Source: Planctomycetaceae bacterium (GTDB taxonomy: Bacteria > Planctomycetota > Planctomycetia > Pirellulales > Thermoguttaceae). Taken from it: a stretch of 53,275 bases of DNA. The stretch is from contig WRKP01000014.1 in the NCBI GenBank assembly GCA_009778035.1, positions 1 through 53,275 of the forward strand, written 5' to 3'. Positions 1-53,275 of the stretch are shown here, piece after piece (position 1 is the first letter of the stretch; every line of letters starts with the position of its first letter). The translations under genes were made by a program, and so were the position numbers. The notes under the pieces were generated by a model, which saw only the letters and a program-made list of their open reading frames with translations, was not told the origin of the DNA and made no database searches.

Positions 1-122
1 TGAAAATGGTATGCGGCTATTGAGACACGGAAAGAGAAATCTGGACACAGAGTTATGCCGAAACCGTCAATCACGCTGTCCCTTGCCTACTCGACTTTAG
101 AAGCCTGCTGACGGAATGATGC

Positions 123-2324
123 CTAATGTTCCGTGTCCTGCACGAACGTCTGCGTTTGCAATGGCCACAAACGAATGCCGCTATTCGACGAATTCGATAA
201 GTGCTCATAACTGAATATCAACATCTGATCATCCGACGTCAACAAACAATGATCAATCGACAAGCGACTATGACGGAACCTAATCGGCAAAAACGATTCG
301 TCCGACGATAACGACGGCAAGTGGAAAATGGCCAATCCGCCTTCGCCGCCCCGAGCAACTAACTTTTCGCCGTCCTTCGTCAACAATAAAGCGTGTAATA
401 TGCCCAAATTCGCGTCCAATACAGTCGGCTCCGCATTCAGTGCCGATGCGATCCGCTCCCGTTGGACTTTCCAAATCCGAATCGTTCGATCATAACTGCC
501 CGAATAAACACGCTCGCCCAATGCGTCAACCGTCAATGCACTAATCCAACCAAGATGTCCATACAACGTTACTGAATCCGGGGCCATTTTGGAATTCGCC
601 AAACTCCAAAGCCGTACCGTATTGTCCTGACTGCCCGTCGCGACCCATTGACCGCTCGGAGCAAACGCAATCTGCGTGATTGCCAGTTGATGCCCCTGAA
701 GGATAAAAGCCTCATCGGCGATACCCCTTGCGGCCAAGTTCCTGCCCTCGACCATCCGGTCGGTCAGATCATAAATCCGAACGGTTGCATCCCTTCTCCC
801 CACGGCAATGCGGTTGGAATTGGGACAAAATTGCATTGCCGTAACGTGCGACGACATCGACGGCACCGATACCGCTTTCGGAACAACGCCCGAACCCATC
901 TGACGCAAATTCCAAAGTAACACGACATTCGATGATGAATCGCCGGAATGACGCTGCCGATTGATGGATTCACGCTGGAAACTCACCTGCTGAATCAGTT
1001 GTTCCGGCAGTTGGGCATCCGCCAATGCGGCATTGTGCGGCGCATTCCCAAATGCAGCAAGCCATTGTCCATTGGGCGAAATTTGCAAATCCTGCAAGCC
1101 GGGAATGGTTTCCGTAAATGTAACGGTTGCGGCGGCGGGATTTTTTAAGTACATATCCCAAATCCGAATTGTCCCATCGGTTTGCCCGCCGATGACCCAG
1201 CGGAGATTCTGCGTAAACACGAATTTGACGTACTCGGCTCGTCCCGAATCGAGCAGGTGTCCCGAGCGGTCTTCTTCGGAGTTCTGCAAATCCCAGAGCC
1301 AAACGGTTTGGTCTTGGAGTTGAGCAAGCAGGTATCTGTTGTCGGGACTGAGCGTCATCGTTTTGATGACCGGGGATGATTCCAAAAGCGGTTCGCCCCA
1401 AGACAGAGCGGTAAACGCGTTGCCGAGTATCCAGTACATCAAATCCGGCATCGGCTGCCCCTGCTGTCGGTAAAGTTTTGCCGCCTGAAGAGCCTTTGCG
1501 AGACTGGTTTCCGGTTCGGTGGTCAATACGGACTGAGCCTCGGCCAACAATTCGTCCGCTTCGCCATATACCGAAGCCGTTGCGGGTTGTGCAAGCGGCG
1601 GGGGTTCGGGCAGCGAATCGATTGCCAACTCGACCGGCATCGGCATGTGGAATGTATCGTGCGGGGCCTCAAACGGTGAAACCGCAAAGTCCGGCATGCT
1701 GGCATGAGCGAAGGGATCGTCGAAAGCCGTACCTAATTCCGGCGGCAAATACGCTTCGGGATCGCCCTTTGCGTCTATTGCGGTTGCATACGTCTCTTCC
1801 CCCGCAAAGGGCACGGATTGTGCGAAGGCCGCAAAGGGAAATGCGGTCTCGTTTTCCTGTTTTGGAGCGTTGTCGGCGATTGGTTGCGGTTCGATTGCCT
1901 GATGTAACGGACTCATTTCGGGCAGGAACGGTGTTCGGGCGACGAACAGGCCAGCCCCGAGCAGGATACACACTTGCAGCATGACCGTCCAGGCCAAGAT
2001 GGTTTGCCGTCGGCTGCGTTTTTTGCGGAGTTGCAATCCTAATTGCCGTGCGACGGCTTCGCCCGATTCGCCGCCGGAAAGCAAAGGGCAGTGCTCCACG
2101 GAGCATAACAGGTTGTTCGTAACCGGCGTCGGGCTGGCCGGGCTGTCTGGAATGGGTTCTGGGCTAGGCGTATTTTGCGGTACGGCTGGCGGTACGGCTG
2201 GCAACGCATTCCCTTCACCGCAGGCGGGACAGACCGTCATCGCAACACTGCCGAATCCCGAAAAGGTGAATTCGAATTCGCAGTGCGTGCAGCGAATCTG
2301 TTTGCGGATAAAATGGTCTGTCAT
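123..2324 (-). CDS. zinc-ribbon / transmembrane / WD40-repeat protein
   Basis: 733 residues. The N-terminus carries a zinc-ribbon pattern (C12-x2-C15 and C32-x2-C35), then a Pro-rich stretch, a basic segment (about 99-106) and one hydrophobic helix at about 108-129. The C-terminal half (about 315 onward) is a series of WD40 repeats with recognisable VRLWSL, IRIWKV and VRIYDL strand ends, so it should form a beta-propeller. The topology suggests a cytoplasmic zinc ribbon and an extracytoplasmic propeller. WD40 propellers are usually protein-interaction scaffolds; the partner is unknown. The ATG at 2324 was chosen because the zinc ribbon follows at once. It is transcribed in the same direction as the TPR gene behind it but separated by about 50 bp. 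No enzymatic motif was seen. Confidence 0.8.
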   Translation of the reverse strand: MTDHFIRKQIRCTHCEFEFTFSGFGSVAMTVCPACGEGNALPAVPPAVPQNTPSPEPIPDSPASPTPVTNNLLCSVEHCPLLSGGESGEAVARQLGLQLRKKRSRRQTILAWTVMLQVCILLGAGLFVARTPFLPEMSPLHQAIEPQPIADNAPKQENETAFPFAAFAQSVPFAGEETYATAIDAKGDPEAYLPPELGTAFDDPFAHASMPDFAVSPFEAPHDTFHMPMPVELAIDSLPEPPPLAQPATASVYGEADELLAEAQSVLTTEPETSLAKALQAAKLYRQQGQPMPDLMYWILGNAFTALSWGEPLLESSPVIKTMTLSPDNRYLLAQLQDQTVWLWDLQNSEEDRSGHLLDSGRAEYVKFVFTQNLRWVIGGQTDGTIRIWDMYLKNPAAATVTFTETIPGLQDLQISPNGQWLAAFGNAPHNAALADAQLPEQLIQQVSFQRESINRQRHSGDSSSNVVLLWNLRQMGSGVVPKAVSVPSMSSHVTAMQFCPNSNRIAVGRRDATVRIYDLTDRMVEGRNLAARGIADEAFILQGHQLAITQIAFAPSGQWVATGSQDNTVRLWSLANSKMAPDSVTLYGHLGWISALTVDALGERVYSGSYDRTIRIWKVQRERIASALNAEPTVLDANLGILHALLLTKDGEKLVARGGEGGLAIFHLPSLSSDESFLPIRFRHSRLSIDHCLLTSDDQMLIFSYEHLSNSSNSGIRLWPLQTQTFVQDTEH

Positions 2325-2372
2325 TGCATTGTGTGTCGTGAGCGTGCGAATCGCAGGGCGACGCGGCTGACT

Positions 2373-4094
2373 TTATGCCGTTTTGCTGTAAACGGACTTT
2401 CGTTCGGTAAAGGTTAACACCGTCGGTATTTCTTCCGGCGGACGGTAAGTTGTTAAAAATCTCATCAAATCATCTTCCAAAATCGCGAAAAAATCTTGCC
2501 AAGTTTGCCCCTTCGCCTGTTGATACATTTTGACGCTGGGATGCCAAATGCAACGGGCCTGCGTGGTACTGTCTATCGTATGCCGCCAGTCGGGACACTC
2601 AGGAACGAGCAGCCAAGTCCGAACGCCCAAGGCTCCGGCCAAATGGGCGATGTAGCCGGGCGGCGTGATCACCAAATCGAGGGCAACCAACAATGCAGCC
2701 AGCGTATCGAGATCGTATTGAAACGCTTCGGGAAAAATACGCGGAGCCGGCGCGAAACCGATTTGTTGGCTCATATCCTGTTGACGCGAGCCGTGCTGGA
2801 GGTTGAACCAAGATGCCGACTGGTGCCGCGACATCATTCGGCGCAGGTTTTGCAAGGGCAACGCGGTTTGCTTGGGTTTTTCGTTCGTCCAGGTTCCATT
2901 CCAGAGAATGCCGACTTTTTTGGTATCGCCCAAACCGGTCAGCCGATGCGACCAATTTGCAACTTTTTCCCGGTCGGGAACGAGATAGGCTTTCCGCAAC
3001 GGGAAATCCTCGATGTCCCGGCGGAAATATCGGGGCAAACTGCCGAAGGCGATTTGACTGTCGATCGCAATGTTCCAGGGGTTGCCGTCGGGATGGACGT
3101 AATCGTCGGCGAGCGGCACGAAATCGGCTCGCGGAAAAGACCGGCGGAAAAGGGTGTGCAGCGAATTTTCGCATTCGACGGTGCAGTGCTCGACGCTGTT
3201 AATCAGGTCGGGCAGACAGGATGCAAACATCAAATCCGCTCCGATTCCCTCCTCGGAATAGGCCAAAACGTGCGAATGAGCGGGAAACGCGAGTCCATCG
3301 GTTTGAGGCGACCAATTCGGCAGGTGATGCCGTTCCCAGGTGCCGAATGAACTGGCAATCCGAAATTCCATGGCTTCCCAACCTGGTTCGAGGTTGCCGA
3401 GCGCGAGGAGCGATTTCCCGTAACCGTGGACGGCTTGCGGATATTCCGCCGCGATGGGAAGCATCCGTTCATAATGGGGCAGGGATTCGTCGTATCGCTG
3501 GGATTTTCGCAGGGATTCGGCCAGATAGAAATAAATTTCCGGCGAATTGAAGTTGAGTTTTTCGGCATTCCGTAGGGCTTCGACGGCTTCATCGTGTTTG
3601 TCCAGGTTGGCCAGGATGAAACCCAGCGTGAGCCAGGCGGAGGGATTCTCCGGTTGGAGTTCGGCAAGCAGGCGGAATTGCCCGGCGGCTTGGGGGTATT
3701 GTTCCAGTTCGTAGTGGAGTTGTCCGAGATTGAGGATGAGATTGCCGTCCGGCTGGACTAATTTGGCCGATTCCGTAAACGCATCGAGGGCATCGTGTGG
3801 GAGGCCGAGCGTCCGGTAGGACAAACCGAGATGGCACAAAATGGATGCTTCCCAGTCGGGATTGGCGGGATGCGTATTCTGAACGAGGTCGAGTGCTTGC
3901 GAAAAAAGTTGGATGGCATCTTCGGTTTGGTCTTCTTGGCAGAGGATGACACCGAGCCCATCGAGGGCGGGAACGTATTCCGGCTCTTGTTGGAGTATTT
4001 CTTGGTAGAGTCGTTTTGCGGTGGCGTAATGTCCTTGTGTGAGGGCATTGCGTGCGGCATCAATTTTTTCTGTGCAAACGCTGGGGACTTGCAT
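2373..4094 (-). CDS. TPR protein with C-terminal glycosyltransferase-like domain
   Basis: 573 residues. Residues 1 to about 235 are tandem TPR helices (repeated A..LG..L....Y.eA patterns). The remainder resembles the TPR-linked glycosyltransferase family 9 / heptosyltransferase-like domains common in bacteria, with a late segment ([20 protein letters not shown]) matching the nucleotide-sugar binding half in character. No signal peptide was seen, so it is probably cytoplasmic or membrane-associated and may act in glycan or protein glycosylation; the substrate cannot be read from sequence. It diverges from the YjbQ gene, leaving a 164-base shared upstream region. Confidence 0.72.
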
Positions 4095-4258
4095 TATCGG
4101 TTTGGGGGGGGAGAGCGAAATCGGTTGCGATCGTCGAACAATTTCCGCTATCCCCTATAATCGGCAGAAAAATCGGAAAAATTGATGTAATCCGTAAAGT
4201 TCGTCGCGGCCAGCGGGCACACTGGCAATTTTTCCCAAATCGTGTAGAGTCATCCGGT

Positions 4259-4681
4259 ATGAAATCGTATCGAGAAGTCATCTCACTCAATGTCCCGCAG
4301 CGGATGGATTTCGTGAATATCACGCCGAAAGTTGCCGCCGCCGTCCAAAAAAGCGGTGTGAAGGAAGGATTGGTGCTCGTCAATTCAATGCACATTACCT
4401 CCTCCGTTTTTATCAACGATGATGAATCCGGCTTGCATCAGGATTACAAAAAATGGCTTGAACATCTTGCACCATTCGATGCGTCGCCGCAACGGTATTT
4501 GCACAATCGGACGGGCGAGGACAACGGCGATGCACACCATAAACGCCAAATTATGGGACGCGAAGTCGTTGTTGCCATCACGGAAGGCAAACTGGATTTC
4601 GGAACTTGGGAGCAAATTTTTTACGGCGAATTCGACGGCAGAAGGCAAAAACGCGTGCTGATCAAAATTATCGGGGAATAA
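4259..4681 (+). CDS. YjbQ / UPF0047 family protein
   Basis: 140 residues from the ATG at 4259. The reading frame is open further upstream, but the preceding 69 codons do not resemble the family, and the conserved N-terminus ([13 protein letters not shown]) begins right at this ATG. Family hallmarks are all visible: [19 protein letters not shown], the [15 protein letters not shown] histidine motif, and [16 protein letters not shown] near the C-terminus. The family is widespread and adopts a beta-rich trimeric fold; weak thiamin-phosphate synthase activity has been reported for homologues, but the cellular role is unsettled. A TATAAT at 4156-4161 could be a -10 box, although no good -35 box accompanies it. 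Confidence 0.9.
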
Positions 4682-4799
4682 GTGCAGGTACGCGACTGGC
4701 TTCCGATTTTCAACCGTTTCTCCGAGCGTGCTAACATTTCGTTCGCCTTTTTGATACAATGTATTTGATACAATGCGGCTTTATTCTCCTTTGCGAATC

Positions 4800-5360
4800 A
4801 TGTACGACCGCGAACATTTACGGGCACTGATTTTGGAAAAATCGCTGAAATTCGGCGATTTTACGCTCGCGTCCGGGAAAAAAGCAACCTATTACCTCGA
4901 TTGCCGACAAATTACGCTCGATTCCATCAGTGCAAAACTCATCGGCGAAGGAATACTCGATGCCTTAAAAAATGACGTTCTTAAAAACAATGCCATGCCG
5001 CACGCCGTCGGCGGAATGGCAATCGGTGCGGACCCGATTACCGCCGCCGTGATTACGGTTGCCGCTTATCAGGGCATGCCGCTCAAAGGCTTTATGGTTC
5101 GCAAACAAACCAAGGGACACGGCACAGACCGATTTGTCGAAGGGCCGATTGGTGCCGGAGACCGTGTTGTGATCGTCGAAGACGTTATCACGACCGGCGG
5201 TTCTTCGCTCGAAGCCATTGAAAAAGTCGAAGCCCTCGGCGTCAAGGTCGAAGGCGTCATTGCCATCATCGACCGACTCGAAGGCGGACGCGAAATGTTT
5301 GAAACGAAAGGTTATGCGTTCCATCCGCTTTTCACCGTTCGCGATTTCGGCATTTCGTGA
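4800..5360 (+). CDS. pyrE: orotate phosphoribosyltransferase
   Basis: 186 residues. It transfers phosphoribosyl from PRPP to orotate to give OMP, the fifth step of de novo pyrimidine synthesis. The PRPP-binding loop VVIVEDVITTGGSSLEA and the N-terminal FGDFTLASGKKATYYLD segment are clear. The start at 4800 (MYDREHLRAL) fits the family; an alternative in-frame ATG at 4773 would add nine residues. Upstream lies a short tandem duplication, TTGATACAATG at 4751-4761 and 4765-4775, giving two TACAAT boxes that may be alternative -10 sites, without obvious -35 boxes. No other pyrimidine gene is nearby. The stop is followed by a palindromic repeat. Confidence 0.93.
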   Translation: MYDREHLRALILEKSLKFGDFTLASGKKATYYLDCRQITLDSISAKLIGEGILDALKNDVLKNNAMPHAVGGMAIGADPITAAVITVAAYQGMPLKGFMVRKQTKGHGTDRFVEGPIGAGDRVVIVEDVITTGGSSLEAIEKVEALGVKVEGVIAIIDRLEGGREMFETKGYAFHPLFTVRDFGIS

Positions 5361-5423
5361 CCGGCATCGCATACTGCTCTAGCATTTTTCGGCGAAAATT
5401 GGCACAATTCCAATCAGCCATAA

Positions 5424-5568
5424 TAGACTTGTTCGGAAACTGTCATTCCGGCGCAGGCCGGAATCCAGGCATTGCGTGTGATGCCGATTCCTCTGGGTTC
5501 CGGCTTTCGCCGGAATGACGATGCTTTCGTAGGAATGACGATTTTCAGGGTTTACGAACAAGTCTAAT
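5424..5568. repeat. composite palindromic repeat, family 1, unusual outer arms
   Basis: The inner core is the inverted pair ATTCCGGCGCAGGCCGGAAT (left half) and GGTTCCGGCTTTCGCCGGAAT (right half), separated by about 40 bases. It is enclosed by a different, perfect outer inverted repeat TAGACTTGTTCG / CGAACAAGTCTA. It sits between the stop of pyrE and the start of the large exported protein. Confidence 0.85.
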
Positions 5569-5588
5569 ACAGAATGCAGGGTGGATTG

Positions 5589-8500
5589 ATGTTTTCGATT
5601 CGACAAATTTGTGTCCATTTGACGCTCGTCCTATCGGCAGTGTGCGCACAAACTGCCAGCGTTCTCCCTGCGCATCCACCAACAAGTCCCGCTAAACTCG
5701 ATTTTGCCTTCCGCACGAATTCCAACGGTATCTTCCTGCCCGGCCAGTCCGTAATCCTCGACGTCATCCTGCAACCCCTATCCCCCAACGCTCAAGCACT
5801 CAGACCGCAGCCCCTTTTCGCCTCGCTCAAATTCCTCTCCCAACCCGAACTCCCCCCAATTACCGGCTTTAACACCCCGATCAACTTTTCGACGCCCCTG
5901 TCAATTCCCTTCGTAACGCCGGAAAACGAAGGGGTTTATGAAATCGTGCTTTCCGTCAATCTGCAACCGCCCGATAACCGTTCCGGTCGGCCCTTCGCCG
6001 CGATTATGCACAATGCCGAAGAACCCCATAAAATCGAAGTTCGACGGCAGTTGGTCGTCGTCTCTCCGCATACCGCTCCGCGTCCATCCAGCAGTTGGAC
6101 GCTTTCCGAGACGCGAAGCCTTTTGGCACAAAATGAAGATTCCCCCGCCCGTCGGCAACTTCTCTCGCTGACCCGCGTTGCCGAATTTTCAAGAATTGCC
6201 GACTTGCCCAAAATTTCGGATTTACCCCGACCAGCAGACCTCCTGAACGCTTCGCCCTTTGGCAGGCTCAATTCCCGATTTTTGCCCGCCCGGCCCGGTT
6301 CGAGCGAAGGCATTTCGGCTGATTTTGCCGATATGGAAGACGGTGCAGAATACCGCTGGTCGCCGCATCTTCCGAGCGGCAGCGAACTGCATTTAGACGA
6401 ATCGAAGGAACATCCCGGATTATTCGCACTCAAGCCGGGCCTGATGAGTTCCGTCCAACTTCAGGTCAAAACCGGCAGGCCGTATATCATCGAAATCGAC
6501 TATCCGGCCAACGTTCCGCAGTCGTTTGAAGTTGCCGTCGTTGACCTTCAGCCGAATCGGGAGATGGAATTTCACGGCAAACCGCTCAAATTACGGCGAG
6601 TCAATGTCAGTGCAAGCATTCACGTTGCCGAAGAAATCGTACCGGATAGCCGCACGGAAACCATCGGCACGCACCAACTGCTTTTTTGGGCGGAATCGGA
6701 ATCGTCCGAATTGCATATCAGCAATCCTCAAGCCGACCAGGATGCCCTATTCCGCAGCATTCGCATTTCGCAGGTTTCCCCGCCCGGTTTGCAGAGTGCC
6801 GGACGGTTGCCGAAATTGTTTGAAGGCCAAGCACAACGCAAACGAATCGGCCAGATTCTTGGCCCCAACGCCTTGCACATCCAGCCGGGTAAAACGAATT
6901 GGCTGGATGCGCACAAAAAATGTTCCCGACTGATCGACAAACTCCATCGCGGCGGATACGACGGCGTTACGCTGACGGTGTTGTCCAAGCACATCTCCCT
7001 GTATCCGACCACATCGCCCTCGCTGGATTATCTCGAAATGATGTTCCAACGGTTTAACAGCGAAGAGTTAACGCTCATTCCGGCCATCGAATTCAACATG
7101 CCGATTCCGTGGCTTGAGCAAATGCTGGCGAATCATCCCGGCAGTATCGAAGAGATTTTGATAGGCAATCCCAGCGAACGCCGATACAATGTGCTGCATC
7201 CCGAAGTCCAGCAGGAGATGGGGAAAATTGTCCTGCATTTGATCAACGAATTCAAGCATCATCCTTCGTTTGGCGGCGTTGCGATCATCCTGTCGCCGGA
7301 AAGTTATGCTCAACTCCCCTTTGCGATTTATCCGCCGGATGATTTTATCTTTTCGCAGTTTCGCCGTGAGAGCGAATCGGAACTCGGCGTGCAATTTCCC
7401 GACGAGCAATACCTGCGTCAAACGATGCCGATGCAGCAGTTCCTGGAACAGAAAAATGCAGTACGGATTCAATTTTTGCACGGCAACCGAACGGTCGAAG
7501 AAGCCTGGATTCGCTGGCGGGCAGCGAAAATCAGCGGGTTTTATGCGAGTTTAGCCCGGCAAATTCAGGAACGACGCGATATTCCGCTTTATCTGCTGGG
7601 CGGGACAATGCTCGACCAGCCCGCAATACAAGATTATTGCACGCCGACGCTTCCGCGAAACGATACGCCGTTGCGGGCCTTGCAGTTGCTCGGGTTCGAT
7701 TTGCAATTCCTCTCGGATGCGGAATCGCTGCATTTCTTAAGACCTGTTCGGATTGCGCCGGTCCAAAATCATGCGTACCGAACGTTGAATTCTGCCGATG
7801 CAGTGGTGCATTTTGCCCCGTCGGGTGCCCAGTCGGGCAGTTTGCCGGGCGTGCAGTTCGTTCATGTGGACCATCATACACCGGCACACGCTCAAAGCCG
7901 ACGCCGATTTGTTCGGCAACTTGCTCAAGCCGATGTGTTGATGTTTATGGACGGCGGTATCTCTCTGCCGTTGGGTCAGGAATCCGCAATGTTTGATTTG
8001 CTGGATACCTTCCGACGGTTGCCGCCGGTTCCGTTTGATACTTTCCAACCGGCGGACGACGAACAAGCGTCAACGCAGCCGTTGACGATCCGATATAAAA
8101 ATATGCCGGAGGGGATGATGATGTACATCGTGAATGACGCATCCTTTGCGGTCGAAGCGGACTTTGCGTTTTCCGCTGCCATGCGGAGCACGATGACGGA
8201 ACTCACGGGGCATCGAATGATTCGGACATTCAGCCGAAACACGCAGACGGGACAGCATACTTGGCGGGCGTCGTTGTTGCCGTATGATGTGTTGGCCGTA
8301 CAAATCAGCGATGCAAACGCCAAAATCGAATCAGCCACGGTGCAGCGCCCGTCGGCAATTTACGGAGCGGACGGGGTATTGAAGCAAAAAATTGATGAAC
8401 TTGACCAACGGGTTCATGCGGCTCGGCTCGGCGTGCATTGGAAAGGATTAACCAACGGCGATTTTGAAAAACCTTTGGACATGGGCGGCGGAATTGTCGG

Positions 8501-9185
8501 CTGGCAGAGTTTTGGACAATCCTTGTCGGTGCAATTAGACCAAAACATTGTCTCGCAGGGATTGTACAGTGTACGCTTAACGAACAAATCGGCAGAGCAG
8601 GGAACGTTTTTATCGCAACCGTTGAATATACCGGCAACGGGCCGATTGAGCGTGTCGATGTTCGTCGGCGTGCCGGAGGACAGCCAAGCGTTGCCGATGA
8701 GCGTGATACTGACGGCAAAACATCTGGATAAGCCGTTTTATCGGAGTGTTGCGGTGGAAGAGACATTGCTGCAAGCCTTGGCAAATACGGCATCGCAAAA
8801 TGGGGTTCGTTGGCAGCGATTGGCGGTTCCATTTGGCCGATTGCCGACGGAGGCGTTTGAGGAAGTTCGCGTCGGCATTCAGTATTCCGGTCAGGGAACG
8901 GTATGGTTGGATGAGATGACATTGCATCAGGTGATGTTTTTGGAGAGCGAGATGTTTGAGTTGCGGAAGATGCCGGCTGTTGCTCAAAAGCGATATTCGG
9001 AGGGTCGGGTATCGGATTTAATATCGCAGATGGAGGGATATTGGGTGCAATTTTTATTTGAGCATGTACCGGCGGAGTCGGTTCGGGCGGCGGTATCATC
9101 GCCGAAGTCGCCGATTGCGAGCGAGTCGGCTCCTCGAAAATCGCCGACGTTGTATCAGCGCGTTCGCGGCTGGGTTGCATTGTGA
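5589..9185 (+). CDS. large exported glycoside-hydrolase-like protein
   Basis: 1198 residues from ATG 5589, chosen because CAGGGTGG lies just upstream and a signal peptide (FSIRQICVHLTLVLSAVCAQ) follows. Three parts can be seen. First, a long extracellular N-terminal region (to about 410) with beta-sandwich character. Second, a central TIM-barrel-like region (about 420-760) with segments such as LIDKLHRGGYDGVTLTVLSK, LTLIPAIEFNMPIPWLEQM and FGGVAIILSPESY, as in beta-galactosidase-like or GH10-like putative glycosyl hydrolases of Planctomycetota. Third, a C-terminal carbohydrate-binding-like jelly roll beginning at NGDFEKP (about 950). Catalytic acids cannot be assigned with confidence. It likely acts outside the cytoplasm on a polysaccharide. 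It stands alone between two repeats. Confidence 0.72.
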   Translation: MFSIRQICVHLTLVLSAVCAQTASVLPAHPPTSPAKLDFAFRTNSNGIFLPGQSVILDVILQPLSPNAQALRPQPLFASLKFLSQPELPPITGFNTPINFSTPLSIPFVTPENEGVYEIVLSVNLQPPDNRSGRPFAAIMHNAEEPHKIEVRRQLVVVSPHTAPRPSSSWTLSETRSLLAQNEDSPARRQLLSLTRVAEFSRIADLPKISDLPRPADLLNASPFGRLNSRFLPARPGSSEGISADFADMEDGAEYRWSPHLPSGSELHLDESKEHPGLFALKPGLMSSVQLQVKTGRPYIIEIDYPANVPQSFEVAVVDLQPNREMEFHGKPLKLRRVNVSASIHVAEEIVPDSRTETIGTHQLLFWAESESSELHISNPQADQDALFRSIRISQVSPPGLQSAGRLPKLFEGQAQRKRIGQILGPNALHIQPGKTNWLDAHKKCSRLIDKLHRGGYDGVTLTVLSKHISLYPTTSPSLDYLEMMFQRFNSEELTLIPAIEFNMPIPWLEQMLANHPGSIEEILIGNPSERRYNVLHPEVQQEMGKIVLHLINEFKHHPSFGGVAIILSPESYAQLPFAIYPPDDFIFSQFRRESESELGVQFPDEQYLRQTMPMQQFLEQKNAVRIQFLHGNRTVEEAWIRWRAAKISGFYASLARQIQERRDIPLYLLGGTMLDQPAIQDYCTPTLPRNDTPLRALQLLGFDLQFLSDAESLHFLRPVRIAPVQNHAYRTLNSADAVVHFAPSGAQSGSLPGVQFVHVDHHTPAHAQSRRRFVRQLAQADVLMFMDGGISLPLGQESAMFDLLDTFRRLPPVPFDTFQPADDEQASTQPLTIRYKNMPEGMMMYIVNDASFAVEADFAFSAAMRSTMTELTGHRMIRTFSRNTQTGQHTWRASLLPYDVLAVQISDANAKIESATVQRPSAIYGADGVLKQKIDELDQRVHAARLGVHWKGLTNGDFEKPLDMGGGIVGWQSFGQSLSVQLDQNIVSQGLYSVRLTNKSAEQGTFLSQPLNIPATGRLSVSMFVGVPEDSQALPMSVILTAKHLDKPFYRSVAVEETLLQALANTASQNGVRWQRLAVPFGRLPTEAFEEVRVGIQYSGQGTVWLDEMTLHQVMFLESEMFELRKMPAVAQKRYSEGRVSDLISQMEGYWVQFLFEHVPAESVRAAVSSPKSPIASESAPRKSPTLYQRVRGWVAL

Positions 9186-9223
9186 TTCTGCACAAGAACA
9201 AGGGGCGTTACGGGCGGGAGTTT

Positions 9224-9256
9224 AGAGCGTTTCCAAAGCAATTTGAAATACGCTCT
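9224..9256. repeat. family 1 repeat, arms only
   Basis: A 33-bp imperfect palindrome from AGAGCGT to ACGCTCT. These are the outer arms seen in the larger composite repeats (AGAGCGT..CAAATTGC and GCAATTTG..ACGCTCT), but without the usual ATTCCGG core. Confidence 0.75.
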
Positions 9257-9300
9257 CATTTCCTACGTTGAACTTTGCGTCGGACATGTTTGCACAACAT

Positions 9301-10719
9301 TTACTTCGCAATTTCCCGAACGGCAGCGGTTAATACATCAACTTCGCCAAACGTATTGTAGAACGCAAATGCCGGACGAACCGTCGACTCCACCCCGAAA
9401 CGACGCAAAATCGGCTGCGCACAATGATGGCCCGAACGCACCGCGATGCCATAGTCCGCAAGGTACTTCGCAACCTGCTCCGTACTCAAACCATCCAAGA
9501 TGAAGGACAATGCACTCGTCTTTTCAGTCGCCGTTCCAATAAAATGCAAGCCGTTTATGCCGCCCAACTCCCGCGACGCATAATCCAATAATTCATGCTC
9601 ATACGCATTGATATTCGACAAGCCGATTCGCGAAACATAATCCAATGCCGTTCCCAAACCCACCGCATCCGCTATGCTGCCCGTCCCCGCCTCAAATTTG
9701 CTCGGGGCCGTATTGTATACCGTGCGTTCAAACGTAACATCCTGGATCATATTGCCGCCGCCCTGATAAGGCAACGCTTCTTCCAGCGCATCCGCCTTGC
9801 CGTAGACGACGCCAATTCCCGTCGGTGCAAAAATTTTGTGTCCTGAAAACACAAAATAATCCGCATCCAATTCCGTAACATTGACCGGAATATGCGCTAC
9901 GGACTGCGCCCCATCCACGAGAATTCGCACCCCATGATTATGGGCAATCTGCACCAATTCATGAACCGGCGTAATCGTCCCCAACGCATTGGAAACGTGC
10001 GTTACCGAAGCGAATCGTGTACGCGGCCCAAACAGCCGGGCATATTCGGACAGAATAATCTGGCCGGTATCATCAACCGGGGCAACGCGAATCAGCGCGC
10101 CCGTCTCTTGAGCGAGCATCTGCCACGGGACAATGTTCGCGTGATGCTCCAACAACGTCAAGACAATTTCGTCGCCGGGATTGAGCAACGGCTTGACGTA
10201 ACTGTATGCAACAAGGTTAATGCCTTCGGTTGTTCCGCGAACAAAGACGATATTATCCTTGGACGGGGCGCCCAAAAAATCCGCCGTGGTTTGCCGAGCG
10301 GCTTCGTAGGCATCGGTTGACCGAGCGGCCAATTCGTGTGCCCCTCGATGCACATTGGAGTTTTCATTCTCGTAATAATACGAAATACGGTCGATAACCT
10401 GCTGCGGTTTTTGCGTGGTCGCTCCGTTATCGAGCCAAATCAGTTGCTTGCCGTTGCTCAACTTCGTATTGAGTATCGGAAAATCAGCCCGAAATCGGTT
10501 GACGTCGAATGCCCCCGCCGACGCGCCGGGTATTACGGTGCTGGTTTGCGGAACGACGGCAGGCGAGTATGCCTCGCTGGCATCCTGGTATGGGCGAGTC
10601 GCCGCCGCCGCGGCCGACGCGGCTGACGTATTGACCTGCTGGAATTCTGGAAAGTAGGAAAGTGCCCAGGCTTCCAGTTCCCGCGGGTCGGGTAGGTTGT
10701 AATTATTTGCTGTGATCAT
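9301..10719 (-). CDS. cysteine desulfurase, predicted encapsulin cargo
   Basis: 472 residues. It is a SufS-type (class II) PLP enzyme that removes sulfur from cysteine as an enzyme-bound persulfide, releasing alanine. The PLP lysine is K295 in SGHKIFAPTGIG and the persulfide-forming cysteine is C433 in RSGHHCAQP. About 73 extra residues (LPDPRELEAWALSYFPEF, then an Ala/Ser/Pro-rich low-complexity stretch) precede the catalytic fold, which begins near FDVNRFRADFPIL. Such disordered N-terminal extensions are characteristic of desulfurases packaged in Family 2A encapsulins and direct loading into the shell. The shell gene is directly upstream with an 80-bp gap on the same strand. The RBS is GGAA. 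The cargo role is inferred from family, extension and neighbour. Confidence 0.93.
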   Translation of the reverse strand: MITANNYNLPDPRELEAWALSYFPEFQQVNTSAASAAAAATRPYQDASEAYSPAVVPQTSTVIPGASAGAFDVNRFRADFPILNTKLSNGKQLIWLDNGATTQKPQQVIDRISYYYENENSNVHRGAHELAARSTDAYEAARQTTADFLGAPSKDNIVFVRGTTEGINLVAYSYVKPLLNPGDEIVLTLLEHHANIVPWQMLAQETGALIRVAPVDDTGQIILSEYARLFGPRTRFASVTHVSNALGTITPVHELVQIAHNHGVRILVDGAQSVAHIPVNVTELDADYFVFSGHKIFAPTGIGVVYGKADALEEALPYQGGGNMIQDVTFERTVYNTAPSKFEAGTGSIADAVGLGTALDYVSRIGLSNINAYEHELLDYASRELGGINGLHFIGTATEKTSALSFILDGLSTEQVAKYLADYGIAVRSGHHCAQPILRRFGVESTVRPAFAFYNTFGEVDVLTAAVREIAK

Positions 10720-10756
10720 AATAGTATTCCTTTATGTTGTTGTTTTGAGAGCCGCA

Positions 10757-10782
10757 TCGCCTGCAACGCGCGTCGCAGGCGA
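10757..10782. other. intercistronic hairpin between shell and cargo genes
   Basis: A perfect 8-bp stem TCGCCTGC / GCAGGCGA with a 10-base loop lies in the 80-bp gap between the encapsulin stop and the desulfurase start. No U-tract follows on the minus strand, so it is not a classic terminator. It could slow 3' decay of the shell transcript or dampen read-through. A related sequence occurs near 15648. Confidence 0.6.
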
Positions 10783-10798
10783 CTCTGCTCACATTGCC

Positions 10799-11779
10799 TT
10801 ATCGCCCTTGTTTCGCATAGTCAAAGTATTCGCCGACGTCGACATCCTCGAGCACGGCAATCGCATCGTCCGCAAGGATCGCTACCGAACAGTAGAGCGA
10901 TAACAGATACGACGCAAGGCCTTTGTTGTCAACGCCCCTAAATCGGACGGACAGGCCACGCGACTGCTCATTTTGCAGGCCGGTTTGATACAATCCAACG
11001 ACACCGCGTTTCGCTTCACCGGTTCGGATCAGCAAAATGTTGGTTTTCCCGCCTTGTCCTTTGGGATTTTTCACGCCGTCAACGAGCAACTTGTCGGTCG
11101 GTATCAGGGGAATGCCTCGCCAAAGCATGAACGTTCCGCCGTAAATCGACGCAGTAACCGGGGGGACGCCCCGACGGGTGCATTCTCTCGCAAATGCCGC
11201 GATCGCTCGGGGATGCGCCAAAAAGAACGAAGGCTCCTTCCAAACTTTGGAAATCAGTTCATCAAGGTCATCCGGCGTCGGAGCACCGTCAAGGGGCGTG
11301 ATACGCTGGCTGTCCGCTATGTTTTTGAGCAAACCGTAATCATCGTTGTTCACGATTTGGCTTTCTTGGCGTTCTTTAAGGCTTTCGATGGCCAAATGGA
11401 GTTGCTCTTTGGTTTGGTCGAATGGTGATGCAAACACGTCGGCCACGGCGGTGTCGATATTGATGATGGTCGCAATCGAATTGAGAACATATTCCCTCGG
11501 CTTTTGCTCATATTCGACGTAGCCGTCCGGTATGGCACTTTTCTTCGCACTGGGGCAGGCGGAGCATTGTTCGGTAGAGCACATATAGCACAAAACGTCG
11601 CGGGGAGCATCGCCATCGACGACTTTGTTGACTCGGTAGATTCCTGATTCCAGTCCTTTGAATTCGAGGAATCGGGTGAGCCATCGGGGGGTGAGGGAGC
11701 CGAATTGCGGCGGCGTCTTGATGACGTCGGCTAATTGATAGGCTTGGGATTTGTTTAGGGCATTTAGTTCATTCGACAT
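10799..11779 (-). CDS. Family 2A encapsulin shell protein (SrpI-like)
   Basis: 326 residues from ATG 11779, preceded by TTGGAG; the longer frame would need a TTG start. It has the HK97-type capsid protein fold of Family 2A encapsulins, which self-assemble into icosahedral nanocompartments around cysteine desulfurase. Recognisable family segments: TPRWLTRFLEFKGLESGIYR, NPREYLLS-like KPREYVLNSIATIINID, QLHLAIESLKERQESQI, GAPTPDDLDELISKVWKEP, FFLAHPRAIAAFARECTRRG, GIPLIPTDKLLV, VGLYQTGLQNEQSRGLSVRF and SLYCSVAILADDAIAVLEDV. Between the N-arm and YVEYEQKPREY it carries C64-x2-C67-x4-C72-x2-C75, probably in the E-loop, a Cys cluster not present in the SrpI sequence as I recall it. The desulfurase cargo gene follows downstream. 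Confidence 0.95.
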   Translation of the reverse strand: MSNELNALNKSQAYQLADVIKTPPQFGSLTPRWLTRFLEFKGLESGIYRVNKVVDGDAPRDVLCYMCSTEQCSACPSAKKSAIPDGYVEYEQKPREYVLNSIATIINIDTAVADVFASPFDQTKEQLHLAIESLKERQESQIVNNDDYGLLKNIADSQRITPLDGAPTPDDLDELISKVWKEPSFFLAHPRAIAAFARECTRRGVPPVTASIYGGTFMLWRGIPLIPTDKLLVDGVKNPKGQGGKTNILLIRTGEAKRGVVGLYQTGLQNEQSRGLSVRFRGVDNKGLASYLLSLYCSVAILADDAIAVLEDVDVGEYFDYAKQGR

Positions 11780-11804
11780 TCTATGAGTCTCCAAGGATTC
11801 TTAG

Positions 11805-11842
11805 GTGCGGTACGCACGACAGTAAACTGACCGCAAGGCGGT
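11805..11842 (-). promoter_or_regulatory. two mini-hairpins in the encapsulin mRNA leader
   Basis: Two perfect small hairpins lie between the proposed promoter and the encapsulin RBS: GTGCG-GTA-CGCAC at 11805-11817 and ACCGC-AAG-GCGGT at 11830-11842. They may stabilise the 5' end or be protein-binding sites. Confidence 0.45.
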
Positions 11843-11849
11843 ATGGCAC

Positions 11850-11878
11850 ATTATACAGCAACTCCCGTGCCAGTAAAA
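11850..11878 (-). promoter_or_regulatory. candidate promoter of the encapsulin operon
   Basis: On the minus strand a perfect TATAAT (complement of 11850-11855) is spaced 17 bases from TTTTAC (complement of 11873-11878). The start site would be about 65-70 bases before the ATG. The -35 match is weak. Confidence 0.5.
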
Positions 11879-11893
11879 CTGCGGTTGGCAGAG

Positions 11894-11940
11894 CCCGTGG
11901 CCGGTTGCATCGGCGTAGCCGACTAGAGGCCGGAATGACA
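11894..11940. repeat. family 2 repeat fragment
   Basis: Contains GCATCGGCGTAGCCGACTAGAGGC, matching the right part of the fuller copy at 19060-19120 (CGTCGGCGTAGCCGACTGGAGGC). The CCGCCGGGCGG part is missing. The rest of the roughly 320-base gap between the encapsulin and the next gene holds the promoters listed and nothing else recognisable. Confidence 0.6.
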
Positions 11941-12062
11941 ATTTCCGAACAGGCATAATGCGGATTCTTATTCACACATTCCGTATCATAGCACGGCAAG
12001 CCAGAAAATAGCACGGCACTATGAAATATCCCGGTATTTCCCATAAAATTTTAAATTTTCTG

Positions 12063-12091
12063 TTGATTTTCTCGTCCGTTGTCGATATAAT
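12063..12091 (+). promoter_or_regulatory. sigma70-like promoter, near-leaderless
   Basis: TTGATT at 12063-12068, a 17-base spacer and a perfect TATAAT at 12086-12091. The start codon of the next gene is at 12101, only 10 bases after the -10 box, and no Shine-Dalgarno sequence is present, so the mRNA may begin at or a few bases before the ATG. Confidence 0.75.
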
Positions 12092-12100
12092 AGTAGCGTA

Positions 12101-12487
12101 ATGAGAAACATTTTTCGGCACATCACTGCGTATACCATCGTGCTTGCAATGCTGTTTAGCATTGCAGCGCCGTTTGCGTTCTGCCAGTGTGCGGGTTGCC
12201 CTTGCGAAACATCCTGCTGTTCGTTGCCGAACGAAAAAGAATCAGATACGCGGCTAAAAAGCCCTTGTTCCAATAATTGTTGCGATATTCATCAAGACAA
12301 TAACGCCCTGCTGACGGCAATTTTGCTGTTGGACAGGTCGAATGCAAAGCCGGTGGGAGAGGCTGTTTCAGCGTCTCACGGCGGCTTTGCAAATACATAT
12401 ATTGTATCGCTCCGTTCTGATTGCCGTAGAGCATCGTTGTACGCGAGCGTTCCATTGCATCTTTCGCTCTGCGTTCTCTTGAATTAG
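12101..12487 (+). CDS. small exported Cys-rich protein
   Basis: 128 residues, family not recognised. The N-terminus has a typical signal sequence (about 1-27, ending SIAAPFAFC). It is followed by a cysteine-dense segment C28-Q-C-x2-C-x-C-x3-CC and later CSNNCC; 11 cysteines in all. The clear promoter just upstream supports expression. A lipoprotein-type reading is possible because a Cys follows the hydrophobic core, but the lipobox is not canonical. Pairing with the much more Cys-rich exported protein downstream suggests metal or thiol handling outside the cytoplasm; this is inference. The C-terminal third is less convincing and runs up to the edge of a repeat, so the end may have been altered. 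Confidence 0.6.
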   Translation: MRNIFRHITAYTIVLAMLFSIAAPFAFCQCAGCPCETSCCSLPNEKESDTRLKSPCSNNCCDIHQDNNALLTAILLLDRSNAKPVGEAVSASHGGFANTYIVSLRSDCRRASLYASVPLHLSLCVLLN

Positions 12488-12632
12488 AGCATTTCGCGAA
12501 TTGGAGTGGACTCATTCTCGTCATTCCAGCGCAAGCCGGAATCCAAAGGGATGGGTCGCGCGCCGCTCGACTGGATGTCGGCCTATGCCGAAATAGCGAA
12601 AAAATGTCCGGGGCAGTTTGCAATACGCTCTA
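12486..12632. repeat. composite palindromic repeat, family 1
   Basis: Outer arms AGAGCATTTCGCGAATT and CAGTTTGCAATACGCTCTA enclose an ATTCCAGCGCAAGCCGGAATCCA half core. The right half of the core is degenerate. The repeat abuts the preceding stop codon. Confidence 0.75.
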
Positions 12633-12646
12633 ACATGCCCTACTAA
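12618..12646 (+). promoter_or_regulatory. weak candidate promoter overlapping a repeat arm
   Basis: TTGCAA at 12618-12623, inside the right arm of the repeat, is 17 bases from TACTAA at 12641-12646. It would give a leader of about 37 bases for the Cys-rich gene. Confidence 0.35.
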
Positions 12647-12689
12647 CCTTTTACCAAAAACAAACATTAACCCATAAAGGAACTTTACC

Positions 12690-13133
12690 ATGACGAAAAA
12701 TCACAAAATCATTCTCGGATTTGCGGCCGTATTGGCCCTCGTTTCACTGACCGCCGTCTTCGCCCTCAATGCCAACAACGGCAACACTTGCGAAATCGGC
12801 AAGGCAAAATCTTGCTGTGCCGATAAGGTTGCCAAACCAAAGGCCGACCTGCCCAAAGCCGGTTGCGGCACCAGCAGCAAATGCGCTCCCGCCGCTTGCC
12901 CCGCTCCTTGCGATGCCCCGTGCAAAGCAGCCTGCGGAAATAATTGCGGATGCTGCGGAGACTGCTCGACCGAAGCCTGCGAATGCACGGATTGTCTGTG
13001 CAAGGGTTGCAGTAAAACGGCAGGCTGTTGCTGCGATGCCGATGCGTGCCAATGCTGCGAAGCATGCTGCACGGACGGTGTTTGCACCTGCGGCGATGCG
13101 TGCCAGTGCTGCGGTTGCTGCTGCACAGAGTAG
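12690..13133 (+). CDS. exported metallothionein-like Cys-rich protein
   Basis: 147 residues, 34 of them cysteine (about 23%). The RBS AAAGGAA is well placed. Residues 1 to about 26 form a signal peptide or membrane anchor (HKIILGFAAVLALVSLTAVFA). The mature part has a short Lys/Ala/Pro linker (residues about 40-60) and then dense CC, CXC and CCC clusters, including two ADACQCC/GDACQCC units, and ends in GCCCTE. The composition resembles metallothioneins but the protein is exported, and no known metallothionein family can be named. It lies between the encapsulin locus and cysK, so a link to cysteine sulfur or metal storage is plausible but unproven. A hairpin follows the stop. Confidence 0.8.
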   Translation: MTKNHKIILGFAAVLALVSLTAVFALNANNGNTCEIGKAKSCCADKVAKPKADLPKAGCGTSSKCAPAACPAPCDAPCKAACGNNCGCCGDCSTEACECTDCLCKGCSKTAGCCCDADACQCCEACCTDGVCTCGDACQCCGCCCTE

Positions 13134-13154
13134 AGGATACTGCGGCAATCAATT

Positions 13155-13195
13155 AGAGCCGCAAGTCAGAGTCGCGACCGGAAGGCCGCGGCTCT
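13155..13195 (+). terminator. hairpin after the Cys-rich gene
   Basis: Perfect 8-bp arms AGAGCCGC / GCGGCTCT 22 bases after the stop, with the palindrome GTCGCGAC in the loop. Only a short T-run follows, so termination strength is uncertain. Confidence 0.5.
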
Positions 13196-13206
13196 GATTT
13201 GTCCCT

Positions 13207-13356
13207 AGAGCGTATCCCAAATTGCTCTGGACAGAAAAGCTGTCATTCCGGCGAAAGCCGGAATCCAGACATTGCGTGTGATGCCGATTCCTCTGGATTC
13301 CGGCTTTCGCCGGAATGACGAAAAAATGTCCAGCGCAATTTGAAACTCGCTTAAAC
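13207..13356. repeat. composite palindromic repeat, family 1, best-preserved copy
   Basis: Outer arms AGAGCGTATCCCAAATTGC and GCAATTTGAAACTCGCTT, then CTGGACA / TGTCCAG, then the inner pair TGTCATTCCGGCGAAAGCCG and its near-exact inverse CGGCTTTCGCCGGAATGACG. Each core half is itself palindromic. It separates the Cys-rich gene from cysK, which converge on it. Confidence 0.9.
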
Positions 13357-13357
13357 A

Positions 13358-14293
13358 CTACAATTCCTGAAACAGCGGCGTCGAAAGGTATCGTTCGCCG
13401 CTGCTGGCCGCCACGGTAACGATTGTCTTGCCCTTGTTTTCCGGCAATGCGGCTAATCGAGCAGCGACGGCAACGTTCGCCCCGCTGCTGATTCCGGCCA
13501 GAATCCCTTCCTCTTTTGCCAAGCGGCGTGCCCAGGTGAAGGCGTCTTCCGTTGTTACCGTCTCGACGCCGTCAAGAAGGCCTGTATCCAGGTTTTTCGG
13601 CACAAATCCGGCCCCAATCCCCTGAATTTTGTGCGGGCCGGCCTTGCCTGTCGAAATGACCGGCGAATCGGCTGGTTCCACGGCATACGCCTTAATCGCC
13701 TTGTTTTGGCTGCGTAGATGCCGCGTAACCCCGGTCATCGTGCCGCCGGTTCCGACGCCAGCGAGGAAAATATCGACATTACCTTTCGTATCTTCCCAAA
13801 TTTCCGGGCCGGTCGTTGTTTCGTGAATTGCCGGATTCGACGGATTTTCAAATTGCTGCGGAATCCAGGCATTCGGGTTTTCCGCGGCCAATTCGTATGC
13901 TTTTTCGATGGCTCCTTTCATCCCGAATTGTCCGGGCGTCAGGACGAGATTTGCTCCAAGTGCTGTCAGCAGGTGTCGGCGTTCGACGCTCATGGTCTCC
14001 GGCATGACGAGGGTCAGTTTGAGTCCTTTTGCCGCGGCGACGAAGGCCAGAGCGACGCCGGTATTGCCGCTGGTTGGTTCGACGATTTCGGTATGGGGAG
14101 TAAGGATTTCCGCATTGAGAGCGGCTTCGATCATCGCTCTACCGATACGGTCTTTGACGCTGGAGAGCGGATTGAAGAATTCCAGTTTGAGGAAAACGGT
14201 TGCGTGTTCTTGCGGGATGATTCGTCCTAGTCGGACGAGTGGCGTATCGAAGGTTGTTTGGATGATGTTATCATAGGTACGGTTTCTGCTCAT
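13358..14293 (-). CDS. cysK: cysteine synthase (O-acetylserine sulfhydrylase)
   Basis: 311 residues from ATG 14293, preceded by AAAGGA; the upstream in-frame extension is not family-like. A PLP enzyme of fold type II that makes cysteine from O-acetylserine and sulfide. The PLP lysine is K47 in [11 protein letters not shown]. The TSGNTGVAL substrate loop, the GTGGTMTGV phosphate-binding loop and the [11 protein letters not shown]-terminal motif are all intact, and the length is typical. It provides the substrate for the desulfurase encoded about 3 kb away. Whether it is specifically CysK or a close paralogue such as CysM cannot be settled by eye. It converges on the Cys-rich gene. Confidence 0.93.
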
Positions 14294-14387
14294 GTTTTGT
14301 TCCTTTCTTGAGTAAGAGCGTGAAAGCCAAGTATAATGGCGGTATGGAAAAAAGTAAAGCAATTCCCGTGCCAAAGGCGATTGTTCT

Positions 14388-14462
14388 CGTCATTCCGGCG
14401 CAAGCCGGGAACCAGAGGAATCGGCATCGCACGCAATCGTCATCCTGCACGGGGAGCAAACG
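14388..14462. repeat. partial family 1 repeat
   Basis: CGTCATTCCGGCGCAAGCCG followed by GGAACCAGAGGAATCGGCATCGCA, the left half of the family 1 core; the right half has been lost. Confidence 0.6.
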
Positions 14463-14465
14463 TCC

Positions 14466-14700
14466 AGCGGCCGAGTTCGGCGAAATCTTTGGGAATTACT
14501 CCTTTGCTCCAAACGGGATCCTCCTCGCTCCGGAATGCCCCTTATCGGCAAAACACATCCAATTCTATCTGGACGAATTTTCATTCCGGCTCAACGAAGA
14601 AAACTACAAAAGCGACACGGTAGATAGAATGGAATCGCTGGTACGAGGCGTGGTTGGGAAGCGATTGACGCACAAGATGTTGCATCTCGGAATTCAATGA
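14466..14700 (+). pseudogene. C-terminal remnant of an IS1595 (ISXO2-like) transposase
   Basis: The frame encodes AKHIQFYLDEFSFRLNEENY and then DTVDRMESLVRGVVGKRLTH, the typical end of ISXO2-like transposases. The N-terminal zinc finger and catalytic DDE core are missing and the frame runs back into a family 1 repeat. Not a functional gene. Confidence 0.7.
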
Positions 14701-15424
14701 AAATCTATTAACGGGATTGTTGTTTTCGCCCCTCTGTTCCTCTAAACTCTTTATCACAAAAGATATTATGCAAAATCCAGGTCTTTATGGCAGTGTATGG
14801 CGGGTTAGAGGAAACTATGGCAAAACAATGGGGATTTCAGTGTCAGTGCGATCCAAACTTTGACAACGAGTGCCGGAAAGTGTCAGTTTTCCTCTCCCAT
14901 ATTTTCTCACCTGCCGTTTCACGCCTAAAAAGCCATTACATACCTGAAAATACGGCACCAAACCACTTGTCTCGCCGGTTGTGAAATCCCTATTTACTCC
15001 ATTTTACCGTCCATTCCAGTGATTCCATTGCCAACAGATCCTTTGGAAACGTTGAAGCATAAATTTATTCTACTTTGCTTTTTCCAGCGAATAGTAATTC
15101 TACTTGCAGCTCGGGAAGCAATGGTCATCTACTTGCATTTTGCGACGCTGCTCTATATACACCGTCTTCAATACTGTAATGTGCAAGAAGAATACGTACA
15201 CCAACTGGAAGTCTTCACGAGCGATCTCATTGTGCTAGATGGATTTCGCTTTGCGGTCGAGTGCAAGTCGGTGAAGAAAGACGTTGATTTACTCGATCAG
15301 CCCGCATTGCTAGACAAGTTTTTATAACAGATGAAGGAGGATTCGGAGTCTATTGACAAATTACCGATGCTCTTCTGGAAATTAAGCAGCCGGATTTTTG
15401 GTTCAACGACAGCGGAGAACTGGA
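14701..15424. other. AT-rich decayed region
   Basis: No intact gene. A 102-codon open frame at 15019-15327 resembles no family I recognise, although its last part (DLIVLDGFRFAVECKSVKKD) looks like an old coding sequence. A 23-bp exact direct repeat occurs at 15070-15092 and 15481-15503. The hexamer CTACTT recurs at 15070, 15100 and 15129. Confidence 0.5.
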
Positions 15425-15615
15425 TGTATGATTGCAATGAAAAAAGTAGTTATAGGAAACAGCACGTTGTATTGCGGCGACTACTTTGCTTTTTCCAGCG
15501 AATCTACTTATCAAAGCCAACGCAGTGATCAGCGATCCGCCGTTCGAAATTACTGCTTGCGATTGGGTCGTAGCCTTGCATGATTTGGGAATCGAACCGG
15601 AGGCGAAGCGACTCG
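15425..15615 (+). pseudogene. remnant of a DNA methyltransferase N-terminus
   Basis: One frame encodes MKKVVIGNSTLYCGDYF and, after a frame change at about 15490, KANAVISDPPFEITACDW. This is the start of an N4/N6 DNA methyltransferase with a DPPF catalytic motif. The rest of the enzyme is gone. The 23-bp direct repeat lies across the break. Confidence 0.6.
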
Positions 15616-16025
15616 CAAACTACGTGTCATTAACGTCCTTCCGGCGCATGCCGCATCGTCTGCGACGCGCCAGTCTGCCAGCAGTATATAGAATACCATA
15701 TCTACTTGTTTTCTACTTACATCGAAAAAAGTGAAAATGAATCGGAAAACTGAAAGACCCGCGTTTGAGTGAGTCTCAACATTCTGCAGTGTCACTCGGG
15801 ACGACTCGCAATGCTACTTTTGTAAGTAGCATTGGACAGAATGAATATCGGCAATCAGTACCGAAACCGGCAACGTTGGGTGGTGTTGCGCCGTAGGACA
15901 TTTTTGATTAAAGCAGTGATCAACATGATGAACGTCTTAACACTTCTACTGCCATTTACTATGAAAAGTCTTTCCAACGGTAGCTAGCCGCTTTGTGTCT
16001 TCTTAATCATCCGTATTCAATTTTC
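15616..16025. other. decayed non-coding stretch
   Basis: No gene seen. A GC-rich element near 15648 resembles the hairpin between the encapsulin and desulfurase genes. A perfect hairpin CAATGCTACTT-TTGT-AAGTAGCATTG spans 15809-15834. Confidence 0.4.
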
Positions 16026-16837
16026 GAGAGTGTTGACATAAATATAGATATTATTATACTGTCCTAGTAATTCAGAACTTTTTATGGGAGATCACTTCAT
16101 GTTAGCCTGTAAAAAATGTGCCAGCCAACAGTTTGCAAAAAAATGGAATCGTTTTAGGAAAACAACGATACAAGTGCAAAGATTGCAACGCCACTTTCCG
16201 TGAAGGCGATAATCGCACCAATGAAAAAATCATCGCTAAAAAGGCACTCTGCATCCTTCTCTATGCCATGGCAAAAGGCTCGTTTCGCATGCTCGGAAAA
16301 ATCCTAAATGCCTATCGCACATTGGTTTACAGATGGATGAGAGAGTTCGGAACATCACTATCCGAACCGACGGTTTCTGAAGAAATCCAAGAAATGGAGT
16401 TTGATGAGATATGGCACTTTATCGGTCAAAAAAAGAAAACTTTGGCCAATTAAATGGACAGCGAAAGTAGTTGATAGTAGTAGAAGGCGAACCGTGGCCT
16501 GGGTGCTCGGCAATCGTGCTACTGCAACGTTCCAACGATTGTACGATAAGGTAAAACACTTGGCGGATTGCACATTTTACACGGACAAATGGGAGGCATT
16601 TGCGAAGGTATTGCTGGCGGAAAGGCATGTCATAGGCAAGGCTCATACGGCTTGTATTGAGCGAGACAATAGCAACACAAAATGTCGCTTAAATCGTTTT
16701 GTGCAAAGGGCTAAGGTCGTGTCGAAGTGTGAAAAGATGGTGGATTCTTCTTTACGAATTTGGCATGCTGTTACGACAAGCGAACTGTTGGAGAAATTGC
16801 AAGAAAAATTGATGGCTATATTTAGGTGAACACTCTC
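16026..16837 (+). mobile_element. IS1-family insertion sequence, 812 bp
   Basis: The ends are 18-bp inverted repeats with 16 matches: GAGAGTGTTGACATAAAT at 16026-16043 and the complement of ATTTAGGTGAACACTCTC at 16820-16837. Size and transposase match the IS1 family. The similarity may extend a few T/A bases outward. A clear target-site duplication was not found, though ATTCA occurs on both sides. Confidence 0.8.
16099..16829 (+). pseudogene. IS1-family transposase split by two +1 frame breaks
   Basis: Three frames must be joined. The zinc-finger start LACKKCASQQFA begins at ATG 16099. After an A7 run at 16137-16143 the protein continues as KNGIVLGKQRYKCKDCNATF and the helix-turn-helix region. 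After a second A7 run at 16428-16434 it continues as RKLWPIKW, VAWVLGNR, FYTDKWEAFAKVL, GKAHTACIERDNS and KVVSKCEKM, the DDE half. Removing one A from each run restores one continuous protein of about 240 residues. This is either decay, sequencing error in homopolymers, or slippage-dependent expression. The stop lies within the right inverted repeat. Confidence 0.75.
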
Positions 16838-16847
16838 AAAAATTCAT

Positions 16848-17087
16848 ATGACGTGGAAGCTATTGACAGGTTGCCAACGAACTGGGAAGACTTCAGCCTC
16901 CCATTCGGTCTATGCAGGAAAAAAAATCAATGGCATCAGACGGCACATTGCCGTTGACACACTTGGATTGTTATTGGCGGTTGAGAACTATCGTCGGTTG
17001 TGTAGAAACTATGAATGTTGGACGGAGACGAGCGAGGCGGTCGTCAAAATGGCGATGATTCTCGTTATGCTTCGCAGACTCGCCTAA
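16848..17087 (+). pseudogene. IS5-family transposase remnant with internal deletion
   Basis: The frame gives GKKINGIRRHIAVDTLGLLLAV, the well-known second-Asp block of IS5/ISL2-type transposases. It jumps directly to YRRLCRNYECWTETSEA and MAMILVMLRRLA, the C-terminal end. The region between these blocks is deleted. It lies 10 bp beyond the IS1 right end, so the IS1-type element may have landed in or beside older mobile DNA. Confidence 0.7.
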
Positions 17088-17228
17088 ATGGCCGCACTCG
17101 TTCTGATGCGAAAATGAAACGAAACGCCGCGGCATACGTAACATAACATATTGCAAAAAAGTCCTGATTCGCTCTAAAGGCGGAATTGCACCCAAAGCAA
17201 TTATAGATTCGCGGCGATGCGAGACGCA

Positions 17229-18953
17229 TCACAGCGGTTGTGTATAATCCCCAATCGGATCGAGATTCACATTGCCCCCCGGCGCGATCTCGATTTCGGC
17301 AATCGGCAATGCCATCCGCCCGCCCCGAAATTCCGCCTCCGCAAACCGATCCTTACCCAACGTCGTTCCTATACTCCTAAAAAACGGGAATAAATCCTCG
17401 CCAACCGCTATGCTCATATCCTCAATCGTCTCGTCCCAAGTCTGCTGATGATTCGGCTGCTCCGCCCAACGCGTCGCCCGAACCCAATACCACCGAGGAT
17501 ACCACGTCGAACCGTATTTGTCGTCCAATTTCTGCCAAACCCACCAAAGTTTTGTCCATCCAAAGTTGTCCCCGCCGTTGCCGTAATGCTCCGCAAAATC
17601 ATACGCCATGAACCGGTCCATATCGTTCAAAACACTGTTGCAATTCCGATTCGACCTTTCGCGGTCACGCTCGAAATAATACGCCCTGGCTTTCCCCTGG
17701 AACCAGCCCGCATGGGCTTCGCCGCTGAGATCGTGTGCAGGCCGCGCACCGTACCCGCCTTGAGCATTGGTCGGGCCCCGCATCGTATGGGCTTGTTCAT
17801 GAGCGAAAATTTCAATGATTCCATACCGGTCATCGGATATAATTCCGACTTCTCTCGGCAATCGGATATTGACTGCCCAACCGCCGCCTGCTCCCGCCGA
17901 CAGCACGAACATCATCGGCTCATCCGGCTCGTTCGACGGAAGCCAAGCATAAAGCAGTTTGTACGCTTCGGGTATATCTTCTTTGACGACCTGAATGAGT
18001 TCGGGAATCTGGTTTTTGGCATAGTAGGCAACGAGTCCCGGCAAGACCAATTCTTGGTCGGGATAGATTCCGCCGCCGCCCCATCGGGTCTGCGGGAGCA
18101 CCGGCCCGCCGACAGGCTCCTTGCCGAGTGCGGCCCAGTGAATCAGTTCCGCTTGTCTTTCCAGTGTTTCCCTTTCGGCCTGTCGCGTTTCCGACGTGTG
18201 CTGGTCGCGGGAAATGTTCGGCGCACACAGCACCGACTCGTGCTCAAGGAGCAACACTCGGCCCTTGCCGTATTCGCGTTGTGCCCGAAGGACACCGCGT
18301 TCCGACCCTTCTCGAAGCGTCGTCCAACCTTCGCCTAATTGCAGTACGGCAACACGGCCAGATTCCGTTTGGTAACTTCTCGGCAATGCTTTGGCACCGA
18401 ACGTTGCAAGCAGTGTATTGAACGACCAGGTGTTGGCAATTTCTTCCGTTTGCGGCACGGCGGTAATGACCACGAGCCCGCCGCCGTTTTCGACGAATTG
18501 TTTGAGCGTTTCGATTTCTTCGGGCAGGAATTGTTGATGTTGGGGATTGCCTGCTTGAACGATGACGACATTAAATTCCTGCGGAGTCCACCAGGCGAAG
18601 GGTTCGCCGCAATCGGTTTGGACGCGGACGCGGGCGAGGGAATTGTCCCCGAGGATGGTATCGAGGGTTGCTTGGGTGCTGGCGATTCGGAAACCGTTTC
18701 GGGCGAATTGTCCCTGATAATCCCAGAGCCAAACGAATCGGCACTCTCGGTTGAGGTCGATGAGGACGTTGATGCCGGTATCGTTGTTGCTGGGCCTCGC
18801 GGAAGGCAACTGGTGAGTGTCAAAGATTGTTTTTGGCAGCGTTTGGCCGGCTTTCCAGGTTGCGGTAATTTGCTCTGGCGAGAGTTCTGCCGCGTGCAGG
18901 CTTGGAGCGAAAATGGCAAGAACTACGCCCAGTATGATTGATGTCCGTTGCAT
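17229..18953 (-). CDS. exported M60-like putative metallopeptidase
   Basis: 574 residues with a signal peptide (TSIILGVVLAIFAPSLHA). An N-terminal region (about 60-245) resembles the DUF4159/glutamine-amidotransferase-like fold, with FLPEEIETLKQFVENGGGLV. The C-terminal half holds H385-E-Q-A-H389 and a downstream glutamate, E412 in SGEAHAGWF, matching the HExxH...E zinc site of the M60 (enhancin-like) type. Such enzymes cleave glycoproteins outside the cell. The assignment is by motif only. The gene stands alone, with mobile debris downstream. Confidence 0.7.
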   Translation of the reverse strand: MQRTSIILGVVLAIFAPSLHAAELSPEQITATWKAGQTLPKTIFDTHQLPSARPSNNDTGINVLIDLNRECRFVWLWDYQGQFARNGFRIASTQATLDTILGDNSLARVRVQTDCGEPFAWWTPQEFNVVIVQAGNPQHQQFLPEEIETLKQFVENGGGLVVITAVPQTEEIANTWSFNTLLATFGAKALPRSYQTESGRVAVLQLGEGWTTLREGSERGVLRAQREYGKGRVLLLEHESVLCAPNISRDQHTSETRQAERETLERQAELIHWAALGKEPVGGPVLPQTRWGGGGIYPDQELVLPGLVAYYAKNQIPELIQVVKEDIPEAYKLLYAWLPSNEPDEPMMFVLSAGAGGGWAVNIRLPREVGIISDDRYGIIEIFAHEQAHTMRGPTNAQGGYGARPAHDLSGEAHAGWFQGKARAYYFERDRERSNRNCNSVLNDMDRFMAYDFAEHYGNGGDNFGWTKLWWVWQKLDDKYGSTWYPRWYWVRATRWAEQPNHQQTWDETIEDMSIAVGEDLFPFFRSIGTTLGKDRFAEAEFRGGRMALPIAEIEIAPGGNVNLDPIGDYTQPL

Positions 18954-19059
18954 GGCACTGTGTTGGTTGAGAGGAACGCCCGCATTCTAACATGGCACTG
19001 CGGGGCGTGTCAAGTAAGCCAGCCGGGGCAGCAGGGCGAGTGCAATTTTCACATCAGGA

Positions 19060-19120
19060 AGGTAGGCAGCCGACCGCCGGGCGGGTGCGTCGGCGTAGCC
19101 GACTGGAGGCTCCCATTCGG
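19060..19120. repeat. family 2 GC-rich repeat
   Basis: GGTAGGCAGCCGACCGCCGG followed by GCGGGTGCGTCGGCGTAGCC and GACTGGAGGC. It contains the palindrome CCGCCGGGCGG and the hairpin TCGGCGTAGCCGA. It lies just upstream of a promoter. Confidence 0.8.
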
Positions 19121-19138
19121 GAAATGCACTGGTACTGC

Positions 19139-19167
19139 TTGACCGCTGTGCCCCGATCCGCTAGAAT
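19139..19167 (+). promoter_or_regulatory. sigma70-like promoter
   Basis: TTGACC at 19139-19144, a 17-base spacer and TAGAAT at 19162-19167. The start site would be near 19174, about 41 bases before the ATG of the Bax-inhibitor-like gene. Confidence 0.7.
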
Positions 19168-19214
19168 GGCCCGAAATAGAATATCAAAACGACACAAAGA
19201 AAGGATTGTTTGTT

Positions 19215-19958
19215 ATGCAAAACCGTCAACCTCCTACACCATCACACGCATACGATACCGATTTTAACGCTCCAACGGACCTGTTCGCCGCGGCTGCCGA
19301 AGCCGATGCAAGAGCAGGTTTCATCATGAAAACGTATCTGTACCTGTTCTGCTCGATTGCCCTGCTCGTCGCCATCGAGACGGCAATTTTCGCGGCCGTC
19401 GGGGCCGAAAATATGGTAAGAATGGTATCGGGCGTGCTCGGGACAAGCCAATTTTCCTGGCTCGTCGTCCTGGGACTCTTCATGGTTGTCAGTTGGGTTG
19501 CCAATATGTGGGCACAGAACTCGACCAGTTCCGCTATCCAACATGCCGGATTGGGACTGTATATTGCGGCAATGTCCATCATTTTGATTCCGTTGCTTTC
19601 GCTGGCCGGTACTGCCGTAATTATGTCGGCAGCGACGACCACGGCGGGACTCTTTGCAATGCTGACACTGGCCGTTTTCATTACGCGAAAAGATTTTTCG
19701 TTCATGCGGACGTTTTTGATCTTCGGCGGTTTGGCGGCATTGGGATTGATCGGAACTTCCATTGTTTTCCAGTTTTCGCTCGGCCCGATTTTTACGTATG
19801 CGATGATTGCGTTCATGTGCTGTTATATTTTGTATGACACATCGAACGTTATGCACCATTACCGAACGAGTCAGCATGTCGCGGCGGCACTCGCCCTGTT
19901 CGCGTCGGTCGTGATGCTGTTTTGGTATATCCTGCAACTGTTCCTTAATAGAGAGTAG
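19215..19958 (+). CDS. Bax inhibitor-1 / YccA-like membrane protein
   Basis: 247 residues from ATG 19215, with AAAGGA upstream. After a polar N-terminus of about 40 residues there are about seven hydrophobic helices from YLYLFCSIALLVAIETAIFA to VVMLFWYILQLFLNRE. The last helices include the family-typical YAMIAFMCCYILYDTSNVMH. The family (TMBIM/UPF0005) comprises proton- or calcium-leak-type channels such as BsYetJ and E. coli YccA. It is followed three bases later by the acyltransferase-like gene, so the two are likely co-transcribed. Confidence 0.85.
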   Translation: MQNRQPPTPSHAYDTDFNAPTDLFAAAAEADARAGFIMKTYLYLFCSIALLVAIETAIFAAVGAENMVRMVSGVLGTSQFSWLVVLGLFMVVSWVANMWAQNSTSSAIQHAGLGLYIAAMSIILIPLLSLAGTAVIMSAATTTAGLFAMLTLAVFITRKDFSFMRTFLIFGGLAALGLIGTSIVFQFSLGPIFTYAMIAFMCCYILYDTSNVMHHYRTSQHVAAALALFASVVMLFWYILQLFLNRE

Positions 19959-19961
19959 CCC

Positions 19962-21338
19962 ATGAACGCTGCTCTCTCGATAACCCCAATGCTGTTCCCC
20001 CTGCGTTTGACGCCGTTTGAGGAATATATGCTCGCGGACAACCTCCCGGCATATCCCATGTGCTGCTTTATCAAAGTCAAATTGCAGGGAACATTCAATG
20101 CCGATGTGTTCGAGTCTGCAATCCGAAAAACACTCGAATACCATCCCCTGCTGACGGGCTCCGTTACGGAAAACAGCGGAAAATACTATTGGGAAAAAGC
20201 AAATACCGCACCGACGATTAGCCGAGCGCCCTTGGATGAAAGCCGACCGTTTCCCCCGTCAAAAGGAATCGACCTATTCAACGAACCTGCTCTGAAAATC
20301 ACGATTTGCAATGCCGATACCGCGACGGTTGCGCTCGACGGGCGTACGGAAATCGTGTTTGAAATACACCATTCGGCAAGCGATGCCGTCGGACTGCTCC
20401 GGTTCATTGAAGATACTTTGTGTCAATATGCCCGGACGGTCGGCTTTGTTCCCGAGACAGGCAGTCAACCGCCGGGCGGCTGTGCCGAGCCGAGTTTGCT
20501 CGTTCGGCGTGGGTTGCCGGGACGGCGTCATCGCAGTATTTTGCAAATTTTGACGAAACAACTGCACGGCCTGCGCCGGGCTTGGAAGTTTTTGATGTAC
20601 CGAGTTGCTCCGCTGACGGCGAAAAAACCGGCGGATTTGCAAAAATTATGCGAGGATTATCCGGCCGTACTTTTTCGGGAATTATCCGAACCGCAAACGC
20701 AAAGTGCCGTACGAAAGGCGAAGGAACTCGGCATCACGCTCAATGAATTGTTCCTTTGTTCGGCATTTTTCGCTATGAAAAGTTGGCAAAACCTGCCGCA
20801 TGGAAGAAATCTCCGTATTGCCGTGCCGATTAACCTGCGAACGGCGGCGGACGAATTGATGCCGGCGGCCAACATCGTCAGTATGGTCTTTCTTGACCGA
20901 AAGCCGAAGGACATCCAGCCGGTGCAGGCGTTTTATGACGGTATTCATCGCGAAATGTCGCATATTAAACGGTACAATCTCGGTTGGGCGATGATTCGCG
21001 GATTGACGGTATATCGTCGGTTGTTCGGCAACTATCGCAAAATGATGCACCCGGATCGCTGTTGGACGACGGCGACGGTTTCCAATTTGGGCCGCGTGTT
21101 TACGGACACGCCGTTGCCGAAACGGGAAGGAAATGTGTTGGTGGACCATTCGTTGGAACTGTTGGGCGTCGAGGCTTTTCCGCCGGTTCGTTCTTCGACG
21201 GCATTGGGAATATGCCTGATGACGTATGCAGGCCGTTTGACGGTCAATTTGCATTACGATGCGGCGGTATTAACGCAAGCCGACGCGGAAAGAATTTTGG
21301 ACACGTTGGTGTCGCACTGCGACGCGCACTGCCGTTAA
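19962..21338 (+). CDS. condensation / acyltransferase-like protein
   Basis: 458 residues. The N-terminal half carries H136-H-S-A-S-D141-A-V-G144, the HHxxxDxxG active-site motif of the CoA-dependent acyltransferase/condensation superfamily (NRPS C domains, PapA5, WS/DGAT, alcohol acetyltransferases). The C-terminal half has the matching VSNLGRVF segment. It probably transfers an acyl group to a hydroxyl or amine; donor and acceptor are unknown. Residues about 167-189 are encoded by a GC-rich family 2-like repeat inserted in frame. The gene starts three bases after its membrane-protein neighbour. Confidence 0.75.
   Translation: MNAALSITPMLFPLRLTPFEEYMLADNLPAYPMCCFIKVKLQGTFNADVFESAIRKTLEYHPLLTGSVTENSGKYYWEKANTAPTISRAPLDESRPFPPSKGIDLFNEPALKITICNADTATVALDGRTEIVFEIHHSASDAVGLLRFIEDTLCQYARTVGFVPETGSQPPGGCAEPSLLVRRGLPGRRHRSILQILTKQLHGLRRAWKFLMYRVAPLTAKKPADLQKLCEDYPAVLFRELSEPQTQSAVRKAKELGITLNELFLCSAFFAMKSWQNLPHGRNLRIAVPINLRTAADELMPAANIVSMVFLDRKPKDIQPVQAFYDGIHREMSHIKRYNLGWAMIRGLTVYRRLFGNYRKMMHPDRCWTTATVSNLGRVFTDTPLPKREGNVLVDHSLELLGVEAFPPVRSSTALGICLMTYAGRLTVNLHYDAAVLTQADAERILDTLVSHCDAHCR
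20458..20525. repeat. family 2-like repeat inside a coding sequence
   Basis: CAGTCAACCGCCGGGCGGCT followed by GCCGAGCCGAG and CTCGTTCGGCGTGGGTTG. It has the CCGCCGGGCGG palindrome and CAACC / GGGTTG flanks of the intergenic copies, and it keeps the reading frame open (SQPPGGCAEP...). Confidence 0.65.
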
Positions 21339-21457
21339 TGAACGAAACGGTGCTGAAACGTAGACGTCTCGAGACACCGTTTTGTAACAAAGGAAAAGTG
21401 ATAAACCCATGGCAAATTCTGACTTTTCCAATCCTGGACCTACTGCATTCACGAAAC

Positions 21458-21943
21458 CTACCTTCGCAGGAGCGGAAGGAGGGGCAGAGCGGTTCTTTCG
21501 CAAGCGAACGGAACGGCTTTTTCGCAAACGGCTGGGGCTGCTCTTTCACAAACCGCTGGGGCTGCTTTTTCGCAGACGGCCGGGGCGGCTTTTTCACACA
21601 CGGCAGGCGCTGCTTTTTCGCAAACCGCTGGGGCTGCTCGTTCGCAGACGGCGGGTGCTACTCTTTCGCAAGCCGGCGGCGCAATGCGTTCGCAAGCGGC
21701 GGGTGCTGCTTTTTCGCAGGCCAACGGGGCGGCTTTCTCGCACGCAGCCGGAGCGGCACGTTCGCAGACAGCGGGTGCTACTCTTTCACATGCTTCAACG
21801 GGCTTACAGGGATCGCATGCGCGGGCCGCTACTCGACTGTTTCCGAAGAGGAAACTGAAGAAACTGCCGCTGGCAAATGCCTGGGAGCCGGAAAAAACTA
21901 CCAGCGAAACTACTAACGCCGGCAACATCATTTTTCGAGACAT
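21458..21943 (-). CDS. exported Cys-containing octapeptide-repeat protein
   Basis: 161 residues with RBS GGAGA. A signal peptide (MMLPALVVSLVVFSGSQAFA) is followed by about a dozen or more copies of an eight-residue unit, consensus A-P-A-V-C-E-[KR]-A, from about residue 46 to 150. Each unit keeps one cysteine and one glutamate. The periodicity of one Cys every eight residues suggests an extended fibre or cross-linked wall/surface component. It does not match a family I can name. The tail (TALPLLPLLRR) breaks the pattern. Long open frames on the other strand here are by-products of the repeat composition. Confidence 0.75.
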   Translation of the reverse strand: MSRKMMLPALVVSLVVFSGSQAFASGSFFSFLFGNSRVAARACDPCKPVEACERVAPAVCERAAPAACEKAAPLACEKAAPAACERIAPPACERVAPAVCERAAPAVCEKAAPAVCEKAAPAVCEKAAPAVCERAAPAVCEKAVPFACERTALPLLPLLRR

Positions 21944-22089
21944 CTTGGGATTCTCCTAAACTAAAAAGGGCCTCTAAATGTTTCCGACGCTGTGCAACGC
22001 ACACAGCACCGGGGGAACGTACGAATACATCCACCGCGGCGCTGCCCCTAGAGGCAGACCGCAATCCTTTCTTACTGACTTAATCGGTT

Positions 22090-22393
22090 CATTGACGTGA
22101 AAAAATGAATACGAAACAGGGAAAAAGGGGAATTATTCCATGTTTTGACCGAAAGTAGCGAAAAAACGAGAAAAAACACCTGTAATAAGGAGCACACGCC
22201 GAGGATATGGGTTCAGTTTGGAGCATTTCGCGAATTAGGGCGGAATCGCTTCCGCCATTCCGGTACACACATCGTCATTCCGGCGTATGCCGGAATCCAG
22301 CCGAGCGGCGTGCATACCGCTTCCCTGGTTCCCGGCCTGCGCCGGAATGACGAAAAAACGTCCAGGCAATTTGGGCAAAATGCAAAAACGTGA
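22090..22393. repeat. composite palindromic repeat, family 1
   Basis: The element proper spans about 22218-22390: outer arm GAGCATTTCGCGAATT, a partial extra core unit (GCCATTCCGG), then the inner pair CGTCATTCCGGCGTATGCCG and CGGCCTGCGCCGGAATGACG, and the right arm CGTCCAGGCAATTTGGGCAAA. The preceding bases to 22090 hold nothing recognisable. Confidence 0.75.
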
Positions 22394-23842
22394 TCACAAA
22401 CTATCGCCGAAGTCCGCCTTGAACTCCGCAACGAGTTTCTGCTGCCAGTCGCCAATCGGCTCCAACGTACCATAGAAAAATCGCAATATCTTCGGCTCAT
22501 CGACCCATTTTAAGCCGCCAACAAGACCACGATTCTGATATAACCAATTCAGCCTATCCACCGTGTACACGATCTGCGACATCGTAAAGACCCGACGCGG
22601 CAACGCCAAACGCACCAATTCCATATGTGCAAGCGGCTCCGTGCCGTCCTCATTCCGCTGCTCCGACATTGTTCCACGCTCCATTCCCCGAACTCCGCTG
22701 ATAATGTACAATGCCGATGCCAACGCGCCCGCCGTGTACTGCGGCTGCGGAACATGCGGCAAAAAGTCCCGGGCATTCAGATGACAGCCCAAGCCGCCCG
22801 GCGGCGTTACGACCGGGACGTTGTGCTTGACCAGTTCATTCGTCATAAATTCGATAAACTGCGGCCCCTGCGAAATGACATCTTCGTCCAGCGTTTCGAA
22901 CATCCCGACGGCGAGTGCCTCCATTTCTCGCACCGACATCCCGCCGTAGGTTAAAAAACCTTCATAGAGCGGAACGAGTTCCCGAATGGAAAGATAGTAT
23001 TGCTTGTCGTTGGTACAAATTCCGCCGCCGCGGGCGAAACCGAGTTTGCGTCCCGAAAAGTAAAGGATGTCGGTCGCTTCCGCAAATGCCAAGGCGATTT
23101 CGTGGATCGACATATCCTTGCAGGCGGCTTCACGCTGCTTGCAAAAATGCAGATTGTCAGAGAGAAGACTGACATCCTGCACCAGCGGAATCCCGTTTTC
23201 ACGGCAGATTTTCGAGACGGCTTGGAGGTTTTCCAGCGAAAACGGCTGTCCGCCGATGAGGTTTGTGCCCGCTTCCATACGGACATAGGCGATTCCATCT
23301 TTTCCGCGTTCGGCAATGACTTTTTTGAGGGCGTCAATATCGATATTCCCTTTGAAGGGGCAATCGGAGGTCATTTCGAAGGCTTCTTTGACGGGGATTT
23401 CCAGAATGTCGCCGCCGAGAACGGTGATGTGTGCCTTTGAAGTCGTGAAATGGTAGTTCATGGGAACGATTTGTCCTGGTTTGACGAAGACTTTGGCCAG
23501 GATATGTTCGCATGCGCGTCCTTGGTGTGCGGGCAGGAAGTATTGCATTCCGAAGACGTGTTGGAGAGCTTTTTCGAGTCGGTAGAAGGTCGCGGAGCCT
23601 GCGTAACTGTCATCGGCTTGGGACATAGCGGCGAGTTGGTCGTTGGACATGGCATTGACTCCGCTGTCGGTGAGCATATCGAGGAAGACGTCTTCGTTTT
23701 TGAGGAGGAAGGTATTATTTCCTGCTTGTTTGATGGCATTGCATCGTTGTTCGATGGGTCGGAGGTTAAGTTTTTGGATGATACGCACGCGGTGCATTTC
23801 GATGGGCGTGGTTTTACCGGAGAAGAATTTGATATTTGCCAT
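22394..23842 (-). CDS. tryptophanase / tyrosine phenol-lyase family beta-eliminating lyase
   Basis: 482 residues from ATG 23842; upstream residues in frame are not family-like. A PLP-dependent enzyme that splits an aromatic amino acid into indole or phenol plus pyruvate and ammonia. Family features: PFLL-type NTFLLKNEDVFLDMLTDSG, the DDSYAGSATFYRLE substrate region, the THQGR-type PAHQGRACE phosphate loop, and the PLP lysine in YFSGRKLGFARGGG, where the family usually has SAKKD. The second half has EGFLTYGGMSVREMEALAVG. Tryptophanase versus tyrosine phenol-lyase cannot be decided from these motifs alone. A good promoter precedes it. Confidence 0.87.
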   Translation of the reverse strand: MANIKFFSGKTTPIEMHRVRIIQKLNLRPIEQRCNAIKQAGNNTFLLKNEDVFLDMLTDSGVNAMSNDQLAAMSQADDSYAGSATFYRLEKALQHVFGMQYFLPAHQGRACEHILAKVFVKPGQIVPMNYHFTTSKAHITVLGGDILEIPVKEAFEMTSDCPFKGNIDIDALKKVIAERGKDGIAYVRMEAGTNLIGGQPFSLENLQAVSKICRENGIPLVQDVSLLSDNLHFCKQREAACKDMSIHEIALAFAEATDILYFSGRKLGFARGGGICTNDKQYYLSIRELVPLYEGFLTYGGMSVREMEALAVGMFETLDEDVISQGPQFIEFMTNELVKHNVPVVTPPGGLGCHLNARDFLPHVPQPQYTAGALASALYIISGVRGMERGTMSEQRNEDGTEPLAHMELVRLALPRRVFTMSQIVYTVDRLNWLYQNRGLVGGLKWVDEPKILRFFYGTLEPIGDWQQKLVAEFKADFGDSL

Positions 23843-23873
23843 TGGGCGGGAGAGGGAGTTAACGGATAGGGCG

Positions 23874-23902
23874 AGTATAGCATGATTGGCATCATTCGGC
23901 AA
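23874..23902 (-). promoter_or_regulatory. sigma70-like promoter of the lyase gene
   Basis: On the minus strand TTGCCG (complement of 23897-23902), a 17-base spacer and TATACT (complement of 23874-23879). The start site would be about 25 bases before the ATG. No tna-type leader peptide fits in so short a leader. Confidence 0.65.
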
Positions 23903-23904
23903 CG

Positions 23905-24004
23905 GGCCCGAGCACAAGAGCCGGGGGCGTCAGCCTCCGGGTAAGTCTATCAAAGAATATCATATATCGAAAAACCCGGGGGCTTACGCCCGCGGCTCGG
24001 GCGC
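23905..24004. repeat. family 3 GC-rich inverted repeat
   Basis: GGGCCCGAGCACAAGAGCCG, then GGGGCGTCAGCCTCCGGGT on the left, and AACCCGGGGGCTTACGCCCG and CGGCTCGGGCGC on the right, with an AT-rich centre. The right arm overlaps the last codons and stop of waaA. Confidence 0.8.
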
Positions 24005-25318
24005 AATCGTCTCTGCAAGCAAATCGGTCAAAAACTCCAACGTCCGCTGCGTCGCACCAAGTTGACGCTGGACGAGATTTTGAGCATTGCCGCCAAGCCC
24101 CAACGCAAAATCCGACTCCTCCAAACATCGACGCACAAACTGCTCCATTTCTCGCTGATCATGGACCACTCGAGCCGCATCGTCCCGAAGCATCATCTCG
24201 ACTATATCACGAAAATTCTTGGTGTTCGGCCCAAAACACACCGCCGAACCATACGCCGCCGGTTCAATCATATTTTGTCCGCCGCGTTTGCCCATACTGC
24301 CACCAACGAATGCAATCGCCGCCGCCCCCCACCATCCGCCAAGTTCCCCTACCGTGTCAACCAAAAGCACTCTCGGACGCAGCCCGCCATCGCCCGACAG
24401 CATCGAACGACGCTCCCAATCAATTCCCTTATCATCGAGCATCGCAGCAACTTCGCCAAAACGCTCGGGATGGCGAGGCACGACAATCAGCCGAAGTTGC
24501 GGGAAGTCGCCCTTCAAGTTTTCATAACACTCAACGGCATATTTTTCTTCAGGATGCTGCGTGCTGCCAGCCAGAAACACAATGTCGTGTTCCGTAATAC
24601 CGGCTAATTTTCGGAACCGACTTGTATCTGGATTATTCCGGTCGGCATTAGCCCCATCAAATTTGATGGAGCCGGTAATATGAATCGCTTCGCAGGATAC
24701 GCCGAGTCGGCGAAACCAGCCGGCATAGAGTTCATTTTGCGTTGCAATGAGGTCGAATTGCTGGAGCAACGGCGTGATTATCCGCCGAATCCAAAGATAC
24801 CGTTTGTATCCGTTTTCGCCGAATCGTCCGTTGATGATTGCAAGTTTAACGCCGTTTTTCTTGGCCGTTTCAATCAAATTCGGCCAAATTTCTTGCTCGA
24901 CGAGGACGAGCATATCGGGTTTGAGTCGTTGCAGGGCTTTTTCGACGGCCCAACTGAAGTCGAGCGGACAATAAAATACGGGCCAATCGTTGCCGAACAG
25001 TTGTTTGGCCAAATCCATTCCGGTTTTGGAGGTTGTCGAAACGGCGCAGCACCAATCGGGCTGCTGTTTTTGGATTTTTTGGAGCAGGGGTTGGAGCAGT
25101 TTAACTTCTCCGACGCTGACGGCGTGGAACCAAACGACTTTGGTGTTCGGGGACACAACCCGGTTTTTCAGGATATTTTGCCGTTTGGGAACGCGTCCGA
25201 AAAGTTTTTGCTTGACGCCGTTTCGGTATTTTCCCTGTCGGACGGAGCGATAGAGGATGATGGGCGAGCAGAGCAGAATGACTGCGCAATAGATAAGATT
25301 GAACAGCCAGCGTTTCAT
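23984..25318 (-). CDS. waaA: 3-deoxy-D-manno-octulosonic acid (Kdo) transferase
   Basis: 444 residues. It attaches Kdo to lipid A precursor at the inner face of the cytoplasmic membrane, implying an LPS-type outer membrane. The N-terminal membrane anchor (LIYCAVILLCSPIILY) is followed by WFHAVSVGEVKLLQPL with the catalytic-type Glu, VEQEIWPNLIETAKKNGVKL, ITGSIKFDG, and the C-terminal GT-B nucleotide-sugar motif GGSMGKRGGQNMIEPAAYG. The last five residues (PEPRA) and stop are supplied by the right arm of a family 3 repeat, so the natural C-terminus has probably been replaced. Length is near normal. Confidence 0.92.
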   Translation of the reverse strand: MKRWLFNLIYCAVILLCSPIILYRSVRQGKYRNGVKQKLFGRVPKRQNILKNRVVSPNTKVVWFHAVSVGEVKLLQPLLQKIQKQQPDWCCAVSTTSKTGMDLAKQLFGNDWPVFYCPLDFSWAVEKALQRLKPDMLVLVEQEIWPNLIETAKKNGVKLAIINGRFGENGYKRYLWIRRIITPLLQQFDLIATQNELYAGWFRRLGVSCEAIHITGSIKFDGANADRNNPDTSRFRKLAGITEHDIVFLAGSTQHPEEKYAVECYENLKGDFPQLRLIVVPRHPERFGEVAAMLDDKGIDWERRSMLSGDGGLRPRVLLVDTVGELGGWWGAAAIAFVGGSMGKRGGQNMIEPAAYGSAVCFGPNTKNFRDIVEMMLRDDAARVVHDQREMEQFVRRCLEESDFALGLGGNAQNLVQRQLGATQRTLEFLTDLLAETIAPEPRA

Positions 25319-25423
25319 GGAGTCTCGGTTCGACGGTCAGTGTACATTAGATTACACGGAATTTGCGTAAAATCAAGTCCCTCGTAGAGCGGATAGGGAC
25401 AAAATGCCGTTCCGCGAACGGCC

Positions 25424-25452
25424 TTGCCATTCAAACGCCTTCGGCGTACAAT
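25424..25452 (+). promoter_or_regulatory. sigma70-like promoter, near-leaderless
   Basis: TTGCCA at 25424-25429, a 17-base spacer and TACAAT at 25447-25452. The ruvA ATG at 25462 starts only 10 bases after the -10 box, leaving room for almost no leader. Confidence 0.65.
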
Positions 25453-25461
25453 GGGCGGTGC

Positions 25462-26079
25462 ATGATCACGAAAATTACCGGCCTGCTGTCGGCACTGCAC
25501 GAGGAGAGTGCGGTTTTGACGGCTCCTCCCTTTGATTACGAAGTCCTCGTACCGGAATATACCCGTCGGCATCTGCAAGGCGATTTGGGGAAAACCGTCT
25601 CGCTCCACACGATTTGCACGCTTGACGGTAATTCGCAAAACAAAATGACGCCGCGTCTCATCGGCTTTCTGACCGAAGCGGAACGGCAATTTTTTGAAAT
25701 GTTTTGCAGTGTCGATGGAGTCGGCACGAAAAAAGCACTCCGGGCGATGATTCGGCCTGTCAAAGAGGTTGCCGAAGCGATTGAAGAAAAAGATGCAAAA
25801 TTCCTTTCCAGTCTGCCCGGCATTGGCCCGGCGATGGCGGACCGGATCGTAGCGAAACTTCGCCGCAAGGTGTCGCGGTTTGCATTGCTCGTTGCCCGAA
25901 CGTTGCCGACGGAAACGGAGCAGCGAATTGATGTCGTTTCGGAGACATTTGAGGCCTTGCTTGCCTTGGGACATGGCGAGGCGGATGCCCGTCGGCTTGT
26001 TGATACGGTCCTGCAAACGAAGACGAAATTCAAGGATTCCTCCGAAATGATCCAGGCGATTTACCAGAATAGCCGGTGA
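25462..26079 (+). CDS. ruvA: Holliday junction branch migration protein RuvA
   Basis: 205 residues from ATG 25462, where the family-typical ITKITGLL begins. RuvA tetramers bind four-way junctions and load the RuvB motor. The N-terminal OB-fold (1 to about 65), two helix-hairpin-helix motifs (FCSVDGVGTKKALRAM and LSSLPGIGPAMADRIVAKL) and a C-terminal helical domain with LLALGHGEADARRLVDTVL are present in order. Neither ruvB nor ruvC is next to it, which is consistent with the scattered gene order in this window. Confidence 0.92.
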   Translation: MITKITGLLSALHEESAVLTAPPFDYEVLVPEYTRRHLQGDLGKTVSLHTICTLDGNSQNKMTPRLIGFLTEAERQFFEMFCSVDGVGTKKALRAMIRPVKEVAEAIEEKDAKFLSSLPGIGPAMADRIVAKLRRKVSRFALLVARTLPTETEQRIDVVSETFEALLALGHGEADARRLVDTVLQTKTKFKDSSEMIQAIYQNSR

Positions 26080-26121
26080 ATCCCGTTTTCGGCGTTGTTC
26101 TGGGACAGCGCGTCGCGGCTG

Positions 26122-26250
26122 GAGCGTATTCAACTTTGCCCTGGACAAAAAATGTCCTTCCGGCTTGCCGGAATCCAGGGGTAGGCACCCGACCGCCGGG
26201 CGGGTGCGTCGGCGCAACCGACCGGAGGGCTCCCTATGCGGGCTCTGGAT
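26122..26250. repeat. chimeric family 1 / family 2 repeat
   Basis: The left part is family 1 (GAGCGTATTCAACTTTGCCC, TGGAC, then TTCCGGCTTGCCGGAATCCAG). It passes directly into family 2 (GGTAGGCACCCGACCGCCGG, GCGGGTGCGTCGGCGCAACC, GACCGGAGGG). The two families are fused here, suggesting one inserted into the other. Confidence 0.75.
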
Positions 26251-26271
26251 TTGCTTACGGTTTTCGCAATC

Positions 26272-28362
26272 CTACACCACGCTATACAGCAATTCCGCAT
26301 ATGACGGAAAACGCCAGTGCTTTTTGGCCACAAGCATCTCCAATTCGTCAACGACAAGACGCAACTCCAACATCGCCGCAAATACCCCATCACGGACAAA
26401 AGTTGCATGCTCCAAAATCTCCTGACCACGCTTATATTCCAATAATGCCGCTTCCAGTGCCGATAACCGATTCAGCAAACGAGACGATAAATCCGCTATC
26501 TGTTGCAATCGGCTACTCTCCAATGAAATATCATATCCACCGCACGACTTCTTCCGCTCCAATAGTAGAGCCAATTCGTTCTGGTAATCAATGCACGCAG
26601 GAATAATCTCGCCGTTTACCATACTCACCATCGTCAATGCCTCTATATGAATCGTCTTGCAATACGATTCCATCAAAATCTCATAACGCGAATGTATTTC
26701 CGATTCCGAAAAAACACCATGCTTCGTGAACAACTCAATACTTTTTGCCGAAACAAACGTCGGCAACGCATCTACCGTCGTTTCCAAGTTCGATAACCCA
26801 CGCTGCTTCGCCTCGGCAACCCATTCGTCAGAATAATTGTTGCCGTTGAAGATAATTCGTTTATGTTTATGGAAGGTGTCTTTGATCATCAACGCCAAAT
26901 CCATCTTGAAATTCTCCGTCTCTTCCAAAACATCCGCAAACTGTTTCAACACTTCGGCAACTGCCGTATTCAATACGATATTCGGGCCCGCGACGGAAAA
27001 CTTTGAGCCGAGCATGCGGAACTCGAATTTGTTGCCTGTAAAAGCAAAGGGCGATGTTCGATTGCGATCGGTCGTATCTTTTGGAAAATGCGGCAAGACC
27101 GTAACTCCAATTTGCATCGGATGTTTTTGCTTGTTACAGTATACCGTACCGGCTTCAATCGCTTCAAGAATTTCCGTCAATTCATCGCCGAGGAACATGG
27201 ACATGATCGCAGGCGGTGCTTCGTTTGCCCCGAGCCGATGATCGTTGCCTGCGCTTGCCGATGAGACGCGGAGCAGGTCTTGATAATCATCCACCGCTTT
27301 GATGAGAGCAACCAAAAACAAGATAAACTGTGCATTTTCATAAGGCGTTTCGCCCGGCTCCAGCAGGTTGATGCCGGTATCAGTAGTCATGGACCAGTTG
27401 TTATGCTTGCCGCTTCCATTAACGCCGGCAAACGGTTTTTCGTGAAGTAGGCAAGCCAATCCGTGCCGATTCGCAACGCTTTTCATCACTTCCATGGTCA
27501 GTTGATTATGATCGACGGCGATATTCGTTGTGGTAAACACCGGAGCGAGTTCGTGTTGTGCCGGAGCGACTTCGTTGTGTCGGGTCTTGGCAAGCACACC
27601 GAGTTTCCAAAGTTCTGACTCCAGGTCTTTCATAAAACCGAACACTCTTGGCTTCAAGCAGCCGAAGTAATGGTCTTCAAGTTCTTGTCCTTTAGGGGGC
27701 GGCGTGCCGAAAAGAGTTCTGCCGGTATAGATCAAGTCGGGCCGTTTGAGAAACATCTCTTTGTCTATCAGGAAATACTCTTGTTCAGGGCCGACCGTCG
27801 TGAGAACGCGATTCGCCGAGGTGTTGCCAAAGAGTCGGAGTATGCGCATGGCTTGTTTGTCAATCGCTTCCATTGATCGCAGAAGCGGAGTTTTTTTATC
27901 AAGTGCATCGCCGCTATAGGAGCAAAACGCAGTGGGAATACACAATGTTTCATCTTTGATGAAGGCGTAGGAAGTTGTATCCCAGATGGTATAGCCTCGG
28001 GCTTCGAATGTCGTCCGCAGACCGCCGGAGGGCAGACTGGAGGCGTCGGGTTCGCCTTGGATGAGAGCTTTGCCGGAGAATTCCATGATAATTTTTCCAT
28101 CGTTTGCGGGAGCGATGAAACTATCGTGTTTTTCGGCGGTGGTTCCGGTCATGGGGTGGAACCAGTGGGTGAAATGGGTTGCACCTTTTTCCATGGCCCA
28201 ACTTTTCATGGCATTGGCAACGACGTTGGCGACGTCGAGTTCTAGGTGCGTGCCTTGGGACATGGTTTTTTTCAGTGCTCGGTAAATATCCTTGGGCAAC
28301 CGTTCTTGCATGACGGTGTCGTTAAAGACCATGCTTCCGAAGAGACTGGGAATGTCGTTCAT
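26272..28362 (-). CDS. glnN: type III glutamine synthetase
   Basis: 696 residues from ATG 28362, with GAGG upstream. It makes glutamine from glutamate, ammonia and ATP. The length matches the large type III (GlnN) enzymes rather than GlnA (about 450-470). Recognisable blocks: THFTHWFHPMTGTTAEKHDSF, GPEQEYFLID (metal ligands), NEVAPAQHELAPVF, HGLACLLHEKPFAGVNGSGKHNNWS with the ATP/glutamate-binding HNNWS segment, and NRTSPFAFTGNKFEFRMLGS. No adenylylation Tyr motif of GlnA type was seen. The leader contains a terminator-like hairpin, so expression may be controlled by premature termination. Confidence 0.95.
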   Translation of the reverse strand: MNDIPSLFGSMVFNDTVMQERLPKDIYRALKKTMSQGTHLELDVANVVANAMKSWAMEKGATHFTHWFHPMTGTTAEKHDSFIAPANDGKIIMEFSGKALIQGEPDASSLPSGGLRTTFEARGYTIWDTTSYAFIKDETLCIPTAFCSYSGDALDKKTPLLRSMEAIDKQAMRILRLFGNTSANRVLTTVGPEQEYFLIDKEMFLKRPDLIYTGRTLFGTPPPKGQELEDHYFGCLKPRVFGFMKDLESELWKLGVLAKTRHNEVAPAQHELAPVFTTTNIAVDHNQLTMEVMKSVANRHGLACLLHEKPFAGVNGSGKHNNWSMTTDTGINLLEPGETPYENAQFILFLVALIKAVDDYQDLLRVSSASAGNDHRLGANEAPPAIMSMFLGDELTEILEAIEAGTVYCNKQKHPMQIGVTVLPHFPKDTTDRNRTSPFAFTGNKFEFRMLGSKFSVAGPNIVLNTAVAEVLKQFADVLEETENFKMDLALMIKDTFHKHKRIIFNGNNYSDEWVAEAKQRGLSNLETTVDALPTFVSAKSIELFTKHGVFSESEIHSRYEILMESYCKTIHIEALTMVSMVNGEIIPACIDYQNELALLLERKKSCGGYDISLESSRLQQIADLSSRLLNRLSALEAALLEYKRGQEILEHATFVRDGVFAAMLELRLVVDELEMLVAKKHWRFPSYAELLYSVV

Positions 28363-28388
28363 GATAAACCTCTGGTTGGGATGGGTAC

Positions 28389-28435
28389 AAAAAAAGGCGT
28401 TTACCGGCACAATTTTTATTGCACCGATAAACGCC
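28389..28435 (-). terminator. intrinsic-terminator-like hairpin in the glnN leader
   Basis: Read on the minus strand: a 17-bp fully paired stem including three G-U pairs (GGCGUUUAUCGGUGCAA against UUGUGCCGGUAAACGCC), a six-base loop and then seven U. It lies about 27 bases before the glnN ATG and downstream of the likely promoter, so it should affect glnN itself rather than end another gene. Confidence 0.8.
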
Positions 28436-28456
28436 CTTGTCTATCGTAATCCGGGC

Positions 28457-28484
28457 AGTATAACACGAAATGGACGGGAGTCAA
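28457..28484 (-). promoter_or_regulatory. sigma70-like promoter of glnN
   Basis: On the minus strand TTGACT (complement of 28479-28484), a 16-base spacer and TATACT (complement of 28457-28462). The transcript would start near 28450, about 14 bases before the hairpin. Confidence 0.65.
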
Positions 28485-28504
28485 CGAGGGGGAGGGGAAA
28501 TCCG

Positions 28505-28606
28505 AGTTTAGGGCGTTTCTCGAATTGGTGTAGACTCGCTGCCGTCATTCCGGCTTTCGCCGGAATGACAACTTTTTATCCAGAGCAAAGTTGAATACGC
28601 TCTAGC
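28505..28606. repeat. family 1 repeat, single-core form
   Basis: Outer arms TAGGGCGTTTCTCGAATT and CAAAGTTGAATACGCTCTA enclose one short core GTCATTCCGGCTTTCGCCGG rather than the usual inverted pair. Confidence 0.75.
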
Positions 28607-28772
28607 CGCTCGTAAGGGCAAGGTACACTCGCATCCTTGTCCTTACAGGACGAAAATTGTCCTCCAAACTCGGATATGTCCACGTCAAACCGTCCCGTTA
28701 CTCCAGCAATCTTTTTATGGTAGAATAGCGACCCAATGGTATCCGTCTGTTAATGAGTCGAAAAAAGCCATC

Positions 28773-29063
28773 ATGTTAACACGTGAGGACATTCTGCAAT
28801 TTCTGCGAAACAACAAGGAGCGTTTTGCCGAACAATACGGAGTAACAAAAATCGGTCTGTTCGGTTCCTTTGCCCGAAATGAGGCAAATGAGGAGAGTGA
28901 TGTCGATGTGTGCGTTGAGATGCCGCCGCATTTTTTTAGCGTAGCGGCTGTACGGGAAGAACTCGAAACGTCATTCCAAAGGTCAGTCCATATCGTTCGA
29001 TTACGTGAAGAACTGCGAGAACTGTTTAAGGAACACTTGAGAAGGGATGCAATTTATGCCTGA
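28773..29063 (+). CDS. mntA: MntA-type nucleotidyltransferase antitoxin
   Basis: 96 residues. A minimal nucleotidyltransferase with the GSFARNEANEESDVDV signature (GSFx9DxD). In HepT-MntA systems this protein neutralises the HEPN toxin by transferring AMP to a tyrosine next to the toxin active site. The full minimal fold is present and the active-site aspartates are intact. It overlaps the hepT gene by eight bases, which supports coupled translation. A TAGAAT at 28721-28726 could be a -10 box but lacks a good -35. Confidence 0.88.
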   Translation: MLTREDILQFLRNNKERFAEQYGVTKIGLFGSFARNEANEESDVDVCVEMPPHFFSVAAVREELETSFQRSVHIVRLREELRELFKEHLRRDAIYA

Positions 29064-29445
29064 ATCGTTTAGCCGGGAAATCGTTATTGATATATTGCAA
29101 CAGGTTGTAGAACACATCGAAGCGGCACGGACGAGTTTCAAGACAGTTCCAAACGTTGCCTTCTTTCATGCGACACATGCCGGTAAAGAAAAACTCGCAT
29201 CCATCTGCATGTTTCTTATGGTGGTTGGTGAGCAAATCAAAAAGATAGATAAATTGACAAACGGGATATTGTTCTCGAAATACCCAAACATTGATTGGCG
29301 GCGAATCATGACATTCCGGAACATTGTTGCTCATGATTATGTGCATATTGACAGCGAAATCGTTTTCAATATCTGTTCCAATGAAACCGAAACATTACTG
29401 AATGCCGTCAATCAAATCATCGACGAATTGAAAGAGCCACGCTGA
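29056..29445 (+). CDS. hepT: HepT-type HEPN ribonuclease toxin
   Basis: 129 residues from ATG 29056, chosen because GAAGGG at 29041-29046 is ideally spaced; ATG 29047 would have no room. An all-helical HEPN (DUF86) protein with the RNase motif RNIVAHDY (Rx4HxY). The His and Arg are the predicted catalytic residues and the Tyr is the site modified by MntA in characterised systems. Its partner is directly upstream. Such pairs act in defence or stress; nothing here shows which. Confidence 0.88.
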   Translation: MPESFSREIVIDILQQVVEHIEAARTSFKTVPNVAFFHATHAGKEKLASICMFLMVVGEQIKKIDKLTNGILFSKYPNIDWRRIMTFRNIVAHDYVHIDSEIVFNICSNETETLLNAVNQIIDELKEPR

Positions 29446-29461
29446 TTCAAAATGGCATTAT

Positions 29462-30373
29462 TTACACTTTCCTTCGTGCAAGTTCGCTGGTATAGCGAGT
29501 CCCGATGGTTTCCCGATGCTCGCACAGCCAATCAGTCAAGCGAGTCGTACCAGTAGGAGGTGCATCGACATAGAGCAAATTCGATTTGAGTCCCTCAATT
29601 TCCGCTTTCGTGATGACGACATCGCCAGTACAAAACCCAATGACTTTGCCAACTGCAAGTCCAAGTCCATCGGGAATCGAAAAAATCTGCCGTTTTTTGC
29701 CCAATATGATTTGTGCCATCGTTGCAACAAGTTCCCGATAAGAAAACGTTTCCGGCCCGATCGCATTGATGATTTCATTGCCCGCCGATGCGCCGCCTTG
29801 AACGGCAAGCGACGCGAAATCATCGACAAAAATCGGCTGTAATTTGTACTGTCCGTCGCCGAAAACCCCAAATAGAGGAAATTGCCGTAACATCCAAGCG
29901 ATGTTGTTGATCAAAATGTCTTCCTTGCCGAACAACACCGTCGGACGCAGTATTGTGTAAGCAATGCCCGATTCAATCAACGCTTGTTCCAACATTGCCT
30001 TGCCGGAAAAGTATTCCAACGGCGAGTCCAGTGATGGATTCGTGATGCTCGTATGGATGATTCGCTTGACTCCCGCCTTCTTTGCCGCTTCGAAAAGTTT
30101 TAACGTGTTTTCTACTGCAATCGAATGTTTGAAATTGTGGTGATTGAATCTTACCCAGTAGGTGTTGTAGAGAACGGAAACATCTTGCAACGATTCTGTC
30201 AGACGCTGGGGATCGTCGAATGAAAGAGGGAACACTTGTATTTGTCCTGGAAATTCTCCCGTACGATCTGGCGAGTTGGTCAGCGTGCGTACGGTTCTAC
30301 CAGTTTGAAGCAGCCGGCGGGCAATGTATCGACCGGAATAACCAAATGCTCCTGTTACTGCGTGCAATTCCAT
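29462..30373 (-). CDS. NmrA / atypical SDR family NAD(P)-binding protein
   Basis: 303 residues. A Rossmann-fold protein with the N-terminal dinucleotide motif VTGAFGYSGRYIA, followed by RLLQTGRTVRTLTNSP typical of NmrA-like and NDUFA9-like atypical SDRs. The active-site YxxxK is represented by EYFSGKAMLEQAL, and the downstream segment YTILRPTVLFGKEDILINN is characteristic. Members act as redox sensors, epimerases or quinone-related chaperones; the substrate cannot be read. The gene converges on hepT with a 16-base gap. Confidence 0.8.
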   Translation of the reverse strand: MELHAVTGAFGYSGRYIARRLLQTGRTVRTLTNSPDRTGEFPGQIQVFPLSFDDPQRLTESLQDVSVLYNTYWVRFNHHNFKHSIAVENTLKLFEAAKKAGVKRIIHTSITNPSLDSPLEYFSGKAMLEQALIESGIAYTILRPTVLFGKEDILINNIAWMLRQFPLFGVFGDGQYKLQPIFVDDFASLAVQGGASAGNEIINAIGPETFSYRELVATMAQIILGKKRQIFSIPDGLGLAVGKVIGFCTGDVVITKAEIEGLKSNLLYVDAPPTGTTRLTDWLCEHRETIGTRYTSELARRKV

Positions 30374-30538
30374 GATTCTTTACTGTGCAAGGACATATCG
30401 GCCATTTTATTCTATTTCGAGTGCCTTGCAAGCACAATACCATCATTGCGCTGCGCCCGCAAAGAGTGGGGATGGCTACATTCCCGACTCCTCTCGGCTT
30501 GTATCTCCTCCCTCACGCTCCCGTTCATTCGCCGTTAC

Positions 30539-31714
30539 TCAGAAGATAACGCCCGTCTTCAAATACACCACGGAAGGCAAGGCCGCCTGACGCTGACCAC
30601 CAAAATACAATTCGCGGTCAAGACTGCCACCAAACTCAAAATATCCGCCAAGACGGTGAGGCATCGCAAATTCAACACCTCCGCCCAATCGAATGTCATT
30701 ATAGTCCGTCAATCCAGGATGGCCGCTGATATCCCAACTGCCGCCGGAATAGTCCAGCCGAACATATCCCCACCAATCCGCTTGCGGGCCTTTCCAAATC
30801 CGACGTTGTATCTTAAAGTCTGGAAATACTAAACGCAATAGCCAATTTTCGTCGGGAGCCAACACAAAACCCGCCGTCGGCAATAATTTAATCCGCGAAC
30901 GGCCGTAATATATCACGCCAGCGTGGATTTCCCACTGCGGCGTCGCATTATAAATCCCTTCGAGTCGGCCTTGATAACGCAACGCATCCGACGTCACATT
31001 GACATAGTCGGAAAATACGCCCAAACGCCCCCAAGCGTTCATACTAAAATGCTCATTGAACCGCGGCTGGATCCCAAAATCAAGAAACGTCCCAAACGCA
31101 TTCGGCGGCATATTCGGACTGGAGGGGCCGTCCCACCACACAAAACTTGCCGCCGGTGCAAGATAAAAAAATCCAGACCGCCCATTATTCGGAATAAATC
31201 GGCTGGGAAACGCTAATTGCATTCGGATGTCGATTTCGTTCATACCGAAGCCGTTGGCCTTGTCCCTTCGGGGCAAAAATGTGTACTCAAACGATGTTGC
31301 TTCGCGAAACCGCCGCATGGCTGCATAGGTTTCCGGTATGAATTTGTCAAAATTGCCGGAATAGACATTGGAATACACGGAGGGGCTTTGCCCGAGGGGT
31401 TCATTGCTGACGGGAACGACCATTCCCAACCAGGTTTGCGGAGAATCAACAACGTAGGGGTCGAAAGGCGACAAAATCGTAGCGGGAGTCGGCGAGGGGC
31501 TGGCCGGTGTGCTGATAATCGGCGAAATAATGCTTGGTGTCGTATTTTGTGCGACGAAGACCGGAGCGGGCTGAGCGTGATTTGAGGATATGACGGTCGA
31601 GCCGGCCGGGGCGAGCGAACCGTAGGAGATCGCGGCGGGCGTTTGCGCAAGCAGTCCCGAAGAGGTCAAACTCCCCAGGACAAACGCAGTGATAAATCGT
31701 CGAATCGTCGACAT
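30539..31714 (-). CDS. exported outer-membrane-like protein (DUF6268-like)
   Basis: 391 residues. A signal peptide (FITAFVLGSLTSSGLLAQ) precedes a Pro/Ser/Thr-rich linker (to about 90) and then an amphipathic beta-strand region with alternating aromatic and polar residues. It ends in a terminal Phe (VYLKTGVIF), as in outer-membrane beta-barrels. The sequence style matches the planctomycete DUF6268 proteins. Function unknown; consistent with an outer membrane, as is waaA. Confidence 0.65.
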   Translation of the reverse strand: MSTIRRFITAFVLGSLTSSGLLAQTPAAISYGSLAPAGSTVISSNHAQPAPVFVAQNTTPSIISPIISTPASPSPTPATILSPFDPYVVDSPQTWLGMVVPVSNEPLGQSPSVYSNVYSGNFDKFIPETYAAMRRFREATSFEYTFLPRRDKANGFGMNEIDIRMQLAFPSRFIPNNGRSGFFYLAPAASFVWWDGPSSPNMPPNAFGTFLDFGIQPRFNEHFSMNAWGRLGVFSDYVNVTSDALRYQGRLEGIYNATPQWEIHAGVIYYGRSRIKLLPTAGFVLAPDENWLLRLVFPDFKIQRRIWKGPQADWWGYVRLDYSGGSWDISGHPGLTDYNDIRLGGGVEFAMPHRLGGYFEFGGSLDRELYFGGQRQAALPSVVYLKTGVIF

Positions 31715-31834
31715 GGGGGAAGGTTAACGAATTTTAGCAAATCCGGCAAGAGCGGCTTTTCGCCATATTTTGCCTATTTGCAAGTTTCCCGTCCATTTGG
31801 GGAGAGGTAGGGAGCGGGTACACCGCTCGCATTA

Positions 31835-32605
31835 TCATCGCACCGGCACGCCAAAGGCTCGTAAGGCGTCTTTCAGTTGCGGAATCGTCGTCAAACCGGT
31901 GTGCAAAATGCCAGCAATAATTGCAGCATCGGCCTTTGCAACCGTATACGCATCCCGAACATGCTCCGCCGAGCCCGCTCCGCCCGATGCAACGACCGGA
32001 ATGCTGACCGCTTGGGCAATCAATCCCGTAATCGTCAATTCAAAGCCCGAACGCGTTCCGTCGGCATCGACCGAATTGACGACAATTTCGCCGACGCCCA
32101 AATCGGCTGCCTGTTTGGCCCAATCCACGGCGTCCTTCCCGCTACGCTCGCGAAATCCCCGGGTCGTGATTTCGTAACCGCTGGGGAAACTTGCTTTGTC
32201 ATCCACGGCAACCGGATCCATCCCGAGCACGATGGCTTTGTTGCCGAATTCTTTAACACCTTCGGCAATGAGGTTTGGATTTTTAACGGCGAGCGAATTA
32301 ACGGAAATTTTCCTCGCACCGGCACTGAGTGCTTGTTCCATATCGGTCAGTGAGGCAATTCCGCCGCCGACGGCCAGGGGAAGTTGCACGACATCGGCAA
32401 TGCGGCGTAACAGTTCAAAGTCGGTTTTCCGTTGTTCGGCCGAGGCGGTAATATCATAGAAAACGAGTTCGTCGGCACCCTCTTGGCAATACTGGCGGGC
32501 GAGTTCGATGGGATCGCCCAAGTCGATGTTATCTTTGAATTTAACGCCTTTGGTAACGCGGCGATCAATGACGTCCAAACAGGGAATGATGCGGAAAGTT
32601 TGCAT
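31835..32605 (-). CDS. hisF: imidazole glycerol phosphate synthase cyclase subunit
   Basis: 256 residues. It forms IGP and AICAR from PRFAR with ammonia supplied by HisH, in histidine synthesis. A (beta/alpha)8 barrel with the catalytic Asp in IIPCLDV, phosphate-binding AVGGGIASLTDMEQAL, and VASGGAGSAEHVRD. The second catalytic Asp lies in NSVDADGTRSGF, where most HisF proteins have TSMDxDGT, and the usual AIDAK strand reads LGMDPVAV, so this is a somewhat divergent copy. No other his gene is adjacent. Confidence 0.88.
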   Translation of the reverse strand: MQTFRIIPCLDVIDRRVTKGVKFKDNIDLGDPIELARQYCQEGADELVFYDITASAEQRKTDFELLRRIADVVQLPLAVGGGIASLTDMEQALSAGARKISVNSLAVKNPNLIAEGVKEFGNKAIVLGMDPVAVDDKASFPSGYEITTRGFRERSGKDAVDWAKQAADLGVGEIVVNSVDADGTRSGFELTITGLIAQAVSIPVVASGGAGSAEHVRDAYTVAKADAAIIAGILHTGLTTIPQLKDALRAFGVPVR

Positions 32606-32690
32606 ATAAAAATCCTACTCGGTTTTAAGTAAAAGTCAATGGCAAGAGGCGGGCCGAAGGCAAGGGAGTAGTGAATCACTCTTTTTGCTC

Positions 32691-33092
32691 TTACCATTCT
32701 CTCGCTTGGAACCCTTCCGGCACCGGCACAATCTCCGCGGCTTCGCCGGATTGAACGATCGTGTACAATCCATTCTCGTGGGCGAATTTGATCGCATTGT
32801 TCTCAACAACTGCGCCAGCAACTGCACCAATATAACGGGTGGGATCATTCCATCTTGCGTCGGCATAGATGCGGAACTCTTTTATTTTTTCAATGAACTT
32901 GCGGACATCGGCCGTTTCCAGTGTTGCTTTGCCGACGCGTTGAAGTCGCCAAAATGCGTAATTCACGCCGATAACGTCGATGAGGTCAATTACGCAAATC
33001 CGGCCAACATTTTGACCGTCAAAAACGAATACTTGACACGGGAAACGGTTTGTGATACACTGCCACTGCGTGCAAGCGGGATCGGCTCGTTA
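32691..33092 (-). pseudogene. degraded PD-(D/E)XK-like (DUF3782-type) C-terminus
   Basis: From GTG 32966 downward the frame encodes KATLETADVRKFIEKIKEFR and GAVAGAVVENNAIKFAHENG, then TIVQSGEAAEIVPVPEGFQA, the familiar C-terminal half of DUF3782-like nuclease-fold proteins. The usual E-x-K active site appears as RVGK, so the acidic residue is missing. The open frame continues back to about 33092 without a convincing start, and the methyltransferase promoter lies within that part. A decayed gene is likelier than a functional short one. Confidence 0.5.
33033..33061 (+). promoter_or_regulatory. strong sigma70-like promoter of the methyltransferase
   Basis: A perfect TTGACA at 33033-33038, a 17-base spacer and TACACT at 33056-33061. 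The start site would be near 33068, about 29 bases before the ATG. Confidence 0.75.
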
Positions 33093-33096
33093 GAAT

Positions 33097-34233
33097 ATGA
33101 AGGAACAACATAACACTCCCAAAGACGGCATTGCTCGAAATACGGATTTGACGCGTTACCTCAATACAATCATTGCAGGCGATTGCCTGGAAAATCTGCC
33201 GCTCATTCCCGACGATTCCATCGACATGATTTTTGCCGATCCGCCGTATTGGATGCAAACGGAAGGAGAATTGTTGCGGACAAACGGCACAAAATTTAAC
33301 GGCGTCGAAGATCAGTGGGATAAGTTCCAAAACTACAAAGAATACGATGAAATCAGCACAACATGGCTGAAAGAATGTAAACGCATCCTTAAACCTAACG
33401 GTTCGATTTGGGTGATCGGCGCATTCCAAAACATCTATCGGCTCGGCTACATCATGCAAAATCTCGGCTTCTGGATTCTCAATGACATCGTTTGGTCCAA
33501 GCCGAATGCCGTGCCCAATTTCGGCGGGACACGCTTTAAGAATTCTCACGAAACATTGCTCTGGTGTACTCAAAGTCAAGATGCAAAGTATACATTCAAC
33601 TATAAAACGATGAAGCATCTCAACGGCGGCAAGCAGGATAAGAGTGTTTGGGATATAGGCATTTGTATCGGCGGCGAACGGCTTAAAGATGCGAACGGCA
33701 AAAAAATTCATTCGACGCAAAAGCCGCAGGAGTTGCTTTATAAAATAATTCTTTCATCTACCAAGCCGGACGATGTCGTGTTGGATCCGTTTTTTGGAAC
33801 CGGCACGACGGGAGCCGTCGCCAAACGGTTGGGACGAAACTATATCGGACTGGAACGAGATCGCACATACATTGAAATTGCCGAAAAACGAATCGCGAAG
33901 GTGAAACCGGAGGCAAATTCGCTGTTCGATTTAAGTCTCGAAGTAAAGCCGCCGCAGGTAAAGATACAACAACTCATTGCAGGCGGTTTTTTGTCTGTCG
34001 GCGAACGGTTATTTAACAAAAAAGGTATCTGCATTGGAACCTTGACCGCTGTGGGACGTGTTGATGATGATACGGATGTTTTGTCGATTCATAAGATGTC
34101 CGCTAAATACCTTAATGTTCCCAACAGCAACGGTTGGGATTTTTTTTATATCCGACGCGGGGAAACACTGGAACCCATTAACGCTCTGCGATACGAACAT
34201 GAACGAGTTGTCAAACAGAAAACAAACAATTAA
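33097..34233 (+). CDS. CcrM-like N6-adenine DNA methyltransferase
   Basis: 378 residues. A beta-class methyltransferase: the catalytic DPPY (D48-Y51, in [14 protein letters not shown]) precedes the SAM-binding block [20 protein letters not shown]. Blocks [72 protein letters not shown] and [20 protein letters not shown] align closely with CcrM/HinfI enzymes, and the roughly 90-residue C-terminal domain of that group is present. That group methylates GANTC. No matching restriction enzyme is adjacent, so it may act as an orphan regulator. A Ski2-like helicase follows after 17 bases. Confidence 0.88.
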
Positions 34234-34250
34234 TTGCCGATAATCATCCC

Positions 34251-35834
34251 ATGCTTACCCGCGAGGACATTGCATTTATGTATCTCGAACAACTGCCGTT
34301 CGAGCCGTATCCCTTTCAAGAGGAAGCCATTCTCGATTGGTTTTCCTCCGAACAAGGCACCCTCGTCTGCGCTCCAACCGGAATGGGAAAAACTCTCATC
34401 GCCGAAGCCGGTATTTACGAAGTCATGAAAACCGGCAAGAAAGCCTACTATACTACTCCGCTCATTGCTCTGACCGAACAAAAATACAAAGAAATACAAG
34501 ATGCCCTCGAACGCTGGGGTTACAGCAAGCATTACGTCGGCCTCATCACCGGGAATCGACGCGAAAATCCCGATGCGCCCATTCTCGTTGTCGTTGCAGA
34601 AATACTTTTTAATCGGCTATTAATGAACGCCGGAAATGTAACAGACAGCGATGACGTCACCACTGTCGTGATGGACGAATTTCATCAATTTGCCGATCCC
34701 GAACGCGGACTCGTTTGGGAATTCACCTTGCAACTACTTCCAAAACACGTCCGTACGCTGCTTATTTCCGCTACCGTCGGCAATGCTTACGATTTCGTTG
34801 CCTGGCTTCGCGATCACGGAGGGCGGAAACTCTCGCTGATAGAATCGACCGAACGCAAAGTGCCGTTGATCTATCAATGGATCGGCGATCAACTCCTTAC
34901 CGAACAAATCGAAATAATGTGTCGCGGCAACGACGAGGAGCGATTCACTCCCGCATTGGTTTTTTGCTTTGACCGAAGCGAATGTTGGACGATTGCCGAC
35001 CAAATCCGTGGCCGCGATTTGATTTCGGCAGAACAACAAAAGACGATTACCAAAATCCTCGACGAACATGATTGGAAGGACGGAGCCGGCCCTGCACTTC
35101 GGCAACTTTTAATCCGCGGCGTCGGCATTCACCACGCAGGCATCCTGCCGAAGTATCGGCGGATTGTTGAGGATTTGTTTCAGCAGAAGTTATTGTCCGT
35201 GTGTCTTTGCACGGAAACGCTTGCGGCGGGAATCAATCTTCCGGCTCGGTCGGTCGTGTTGCCGAGCATCATCAAGGGCAAGCCGGGCGAGAAGAAATTG
35301 ATCGAGTCGAGTTCTGCTCATCAGATTTTTGGCCGAGCGGGCAGGCCGCAATACGACACGCAGGGTTTTGTCTTTGCTCTTGCTCATGAAGATGACGTGA
35401 AAATTGCTCGTTGGAAGGCGAAGTATGACCAGATTCCTGAAGACACGAAGGATCCGAAACTTCGGGAGATGAAGAAAAAAATGAAGAAGAAGGCACCGAC
35501 GCGTCGTTCGACGGAGCAGTATTGGTCGGAAGAGCAATTTTGGAAGTTGAAGGACATGCCGCCGGGCCGATTGGCGAGTCGCGGTACGATTCCTTGGCGT
35601 CTACTTGCACATGTTATTTCATTGCAGTGTCAGTCGCCGCCTGCGGGTATGACAACGGCGATGGCGGACATTGAACCGATTCGCAAGATGATTGGGCGTC
35701 GTTTAATGAGCGATAAATGGGTCAAGGAAGGGCAAAAGCAACTCGATGATATGTTGACTACTTTACACCAGTCGGGCTTCATTACATTGCTGTTGGAAGA
35801 CGGTACGCAATGGAATGCAGAGCACGATGCGTAA
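34251..35834 (+). CDS. Ski2-like DEAD/DEAH-box helicase
   Basis: 527 residues. Superfamily 2 helicase with Walker A in [15 protein letters not shown], the motif II variant DEFH ([11 protein letters not shown]), motif III SATV, motif [14 protein letters not shown] and motif [15 protein letters not shown]; the last two are typical of the Ski2/Hel308 branch. A Lys-rich segment ([13 protein letters not shown]) and a helical tail follow. It probably unwinds or remodels RNA or DNA using ATP. Its tight spacing after the methyltransferase suggests co-transcription; the functional link is unknown. Confidence 0.87.
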
Positions 35835-35864
35835 GCGAATGGTCGTTGGTTTCAAATTACTCTG

Positions 35865-36030
35865 GCCAAAAAGGCCGTCATCCCGGCGCACACATTGTCA
35901 TCCCGGCGCACACATTGTCATCCCGGCGCAGGCCGGGATCCAGAGGAACCGGCATCACATGCAATGTCTGGGTTCCGGCTTTCGCCGGAATGACGAAAAC
36001 GCGTCCAGGGCAATTTGAAGCACGCTCTAG
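35865..36030. repeat. family 1 repeat with triplicated left core
   Basis: Three tandem copies of a unit beginning TCATCCCGGCGCA (19-bp period, 35877-35930), the last continuing into the full left core. The right core CGGCTTTCGCCGGAATGACG and the right arm CGTCCAGGGCAATTTGAAGC, ACGCTCTAG follow. The left outer arm is only partial (TTACTCTGGCCA). Confidence 0.8.
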
Positions 36031-37643
36031 CGTTGCCGCTGTTTCCGGTTTTCGATGATCTGCCGCAGCCGTTCAAAAAAACTTTGCATATCCGGCCTCG
36101 TTTGAGAACGCTCTTCGTCATACAGAAAACTCCGTGCATTGACAATAACCGGCGGAACTTTCAATTCCGTGCGGAGTTTCTGCAATTCGGCATGCATTCT
36201 GGCTACTTCCACCGCATATTCCGGCTTGGCATACACATTTGACAACTCATTCGGATCGCTTGCAAGGTCATAAAATTCCCATTCATCAACGTCATCGTAA
36301 AAGTGTATCAACTTGAACCTGCCGTCATACGCCCCTTCGTGCTTCTTGACCATATGAACAGCGGGATATTCGTAATAGTGATAATAAAATGCCTTCCGCC
36401 AGTCCGCCGGTGTTTCGCCCCGGAATAAGGGAACCAACGACCGGCCCTGAATGTCCTCGGGTACCGCAATGCCAGCAACATCAAGAAACGTCGATGCAAA
36501 ATCAAGATTCGACACAATGTCGTGATTCACGCTGCCCGGCTCAATGTGCCCCGGCCAACGAACGATGAGCGGTGTCTTGAACGACTCGTTGTACATGAAC
36601 CGTTTGTCAAACCAGCCATGCTCGCCCAGGAAAAACCCCTGATCGGAGGAATACACGACGAGCGTGTTTTCGGCCAATCCTTCCTCTTCGAGAAATTGCA
36701 GCATCCTGCCGATCGCATCATCGACGGATGCCACGCAACTCATATAATCTTTCATATAGCACTGGTATTTCCAGCGTTTCAGAGCATCAGGATCATGCCT
36801 GACGGCTTCGTATTCCGCCCGGCGGTTGCCGTACATCGCGTGCCAACCGGCGCGTTGCTCTTCGGTCAATGAATTCAGAAACTGCTGGGGAACATTGGCT
36901 TTCACATCGCGAAGATTCATGGTTTCGGCAATCGTCATATCTTGTTCGAGTGCCGCCCGACCACGACCGGAGTAGTCGGTATCGAATGTTTCGGGATAGG
37001 GGAACACGGTATCTTTATAGCGTTCATAGTATTTTGGATAGGCATCCCATTCACGGTGTGGTGCTTTGTGTTGCGACATCAGCATAAACGGTTTCGCCTT
37101 ATCGCGGTTTTTTATCCATTCGATGGAAAGATCATTGATAATTTCCGTCGTGTGTCCGATGTGTTGGACTCGTTCGCCGTTGCGGAACATCGGCGGATTG
37201 TAGTAAGGCCCTTGTCCGATAAGGACTTCGGAGTGATCGAAGCCCGCCGAATTGGCATTTTCTTCATTTTCCAGATGCCATTTTCCGATAATTGCGGTTT
37301 GATAGCCTGCTTGCTTCAAGAGTTTGGGAAAGGTTTGTTGCGAAGTGTCGAATTGATCGTAATTTTGATGGAATCCGTTGAGGTGCGAATACTTTCCGGT
37401 CAAAATTGCCGCTCGGCTTGGTCCGCAGATTGAGTTTGTTACGCAGCATTTCGTAAATCGCATCCCTTCATTGGCAAGGCGGTCGAGATTTGGCGTTTCG
37501 TTTCGATTGGAGCCGTAAGCCGATATTGCTTGGTAGGCATGATCGTCGGTGAAGATGAACAGGATGTTCGGTCGGTCATCCGCCGCCGCAAACGGTGCTG
37601 CTAGACCGATGAGAAGGAACAGGGCAATGCGTTTCAATTTCAT
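36027..37643 (-). CDS. exported sulfatase
   Basis: 538 residues from ATG 37643, where a signal peptide ([18 protein letters not shown]) begins; longer in-frame starts lack this. A type I sulfatase with the formylglycine signature C73-G-P-S-R77 ([20 protein letters not shown]), the metal-binding D33-D34 in LFIFTDDHA, and the later [20 protein letters not shown] block. It hydrolyses sulfate esters, probably on sulfated polysaccharides, in the periplasm or outside; a formylglycine-generating or anaerobic maturase must act on it. No sulfatase-maturase gene is nearby. Confidence 0.92.
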
Positions 37644-37754
37644 GAAAAGATTGGTTTTTCGCCAGGCGTACCAGTGCCATTGTACCGTTGCGAGCGGCAA
37701 TTGGAAAGTGTATGGCGAGTCCGCCCCCGGTTTTTCGGCGTGAATTTCCGGGAC

Positions 37755-37783
37755 TTGATTTTTCGCCCTGATGGTGTTACGAT
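37755..37783 (+). promoter_or_regulatory. sigma70-like promoter
   Basis: TTGATT at 37755-37760, a 17-base spacer and TACGAT at 37778-37783, about 35 bases before the likely RBS of the beta-propeller/cytochrome gene. Confidence 0.6.
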
Positions 37784-37824
37784 GGGTACGTATGTAGTCC
37801 CTTAAAATCCGAGGAGAACACACC

Positions 37825-39729
37825 ATGTACCGCTCCATTCCGATATTGCTCGCAATGCTCGTCTGCATTCCTTGTTTTGCATCCGAAGAATACAAAGGCC
37901 CCATCAGCCTCATTGCAACCAAAGACGGCAAAACCATTTACGTCGTCAATCGAGATTCCAGCGATGTTGCCGTCCTCAATACCGCCGACAATAACATCGT
38001 TCACACCATCGCCCTCTCCGATGATTTTTTTCCGCTCGGTGCTGCACTCAGTGCCGATGAAAAAATACTCTACGTCGTTGGTGGTGATCACAAAGGGGCC
38101 GTCCTTGCCGTCGATTTAGGAACAAGAACCATTACGAAAACAGCCAAGGCTGGCCATACTCCCGCCGCCGCCGCCCTGTCGCCCGATGGAACCAAACTCT
38201 TTGTCTGCAACCAATTTACAAATGACGTCAGTCAATTTGCCCTGCCCGACTTGACCCTGACGCGAACCATTAAAGCCGTTCGGGAACCCCGAGCGGCCGT
38301 CGTTACCCAAGACGGGAAGTACGTTTTGGTCGCTAATTCGATTCCGCTCGCCCCCGGCAACTATATCGACCACGATGACCCCCTCACCGACCCGAATATC
38401 AACATTTACGTCGCATCCGAAATCACGATTATCAACATCGAAACCGGCGAAACGAACCCGATTTTGCTGCCCAACGGCAGCGGAGCACTGCACGGGATGG
38501 CCATGTCGCCGGATGGCCGATTCATCTACACGACGGCAATCATCGCCCGGTTTTTGTTGCCGACGACGCAAGTCGAACGCGGCTGGATGAATACCGCCGG
38601 TATCGTCATCGTCGATACCACGCAACTGGAAGACGAAAACCGCGGTTTCGTCAATACAGTGTTAATCGACGATGTTGACCTCGGTGCCGCCAATCCCTGG
38701 GGGATTGCGACTTCTGCCGATGGGACAAAAATCTACGTCGCGGTTGCCGGGACCAGCGAGTTGATGGTCATCAATGCCGTCGAAATGCACCGGCGACTGG
38801 ATACTCGTACGGCAAACCCTTTATCCATTGAAATCCAAGATTATCTCGGTTTTCTTGCGGGTATGAAAACCCGAATCCGATTGCCGGGACAAGGTGCTCG
38901 AGCGGTTGCCGTTGCGGATGGCAACGTTTATGTCGGTATGTATTTTAGCGATACGCTCCAAAAATTGAGAGAAGCACAGTTGCGTCCCACAGCCCGGCCT
39001 GTTGAAATAGCCCTTGGCCCTGCGCCGGTTTGGACTCCAGAGCGTCGCGGCGAAATCTGGTGGAACGATGCCCGACTTTGTTTCCAGCATTGGCAAAGTT
39101 GTGCCAGTTGTCATCCCGATGCCAGAATGGATGGATATAATTGGGATTTGCTCAATGACGGGATGGGCAATCCCAAAAATGCGACGAGTCTGCTTTATAC
39201 GCATCTCACACCGCCGTCGATGTGGTCGCAAACCCGGGACAATCCTGAAAGGAATGGTTGGGATACTGAAACGATGGGCATCGAGTGTATCCGAACGGGT
39301 TTCCGATGGATCCATTTTACGGAGCCCAATGAGGAAATCAGCCGGGATATAGACGCCTATTTGGTGGCATTGAAGCAGGTGCCGAGCCCCTTTTTGGTGG
39401 ACGGCAAGTTGAGTGAGCGAGCGGAACGGGGCAAACTTATTTTTCACGACCCGCGTGTTGGTTGTGCAACGTGTCATCCGCCGGAGACTTGGTACACGGA
39501 CATGAAAATGCATGATGTGAATTCGCAGGCGTACTATGATCGGACGCCGTACTTTGACACGCCGACGCTGCATGAGGTGTGGCGGACAGCGCCGTATATG
39601 CATGATGGCCGATATGTGGAGATGCGGGATGTATTCAAGTTGGGCCTGCACGGCGACACGATTGGCGACGTGGCAGGCTTGAGTGATGAGCAGATTGATG
39701 ATCTCGTTGAGTATATTATGTCGCTGTGA
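37825..39729 (+). CDS. exported YVTN beta-propeller / cytochrome c fusion
   Basis: 634 residues with GAGGAG before the ATG and a signal peptide ([18 protein letters not shown]). Residues about 25-390 are YVTN-type propeller repeats ([19 protein letters not shown] and similar). The C-terminal third has two c-type haem sites, CASCH and CATCH, with the distal region [20 protein letters not shown] as in MauG/cytochrome c peroxidase-like domains. It is therefore a periplasmic di-haem protein, probably a redox partner or oxidase; the substrate is unknown. Its TGA overlaps the ATG of the next gene (TGATG). Confidence 0.87.
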
Positions 39730-42700
39730 TGTTTCCAATTTTATTGCGTTCCCTTTGGTATGACCGCTGGATCAACCTTGCCGTGATGGTCGGCGTACTT
39801 TGTGCGGCTGCCGTGCTCACCGGTGCGCTGCTCGTCGGCGATTCCATGCGGGGAAGCCTCCAAGCACTTACACTCGACCGCCTGGGAAATATCCATACCA
39901 TCCTCTTCGCCCCGGGATTCATCGAGTATGACAAAGAGCCGCGGCCCTCCGAAGGCGTGATTCTTCTTCCCGCCGCCGTCGAATTCAACGGCAAAATCAG
40001 TGCGGTACAACTACTCGGACGCGTCGCAGGCGATACGGCTAACACCATCGCCAACCAAGCCCTGGCCGATGCCGTCGGCTTGCAACCCGGCGATACGCTC
40101 TCCCTACGCCTGATGCCGCCGCAGGCCATTCCGCCGGAAAGTTCACTCGGTCGAAAAGACCAACTCCTCCGCACTCGAATCCCCGTCGATACCATCGTTC
40201 CCAATACCGGCATCGGACGATTTTCGCTGAAAATGGACCAGCAGGCCGAGCCGTTGCTCATTGTGCCGATGGATTGGCTGCAACGCCGACTCGACGTAGG
40301 CAATAAAGTCAATGCGGTCTTCTTTTACGGCGACTCACCGGACATCTCGTTCCATCCGACGCTCGAAGATTTGGGCATCAAAACGGAATATCATGCCGGA
40401 AATTGGTACATCACTTCGGCCCGAATGCTCTTTACAGATGCCCAAGTCGAAGCGATTGAAAATGCGTTGCTAGACACCGTCGGCGATCGCCAACCGTCCG
40501 ACGATCAGTTGCCCACCTTTCACAAAGGCTTGCTCTACCTGGCAACGTCGATCCGCTCCGTGAAAAACAACCGAGAAACGCCGTATTCGACGGTGTATGC
40601 CGTTAGCCGTTTCACCTGCGAAACGCCGGACGCGCCGCAGGCGATGCGGCTAACATTGAACCAATGGACGGCAGACGACCTCGACGTGCAAATCGGCGAT
40701 GAAATCGAACTGACCTGGTTCGATCCGCACAATGTCAACGCCACACACAGCAAAACATTCACGCTCGCACACATTCTGCCGATGGAAGGGCTCGGGGCCG
40801 ACCCGCGACTCGTTCCTACGGTACAAGGTTTCACCGACGAAGCGTCGATTGCCGATTGGGACCCGCCGTTTCCGTTCGATGCAAGGCGAATTCGGCAAAA
40901 GGATGAGGACTATTGGGACGAATACCGAGCCGCTCCGAAAGCGTTCGTTTCGTTGGAAGTCGGCCAGGAACTCTTCGGCAGCCGATTCGGCAACGTGACG
41001 ACGTTCGAGGTAGGTTGCCAACCGCCGGACGGCAATCTGCCGCCGTCACTCTTCGGCTTAAACTTCGTTCCCGTAAAAGAACAGGGCCTGGCCGCATCTT
41101 CCGGTACGACGCCCTTTTCGGTGCTCTTTTTGGCATTCAGTTTTTTCATCATCGCATCGGCCCTGATGCTCGTAATGATGCTTTTTCGGCTTTCGGTCGA
41201 AATGAAAGCAAAACGCATCGGCATTCAACTGGCAGTCGGCTGGCCAGCCGGATTGGTTACGAAAATCTTGCTGCTCGAAGGTTTGCTCATTTCGCTCCTC
41301 GGCTCGTTTTTCGGTTCGATTTTAGGAATTGCCTATGCTGCCGTGATGATCTACGGTCTGACAACTTGGTGGGGCGATGCTATTTCGCAGGGCAACACGG
41401 CCGTGCCGTTTTTGACGCTTCATATTAGCCCGATGAGTTTGTTGTTCGGTTTTGCCAGCGGAGTGTGTTTGGCTATGCTGACGATACTTTGGTCGGTACG
41501 CGGCGTGGCGAAGTCCCCATTGCGGATGCTTTTACACGGCAACGTCAGTGCAAGAGCGGGGGGGGGTAGCACCCCGGTGATTCCCGGCCTACACGCCCCA
41601 AATCGGGGTGCCAGCGCCGCAAAAACGCAAAAAGCCGGGGACGCAGCGCATCGCAGTTCCCGAATTACTATCGCATCCCCTTTCCAATTTGCCAAATCGA
41701 ATGCCGCTCGACATCCCAGCCGCAGTCTGCTCTGTATCGGTCTTATCGCATCGACAACATTTTTGGTGCTTTCAATCAGCGCATTCCGCTTGGACCCGCC
41801 GGATACCGTCGGCTTCATTGCGGAGACGGCATTTCCCGTCTATGCCGACATTAGAACGCCGGAGGGACGCGCACAACTGGGCATCCAGCCGGACGACGAA
41901 CAATTTCTTGCCGAATCGGTCGATACATCAACTTGGTATTCGTTCCGTATGAAAGACGGCGACAGCAGCAGTTGTTTGAATCTTTATAAGACGGGCAACC
42001 CTCGAATTCTCGGCGTGCCGAATGTTTATGCGTCCGTGTTGGTCCCGCCCAGCGGGTCGCACGGTGTGCCGCTAACGGATATGAACGCCGTTCCCGTCAT
42101 CCTTGACCAAAATACCGCAATGTACGCTTTGCATCTTTCCGGCAAAATGGGCGAAGTTTTTCCGTTGCCGCAAGACGATTCGATCCAATGCGAAATTGTC
42201 GGTTTGCTGCATAATTCGGTATTTCAGGGAGAAATCATGATGAGCGAGGAAAATCTATTAAAACTCTTTCCTGAGGTTGGCGGATACAGTTATTTTCTGT
42301 TTGAATCGCCGTTGGATGACCGCACGCTGGGCATTATTTACAATCTGCTCGGCGATTACGGTTTTGAGGGAGAGTCGACGGCGGATCGTTTGCGAAAATT
42401 GTTTGCGGTGCAGAATACGTATCTGTCGACGTTCCAAAGTCTTGGCGGAATTGGTTTGCTGCTTGGAATTTTTGGATTGGCAGTGATTCAGTGCCGAAAT
42501 GTGTTGGAGCGGCGAAAGGAACTGTCCTTGTTTTTGGCGGTTGGCTTCACGAAGGGCCGAGTCATTTTGTTGTTGCTTTATGAGAGTTTCGCCTTGCTTG
42601 CTTGGGGACTTGGTTTGGCGGTCATTGCATCGGCGATTGTGTTGTTGCCGTTCTTTTTTGGGGGCATGCAGCAGGTCAGTGTGTTTTCGATATTGCAGCA

Positions 42701-42812
42701 GTTTGTCGTTTTGGTTGGTGGATTGTTGTTTGTGGGCATCGTATCGAATGTTGCGGCGGCTTTGGCGGTATTGAAAATCCCGGTCGCGAGGGAGTTGGCG
42801 GAAGAACGGTGA
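39729..42812 (+). CDS. FtsX/MacB-like ABC transporter permease
   Basis: 1027 residues. An N-terminal helix (LAVMVGVLCAAAVLTGALLV), a large extracytoplasmic domain (about 60-460), a three-helix FtsX core (about 465-590), a second periplasmic part, and a C-terminal three-helix FtsX core ending LLFVGIVSNVAAALAVLKI. This is the duplicated layout of LolC/MacB-like permeases that move lipids or lipoproteins mechanically. No ATPase gene is adjacent. Two GC-rich repeats are carried in frame, adding a segment EVGCQPPDGNLPP and a Gly/Ala-rich segment near residues 609-645. Its ATG overlaps the previous stop by one base. Confidence 0.85.
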   Translation: MFPILLRSLWYDRWINLAVMVGVLCAAAVLTGALLVGDSMRGSLQALTLDRLGNIHTILFAPGFIEYDKEPRPSEGVILLPAAVEFNGKISAVQLLGRVAGDTANTIANQALADAVGLQPGDTLSLRLMPPQAIPPESSLGRKDQLLRTRIPVDTIVPNTGIGRFSLKMDQQAEPLLIVPMDWLQRRLDVGNKVNAVFFYGDSPDISFHPTLEDLGIKTEYHAGNWYITSARMLFTDAQVEAIENALLDTVGDRQPSDDQLPTFHKGLLYLATSIRSVKNNRETPYSTVYAVSRFTCETPDAPQAMRLTLNQWTADDLDVQIGDEIELTWFDPHNVNATHSKTFTLAHILPMEGLGADPRLVPTVQGFTDEASIADWDPPFPFDARRIRQKDEDYWDEYRAAPKAFVSLEVGQELFGSRFGNVTTFEVGCQPPDGNLPPSLFGLNFVPVKEQGLAASSGTTPFSVLFLAFSFFIIASALMLVMMLFRLSVEMKAKRIGIQLAVGWPAGLVTKILLLEGLLISLLGSFFGSILGIAYAAVMIYGLTTWWGDAISQGNTAVPFLTLHISPMSLLFGFASGVCLAMLTILWSVRGVAKSPLRMLLHGNVSARAGGGSTPVIPGLHAPNRGASAAKTQKAGDAAHRSSRITIASPFQFAKSNAARHPSRSLLCIGLIASTTFLVLSISAFRLDPPDTVGFIAETAFPVYADIRTPEGRAQLGIQPDDEQFLAESVDTSTWYSFRMKDGDSSSCLNLYKTGNPRILGVPNVYASVLVPPSGSHGVPLTDMNAVPVILDQNTAMYALHLSGKMGEVFPLPQDDSIQCEIVGLLHNSVFQGEIMMSEENLLKLFPEVGGYSYFLFESPLDDRTLGIIYNLLGDYGFEGESTADRLRKLFAVQNTYLSTFQSLGGIGLLLGIFGLAVIQCRNVLERRKELSLFLAVGFTKGRVILLLLYESFALLAWGLGLAVIASAIVLLPFFFGGMQQVSVFSILQQFVVLVGGLLFVGIVSNVAAALAVLKIPVARELAEER
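41008..41044. repeat. family 2 repeat inside the permease gene
   Basis: GAGGTAGGTTGCCAACCGCC followed by GGACGGCAATCTGCC, close to the intergenic copy at 45620-45655 read on the other strand. The reading frame is kept. Confidence 0.75.
41550..41640. repeat. GC-rich repeat-like insertion inside the permease gene
   Basis: AGAGCGGGGGGGGGTAGCAC and CCCGGTGATTCCCGGCCTAC, then CCCCAAATCGGGGTGCCAGC. It has short inverted arms (GGTAGCACCCCG / CGGGGTGCC). It encodes a low-complexity stretch between the two FtsX cores. Confidence 0.55.
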
Positions 42813-43000
42813 TGGCGTATCCTGTGTCCTTCCGGCGCAAGCCGGAATCCAAAGGATATTAAGAATTGGTCTGTACACCCCTCCGTCATCCCGGCGCAAG
42901 CCGGGATCCAGGGAAACGATATGCATGCTCGTCTGGATTCCGGCTTGCGCCGGAATGACGATTTTTTTCCACAGCAAAAATGAATACGCTCCAGAGGAAT
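42813..43000. repeat. family 1 repeat with an extra core unit
   Basis: A left extra core TCCTTCCGGCGCAAGCCGGA at 42828, then the pair CGTCATCCCGGCGCAAGCCG and CGGCTTGCGCCGGAATGACG, and a right arm CACAGCAAAAATGAATACGC. Between 43001 and 43165 lie only the promoter and RBS listed. Confidence 0.8.
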
Positions 43001-43086
43001 ATCGCCTCGAGATGGAATGGATGCAGCCGCTTGCGATATATCGGCATCGCAAGTCGTTCAAAAATCCCTATTTTTATCGCACGCGA

Positions 43087-43114
43087 TTGTATTTTTTGCC
43101 GTTTACTGTATAAT
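43087..43114 (+). promoter_or_regulatory. sigma70-like promoter
   Basis: TTGTAT at 43087-43092, a 16-base spacer and a perfect TATAAT at 43109-43114, about 44 bases upstream of the expected leader end for the DUF1080 gene. Confidence 0.65.
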
Positions 43115-43164
43115 CCGCTCATACTTAACCTTACCCTCATTGTCAAACTTAAAGGAGTATCCGT

Positions 43165-43833
43165 ATGCAACGAAACATTATCGCCTCATCCCTTTGCTGT
43201 TGGCTGTTGATTGCCGCCAGCACCGCGTTCGGTCAGACCACCCTGTTCGAGAAAACCAATCTTGCCGACTGGGATTTCCACGCCATGGGGGACGGCATCA
43301 AAGCCGAAGATGTGTTCTCGTTCACCGAGGATGGGCGACTTATCTGCAAAGGCCAGCCCTTCGGTTATCTCGCAACAAAGGAATCCTATAAAAACTTCAA
43401 ACTCGCCCTGGAATGGTGCTGGCCGGAAGGTTCGGAGCCGACCAACAGCGGCATTTTCGTGAAAATCACGGAACAACCAGCCGGTGCATTCCTGCCAAAA
43501 TCGGTCGAAGTGCAACTGCAACACCGAAATGCCGGCGATATTTGGGCATTTCATGGCCGAACAATCACCGAACCGGAAAATCGGCTCCGCAACGTCCAAA
43601 ATGCGACTATCGGCCGGTTTATGGGCGTTGGCAAATTGCTCGCTGCTGAAAAGGAGCCGGGACAGTGGAATGCAATGGAAATCCTCTGTTTTGACGGCTT
43701 GCTTGTTGTTACGGTCAACGGCACAATCGTCAACTGGACGACCGGTGCGGAGCCGATTGAAGGCCGTATTGGATTCCAATCGGAAGGCGGCCCCATCGAA
43801 TTCCGCAATGCCGTATTGACCGCGTTGCCGTAA
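43165..43833 (+). CDS. exported DUF1080 (3-keto-disaccharide hydrolase-like) protein
   Basis: 222 residues with RBS AAAGGAG and a signal peptide (RNIIASSLCCWLLIAASTAF). The rest is one DUF1080 domain, a concanavalin-like sandwich: TLFEKTNLADWDFH, YKNFKLALEWCWPEGSEPTN, SGIFVKITEQPAGAFLPKSV, EVQLQHRNAGDIWAFHG and the terminal strand GRIGFQSEGGPIEFRNAVL. Characterised members hydrolyse 3-keto-glycosides. It probably acts outside the cytoplasm in sugar breakdown. Confidence 0.88.
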   Translation: MQRNIIASSLCCWLLIAASTAFGQTTLFEKTNLADWDFHAMGDGIKAEDVFSFTEDGRLICKGQPFGYLATKESYKNFKLALEWCWPEGSEPTNSGIFVKITEQPAGAFLPKSVEVQLQHRNAGDIWAFHGRTITEPENRLRNVQNATIGRFMGVGKLLAAEKEPGQWNAMEILCFDGLLVVTVNGTIVNWTTGAEPIEGRIGFQSEGGPIEFRNAVLTALP

Positions 43834-43896
43834 GCGGGGGTGGGGGGGAACTCGCAAGAGCGGAACGGGCGGGTGTGAGCACCCGGTTTGGCATCG

Positions 43897-44820
43897 TCAC
43901 TCCAAAAAAGCCTCCGGCGGCAATGCAAAGGCCTCATTAAGGCTTTCGCCCGCCGCCAATAACCATCGCGTTCCGTCGCGGTCAAGGACAACCAGTTCCT
44001 CTTGCAAATAAATATCTACGATCCTGCCCGTAAACGAACCTGCCTGAATCGTTTCCCCAAGCCGCTTCTTAATCGGCAAAGCAGCACGCCCTGCCGTTCC
44101 GTCCCGAAACCATAATTCAACCTGATCGCCAACCTCCAGGATTGCCGTCAGCGTTGTATGATCCGCCCGGTCAATTCCACCCCGAGCAACTTGCAGCAAA
44201 TTCCGTTCCTCAATCACCTGGTACGCCTCCAAATTATTGAATGCCAAACGAGGTATCGGGACCGTCGGGAACGAATTTTGCACCGTAGATGGATTGAACC
44301 GAGAATCCAAGGCCAAAACGTTGACCGTCATCGTGAACGTCAGGATTTCCGTGTTGCCTTCGGTCGGCAACAGCGTCAGGGAGGTAATCCGATGCAAAAA
44401 CGGAGCATAGTAAAACTCAAACAGGAAATAGGAAAACTGCGAAAGCGAGCCGGTATATTGAGCATTGAACCGATAGTTCGCACCGGGGGTGATCCGCGAT
44501 ACGGGACCGGCATTGACCTGCGGATTTTCAAATCCGCTGTGCTGCAAGACTTCCAAGAGCCAAAAGGAGTACCAAGATTGAGCATCGTTGGAAACCGGCG
44601 GCAGCGAACGTTGAAAGAGCCAGGCATATTGGGCGTTAAATTGGGTCATCATATTGAGGTTATTTTGCCACACCTCAATTTCGCTGGAAAGCCGGGTCAT
44701 TTCGCTTTGGAGCGTTTGCCGGGGCTCGGTATACTGCGTTCTGTATGCCCAAGAGGCCGCATACCACAGCAGGAAGATCGACAGGAATACGAGCAGAATG
44801 AGATTGCGAATGGGAACCAT
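43897..44820 (-). CDS. PilO-like inner-membrane protein
   Basis: 307 residues from ATG 44820, with AAAAGG upstream. One N-terminal membrane helix (NLILLVFLSIFLLWYAASWA), a coiled-coil-like stretch (about 35-65), and a periplasmic region with alternating strands and helices (about 90-190), as in PilO/GspM-type type IV pilus or secretion assembly proteins. The C-terminal part (about 225-307) contains two beta-rich repeats that look like PilP-type segments. No other pilus gene is adjacent, so the assignment is by architecture only. Confidence 0.5.
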   Translation of the reverse strand: MVPIRNLILLVFLSIFLLWYAASWAYRTQYTEPRQTLQSEMTRLSSEIEVWQNNLNMMTQFNAQYAWLFQRSLPPVSNDAQSWYSFWLLEVLQHSGFENPQVNAGPVSRITPGANYRFNAQYTGSLSQFSYFLFEFYYAPFLHRITSLTLLPTEGNTEILTFTMTVNVLALDSRFNPSTVQNSFPTVPIPRLAFNNLEAYQVIEERNLLQVARGGIDRADHTTLTAILEVGDQVELWFRDGTAGRAALPIKKRLGETIQAGSFTGRIVDIYLQEELVVLDRDGTRWLLAAGESLNEAFALPPEAFLE

Positions 44821-44847
44821 GGTGTGCCTTTTCTCCAATGATGTACA

Positions 44848-44998
44848 CCAGAGCGGGTTTCAAACTGCTCTGGACATTTTTTCGTCATTCCGGCGCACGC
44901 CGAAATCCAGTGAAACCGGCATCACACACAGCGTCTGGGTTCCGGCTTTCGCCGAAATGACAGATTTTTTGTCCGTAGCAACGCGAAAATCGCTCTAG
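44848..44998. repeat. composite palindromic repeat, family 1
   Basis: Arms AGAGCGGGTTTCAAACTGCT, CTGGACA and GTCCGTAGCAACGCGAAAAT, CGCTCTAG around the core pair CGTCATTCCGGCGCACGCCG and CGGCTTTCGCCGAAATGACA. Confidence 0.85.
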
Positions 44999-45014
44999 CC
45001 TTTACTCAACGACA

Positions 45015-45440
45015 TCACTCAACGACATCCAGTCCCATACTTCGAGCGGTTCCGGCGAGGATATTTCTCGCGGCTTGTACGCTTCGAGCATTGAAATCCT
45101 TCATTTTTTTAGCGGCAATTTCGTCGAGTTGTTTCGTCGTAACCTGTCCGACTTTGACTCGCGGCACATTTCCGCTGCCGCTGACGATGCTCGCGGCTTG
45201 TTTGAGTAGGTCAACGCTGTGAGGCGTTTTGGTTTCGAGTTCAAAAGTCCGGTCGCCGAAGACTTTTACGACGACGGGAATACGCATTCCGAGATCGCCT
45301 TTGGTGCGTTCGTTGAATTGTTGAACGAATTGTCCGAGGTTGAGTCCGTATTTACCGAGGGCGGTTCCGACGGGCGGAGCGGCAGTTGCTTGGCCGCCTT
45401 TTGCGTGGAATCGAACTGTTGCAGTAACTTGCTTTGCCAT
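45015..45440 (-). CDS. rplK: 50S ribosomal protein L11
   Basis: 141 residues. L11 binds 23S rRNA at the GTPase-associated centre. The N-terminal domain has GQATAAPPVGTALGKYGLNL and VFGDRTFELETKTPHSVDLL; the C-terminal RNA-binding domain has KVGQVTTKQLDEIAAKKMKD and AARNILAGTARSMGLDVVE. Length is standard. It is unusual in standing alone: rplA, nusG and rplJ/L are not next to it. The N-terminal strands (VTATVRFHAKGG) differ from the usual LQIPAGKA, which may indicate a lineage-specific form or a paralogue. Confidence 0.93.
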   Translation of the reverse strand: MAKQVTATVRFHAKGGQATAAPPVGTALGKYGLNLGQFVQQFNERTKGDLGMRIPVVVKVFGDRTFELETKTPHSVDLLKQAASIVSGSGNVPRVKVGQVTTKQLDEIAAKKMKDFNARSVQAARNILAGTARSMGLDVVE

Positions 45441-45499
45441 GGTCGTTAGTGTTGCATTTACACGGCATCATTGTACTCTAAAGGGAAAAAAAAGCAAGC

Positions 45500-45692
45500 G
45501 GGAGCGGTGCCTGGGACAACCGCAAGTTTCGCATTAGGAAAGGTGCATAAGGTAGGATGTCGACCGCCGGGCGGCATCGTCGGCGTGAGCCGACTGGGAG
45601 GCCTAATGTGCGGAGTACCGCAGTTGCCGCCCGGCGGTCGGCAACCTACCTTGTGCGAAAATTGCAGTTGCCTGGAGCGGTGCCGCCCTGCG
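45500..45692. repeat. large nested inverted repeat, family 2
   Basis: A near-symmetrical structure of about 190 bp. The left side reads GGAGCGGTGCCTGG, CGCAAGTTTCGC, AGGTAGG, CGACCGCCGGGCGGC; the right side GCCGCCCGGCGGTCG, CCTACCT, GCGAAAATTGCAG, GCCTGGAGCGGTGCC. The centre holds the GTCGGCGTGAGCCGAC hairpin. The outermost GGAGCGGTGCC is a direct, not inverted, repeat. Confidence 0.8.
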
Positions 45693-45704
45693 ACGTGCTG
45701 TTCA

Positions 45705-46463
45705 CTAACACGCACTCAATGCCGAGAAATCCAGCGACTTGCTGCTCTGGCGATATGCCAACTCGATTTCGCCAAAATTGATTTCTTGATATACATGAGC
45801 AAACTCATGCCGAACCAATTCCAATGACGCCAAAAAAATGCCAACCAGCGTTGATTTGTGCTGTCCCGAAACAAATAATTGACGAAATGCAATGCGTTTT
45901 TCTCGTTTGAGCCGATGATGAATCCGATTCATATGCGTGCTGATCGGCGTCTCATCGTACACAACTTCGTGTTTGACCGGCGTGACGTTTTCACTGAGTA
46001 TCCGGCCGAATGCCTTGACTAAATCCCAAATTTCGATTTCCTGAATGGGCTCATCGGAAATATTACGCAGCCGTGGCGGGAGGTCGTCGGCCAGTCGAGC
46101 AAAGCGAAGTTGCCAATTTTCGCTGCGTTGCTGGAGCAGTCGGGCTGCATCGCAATAGCGTTTGTATTCGAGGAGATGTTGTACTAATTCCTGTTTGGGC
46201 GTTTCGATTTCTTGTTCGACGACTTCTTCGCCGGGAATTGCCTTATAGGATTTAATTTCGACGAGCATGCTGGCCATCGCGAGAAAGTCGCCGATGTTGT
46301 TGATGTCGATTTGTTCCAAGATATGCAGGTATTCGAGGTATTGCGACAAAACATCGGCGAGCGGAACTTGCAGAATATCCAATTCATGCTTGCGAACGAG
46401 ATAGAGCAGCAAGTCCAACGGGCCCTGATAGAACGGAAGTTTTGCCGAAAACATGGATTGCAT
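45705..46463 (-). CDS. scpA: segregation and condensation protein A
   Basis: 252 residues. The kleisin subunit of the SMC-ScpAB condensin complex. The N-terminal SMC-binding part FYQGPLDLLLYLVRKHELDI and LVPLADVLSQYLEYL-like segment are diagnostic, followed by GDFLAMASMLVEIKS. The C-terminal winged-helix region contains STLVGIFLASLELVRHEFAHVYQ. Starts at 46463 or 46454 are both possible. scpB is not adjacent. It diverges from the DUF1559 gene. Confidence 0.92.
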   Translation of the reverse strand: MQSMFSAKLPFYQGPLDLLLYLVRKHELDILQVPLADVLSQYLEYLHILEQIDINNIGDFLAMASMLVEIKSYKAIPGEEVVEQEIETPKQELVQHLLEYKRYCDAARLLQQRSENWQLRFARLADDLPPRLRNISDEPIQEIEIWDLVKAFGRILSENVTPVKHEVVYDETPISTHMNRIHHRLKREKRIAFRQLFVSGQHKSTLVGIFLASLELVRHEFAHVYQEINFGEIELAYRQSSKSLDFSALSAC

Positions 46464-46495
46464 GGTAGCAATTCATGCGATTCGACGCAAGTGCG

Positions 46496-46572
46496 AGAGT
46501 ATGCGCACGAGCCGGGGGCGTCAGCCCCCGGGTGAATCCACGTCGCGTAGCCCGGCTCGTGCGCCCCCGTCC
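46496..46572. repeat. family 3 GC-rich inverted repeat
   Basis: GCGCACGAGCCGGGGGCGTC, AGCCCCCGGGT, and on the right CCCGGCTCGTGCGC. The outer arms are perfect complements (GCGCACGAGCCGG / CCGGCTCGTGCGC). Confidence 0.8.
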
Positions 46573-46574
46573 GA

Positions 46575-46603
46575 TTGCAGCGGCATTCTCCTTCTGCTAT
46601 AAT
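46575..46603 (+). promoter_or_regulatory. sigma70-like promoter
   Basis: TTGCAG at 46575-46580, a 17-base spacer and a perfect TATAAT at 46598-46603, directly after a family 3 repeat; the leader would be about 24 bases. Confidence 0.7.
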
Positions 46604-46633
46604 GCAACCACACCTTCCAACCCCCTCATTCCC

Positions 46634-48394
46634 ATGAAAACGATGAAAACGCTCGTCCGATCCATGCTCTGTCTCCTGCTCCTGGCAGTCGGCAAAGCAA
46701 CCGCACAAGAAACCTTCGCTCCCCTCATCTCGGAAAACTGCATCGTCTTCGTTCATGCCGACTTCCGAAAAACCGAACTCGATACCATCAAGGCCTTTGT
46801 CCAAAAAAACGGCGAAGACTTCTTGACCATGCTCGGATTCGACCAACGCTCTCACCAAGCAACCGCTCGAGAACTCGCCATCGAACTCGAAAAACTCGAT
46901 ATTCTCGTCAGACCAACCTTTGACCTCATCACCCAAGAACTCGGTATTAAAGAATTGGCCTGGATTGCCGATATGGAATTGGTTGATAAAGGGATTTATT
47001 TTATGGCCGTCGCGCCCTGGAAAGGAAAAACGGATGAAGACCTTCAGAAACTTTTTTCGGTCATGCCGGCCGCGGAATTCCGAGAAGGCTATTTGCCCGT
47101 GGGCGATTTTTTGTTCGTTGCCTATCCTAATTTTTCGAGATTATCGACAGGAAAAGACCCTCAAAAAGAAAAACGCATTATTGCCGAATGGATCCAAAAT
47201 TTATCCCCTGTGAAGGATGATTCGCCGATCGTGGAAGCCATACGAAGCGTTGCCGATACGGAAATCAAGGTTGTCGCCGCCCTGCCAGCACCGGCTCGGC
47301 AATTACTCCAAAACGTTCCGCTCCCGCCGGACGTCCCGGTCGAAGTCCGAAATGTCCTGCTCTTTGCCGCACAACGAATAAATTGGGCAAGTGCGGGCAT
47401 ATCGCTGCATGAAATCCTCGGCACCGAACCGCCGGCGAATGCGGGCGTCCTGATGACCGTGAAAACCGCAAGGCCTTCCGATGCCCGAATGTTGTACGGA
47501 ATGCTGGAAAACATTATCGAACACGGCGTCAATGCGAACCGGTTCATGACGGAGCAGCAGATGTGGATGCACGGAAATCCGCCAGAATTCGAAATCCCGC
47601 CACTTGCCTGGCAATTCGCCAAGGGCTTTTTGCGAACGCTGTTGCCCGACGTCGAGGAGGATAAACTCATTTTTCGCATCAGAGCCCAATTTCCCGGTGT
47701 GGATGCAGTAAATTTTACCGCTCCGGCCCTCGGTGTCGTGACGGCTTTGTTCCTCCCAGCCGTTCAAGCGTCTCGTGGAGCGGACCAGCGATCGCAGTGC
47801 ATGAATAATATCAAACATATCGCACTGGCTTTGCATACTTATCACGACATCCATAATGCGTTTCCGCCGCTTTATACGGTAGATGATGACGGCAGTCCGT
47901 TGCACAGTTGGCGAGTATTGATTTTGCCCCTCTTGGGGGAGGAAGACCTGTACTGGCAACTCCGCCTGGATGAACCTTGGAACAGTGAGCATAATAGCCA
48001 ATTTCATGGTGCGATGCCGAGCGTGTTCCGGTGTCCAAGCAATCCCAATGGGGGTTCGAGTTATGTAGTGATTGATGGAGAGGGATTTGCACCAGCAACG
48101 AGGCCGGGTTTCGCGGGAAAGCAACTTATTAACATCATCGACGGAACGAGCAACACGATAGCGATTATTGAGCTACGGGACGGCTTTAATTGGATGGCAC
48201 CTCGCGGCAATATGACGTTGGAGGATTTAGAGCAATGGCCCAGCCTGCCGAACAGTCGGGTGGGCAGTTGGCATGATGGGGGGATGAATGTTGGAATGTT
48301 TGATGGTTCGGTTCGGTTCATATCGCGGGATACGGACAGTTCGGTTCTTCGTGCGTTGGGAACGATTGCCGGTGGGGAAACGTTGCCGTACTGA
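46634..48394 (+). CDS. exported protein with DUF1559 domain
   Basis: 586 residues from ATG 46634, where the signal peptide (KTLVRSMLCLLLLAVGKATA) starts; the longer frame runs back through a GC-rich repeat and is not credible. The N-terminal two thirds is an uncharacterised extracytoplasmic domain. The C-terminal part (about 430 on) is the planctomycete DUF1559 domain with RSQCMNNIKHIALALHTYHD, FRCPSN, DGTSNTIAIIE and the H-x9-DG box HDGGMNVGMFDGS. This domain is usually found in pilin-like exported proteins with an N-terminal methylation helix; here the pilin helix region is replaced by a longer fusion (TALFLPAVQASRGADQ). Confidence 0.85.
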   Translation: MKTMKTLVRSMLCLLLLAVGKATAQETFAPLISENCIVFVHADFRKTELDTIKAFVQKNGEDFLTMLGFDQRSHQATARELAIELEKLDILVRPTFDLITQELGIKELAWIADMELVDKGIYFMAVAPWKGKTDEDLQKLFSVMPAAEFREGYLPVGDFLFVAYPNFSRLSTGKDPQKEKRIIAEWIQNLSPVKDDSPIVEAIRSVADTEIKVVAALPAPARQLLQNVPLPPDVPVEVRNVLLFAAQRINWASAGISLHEILGTEPPANAGVLMTVKTARPSDARMLYGMLENIIEHGVNANRFMTEQQMWMHGNPPEFEIPPLAWQFAKGFLRTLLPDVEEDKLIFRIRAQFPGVDAVNFTAPALGVVTALFLPAVQASRGADQRSQCMNNIKHIALALHTYHDIHNAFPPLYTVDDDGSPLHSWRVLILPLLGEEDLYWQLRLDEPWNSEHNSQFHGAMPSVFRCPSNPNGGSSYVVIDGEGFAPATRPGFAGKQLINIIDGTSNTIAIIELRDGFNWMAPRGNMTLEDLEQWPSLPNSRVGSWHDGGMNVGMFDGSVRFISRDTDSSVLRALGTIAGGETLPY

Positions 48395-48407
48395 TTGGAA
48401 GGGGGCC

Positions 48408-48484
48408 ACGCGGGCGAGCACGAGCCGGGGGCGTAGCCCCCGGGTTTCACGTCGAACTCACCCGGGGGCATGCGCTCGCACCTC
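48408..48484. repeat. family 3 GC-rich repeat
   Basis: CGAGCACGAGCCGGGGGCGT and AGCCCCCGGGTTT, then ACCCGGGGGCATGCGCTCGC. It lies between two convergent genes, 14 bases after a stop, and may serve as a bidirectional terminator. Confidence 0.8.
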
Positions 48485-48500
48485 TGCACTCCGCGAACGC

Positions 48501-50300
48501 TTACCGCGCCCGTGCCGGCATTGTTCCCGTCGTTCCCGATGTCGTGCCCGTCGTCGCATCAAGCACTTTCGTTCCACGTATCTGCTCCGCATCCGGCGGT
48601 GCAAATATGTTAATGCTGCCAAATATCTCAATCGTTACCGCATCAGGCCCGAAATCTACATCATTCGAACTGCCCCGGCCAAAACCACGGCCGCCACTCC
48701 CCCCGCTGCTTCCCCCAAACGAATCACCACGCGAACGAGTTGGCCGGCTTCCCATCCCGCCCATACTTCCGCCCATTCCCATCCCGCTGGAGTCTCCCAT
48801 ACTGCCGCCCATTCCCATACCCCCTGAAGTTCCGGTACTCGCCACGAAATGAAACGGCTGCGTGGCATCGGGATTGATCGTTACCCACAATACATTGATC
48901 GGCATCGGACAATTCGCACAATTTACGAGCACATCGGAAATGTAGCGTTGGTTTACGACCAATCGAAGATATATCGGCATTCTGCGGATGTGTTCGGTCA
49001 AATCCGGGTCCATGAGCGGCTGTCCTGCTTCATCAACATAGCGTCCCCTCATCGCAAAAGCCAACAGCATTTCAGGCGTCGGTCCCGTGGACATTCCCAT
49101 CCCGCTGCTGTCTCCCATCCCCATCCCGCTGCTCATACCGCTCATTCCCATTCCGCTGGTGTCTCCCATTCCGCCGCTCATTCCGCTCATCCCGCCGAAC
49201 ATACCCATCCCCATCCCGCCGCCCATTCCCATCCCGCTGGAGTCTCCCATTCCGCTGCCCATTCCCATACCGCCCATCCCACCCATCGTGATTCGTCGGC
49301 TTGCTTGGCGGAACAATTCCATCGCAGCCCGTTGCCCGATGGAGATGTCAACAATTTCCTTCACCACGGATTCTCTCAAATTGAGCGGCGGCAAACCCGT
49401 TCCCGTTCCCGTTCCAGACCCGGCACTCATCCCACCGGCTCCGCCCTGACCGCCCCGGGTGTTCATCCTCGTTTGTTCCCGAACGTATCGATTGGATTCC
49501 GCAACCACCCAAAGCAGTGCTTGATAAACCCAAAGGTCTTCCTGGGTCAGCCAAACCTCAAACGCGTGCGGCCGCTGCTGCCAATTTTTCAGGGTAATAT
49601 CCAATGAGGGATTATCCCAAACAACGGTTCCCCGCAAAAAAGTTATGTCGGCGGCCGTTGCGGTTCGTCCGCTGGTTCCCGTACTCATTCCCATCCCCAT
49701 CGAATCGCCGCCGCGTGATCGGCTAAATCCGTCGCCCCCTCCTCTGCTGCTGGAATCGGCCAGCGAAAGCCGTTCGAGCGGCTCGACGTTTCCGTTGGGT
49801 AAACGGCGGAATTCTTGAATACGTCGAAGCCGCAAATCCGCTTCGCCGGAACGGGCAAAGTTGCGGTCCAGCATTCGGTTGATTTCCGCTTGGGCAAAAC
49901 TGAGATAGTTATCCAAGGTTGCTCCTGTGAGCGGTCCGAGAAAGGGTTGGCTTTCAATATCCCGGGTTGCGGCGGCGGCAAGGCCGGTCCAACGATTTTG
50001 TTCGCGTTGGTCATTGACCATAGCGGACCAGGCGGCATAGACATTATCGGCCAGCAGTTCCTTTTTTTCATTGATGGAGTCGATTGTTCCTTGGTTCGGA
50101 TGGGTTGAGGCACCGCGTTGGAGCGTATCTATGGCGGTTTTTTGAGTTTCCAGCAGTGTTGTTTGACTGCTTAATTCGTCGGCGATGGCTCCGATGGCCA
50201 TCCAGGCGGCAACGATGGCGGCGGCCAATCCTAGTGGAGTGCAAGTCCAAAAAGTGTATGACTTTAGGGCTTCCATATTGAATTCTGTTTTTCTTGCCAT
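48501..50300 (-). CDS. membrane protein with Gly/Met/Ser low-complexity repeats
   Basis: 599 residues from the ATG at about 50300, with GGAG upstream; the longer frame crosses a repeat. One membrane helix near the N-terminus (TPLGLAAAIVAAWMAIGAIA), a coiled-coil-like stretch, and two folded periplasmic parts (about 80-300 and 410-490). They are separated by two tracts of repeated GM, SGM, GDSSGMGMG units (about 315-410 and 490-560). Topology resembles the neighbouring PilO-like protein, so both may belong to one envelope machine, but no family was identified. The Met-rich tracts are unusual and might bind metal or simply be flexible. Confidence 0.72.
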   Translation of the reverse strand: MARKTEFNMEALKSYTFWTCTPLGLAAAIVAAWMAIGAIADELSSQTTLLETQKTAIDTLQRGASTHPNQGTIDSINEKKELLADNVYAAWSAMVNDQREQNRWTGLAAAATRDIESQPFLGPLTGATLDNYLSFAQAEINRMLDRNFARSGEADLRLRRIQEFRRLPNGNVEPLERLSLADSSSRGGGDGFSRSRGGDSMGMGMSTGTSGRTATAADITFLRGTVVWDNPSLDITLKNWQQRPHAFEVWLTQEDLWVYQALLWVVAESNRYVREQTRMNTRGGQGGAGGMSAGSGTGTGTGLPPLNLRESVVKEIVDISIGQRAAMELFRQASRRITMGGMGGMGMGSGMGDSSGMGMGGGMGMGMFGGMSGMSGGMGDTSGMGMSGMSSGMGMGDSSGMGMSTGPTPEMLLAFAMRGRYVDEAGQPLMDPDLTEHIRRMPIYLRLVVNQRYISDVLVNCANCPMPINVLWVTINPDATQPFHFVASTGTSGGMGMGGSMGDSSGMGMGGSMGGMGSRPTRSRGDSFGGSSGGSGGRGFGRGSSNDVDFGPDAVTIEIFGSINIFAPPDAEQIRGTKVLDATTGTTSGTTGTMPARAR

Positions 50301-50607
50301 GGCTATTCTCCGGGAATTTTTTTGGGGATTTTGGGTAAAAGTTTCCGCTTTTTCGGGGCGGTCTCTATCTTGACGTTGCCTATTGTATCGCACATTGCGG
50401 AAGAAAGCAAGGCACGGTTGCGAGCCGAGTGCAAGTTTTGCAAGAGTTGCGTGTGCAAGAGCGGGGGACGTAAGCCCCCCGCCGTTTTCCGCCCCTTGTG
50501 CTACGCTGCATCGCGTTGTATCTCCTTGCAAAATATGCACTTCCCGCATTGCTCAAATTGAACGCAACACCGTACACAACGCCAAAACACGCCCCATCGC
50601 ATGGGTT
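50301..50607. repeat. intergenic stretch with a family 3-like repeat
   Basis: At 50453-50495 GCAAGAGCGGGGGACGTAAG, CCCCCCGCCGTTTT resembles family 3 half-sites. Otherwise no gene, promoter or RNA was recognised here. Confidence 0.5.
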
Positions 50608-50919
50608 TTAGCATGTAGCAAAATCCTCATCCAAATGCTGACGATAATGCCGTTCCATCACATCCGCCGTGTGGCCGATCCAAAGCAACTCCTTCGTCTC
50701 GCCCCAACGCCGCAGTATTTCATTGCTCCGACTCCGCCGCATCTTCCGAAATGGACACGCAATCTTGCCCAAACCGGCATCATCCGAAATCTTATGAAAC
50801 TGGTCATTCAGACTCCACGCCGTGCCCTGATACCCCTGCACCACAAACTCATTTTCGTTGTCCGAAAAATGGTTTTGCAATTCTACTCGCACATTTTGTA
50901 AAACTTCGTCCAGTGTCAT
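50608..50919 (-). pseudogene. C-terminal remnant of a tyrosine recombinase
   Basis: 103 codons from ATG 50919 at most. The segment KMRRSRSNEILRRWGETKEL, LWIGHTADVMERHYRQHLDE holds the conserved Arg, the GH and the nucleophile Tyr of planctomycete integrases. The N-terminal arm-binding and core-binding domains are missing; only about the last 100 residues remain. The promoter of the divergent small gene starts within two bases of this frame, marking the breakpoint. Confidence 0.75.
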
Positions 50920-50948
50920 TTGGCAATCCGAAAACAAGATAGTAGAAT
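50920..50948 (+). promoter_or_regulatory. sigma70-like promoter, leaderless
   Basis: TTGGCA at 50920-50925, a 17-base spacer and TAGAAT at 50943-50948. The ATG of the next gene begins at 50955, exactly where transcription would be expected to start, with no Shine-Dalgarno sequence. Confidence 0.75.
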
Positions 50949-50954
50949 AATAGC

Positions 50955-51242
50955 ATGACTGACACAAAAACACAATCACGCAAAAAACGTTCTACATCCA
51001 AAGATGACACAAAGAAAGTAGTATCGCTATCTGTATATCAGACACTGCTCAAAAGCATTGATAAATATGCCGCAGAAGAAAATGTATCCCGTTCAGTGGC
51101 AATCGAACACGCGATCATAAAAATGTTTGCAGAACCGGCAAGTAGTCCATTGACACTGGATGAATTGCCGAATGATTTTATGCAAGACAACAATGAAAAC
51201 CTATATGCCTCGCCACAACTGGGACAGTCGATATTCTATTGA
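50955..51242 (+). CDS. small ribbon-helix-helix-like protein
   Basis: 95 residues. A basic N-terminus (TKTQSRKKRSTSKDDTKK) precedes KVVSLSVYQTLLKSIDKYAA, EENVSRSVAIEHAIIKMF, which has the strand-helix-helix pattern of RHH/CopG-like DNA-binding proteins. The C-terminal tail is acidic and unassigned. It diverges from the integrase remnant and converges on the clamp gene, with a shared terminator between them. It could be the regulator of the accessory module. Confidence 0.6.
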   Translation: MTDTKTQSRKKRSTSKDDTKKVVSLSVYQTLLKSIDKYAAEENVSRSVAIEHAIIKMFAEPASSPLTLDELPNDFMQDNNENLYASPQLGQSIFY

Positions 51243-51245
51243 AGT

Positions 51246-51274
51246 AAAATGGACTATTCCATCAGTCCATTTTT
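51246..51274. terminator. bidirectional terminator
   Basis: AAAATGGACT / AGTCCATTTT(T) with an 8-base loop. Runs of T follow the stem on the plus strand and, through the AAAA, on the minus strand, fitting the two converging genes. Confidence 0.75.
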
Positions 51275-51282
51275 ATGATAGT

Positions 51283-52032
51283 CTAAAACAAACTCCGTGC
51301 CGCAAACATGTTGGCGAAATGCTTATTGCTTGACAAGTCGCTATCCGTAATGGACAAAATAGTAAAACCTTGACCGTTACTTTTCTTACAACAGAGAGCC
51401 GGAATGTGATAGACAAAACCGCTATTCCATTCCATAAAAACAATTTTACCTCGCTTGTGCGATTTTAATATCCGCTCTGTGTATTCTTTTTGTATTGCAA
51501 GCCGTCTGCCATCTGTTGCAACGGCAGTGATTACATCTTCATTGGGAGAATCTTTTGCCATTTGACATTCAAAACAGACACCAGCAAGTGTGAAGCGTGC
51601 ATTGTTTTCGTCAACGGCAAAAATCGTATGCCGAATCATTCGTTGCAATTCTTCTTTCGGAATTTTATGATAAGACTTTGCCGTAAATTCTTCAACGTCA
51701 GGCATGTTATCAGGACATTGTAACGAAAACTCCCATTGTCCACACCCTTCTCCCCGCATGACAATTTTATCATTTTTAACTTCTAGCCAGAGCATATCCT
51801 GTTTAGATTGCGAAAGAATGTTAACGATTTCCTTTATTGGCAGTAGCACCGCACCTTTGCGTGCTACTTCGCAATCAAAACGAATGCGGATACCATGCTT
51901 GCCATCCGTTGCATGTATGACAGTGCCGTGACGTTTGTCTGCTAAAATCTTTATGTTCCCAAGATGGCTCGTTATGTTTTTTGCCAATCGAAGTTTCGGC
52001 AATAGGTCTTTTCGCTCAAATCTGATTTTCAT
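51283..52032 (-). CDS. two-domain sliding-clamp (DnaN) paralogue
   Basis: 249 residues with RBS AAAGGAGA. It matches the first two domains of bacterial beta clamps: an N-terminal domain (1 to about 118) with AVLLPIKEIVNILSQSKQDM, and a second (about 119 on) with ARFTLAGVCFECQ and the strongly conserved VATDGRRLAIQ. Normal DnaN has about 370 residues and three domains; the third, which carries much of the partner-binding pocket, is absent and the last 60 residues are atypical. Clamps encircle DNA and tether polymerases. A mini clamp loader lies directly upstream in the same direction. It may be a mobile-element clamp or a truncated copy. Confidence 0.8.
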   Translation of the reverse strand: MKIRFERKDLLPKLRLAKNITSHLGNIKILADKRHGTVIHATDGKHGIRIRFDCEVARKGAVLLPIKEIVNILSQSKQDMLWLEVKNDKIVMRGEGCGQWEFSLQCPDNMPDVEEFTAKSYHKIPKEELQRMIRHTIFAVDENNARFTLAGVCFECQMAKDSPNEDVITAVATDGRRLAIQKEYTERILKSHKRGKIVFMEWNSGFVYHIPALCCKKSNGQGFTILSITDSDLSSNKHFANMFAARSLF

Positions 52033-52045
52033 GGTAAAGTCTCCT

Positions 52046-52078
52046 TTGGGTTAGTGCGCATCTTCAGCGCAGAGTTTA
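52046..52078 (-). promoter_or_regulatory. shared leader element, copy 1 (clamp gene)
   Basis: On the minus strand CTGCGCTGAAGATGCGCACT, then AACCCAAAGGAG just before the clamp start: a GCGC/GCGC mini-hairpin followed by an ACYAACC block and the RBS. A matching element precedes the clamp-loader gene. Confidence 0.6.
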
Positions 52079-52104
52079 ATGTTGGTGCGTTTCGGATGAT
52101 ATAC

Positions 52105-52140
52105 TACTTTACTGCTCCGAAACATAAACAGCAAAGTAGT
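52105..52140 (-). other. hairpin between clamp-loader and clamp genes
   Basis: A 12-bp stem on the minus strand (ACUACUUUGCUG against CAGUAAAGUAGU, one G-U pair) a few bases after the clamp-loader stop. There is no U-tract, so it may be an RNA-processing or partial termination site. Confidence 0.55.
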
Positions 52141-52146
52141 GTATTA

Positions 52147-52791
52147 TTATCCCGCTATCGGAATGTCATTATCTTCTATAAAATCCCAAGCGGCCCGTAC
52201 AGACTTTACCGCAATTTTTCGATACATATCCGTGATATAATCCATCGTTACGTATGTGAAAAATTCGTTAAACTCTTCCGAAGTAATTTCCAGTTTGCAT
52301 TTTATGCACCGAGTCACCAATTCATCCCAATGCTTTTTCTGTCCATCGGATAACTCATCTTTTCTTTTGGCCGATGTGAAAATCACCGTAACATAGCAAG
52401 GCAACTCTTGACGTCGACGGCGGTCAATAGCGTCGATAGTCGTTTTGAGTTTTGTGATATTGTTCACGCTCAACTTGTCGGCCTCGTCAAAGATATAGAC
52501 ATACTTGTCGGCAAGTAGCGGACGCGAGTATATGTCTTGCTTGAGCATGTCTATGAACGTTGCCGTTTCGGCATCTTTGGTGCAATCGGGCCGATAGATT
52601 TCGTGATTGCCACTCTCTGCGATGATGTCCGCAATGAGCGTTTTGCCGGTGCCGGTTGTGCCGGTTAGCATAAACACGAGTCCGCCGAGCCCTTCATTCA
52701 TTTGGATGGAGCGTTCGATTTTCGTTATGGCTTGTTTGTTGCCTATAATCTGCGATAGTTTCGTCGGTTGGTATGTGTCGATAAGTTTCAT
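52147..52791 (-). CDS. mini clamp-loader-like AAA+ ATPase
   Basis: 214 residues. The N-terminus YQPTKLSQIIGNKQAITKIE is typical of DnaX/RFC small subunits. Walker A is G44-T-T-G-T-G-K-T51, Walker B is D102-E-A-D105 (YVYIFDEAD), sensor 1 is in VIFTSA, and a T-R-C segment (LVTRCIKCKLEI) matches the SRC arginine-finger motif of clamp loaders. It lacks the C-terminal collar domain of DnaX. With the adjacent clamp paralogue this suggests a self-contained loader/clamp pair. The RBS region is CGGAACTCC. Confidence 0.82.
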   Translation of the reverse strand: MKLIDTYQPTKLSQIIGNKQAITKIERSIQMNEGLGGLVFMLTGTTGTGKTLIADIIAESGNHEIYRPDCTKDAETATFIDMLKQDIYSRPLLADKYVYIFDEADKLSVNNITKLKTTIDAIDRRRRQELPCYVTVIFTSAKRKDELSDGQKKHWDELVTRCIKCKLEITSEEFNEFFTYVTMDYITDMYRKIAVKSVRAAWDFIEDNDIPIAG

Positions 52792-52807
52792 GGTAGGAGT
52801 TCCGTTT

Positions 52808-52838
52808 TGGTTGGTGCGCAGTTCTTGCGCAGGGGTTT
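52808..52838 (-). promoter_or_regulatory. shared leader element, copy 2 (clamp-loader gene)
   Basis: On the minus strand CTGCGCAAGAACTGCGCACC, AACCAAAACGGA just before the clamp-loader start, the same layout as copy 1 before the clamp gene. Confidence 0.6.
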
Positions 52839-52847
52839 TTGGGTAAG

Positions 52848-52870
52848 TCAGGCCAGACCGTCTGGCCTGA
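52848..52870. other. 23-bp perfect palindrome
   Basis: TCAGGCCAGAC-C-GTCTGGCCTGA, immediately after the stop of the partial gene and before the clamp-loader leader. It may be a terminator without a U-tract or an operator for a dimeric repressor. Confidence 0.7.
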
Positions 52871-52881
52871 AGATGCTCGTG

Positions 52882-53275
52882 TTAGAGCCGTTCGATTTCG
52901 CTTTCGGATAAGCCCGTCAATTTTACGATGAGGGAAATGTCCAATCCTTCCTGTTTCATTCCGCGGGCAATTTCGGTATCCCTTTCCGCTTTGCCTTCCG
53001 CTTTGCCTTCCGCACGAGCAGTTGCCATAACAGCACTATTGTCCCGATACGCTTTGAGGTGAGCCTCATAAGCCAAATACTCCGCCTTGCTCATCCGGGA
53101 AATCTCCGCTGTTTCAAATGCTTGCTCAAATACCGGCTCACGAAGTATTGCCGGTATCTGCTCTAGACTCGCTAGATTCTTCAGAAAATAATACCACTTG
53201 TCCTGACGCGTTTTCAATTCCGATTCTGACTTGTCAAACAACGGCATCTGAAGAAAAATCAACTCCAACTTGTCA
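52882..53275 (-). CDS. Rpn / PD-(D/E)XK transposase-like protein, C-terminal part
   Basis: Runs off the window edge, so the N-terminal nuclease domain is not seen. The visible 130 residues include LELIFLQMPLF, ELKTRQDKWYYFLKNL, ISRMSKAEYLAYEAHLKAYR, a charged AEGKAEGKAERDTEIARG stretch, and the terminal helix LDISLIVKLTGLSESEIERL. This is the characteristic end of Rpn-family recombination-promoting nucleases / putative transposases. It lies upstream of and parallel to the clamp-loader and clamp genes. Confidence 0.85.
   Translation of the reverse strand, partial: DKLELIFLQMPLFDKSESELKTRQDKWYYFLKNLASLEQIPAILREPVFEQAFETAEISRMSKAEYLAYEAHLKAYRDNSAVMATARAEGKAEGKAERDTEIARGMKQEGLDISLIVKLTGLSESEIERL

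Follow-up and report, generated by a model that had tools for sequence, protein, structure and literature searches.

Sliding clamps close into rings of two architectures, as set out in PMC4858162: bacterial clamps are dimers of three-domain subunits, and PCNA and T4 gp45 are trimers of two-domain subunits. In the normal beta-clamp dimer, residues of domain I pack against residues of domain III (PMC11139829). The AAA+ proteins of clamp loaders (DnaX/gamma, the RFC small subunits, T4 gp44 and phrog_168) have an ATPase domain and lid with Walker A and B motifs, a TRC arginine finger and sensor 2, and a collar, usually the part that forms the pentamer. A survey of jumbo phages reported RFC-like loaders, with one subgroup in which no clamp was detectable (PMC7824862). 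Searches of open-access papers returned no title or abstract that describes DnaN-type clamps together with a mini loader lacking a collar.

The window analysed here is a 53,275-nucleotide stretch, contig C14 of a metagenome-assembled genome (G000; 76 contigs, 75% complete) that its gene content and a named relative place among the planctomycetes. Close to one end it encodes a 249-residue clamp-like protein and, on the same strand and 114 bp away, a 214-residue AAA+ protein (Table 1). A sequence-only reading had correctly picked out these adjacent ORFs. It took the clamp to consist of domains 1 and 2, proposed that three subunits would form a PCNA-like ring, and suggested that the pair could be a minimal processivity module of a mobile element.

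Results

The clamp ORF is homologous to bacterial DnaN, with which it shares the complete fold of domain 1, and its residues 1-193 are 45% identical to the DnaN of the same genome. Domain 1 gives a weak match to PF00712 (1-105) and is recognised in full (2-125, E 6e-26) by a local domain-1 HMM, one of a set built from host DnaN sequences; in alignments it is about 6 residues shorter than the host DnaN near the first helix. Domain 2 does not bear out the earlier assignment. The match to PF02767 covers only profile positions 2-55 of 116, that to the local domain-2 HMM only positions 1-69 of about 120, and the tail that follows is predicted to be disordered. No significant match to the local domain-3 HMM was found in six frames. 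An AlphaFold model, computed with 20 viral and window sequences, has pLDDT values of 89-97 in domain 1, about 80 in the half domain 2 and 26-49 in the tail, with residues 196-234 and 239-249 below 50. We also considered whether the tail might represent a diverged domain 3, and Pfam, the six-frame local HMMs and AlphaFold gave this no support. Foldseek matches to the model are bacterial beta clamps, with TM-scores of 0.55-0.64 by query length.

Judged by its sequence, the window clamp is about one and a half clamp domains. It does not have the two complete domains per subunit of a PCNA-like clamp, nor the three domains of DnaN (PF00712, PF02767, PF02768); descent from DnaN is indicated by the tree of the second genomic copy described below. 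Its likeness to PCNA and T4 gp45 is confined to polypeptide length, and the ORF matches DnaN. Compared with DnaN, it lacks the whole of domain 3 and one half of domain 2, and neither the dimer interface nor a full binding cleft would be expected. The partner-binding cleft of a clamp is built partly from the very parts of domains 2 and 3 that are lost here. We infer that the window clamp cannot form a ring, because the head-to-tail interface and much of the cleft would have gone with those domains. Domain 3 provides half of the dimer interface (PMC11139829), and the fragment should therefore not close.

Table 1 Features of the locus and of related loci (window coordinates unless a locus is given)
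Feature	Position	Strand	Basis or remark
Hybrid ORF: the start of a phage gene (MTLDEVLQNVRV), whose continuation is present in C29 and L167, fused to a recombinase-like fragment	50608..50979	-	
Ribbon-helix-helix (RHH) regulator, convergent with the clamp	50955..51242	+	PF01402; also in C29 and the phage contig
Clamp ORF, 249 aa	51283-52032	-	beta-clamp homology
Clamp C-terminal tail, aa ~187-249, in the same frame as the C29 tail	51283..51471	-	no clamp-domain homology; predicted disordered
Clamp deletion junction, 606 bp absent relative to C29	51472..51480	-	alignment with C29
First half of clamp domain 2, aa 119-184, includes VATDGRRLAIQKEY	51481..51678	-	PF02767; alignment to host DnaN and C29
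Clamp domain 1, aa 1-118	51679..52032	-	PF00712, local domain-1 HMM, AlphaFold, alignments
Mini AAA+, 214 aa, clamp-loader ATPase domain and lid	52147..52791	-	phrog_168/5846, phmmer, AlphaFold/Foldseek
PDDEXK_2 (Rpn-like) nuclease, 3' part, at contig end	52882..53275	-	PF12784, E 1.7e-19
C29 copy of the cassette	L026 3917-6032		compared with window 51283-52791
Phage module, two DnaN-type clamps flanking a collarless mini AAA+	L167 3664-8378		
Mini AAA+, 213 aa, in a prophage of Planctomycetes GWF2_50_10	L094 10001-10642		beside genes reading as terminase and portal

The description of the neighbouring protein as a collarless clamp-loader ATPase was confirmed by alignments and a structural model. 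It has Walker A (GTTGTGKT, residues 44-51) and Walker B (FDEAD, D102-E103) motifs, a TRC arginine finger of the S/T-R-C type at residues 160-162 and a sensor-2-like SVRAAW with R199. It shares these motifs, the ATPase domain and the lid with the known loaders, from which it differs in lacking the C-terminal collar for pentamer assembly: it stops at residue 214, past the lid, and its phage relative has the same end point. Profile matches are to the clamp-loader families phrog_168/5846, and phmmer finds the RFC small subunit and DnaX. The AlphaFold model (mean pLDDT 83.5) has RFC, DnaX and T4 gp44 as its best Foldseek matches.

G000 contains the cassette twice. The other copy, on contig C29, is about 94% identical in DNA and comprises a PDDEXK_2 nuclease, an AAA+ protein 97% identical to that of the window, a clamp and the RHH gene. 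The two clamps share 90% amino-acid identity over residues 1-199. Base-by-base alignment reveals that the window lacks, with the reading frame kept, 606 bp (202 codons) that in C29 follow the first half of domain 2 and precede the tail. The segment encodes an acidic linker and the rest of domain 2, which aligns to the host DnaN. Since C29 holds the rest of domain 2, the difference is a deletion in the window, and an insertion in C29 was rejected. In C29 the segment has a copy of the short repeat GAGCGG at either end (5232 and 5834), an arrangement consistent with deletion between such repeats. On these alignments, the window clamp gene is an in-frame internal deletion of a C29-type gene and its PCNA-like length is an accidental product of that deletion. 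The reading frame of the C29 clamp shifts by +1 where domain 1 ends. The clamp spans PF02767 in full (2-116 of 116), and the local HMMs detect a domain 1 split by the frameshift and domain 2 over positions 1-120; an acidic tail is present, whose resemblance to that of phage clamp A (best E 0.04) is too slight for any relationship to be claimed. Neither PF02768 nor the local domain-3 HMM detects a domain 3 in it. The host's own three-domain DnaN lies on contig C42.

Between the two copies the AAA+ gene has 30 nucleotide and 6 amino-acid differences (dN/dS 0.06), against 27 nucleotide and 14 amino-acid differences over all parts of the clamp, whose parts have dN/dS values of 0.44, 0.34 and, in the tail, 0.23. 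The proportions of amino-acid-changing and silent differences differ between the genes (Fisher p 0.015, small numbers, amino-acid differences counted as replacement changes). The AAA+ protein looks intact and constrained, and constraint on the clamp looks relaxed relative to it. The in-frame deletion and the near-identical tail leave room for some selection on the shortened product.

The pair was found together outside this genome. A viral scan with a clamp alignment recovered IMGVR_UViG_3300006045_000025 (L112/L167), in which the gene order is tyrosine recombinase, ArdC-like protein, clamp A, mini AAA+, clamp B, RHH (on the minus strand) and a small gene. Among the genes of the contig are those for a terminase large subunit, primase, helicase, DNA methyltransferase and integrase, a gene content that we read as that of a temperate phage. 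Common to the window and the phage are the mini AAA+ (52% identical), the RHH protein (40% identical, E 2e-16) and the small downstream gene, which in the phage is the same as in C29; the order AAA+, clamp, RHH on the opposite strand and small gene is conserved in C29 and the phage. The same gene association thus occurs in a recognisable phage. Unlike the window clamp, clamps A and B each have all three domains by local HMMs and Pfam (PF02768 just under the cut-off), and clamp A has in addition an acidic tail of about 435 residues. These relatives encode full three-domain clamps at the corresponding locus, the result that the sequence-only reading had itself named as refuting its interpretation.

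In a tree of clamp domains 1-2, the C29 clamp pairs with phage clamp A (UFBoot 100) and clamp B joins them at 98; the group stands next to the DnaN of G000, within the DnaN clade of the host genus. Because of this placement, the phage clamps most likely come from this host lineage, which suggests that a phage acquired the sliding clamp of the lineage it infects and now carries it in two versions. In the phage, clamp A is encoded upstream of the AAA+ gene, but in the window genome the clamp is encoded downstream of it; position and tree therefore point to different phage clamps as the ortholog. Only one intact phage relative was found. Nearly all other viral clamp ORFs recovered also match domain 3; the three without any domain-3 match (L130, L156 and L159) run off a contig end. 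Used as single queries in viral scans, neither the clamp of the window, nor that of C29, nor the C29 loader recovered a relative; the phage module came up only with the clamp alignment, and tblastn of the loader against named phages returned no match.

With a clamp query, none of 100 related genomes other than G000 gave more than one clamp, and no independent occurrence of the truncated form was found among them; a query with the C29 mini AAA+ gave no close relative elsewhere in the family, of which 119 genomes were searched. A phylum-wide search did find short, apparently collarless relatives of the AAA+ protein in planctomycete mobile elements, one in a prophage (L094) and others beside ArdC-like genes (L045 and L046; more distantly L085-L088), similar in length and domain content. 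Two of them aligned to the window protein at 31% and 24% identity. No clamp gene was found near the mini AAA+ in the prophage or the ArdC-linked stretches, and the clamps of those genomes are located elsewhere. Because such relatives occur with no adjacent clamp, the pairing, which is real in the phage and in G000, is not obligatory for the AAA+ family. A contig scan with aligned mini AAA+ sequences yielded a single clear case in a prophage (L094) and a truncated relative from a planctomycete (L109); its other matches were AAA+ proteins of greater length. Two matches were discarded as mini loaders: a C. difficile plasmid record with chromosomal-type genes, in which the match is a full dnaX gene (545 aa), and phage Pan1, which has a loader of normal length (309 aa). 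Another planctomycete genome has a second, diverged clamp gene (G301 C409:5585-5917), with its mini AAA+ genes on other contigs.

The DNA match between the window and C29 ends at about 50879, inside the hybrid ORF whose fragment reads by eye as the C-terminal end of a tyrosine recombinase (HTADVMERHY) and has no Pfam match. On the other side, the PDDEXK_2 nuclease gene is multicopy in G000, with copies on C29, C62 and C3. A complete prophage does not surround the module in the 75% complete assembly of G000; only remnants adjoin it, the recombinase fragment among them. Elsewhere in the window, a low-GC stretch at 14929-15580 has fragments of the same phage lineage: a partial PDDEXK_15 phage endonuclease, 64% identical over 42 aa, and a short stretch that matches the start of a DNA methyltransferase. 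ORFs at 16118-16829 read by eye like an IS1-type transposase remnant, and 48501-50549 holds a 682-residue ORF with long Gly-Met-Ser repeats (GMGMGGSMGDSSGMG) and no Pfam match.

Discussion

We propose, with a probability of roughly 0.87, that the locus is a decayed fragment of the replication module of a planctomycete temperate phage. The sequences show that the module of the related phage comprises clamp A, the collarless mini AAA+ and clamp B, both clamps being derived from the DnaN of the host genus. They also show two copies remaining in G000: that on C29 has kept domains 1 and 2 and the acidic tail, frameshifted and with no domain 3, and the window copy lacks a further 606 bp, so that it retains domain 1, the tail and half of domain 2. 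During phage growth, the mini AAA+ may help to open or load clamps A and B, and together they could give phage replication a dedicated processivity factor. Having no collar, the AAA+ protein would need to assemble into another kind of oligomer or become part of the host DnaX complex. The window AAA+ may still be made and active. The proposed origin in a processivity module of a mobile element therefore stands as to descent, given the same association in a temperate phage. A working module in the window is unlikely, because the phage primase was not found in the host assembly (75% complete) and only a recombinase fragment adjoins; what is left is a remnant.

A true bacterial clamp of two domains, assembled as a PCNA-like homotrimer and served by a mini loader of its own, would account for the length of the ORF and for the adjacent clamp-loader-type ATPase, and the C29 copy, if its frameshift is ignored, does have complete domains 1 and 2 with no detectable domain 3. 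However, the second half of domain 2 is absent from the window ORF and is held by C29, most of the last 54 residues are predicted to be disordered, the C29 copy is frameshifted, both phage relatives have three domains, and the other viral clamps nearly all match domain 3, the exceptions being truncated by their contigs. We regard such a trimer at this locus as very unlikely. It is also highly improbable that the C29 lineage, with complete domains 1 and 2 and an acidic tail, functioned under selection as a two-domain bacterial clamp until the frameshift arose; if true, a DnaN-derived ring built with no domain 3 would have existed alongside a collarless loader.

Decay of a phage module also has to be weighed against retention of the fragment for another purpose. 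The truncated clamp might serve as a decoy or small regulator, in the form of a dominant-negative piece of domain 1; alternatively, the mini AAA+ might act on the host clamp, with the clamp fragment incidental. The in-frame deletion, the low dN/dS of the tail, the well-conserved AAA+ and the clamp-free mini AAA+ genes of other planctomycete elements (the prophage by the terminase gene, the ArdC-linked loci) would fit. Against this, constraint on the clamp is relaxed compared with the AAA+, and the truncated form did not recur independently in the 100 related genomes; we consider this explanation unlikely. An assembly error is another candidate cause: in a MAG that is 75% complete in 76 contigs, the 606-bp deletion and the C29 frameshift could both be assembly errors, and a real three-domain or C29-type clamp might have been collapsed from two similar copies, the contig ending at repeated nuclease genes nearby. 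The copies nonetheless differ by about 6%, private substitutions flank the junction on either side, and the short GAGCGG repeat coincides with the junction, as expected of a real deletion. We give collapse little credence.

Reading the locus as a decayed phage module removes a claimed PCNA-like bacterial clamp and offers a better target, a temperate planctomycete phage in which two host-derived three-domain clamps flank a collarless clamp-loader-type ATPase. The question it raises is whether a collarless AAA+ protein opens or loads a clamp alone or plugs into the host DnaX complex. A minor observation concerns the two copies in G000: synonymous divergence between them is 0.20 in the AAA+ gene, about twice the 0.07-0.09 of the clamp, and this inequality suggests past recombination between the copies.
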